NCBI GenBank assembly: GCA_021817875.1
Contig: JAKAFQ010000218.1
Location: 1 to 7,081, forward strand
DNA from: Pseudomonadota bacterium
Lineage (GTDB): Bacteria; Pseudomonadota; Gammaproteobacteria; Steroidobacterales; Steroidobacteraceae
Reading direction: 5' to 3'
Length of the DNA: 7,081 bases
Part shown: positions 1-7,081 of the stretch, piece after piece
Numbering within the stretch: the stretch's first letter is position 1
Layout: each line of letters starts with the position of its first letter
Notes under the pieces: model-generated
Told to the model about the DNA's origin: nothing
The model's database searches: none
The model's input: only the letters and a program-made list of their open reading frames with translations
Made by a program: the position numbers and the translations under genes

Positions 1-600
1 ATTAGCGACACGCGCGGCATGAGCGCCGCCGGGCTCGTGTTGTTCCACAACGGCATCGTTCTTCGCGGAGACGATTCCATCAATATCGCTGGCAGCTATG
101 AGGAGCAAGGCAACGCGATCCTCGCGACGCTTGAGGTCTTGCTGGCCGGTCCGTCGCCGGGCAACGGCAGGGGCTACGAGCGCGTCTATCTGCACGTCCA
201 GGGGCAGCTAGGCGCGCACACCCTATCCGCCTCTGGCGTTGATCTATCCGATGTCTGGCGCCGAGCGGATATCCGCCTGGAACGACGAGCCCTTGTCGAG
301 CCGTATCGCGCCGACGCGCGAGCGCCCGTCGCCGAGACACCGGCCGTTGGGGAGCCCTCACCGGGCGTGGCCGAGAACCAGGAGGCTGCGGCGATCACGC
401 TGGCCGTAGCGAGAGGCTCGCGGGCTGGGTCTATCGACGCAGCCTCTCCCTTGCCGCCGGTGCCGCACGAGGTTCAGGACTGGGCACACGATCAGTCAAT
501 CGCGGCCGCGCCGATGCCACGACCTGATGCTCCGAGCCGTTGCGGGCGATCTCCTGTGCTCGTCGCGGCTGATCCGCGTGTGGGCAAGGCCCGTGTGTAG
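1..600 (+). CDS. GrlR-like small protein, copy A (5' end cut by window)
   Basis: The frame is open from base 1, and the first ATG (base 19) is probably not the true start. Alignment with the paralogue at 6400-5759 runs without a gap from codon 3 (D-T-R-G against D-D-R-G), 20 of 46 positions identical, so about nine codons (27 nt) are missing to the left. A second block, 'LSASGVD' to 'IRLERR' (bases 223-291), matches 'ISASGVD' to 'IRLEQR' at 14 of 23 positions. The paralogue begins like GrlR-family proteins (M-x-DGL-x-K-x-x-F, then NG, GDS and G-T/S-Y); GrlR itself is a small negative regulator of type III secretion in enteric pathogens. After about codon 100 comes a roughly 100-residue Ala/Pro/Arg-rich tail, probably disordered and absent from classical GrlR. 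The stop is TAG at 598-600, and a small membrane-protein gene follows 33 nt later. The fold assignment is by motif only; the regulatory role is inferred. Confidence 0.72.
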   Translation: MSDTRGMSAAGLVLFHNGIVLRGDDSINIAGSYEEQGNAILATLEVLLAGPSPGNGRGYERVYLHVQGQLGAHTLSASGVDLSDVWRRADIRLERRALVEPYRADARAPVAETPAVGEPSPGVAENQEAAAITLAVARGSRAGSIDAASPLPPVPHEVQDWAHDQSIAAAPMPRPDAPSRCGRSPVLVAADPRVGKARV

Positions 601-633
601 CGGACCAACGAGGTTATATCGAGAGACAGCAAC

Positions 634-840
634 ATGTCGTTCTATCGCAATAAACCCCATGGTTCGGTCGTCGATCAATCCCTCATCTTCGATAAGGAAG
701 AACTAGATCTCGCGCTGGATACCGATGAGGAAGGCAGGCTGCCGCCCAACGTCGCATTCCCCCTGATTATTCTGATGTCGCTATCGTGTTGGGCCATCAT
801 CCTAACAGTCGTGCTGTGGCTCGTGGGTATCGCGAACTGA
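634..840 (+). CDS. Small tail-anchored membrane protein, copy A (68 aa)
   Basis: I do not recognise a named family. The first 40 or so residues are hydrophilic, with an acidic stretch (DKEELDLALDTDEEG). Residues about 41-65 form one hydrophobic helix beginning AFPLIIL and ending LTVVLWL, followed by only five residues (VGIAN), so it looks like a C-tail-anchored inner-membrane protein with its N-terminus in the cytoplasm. Over 23 positions the helix shares 16 identities with the one encoded at 5734-5522, including the conserved Pro, two Trp and a Thr. A purine-rich GAGAGA (621-626) lies 7 nt before the ATG. The gene starts 33 nt after the GrlR-like gene and is probably co-transcribed with it. 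Conservation in two diverged copies argues strongly that this short frame is a real gene. The function is unknown; it might anchor or partner the GrlR-like protein at the membrane. Confidence 0.8.
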   Translation: MSFYRNKPHGSVVDQSLIFDKEELDLALDTDEEGRLPPNVAFPLIILMSLSCWAIILTVVLWLVGIAN

Positions 841-1295
841 CGCGGGTGTCGAAGCGGATGAGACGGCTCGCATGTGGATCCCGAAATTGGCGCCTGCCGG
901 GAGGGTGACCGGCACCGACACCCAGCGCCATTCGGGCGGCTGTCCCGCTGTTCCAAGAGGGGGTTGGGACAGCGGGGCAGTTCGGGGGCGGTATGTTGGC
1001 TCGGTTACTGCTGGTGGGGCGGCCCATTCAAACGTGAGAGACAGGTGCTGAGCTATAGGACGACCGTCTGTCTCCAGTGCGAGCGGCGAACGGTTCGGCG
1101 AGGTCCGCGATGAGCGCAGGCGCGCGTCCCGGGAGCCGATCACCGATGGCGGTGCCGCAAGCAGGCAACCGACGCCGATCGAAGCGCCCCCTCTCCGACG
1201 GCTCCGTCGCAGGTTCTGGGTTCCGGACCCTCTGACCCGCACCCGGAAAACTCTGCCCTCCGGAACTCCAATAATGGGTAGGGAGTATTCACTGA
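841..1295. other. Convergent intergenic region without a supported gene
   Basis: This 455-bp stretch lies between the ends of two converging transcription units. Open frames cross it on both strands, for example 1371-802 on the minus strand, but they are Arg/Ser-rich, lack ribosome sites and overlap the 3' end of the glycosyltransferase gene, so I treat them as chance frames. The notable content is the long stem-loop near 938-982. Shorter inverted repeats occur at 1196-1209 (CGACGG CT CCGTCG) and 1218-1230 (GGGT TCCGG ACCC). No T-run follows any of them. Confidence 0.6.
938..982 (+). terminator. Long stem-loop in the 3' region of the small-helix gene; possible transcript end
   Basis: Bases 940-956 pair with 964-980 in an unbroken 17-bp stem with a 7-nt loop (957-963). 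Two of the pairs are G-U (943/977 and 952/968), and two more G-U pairs (939/981 and 938/982) could extend the base. Read from the minus strand, the two internal wobbles become A/C mismatches, so the structure favours plus-strand RNA. It lies about 100 nt after the stop codon at 840. No T-tract follows, so it is not a textbook factor-independent terminator. It may protect or end the mRNA together with Rho, or be a structured RNA element. Confidence 0.45.
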
Positions 1296-4200
1296 TCAGG
1301 CTGCGGCTGAGACGAGATGAGCTTCGTAACTGTCGCGGTAGCCAAGCATGCGAGCTAGGTTCTGCTGGCACCTTGCATCGATCTCATTTTCGGAAACGGA
1401 ATTTTTCCTGCCCCAGGCGCGGTCACCTGTGTTCATACGGGCGACTTGTTCCTCGAACGGCGTATTTGGGTCATACAGTACATACCCAAAGTTCGCTCGG
1501 AAAAAGTCTGCTTCGACGCGCATGCGCTTGCGTGTTTCGTCCGGCGTGTAGTCGTGAGAGTGGAAGACGGCCGCACTAGGCACATAAACCTTGGCGTAGC
1601 CGGCGGCGATGATCCGATCGGCCCAGACCTGGTCCTCGCCGAAATCCACGTCCGGGTAGGGTATTTTCTCCCAGACTGCGCGCCGCAGCAGAGCGTTGTT
1701 GTCGCTGAAGAAGTGCAAACGCTGGCGCCAACCGATGTCGCCGTTTTCATATCGTTTGGGATCAGTATCTCGCGTGAGGCGGAGATGATCCGCGCCGAAC
1801 GCCTCAAAGCCGCTGTTCACGTCGCGCCGAGTGAAGGGACTGGCTTCCGGCCAGGCGTAGTGGCGTCCAAAGGCGCCTGCAGCATCGGGAAAATGGGCGA
1901 GAACCGTAACGAAGTTATAGAGCCATGTATGATCTAGCGGCAGGGCGTCCTGCGTCAAGAACGCTATGTATTCTCCCCGCGCCCGGTCCGCGAGCATGTT
2001 ACGGGTTCGCCCGTGCTGAAAGCTTCGACGCTCGATCCGCTCTACGCGCAGCGCCGGATGTTTGGGTAGGCGCTCGATGGAGCCGTCGTCGGAGGTGCTG
2101 TCCATGATCAGCAACTCAAAGCCCCAAGGGGCCGTTTGTTCGAGGACGCGGTTGACGACTTTAAGCAGCAAGGGGCCCCCATTAAGGGTCGGTATGCAGA
2201 CCGATGCTTTCACGGAATGCTTGCCCGCCCCGGAGCGGCGGGCGCGAGCAACGGTTTCGGTCAAGCCGAGTTTATCCGTGATGGCACGCTCCACGTCAGC
2301 ACCGGCCTTTTCCCACGAGAACTGCGAAACCCATTCCAACGCGCGGGCGGCCGTACGGGCGAGGAGGTCCGGCGAGGACAATGCCCCTCGGATTGAGGCG
2401 GCAATTTCCACCGGATGCGGCGGGCTGAATAGCACAACACCTTCCGGAAAAATGTGGCGGGTGCTGTCTCCATCGAGTTCGAGAACGGGCAGGCCGCAAG
2501 CCATCATCTCCTGAGGCACAAGGGAGTAGTTGGTTGCGGAGAAGCAAATTCCGAGGTCGCAATCACGATAGAGTTCGGCAAGTTGTGCGGGACGAAGAAC
2601 CCCGTGCGAAGTTGCGGGGAACGGTGCCTCGATAAACTCTAGATCAGCTCCAAAGAAATGTGCCTCGAATCGAAAGCCCTGGGCGCTGAGCGACTCAAGG
2701 CCAAGGAGGACGAGTTCTACCGCCCGCCGCGGGGTCCCGGTGCGCGCATAGATGGCGACTCGATTGGCTGCCCGGCGCTCTTGCCGACCTTCGGGAGTGG
2801 CCGGATGATAAATGTCCGTGTCGTAGGCGAGCCAAAAATGCCGCGCCCAAAGCTTATAACGCTCGCGCATCAGGTCGGCGAGCCAGGGGCTCGCGCAGAT
2901 GCAGTTGAGCCGGTAGTAAGCGTACGTCGTCTCCGCGGCCAGCGAGTAGCTGCCGGCGGCGAAGAAACTTGGTTCGTAGTCCTGGACGAAGTAGAACCGC
3001 TCGGCGAATTGGCCGAGCGTTGCGGCGACCGGAACGGTGTCCCACCCTGTGGCAACAAGCGCATCCCCGCAGGCTTCGGCAAGACCGTCAGCGACCAGGT
3101 GCAGGGGCGCGCCAATAGTGGGGAACGCTCGAATGATATTATCGTAGGCTTGCTCTATGGACCCTGAGAGATGCAGGTCCATTAGCCAGATATGGCAGCG
3201 ATGCCCGCTCTGCTCAAGGAAGCGCACCATCCGAAAAATTGTGGTATGGCCTCCACTGCCGATCGTGAAATCGGGAATTACCCAGTGAATAATGAGGCCG
3301 CTCTCGGTTTGGTGGCGCGCCAATGCCCGATACCCTTCAGCGGGCTCTGGCGGGCGGCTCGACGCGACCTCGATCAGGCTACGCAGGCTCGGGTCGGTCA
3401 CCAGCCGGGCTTCCGGGTTAATTAGTAGGGAGGTCGGACCGACGAGCTGTACTGGCCACGTGCGGCGCCCTTCCTTACGGCCGCGGGTTAGATAGTGGAG
3501 GAATGGGTTGATCCCCGCGCGCCGGACGTCCTCATGCGCTGCGAGATAGCGGCGGGTGGAGAACCACGGCGCCGGGTCGCGGCCTTCGCGCCACCCGAAC
3601 AAGCAATAATGCTCAACAGGGTGGATGTTGTTAGCCGCTATATCCTCGTAGGTGCGACGATAATATTCCCAATCGAACTCGGGGCCGACCAAGGCGATTT
3701 CCGTGCGTTCATCAGCGCCCGCGGACAAGGTCTCCGCCGATCGCGTTGGCGGATCGGCCGTCGTTGGTCCCGGAGCGGCGAAGGCAGCATCGATCTGCGA
3801 CCAGTCGATCGGCGGCGAGGCACCTTGGCAGTCGGGCTCACTCAGGCAATGAAGGAACGGGTTAATGCTTTCGACCATCAGTCCAGGGTTCAGGGCCAAA
3901 TAGTCATAGGTGCGAAAGCGTGGGGTGGGATCGCCAAAGGAGAGAAAGCCGGCGGCTGCGTAGTGAACCGCACTCTCATCGATTTTTACCGCAGGGAATT
4001 GTTTAGCGTAGTGCGCGACATCCATTGCGTCGGCCACTCGTCGCGCTTCCCCATCAGCACGCCGAGCTGCGAGCGTACGCATGTCTATTGGCGTCGCTCG
4101 TAGTTCACCACCTGGATCAACGTAGACATCGAAAACCTGGAAGTCCCCAGTCGAGTTCGGCAACCATGCCAACCGTTCGGCGACGAGGGACACAAGCCAC

Positions 4201-4556
4201 CGGGATTTCTTCGGGAATGCGTCTGCGAAGACCACGGTCCCGAAGAAATCGCAGCTGTGACCGGCGGGCAGTCGCTCGAGACCGAGAGTGGGTCGGCCTT
4301 CGGCGACCAAATTGAACTGCTCCGGGTCGCCGCAGGCACTGAGCACCCGGCTCTCGAAAACGAGTACCCCGAGAGTCAACGGAAAACTCGTAGGCCGGTG
4401 AAATCGGATTTCGCAGGTGCCGACGTTCCGTAACTGGCCGGTCAATTCGATAACCAACGACCCGTTTCGGCTTTGTCGCAGTTCGAGCCCAATAATTTGG
4501 ATCGCAGCGCGGCCAGAGCGCGCCTCAGGGGAGGCGGTGACGTCGCCTGAACTCAT
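1296..4556 (-). CDS. Multidomain glycosyltransferase (sandwich domain, repeats, WsaF-like GT4, GT2)
   Basis: A predicted 1086-residue cytoplasmic or membrane-associated enzyme transferring sugars from nucleotide-sugar donors. Residues 18-147 resemble the beta-sandwich domain seen at the front of many alphaproteobacterial glycosyltransferases (LPAGHS, then WLVSLVAERLAWLP). Repeats follow at about 218-238, 294-328 and 331-365 (DYLALNP, INPFLHYL, GWREGRDP). A GT4 domain resembling the rhamnosyltransferase WsaF spans about 421-766, with IGSGGHTTIFR (432-442), FVQDYEPSFF (523-532) and the donor-site stretch SLVPQEMMACGLPVLE (678-693). A GT2 domain begins near 779: SVCIPTLNGG (785-794), DSTSDDGS (819-826), TQDALPLD (868-875), FGRH (896-899), SDNNA (951-955) and GEDQVW (973-978, likely catalytic acid pair), the pattern of rhamnosyltransferases. 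I chose the ATG at 4556, 7 nt past the upstream stop, because GGTGAGAG (4568-4561) precedes it; the ATG at 4613 would overlap the upstream gene. The domains look intact. The sugar and acceptor are unknown. Confidence 0.9.
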   Translation of the reverse strand: MSSGDVTASPEARSGRAAIQIIGLELRQSRNGSLVIELTGQLRNVGTCEIRFHRPTSFPLTLGVLVFESRVLSACGDPEQFNLVAEGRPTLGLERLPAGHSCDFFGTVVFADAFPKKSRWLVSLVAERLAWLPNSTGDFQVFDVYVDPGGELRATPIDMRTLAARRADGEARRVADAMDVAHYAKQFPAVKIDESAVHYAAAGFLSFGDPTPRFRTYDYLALNPGLMVESINPFLHCLSEPDCQGASPPIDWSQIDAAFAAPGPTTADPPTRSAETLSAGADERTEIALVGPEFDWEYYRRTYEDIAANNIHPVEHYCLFGWREGRDPAPWFSTRRYLAAHEDVRRAGINPFLHYLTRGRKEGRRTWPVQLVGPTSLLINPEARLVTDPSLRSLIEVASSRPPEPAEGYRALARHQTESGLIIHWVIPDFTIGSGGHTTIFRMVRFLEQSGHRCHIWLMDLHLSGSIEQAYDNIIRAFPTIGAPLHLVADGLAEACGDALVATGWDTVPVAATLGQFAERFYFVQDYEPSFFAAGSYSLAAETTYAYYRLNCICASPWLADLMRERYKLWARHFWLAYDTDIYHPATPEGRQERRAANRVAIYARTGTPRRAVELVLLGLESLSAQGFRFEAHFFGADLEFIEAPFPATSHGVLRPAQLAELYRDCDLGICFSATNYSLVPQEMMACGLPVLELDGDSTRHIFPEGVVLFSPPHPVEIAASIRGALSSPDLLARTAARALEWVSQFSWEKAGADVERAITDKLGLTETVARARRSGAGKHSVKASVCIPTLNGGPLLLKVVNRVLEQTAPWGFELLIMDSTSDDGSIERLPKHPALRVERIERRSFQHGRTRNMLADRARGEYIAFLTQDALPLDHTWLYNFVTVLAHFPDAAGAFGRHYAWPEASPFTRRDVNSGFEAFGADHLRLTRDTDPKRYENGDIGWRQRLHFFSDNNALLRRAVWEKIPYPDVDFGEDQVWADRIIAAGYAKVYVPSAAVFHSHDYTPDETRKRMRVEADFFRANFGYVLYDPNTPFEEQVARMNTGDRAWGRKNSVSENEIDARCQQNLARMLGYRDSYEAHLVSAAA

Positions 4557-4560
4557 GCCG

Positions 4561-4568
4561 CTCTCACC
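4561..4568 (-). promoter_or_regulatory. Ribosome site overlapping the upstream stop codon
   Basis: GGTGAGAG read on the minus strand lies 4 nt before the ATG at 4556 and contains the TGA stop (4566-4564) of the DUF4915-like gene. It decides the start of the glycosyltransferase in favour of 4556, and it suggests that ribosomes finishing the upstream gene start the next one. Confidence 0.55.
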
Positions 4569-5451
4569 ATGGCACGACCGCATAAATTTCTGGCCCGATA
4601 TTGGAGGTATCAACGAAGCTGGCGCCCTCGGGAGCTACTCGGCCTTGCGCCGTCCGCGGCAGGAAGACGAGCCCAGAAACGTCCTCGGCTAGCGGAGTCA
4701 GCGGATCGAAAGGGCGTGTCCGACCTTCACCAAGACCTACATTGCGCGAGCGATGGCGGTAACCAGAGACGCCGACCACGAAATGCGTCTGCGAGACCAG
4801 CAAGCCGCGTGTATAGCCGCGGATTGTGAATAGGCGTTCGGGGTGCGCGCCAGGCGTCAGCCGCACCAAGTCGCCCGAACCCGATTCGAGAACGAACAAA
4901 TCCCCTTTCGACCACTGCGGGCTATGCGGCTCTCGAAGTCCTTCGAGGATGACCTCGCGGGGGTGAACCTTGAACACTTGGCCGCAGCGCATCTGGTTGG
5001 CGCGGCGGCGTCCGAAAGCGCTGAATACGATGCCCTCAGGACCGACTGCGATGTCATTCAGATGTACCGTGTCGCCTCGGTCGTCTGTTTCCGACCAAAA
5101 GAGCGATATCCTCGGTTCTGCCGCAACCTCGACACGGTATACCTCGTTTGTGCCTGTCGAGATCACGAGCACAGCGTCACGGACTGGCGCCAGTCCATGT
5201 AGATCGTCGCAGCAAGGCATCGGAATGACGAGCTCAGGTTCAAGGTCGCGCGAGCAGACAACGAGCGCCGGCGTTGCGCATTGAAGAGCGGCGATGAACT
5301 TGTCCCCTTGGACAGCTCCACCGGAAATTCCCCTGACGTTAGCAGGTATCCTTCCGGAGGGCAGTGTTTGGCAATGGATCACGCCGGAAGGATCGACGAC
5401 GGCGAGGCGTGCGCAGTCTTGGTTGCAGAATGTGGCTAATACGCGCGTCAT
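4564..5451 (-). CDS. DUF4915-like beta-propeller protein
   Basis: A 295-residue protein resembling the DUF4915 (TIGR03032-type) conserved hypothetical family, predicted to fold as a beta-propeller. Family-like signposts appear in order: DLHGLAPV (83-90), HLNDIAVGPEG (130-140), LREPHSPQW (172-180), FVLESGSGDLVRL (186-198), GYTRGLL (212-218) and GVSGYRHRS (227-235). No signal peptide or membrane helix is visible, so it is probably cytoplasmic. The N-terminal half is unusually rich in cysteine (C9, C13, C58, C66, C80, C81, C156), which might reflect metal binding or disulfides; this is inference. The start ATG at 5451 has only a weak purine stretch before it. The gene lies 70 nt after the small-helix gene and 7 nt before the glycosyltransferase, so it probably acts in the same glycan pathway as a sensor, scaffold or accessory. 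An SMP-30-type lactonase is an alternative, but I see no matching metal-site pattern. No biochemical function is known to me for DUF4915. Confidence 0.75.
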   Translation of the reverse strand: MTRVLATFCNQDCARLAVVDPSGVIHCQTLPSGRIPANVRGISGGAVQGDKFIAALQCATPALVVCSRDLEPELVIPMPCCDDLHGLAPVRDAVLVISTGTNEVYRVEVAAEPRISLFWSETDDRGDTVHLNDIAVGPEGIVFSAFGRRRANQMRCGQVFKVHPREVILEGLREPHSPQWSKGDLFVLESGSGDLVRLTPGAHPERLFTIRGYTRGLLVSQTHFVVGVSGYRHRSRNVGLGEGRTRPFDPLTPLAEDVSGLVFLPRTAQGRVAPEGASFVDTSNIGPEIYAVVPW

Positions 5452-5521
5452 TTTGCGTCCGGGATTAGGCGAGAGTGAGCTCAGCTAACTTTGGCAGCGC
5501 GAGCTGACCGACCGTCGCCAT

Positions 5522-5734
5522 TTACAGGGAAAGCCATAAAACCACTGTCAAAACGAGAACCCACGCAGTCAACGACAGAAGAATGACGAGAGGGAATGCG
5601 GTGTCGAATGGGAACGCTCCTACGCCATGGACGCCGGAACCTCGCGCATCGCCTTCATCGGCAATGTCGATAGGGGCTCCTGATCTCCGGGATAGCGTAT
5701 CCCAGTGGTTGGGCATTGGGAGACTGTCGCGCAT
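5522..5734 (-). CDS. Small tail-anchored membrane protein, copy B (70 aa)
   Basis: Paralogue of the 634-840 product. About 43 hydrophilic residues, acidic and Gly-rich in the middle (DIADEGDARGSG), lead to one membrane helix beginning AFPLVIL and ending LTVVLWL. The protein stops two residues later (SL), so there is essentially no periplasmic tail. The ATG at 5734 is preceded by GGAGG (5743-5739, spacing 4 nt), the clearest ribosome site in the operon, and the gene begins 24 nt after the GrlR-like stop. The N-terminal parts of the two copies share only an acidic, flexible character, so the helix is the conserved element. That suggests the helix itself makes contacts, either self-association or with another membrane protein. 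No named family is recognised. Confidence 0.8.
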   Translation of the reverse strand: MRDSLPMPNHWDTLSRRSGAPIDIADEGDARGSGVHGVGAFPFDTAFPLVILLSLTAWVLVLTVVLWLSL

Positions 5735-5758
5735 GAGGCCTCCGCGAGTCGTCTTTTG

Positions 5759-6400
5759 CTAGATTGGTTCGCGGCCGGGCGGCACGACCGTGGCCGTCGG
5801 CGCGGGGGCCACCTTCGGCCAAGGCGAGCGGCGATCGGTGAGACTGGGTCCCCGCGCATTTGAACCGCGCGGCTTTCTCGTGCTCGCAAGTGCGCCACTC
5901 GGCAACTGCGCCTTGCAGCAGTCGGCTCTCAAGACGCCGGTTCGCGAGCGGCTGCCGGCGCTCGACCGAGTCATTGCCGAGTGCACCGCCTTCACAGCGT
6001 CGAGGGGCCGTCCCTGACCTGTCCGCGCGTCACTCAAGGGAGGCGCGGTCAGTCGTAAGCGGACCTGGCACCTGTCGATGGCGTCTCGCTGTTCCAAACG
6101 AATATTGGCATGACGTTCAGCTTCGGACTGGTCGACGCCTGACGCCGAGATGACGACACTCGCCGCCAATGCTTGGGCCCGTAGACCTACTGGTGGCCCG
6201 CTCGGCTCACTTCGCCGATCTTTGCAGTTAAGCACGACACCAAGCGCAGCCAATGTGCCGTCGCCGCGCTCCCCGTAAGTGCCCTCGATTTCGGCGGTGT
6301 CGCTATCACCGCATACGCGACCGTTGCGGAGAGACACTGATCCACGAGCACGAAACCCGCGGTCGTCGGCGAAATCAATCTTACATAGGCCGTCCAGCAT
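5759..6400 (-). CDS. GrlR-like small protein, copy B, with long C-terminal tail
   Basis: A 213-residue protein, first gene of the minus-strand operon. Residues 1-107 follow the GrlR-family layout: MLDGLCKIDF at the start, then RARGSVSLRNGRVCGDSD, EGTYGERGD, and a last strand block with ISASGVD and IRLEQRD. GrlR in enteric pathogens is a beta-barrel-like protein that binds and blocks the activator GrlA; related proteins occur widely in rhizobia without a known partner. Residues 108-213 are a low-complexity Arg/Ser/Pro/Ala tail of a kind not found in classical GrlR; I see no frameshift but cannot exclude one. The ATG at 6400 has GGGAG (6412-6408) 7 nt before it. The same domain is encoded at 1-600. 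No grlA-like activator lies in this window. A regulatory role is an inference from the family; a binding role for a cell-surface factor is equally possible. Confidence 0.75.
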   Translation of the reverse strand: MLDGLCKIDFADDRGFRARGSVSLRNGRVCGDSDTAEIEGTYGERGDGTLAALGVVLNCKDRRSEPSGPPVGLRAQALAASVVISASGVDQSEAERHANIRLEQRDAIDRCQVRLRLTAPPLSDARTGQGRPLDAVKAVHSAMTRSSAGSRSRTGVLRADCCKAQLPSGALASTRKPRGSNARGPSLTDRRSPWPKVAPAPTATVVPPGREPI

Positions 6401-6506
6401 CTCCGTTCTCCCAGATCGTCGACACGGGGCAAAACGCTGGGACGCGTCGTCCCTACGATTGCGTGGACAAGATGGAATTCAGAACGGGAGAGCATCGTCA
6501 TCACTG

Positions 6507-6524
6507 CGTTAGTAATTCGTTAGT
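6507..6524 (-). promoter_or_regulatory. Candidate operator: 7-bp direct repeat one helical turn apart
   Basis: Read on the minus strand this is ACTAACGAATTACTAACG: two exact copies of ACTAACG starting 11 bp apart, 107-124 nt upstream of the operon's first ATG. Tandem half-sites on one DNA face are typical of response-regulator-type binding sites. No convincing -35/-10 pair was found beside it, and the regulator is unknown. Confidence 0.3.
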
Positions 6525-6558
6525 CCCGACGGAGGACACGCAGGTTGCGAGAGTTTAA

Positions 6559-6888
6559 GCCGGCGGCCTCGCGGCAAATCGAAGCGACCTATCAGCCTCC
6601 CGCGAGTTGAAGGCAGCGCACGGCTGCGAACACTGGAAGGTCGACCCGTCCGAGCCGATGGTGGCGCCGCATTACCCTGAGCGCGGCTCGTTTCTTGCGA
6701 GGAGCATCGGTCTTGGCACGAAACCCCGCTGCGTGGATAAGCTCACTGCGCCGGTCCCGTCAGTTGCGGGCCCAAGAGATGCCAGCGCAGAGTCATTGAT
6801 GGCAGAAAGGTGGGGCGTCACGAAATCTCTCTGCCCGCAGGTCGGCGCTCCGCTGTCTCGCCGTCGCGATTCGGTCGGTTTTTTGTGA
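6559..6888 (+). pseudogene. Open frame with coding-like base use; possible gene remnant
   Basis: The frame is open from just after a TAA (6556-6558) to a TGA (6886-6888). Third codon positions are clearly GC-rich, especially over 6607-6669 (19 of 21 codons end in G or C), as in the true genes here. Possible starts are TTG at 6607 and ATG at 6658, neither with a good ribosome site. The product has no recognisable domain, helix or signal peptide. A frame on the opposite strand (6971-6672) also stays open and cannot be excluded. I list it as a possible gene fragment at low confidence; it may be plain intergenic DNA. Confidence 0.2.
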
Positions 6889-6898
6889 CGCAACAAAA
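6881..6898. repeat. Short inverted repeat in an AT-rich patch
   Basis: TTTTGT and ACAAAA form exact 6-bp arms around a 6-bp centre (GACGCA). It sits at the start of an AT-rich patch that contrasts with the GC-rich surroundings and includes TATAAT on the minus strand (6923-6918) without a matching -35. It could be a protein-binding site or chance. Confidence 0.2.
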
Positions 6899-7081
6899 TC
6901 TTTCGTAGCGGCGCATTATTATAAAAACGGACTCCGTGGGGGAAGCTGTGGCGCGAGGAGTTTATGTACATTGAAAATTAGCACGGTTCGGTGATAACGG
7001 TTGCTCGACCTGGATCGTTTTGATAACTAGTTAATAGTGCCGCGGGCATTCGGGCTCGCTGGACGTCGAGTCGTGAACGGG
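6899..7081. other. AT-rich intergenic DNA at the right edge
   Basis: No gene is supported here. The stretch contains a perfect 10-bp palindrome TAACTAGTTA (7024-7033) and two copies of TGATAAC (6992-6998 and 7021-7027), 29 bp apart start to start. GAGGAG stands before ATG at 6964, but that frame stops after five codons. The AT-rich bias and repeats fit a control region for a gene beyond the window, which cannot be checked here. Confidence 0.3.

What the first reader, a model, noticed from the sequence alone, without database searches (positions are those of the whole stretch)
1..6400. The same two-gene cassette (GrlR-like plus tiny membrane helix) occurs twice, facing inward, around a glycan locus
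Seen directly: the products of 1-600 and 6400-5759 align over two blocks (20/46 and 14/23 identical), and each gene is followed within 24-33 nt by one for a 68-70 residue protein ending in a near-identical helix (16/23 identical). The DNA behind the helices differs at many silent sites, so the copies are old and kept by selection. Inference: the GrlR-like protein and the helix protein act as a pair, and two versions serve one envelope system. I know of no described system built from this pair.
Basis: partly seen in the sequence, partly recalled or inferred. Interest (0 to 1): 0.75.

Follow-up and report, generated by a model that had tools for sequence, protein, structure and literature searches.

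The report
Duplicated barrel plus membrane-helix gene pair
Two old copies of a gene pair, one for a small soluble barrel protein and one for a tiny membrane-anchored helix, lie beside sugar-polymer genes in a bacterium; the pair is real, but what it does is not shown.

Summary
Genes A (1-600 +, cut by the left edge) and B (6400-5759 -) are homologous (37/100 identical, E 1e-14). Each is followed, 33 and 24 nt on, by a gene for a 68-70 residue protein with the same C-terminal helix (16/23 identical; 200 shuffles reach 11 at most). Silent sites are saturated or nearly so and protein changes rarer, so the copies are old and constrained. B and its helix gene head an apparent four-gene operon with a DUF4915/TIGR03032-like gene and a double glycosyltransferase; A and its helix gene converge on it. 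"GrlR-like" is right for the predicted fold (best Foldseek matches are three GrlR chains), not by sequence (Pfam's GrlR finds 0 of 7 members). Relatives are few: 7 barrel and 6 helix proteins among 5.8 billion, own ones included; none confirmed in 84,980 species genomes, plasmids or viral contigs. General co-occurrence and binding could not be tested. Best guess: a cytosolic lipocalin-like barrel held at the inner membrane by a tail-anchored partner, acting on glycan synthesis. In both copies barrel and helix share one frame, parted by one amber codon; chance can explain that.

The parts
1..600 (+). Gene A: barrel protein, first about 9 codons off the left edge (full form P0008, 208 aa); residues 4-107 an eight-stranded barrel, then about 100 residues of Ala/Pro-rich tail; stop TAG
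   Evidence: (block means of pLDDT 75-90 over residues 1-110, nearly all under 50 from 114 on)
634..840 (+). Helix gene a: 68 aa, acidic N-terminal stretch, one C-terminal membrane helix, no charge after the helix
   Evidence: (6 database proteins, its own included)
1296..4556 (-). Two-module glycosyltransferase (WsaF-like GT4 part plus GT2 part), 1086 aa from the ATG at 4556 (a TTG at 4613 gives 1105 aa)
   Evidence: (on the 1105 aa form): PF00535 4.9e-15, PF22772 1.4e-8; junction
4564..5451 (-). DUF4915 / TIGR03032-like protein, 295 aa
   Evidence: PF16261 4.3e-17, above its cut-off; TIGR03032 1e-15, below its cut-off
5522..5734 (-). Helix gene b: 70 aa, paralogue of a; GGAGG 4 nt before its ATG
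   Evidence: helix 265-291 of the read-through model, block means of pLDDT 51 (261-270), 86, 94 and 82
5759..6400 (-). Gene B: barrel protein, 213 aa, paralogue of A; stop TAG
   Evidence: (one match at E 0.001 in 5.8 billion proteins, 99% identical to itself)
598..636 (+). Junction A-a: TAG, 11 codons without a stop in the frame of A, then the ATG of a
5732..5761 (-). Junction B-b: TAG, 8 codons without a stop in the frame of B, then the ATG of b

Best explanation
Each cassette encodes a soluble, cytosolic lipocalin-like (GrlR-fold) barrel with a long disordered tail, and a small tail-anchored membrane protein whose acidic N-terminal part lies in the cytosol. The most likely way of working: the helix protein holds the barrel at the inner membrane, where the barrel binds a lipid, a lipid-linked glycan intermediate or a regulator, and so tunes the neighbouring glycosyltransferase operon or its enzymes. 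The second cassette is an old duplicate that diverged to serve a related but different ligand or glycan. Shown: homology, gene order, constraint; predicted: barrel fold of A, membrane helix. Inferred: topology, binding of the two proteins, ligand, effect on glycan synthesis.
For: Both pairs keep the same order, strand and close spacing after long divergence. The predicted barrel best matches GrlR in Foldseek; [quoted passage not shown] No hydrophobic leader stretch in B (best 15-residue Kyte-Doolittle mean near the start -0.08); A 1.62, a stretch that the model makes strands. All acidic and basic residues of both helix proteins lie before the helix, none after it, which by the positive-inside rule favours N-inside. 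B and b sit at the head of a tight run with DUF4915 and glycosyltransferase genes.
Against: No locus besides this window was seen, so co-occurrence rests on two copies in one contig. The database counts (P0002 on 14 contigs and P0008 on 13, longest 9722 for both) fit joint carriage but only for this same lineage. The co-fold by read-through was poor (mean pLDDT 42, pTM 0.23) and modelled B's own barrel weakly (block means 35-54 over residues 1-110). VIA-align does not single out GrlR. The tails, and in part the acidic N-terminal regions of the helix proteins, are hardly conserved between copies. A's 1.62 hydropathy is borderline for a leader. A-a is convergent to the glycan operon and may belong to another one off the left edge.
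Confidence: 0.4

Rival explanations
1. GrlR-like anti-regulators: the barrels bind and block a DNA-binding activator, as GrlR does with GrlA, and the helix protein is a separate small membrane protein that happens to be conserved next to them.
For: Fold match to GrlR, including the GrlR-GrlA complex chains. A fragment like a MucR-type regulator lies just upstream of B.
Against: No helix-turn-helix partner gene was found in the window; the sequence is not recognised as GrlR. The conserved helix gene follows the barrel in both copies.
Confidence: 0.22
2. Barrel and helix are one protein made by partial reading through the amber codon: in both copies the barrel frame ends in TAG and runs on without any other stop into the helix gene, so read-through would give a membrane-anchored barrel and normal stopping a soluble one.
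For: Same frame and a single TAG in both copies. Chance of the same frame and no further stop in both is about 6% before counting the shared TAG.
Against: 6% found after the fact is weak. Helix gene b has a GGAGG before its own ATG, and the N-terminal Met-Ser of helix a is kept in 5 of its 6 database sequences (its own included), P0004 having MT after an extension. P0009 seems to end in another frame than P0008, as if shifted by one base (my reading; its DNA was not seen). The glycosyltransferase and DUF4915 genes end in TGA, helix a in TGA and helix b in TAA, so nothing shows a recoded TAG.
Confidence: 0.08
3. The two genes are only neighbours: the helix protein is a small subunit of the glycan export or synthesis machinery and the barrel something else; the duplication of the segment explains why both are together twice.
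For: One duplication of a two-gene segment would give the same picture; the sample is two copies.
Against: Both genes were retained in both copies despite saturated silent sites and in different surroundings.
Confidence: 0.25

Closest known systems
GrlR (PF16518; PDB 2ovs, 4kt5), cytosolic lipocalin-like regulator of the enterocyte-effacement locus
   Same: Small barrel, best Foldseek match of the predicted model; encoded in a two-gene unit with a partner (GrlR/GrlA bicistronic)
   Different: No Pfam GrlR match in any of 7 members; extra tail of about 100 residues; the neighbour here is a membrane helix, not a DNA-binding protein; context is glycan synthesis
VtrA/VtrC and the parallel ToxR/ToxS, TcpP/TcpH pairs (PMC4933562, passages seen)
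   Same: Idea of a small barrel working with a membrane protein encoded next to it
   Different: There the barrel is periplasmic and formed by both proteins (the latter recalled); here the predicted barrel is complete in one chain and the partner has almost nothing beyond the membrane
Cap15 barrel receptors (7n34, 7n35) of CBASS
   Different: Cap15 carries its membrane helices in the same chain and sits with a nucleotide cyclase (recalled); no defence-system model matches any of the window's six main proteins at E up to 1

Membership tests
GrlR (PF16518) | Recognised by the Pfam GrlR profile | tested here: not met
   0 of 7 members at E up to 10; copies A and B 0 at E up to 1. HMMER filters drop most matches above 0.1
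GrlR (PF16518) | Eight-stranded lipocalin-like barrel as in 2ovs | tested here: met
GrlR (PF16518) | Neighbouring DNA-binding partner (GrlA) | tested here: inconclusive
   None by Pfam among the 6 main genes or, above cut-off, 7 minor ORFs, but the left flank of A is unseen; a MucR-like fragment lies upstream of B
GrlR (PF16518) | Lipid in the barrel cavity | not testable with these tools
   needs protein
VtrC/ToxS-type co-component | Periplasmic barrel with its own membrane anchor | tested here: inconclusive
   Crude hydropathy only: B -0.08, A 1.62; the model makes A's stretch strands; no signal-peptide predictor was at hand
Cap15 CBASS receptor | Membrane helices in the barrel chain and a cyclase gene next to it | tested here: inconclusive
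   No membrane helix in the barrel model; 0 defence models for the 6 main proteins; the left flank is unseen

The most novel reading that the evidence does not exclude
A two-part intracellular lipocalin system: a soluble GrlR-fold barrel recruited to the inner membrane by a tail-anchored helix to sense or hold lipid-linked glycan intermediates, duplicated so that one glycan locus has two versions, with the ratio of soluble to anchored barrel possibly set by read-through of a shared amber codon.
Probability: 0.1. Interest if true: 0.65.

Novelty: new variant of a known kind. Interest (0 to 1): 0.36.

Why it matters
Cytosolic lipocalin-like barrels in bacteria have, as far as I recall, few known roles outside GrlR. 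A rare barrel family kept next to a membrane-helix gene and glycosyltransferases, twice, gives a concrete candidate for sensing of lipid-linked glycans inside the cell. If the two proteins do not meet, it is an ordinary old duplication of two uncharacterised genes.

Tried and rejected
Sequence routes to GrlR: Pfam and NCBIfam scans of the seven members, PDB sequence profiles on whole and trimmed alignments gave no GrlR and only weak matches that I take as chance (Pfam DUF1989 E 0.14; NCBIfam best 0.026; PDB best 0.65). The PF16518 search of one plasmid record gave nothing there and sub-threshold matches in 2 of 14 control genomes.

Routes to further loci: helix alignment against 84,980 species genomes (130 stretches matched a pattern, 0 confirmed by tblastn, which is strict for so short a protein), a degenerate helix pattern there (0; the same pattern finds both window copies, and by my reading allows every codon choice of the helix relatives), viral contigs (41 stretches, 0 confirmed; 77: 30, 0; 78: 0), plasmids (helix a, B and P0012: no match up to E 10; P0008: two Roseomonas matches at E 0.7 and 1, the first antisense to its annotated gene, the second in frame in a 183-residue protein without the conserved barrel start; both taken as chance). 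Six-frame profile search of all eight fetched loci (seven plasmid stretches and one of K-12): best barrel E 2.1, best helix E 1.1.

Viral fold library: no match at E 0.001. VIA-align rows of unrelated barrels (quinohaemoprotein dehydrogenase domain, designed barrels) show that the fold is common. Rfam: none at gathering score. Promoter and terminator patterns: no more than in shuffles. DNA repeats between the cassettes: none of note. Cytochrome oxidase IV match to helix a (E 0.018, below cut-off) and phrog_27987 to helix b (E 0.094): taken as chance membrane-helix likeness. PADLOC: 0 of 6 proteins.

Full report
Observation. The window holds six clear genes: A (1-600 +, open at the left), helix a (634-840 +), and on the minus strand B (6400-5759), helix b (5734-5522), a DUF4915/TIGR03032-like gene (5451-4564) and a glycosyltransferase (4556-1296). 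A and B are homologous over about 100 residues (37/100 identical, E 1e-14). The helix proteins share 16 of 23 residues of their C-terminal helix, against 11 at most in 200 shuffles of that helix, and E 1e-4 over 25 residues. Silent sites are saturated in the helix (pS 0.87) while protein changes are rare (pN 0.17); for the barrel domain pS 0.70, pN 0.42.

Anatomy. B, b, DUF4915 and glycosyltransferase genes follow one another on one strand with gaps of 24, 70 and 7 nt, so B-b looks like the head of a glycan operon; A-a points towards it from the other side and ends 455 nt from the end of the glycosyltransferase gene. GGAGG stands 4 nt before the start of b; a weaker GAGAGA stands before a. In both copies the barrel gene ends in TAG and the helix gene lies in the same frame with no other stop between (11 and 8 codons). 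Random sequence of this composition gives that in both copies in about 6% of cases, so I treat it as a lead only.

Relatives. Among 5.8 billion proteins, helix a has 6 matches at E 0.001 including its own, B one, 99% identical to itself, and a profile of A and B 7 up to E 10, all with E below 1e-31, A's own and B's near-twin among them; none carries a precomputed Pfam domain. Those searches were limited in length (0.55 to 1.75 times the query), so a fused barrel-helix protein would have been missed. The 5 barrel relatives other than P0008 and P0001 are closer to A than to B (43-72% to A; 26-36% to B). No relative was confirmed in species genomes, plasmids or viral contigs. The family thus seems rare or confined to uncultured bacteria. 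The host is probably an alphaproteobacterium: the two best plasmid matches of the glycosyltransferase, of 170 records, are rhizobial (43% and 41% over 56-59% of it), and a MucR-like fragment points the same way; this is inference.

Fold. AlphaFold2 on seven sequences gives A (as P0008) a barrel of eight strands in residues 4-107 with block means of pLDDT 75-90 over residues 1-110, and a disordered tail (mean of the whole 63, pTM 0.49). Foldseek's three best PDB matches of 933 are GrlR chains. VIA-align 2, which only re-ranks Foldseek's list, puts other eight-stranded barrels level with or above GrlR. So the fold is GrlR-like, but common ancestry with GrlR is not shown; sequence profiles do not see it. 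The read-through model of B-b was poor overall (mean pLDDT 42), with only the membrane helix confident; its first five strands lie where those of A do, at low confidence.

Mechanism. GrlR is a cytosolic lipocalin encoded in a two-gene operon with its partner and binds lipids in its cavity (passage of PMC4933562 seen). By analogy, and because the helix proteins have all their charges before the helix and none after it, I favour a barrel tethered at the inner membrane by a tail-anchored partner and acting on lipid-linked glycan synthesis next door. None of the binding, topology or glycan steps is shown.

Novelty. Searches for GrlR (146 papers, 25 listed), GrlR with lipocalin (5 papers), GrlR with Bradyrhizobium (1 paper), TIGR03032 (0), DUF4915 (0) and two mixed searches (175 papers, 8 listed; 0) showed, in the listings that I saw, no description of such a pair; I saw listings and, of one paper, passages only. 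The claim that it is undescribed reaches no further than that.

Noticed in passing
6559-6888 +: Fragment like the C-terminal part of MucR/Ros regulators (Pfam ROS_MUCR E 0.0033, below cut-off, profile positions 81-123 of 123; tblastn finds 138 plasmid records up to E 1, best listed E 0.003, 6 of the 8 rows listed annotated as MucR and 2 with no feature), apparently lacking the rest of the protein; it lies divergent from gene B.
   Followed up: partly
4564-5451 -: DUF4915/TIGR03032-like protein. In the 3 of 10 plasmid records with a match that I opened (L006, L007, L008) the TIGR03032 gene lies by surface-type proteins: an autotransporter, an IPTL-CTERM protein with a sulfotransferase, and cadherin-like proteins.
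   Followed up: partly
3440-4045 - (before the GT4 part of the glycosyltransferase): Short repeats of the type HY...G..EGR in the protein (seen by eye); this stretch also hits several other places in the Ensifer and Rhizobium plasmid loci L001 and L002.
   Followed up: no
5762-6070 -: The tail of B has a G+C content by codon position (0.65, 0.70, 0.76) in another order than its barrel part and the DUF4915 gene, so this part may be under little constraint.
   Followed up: no
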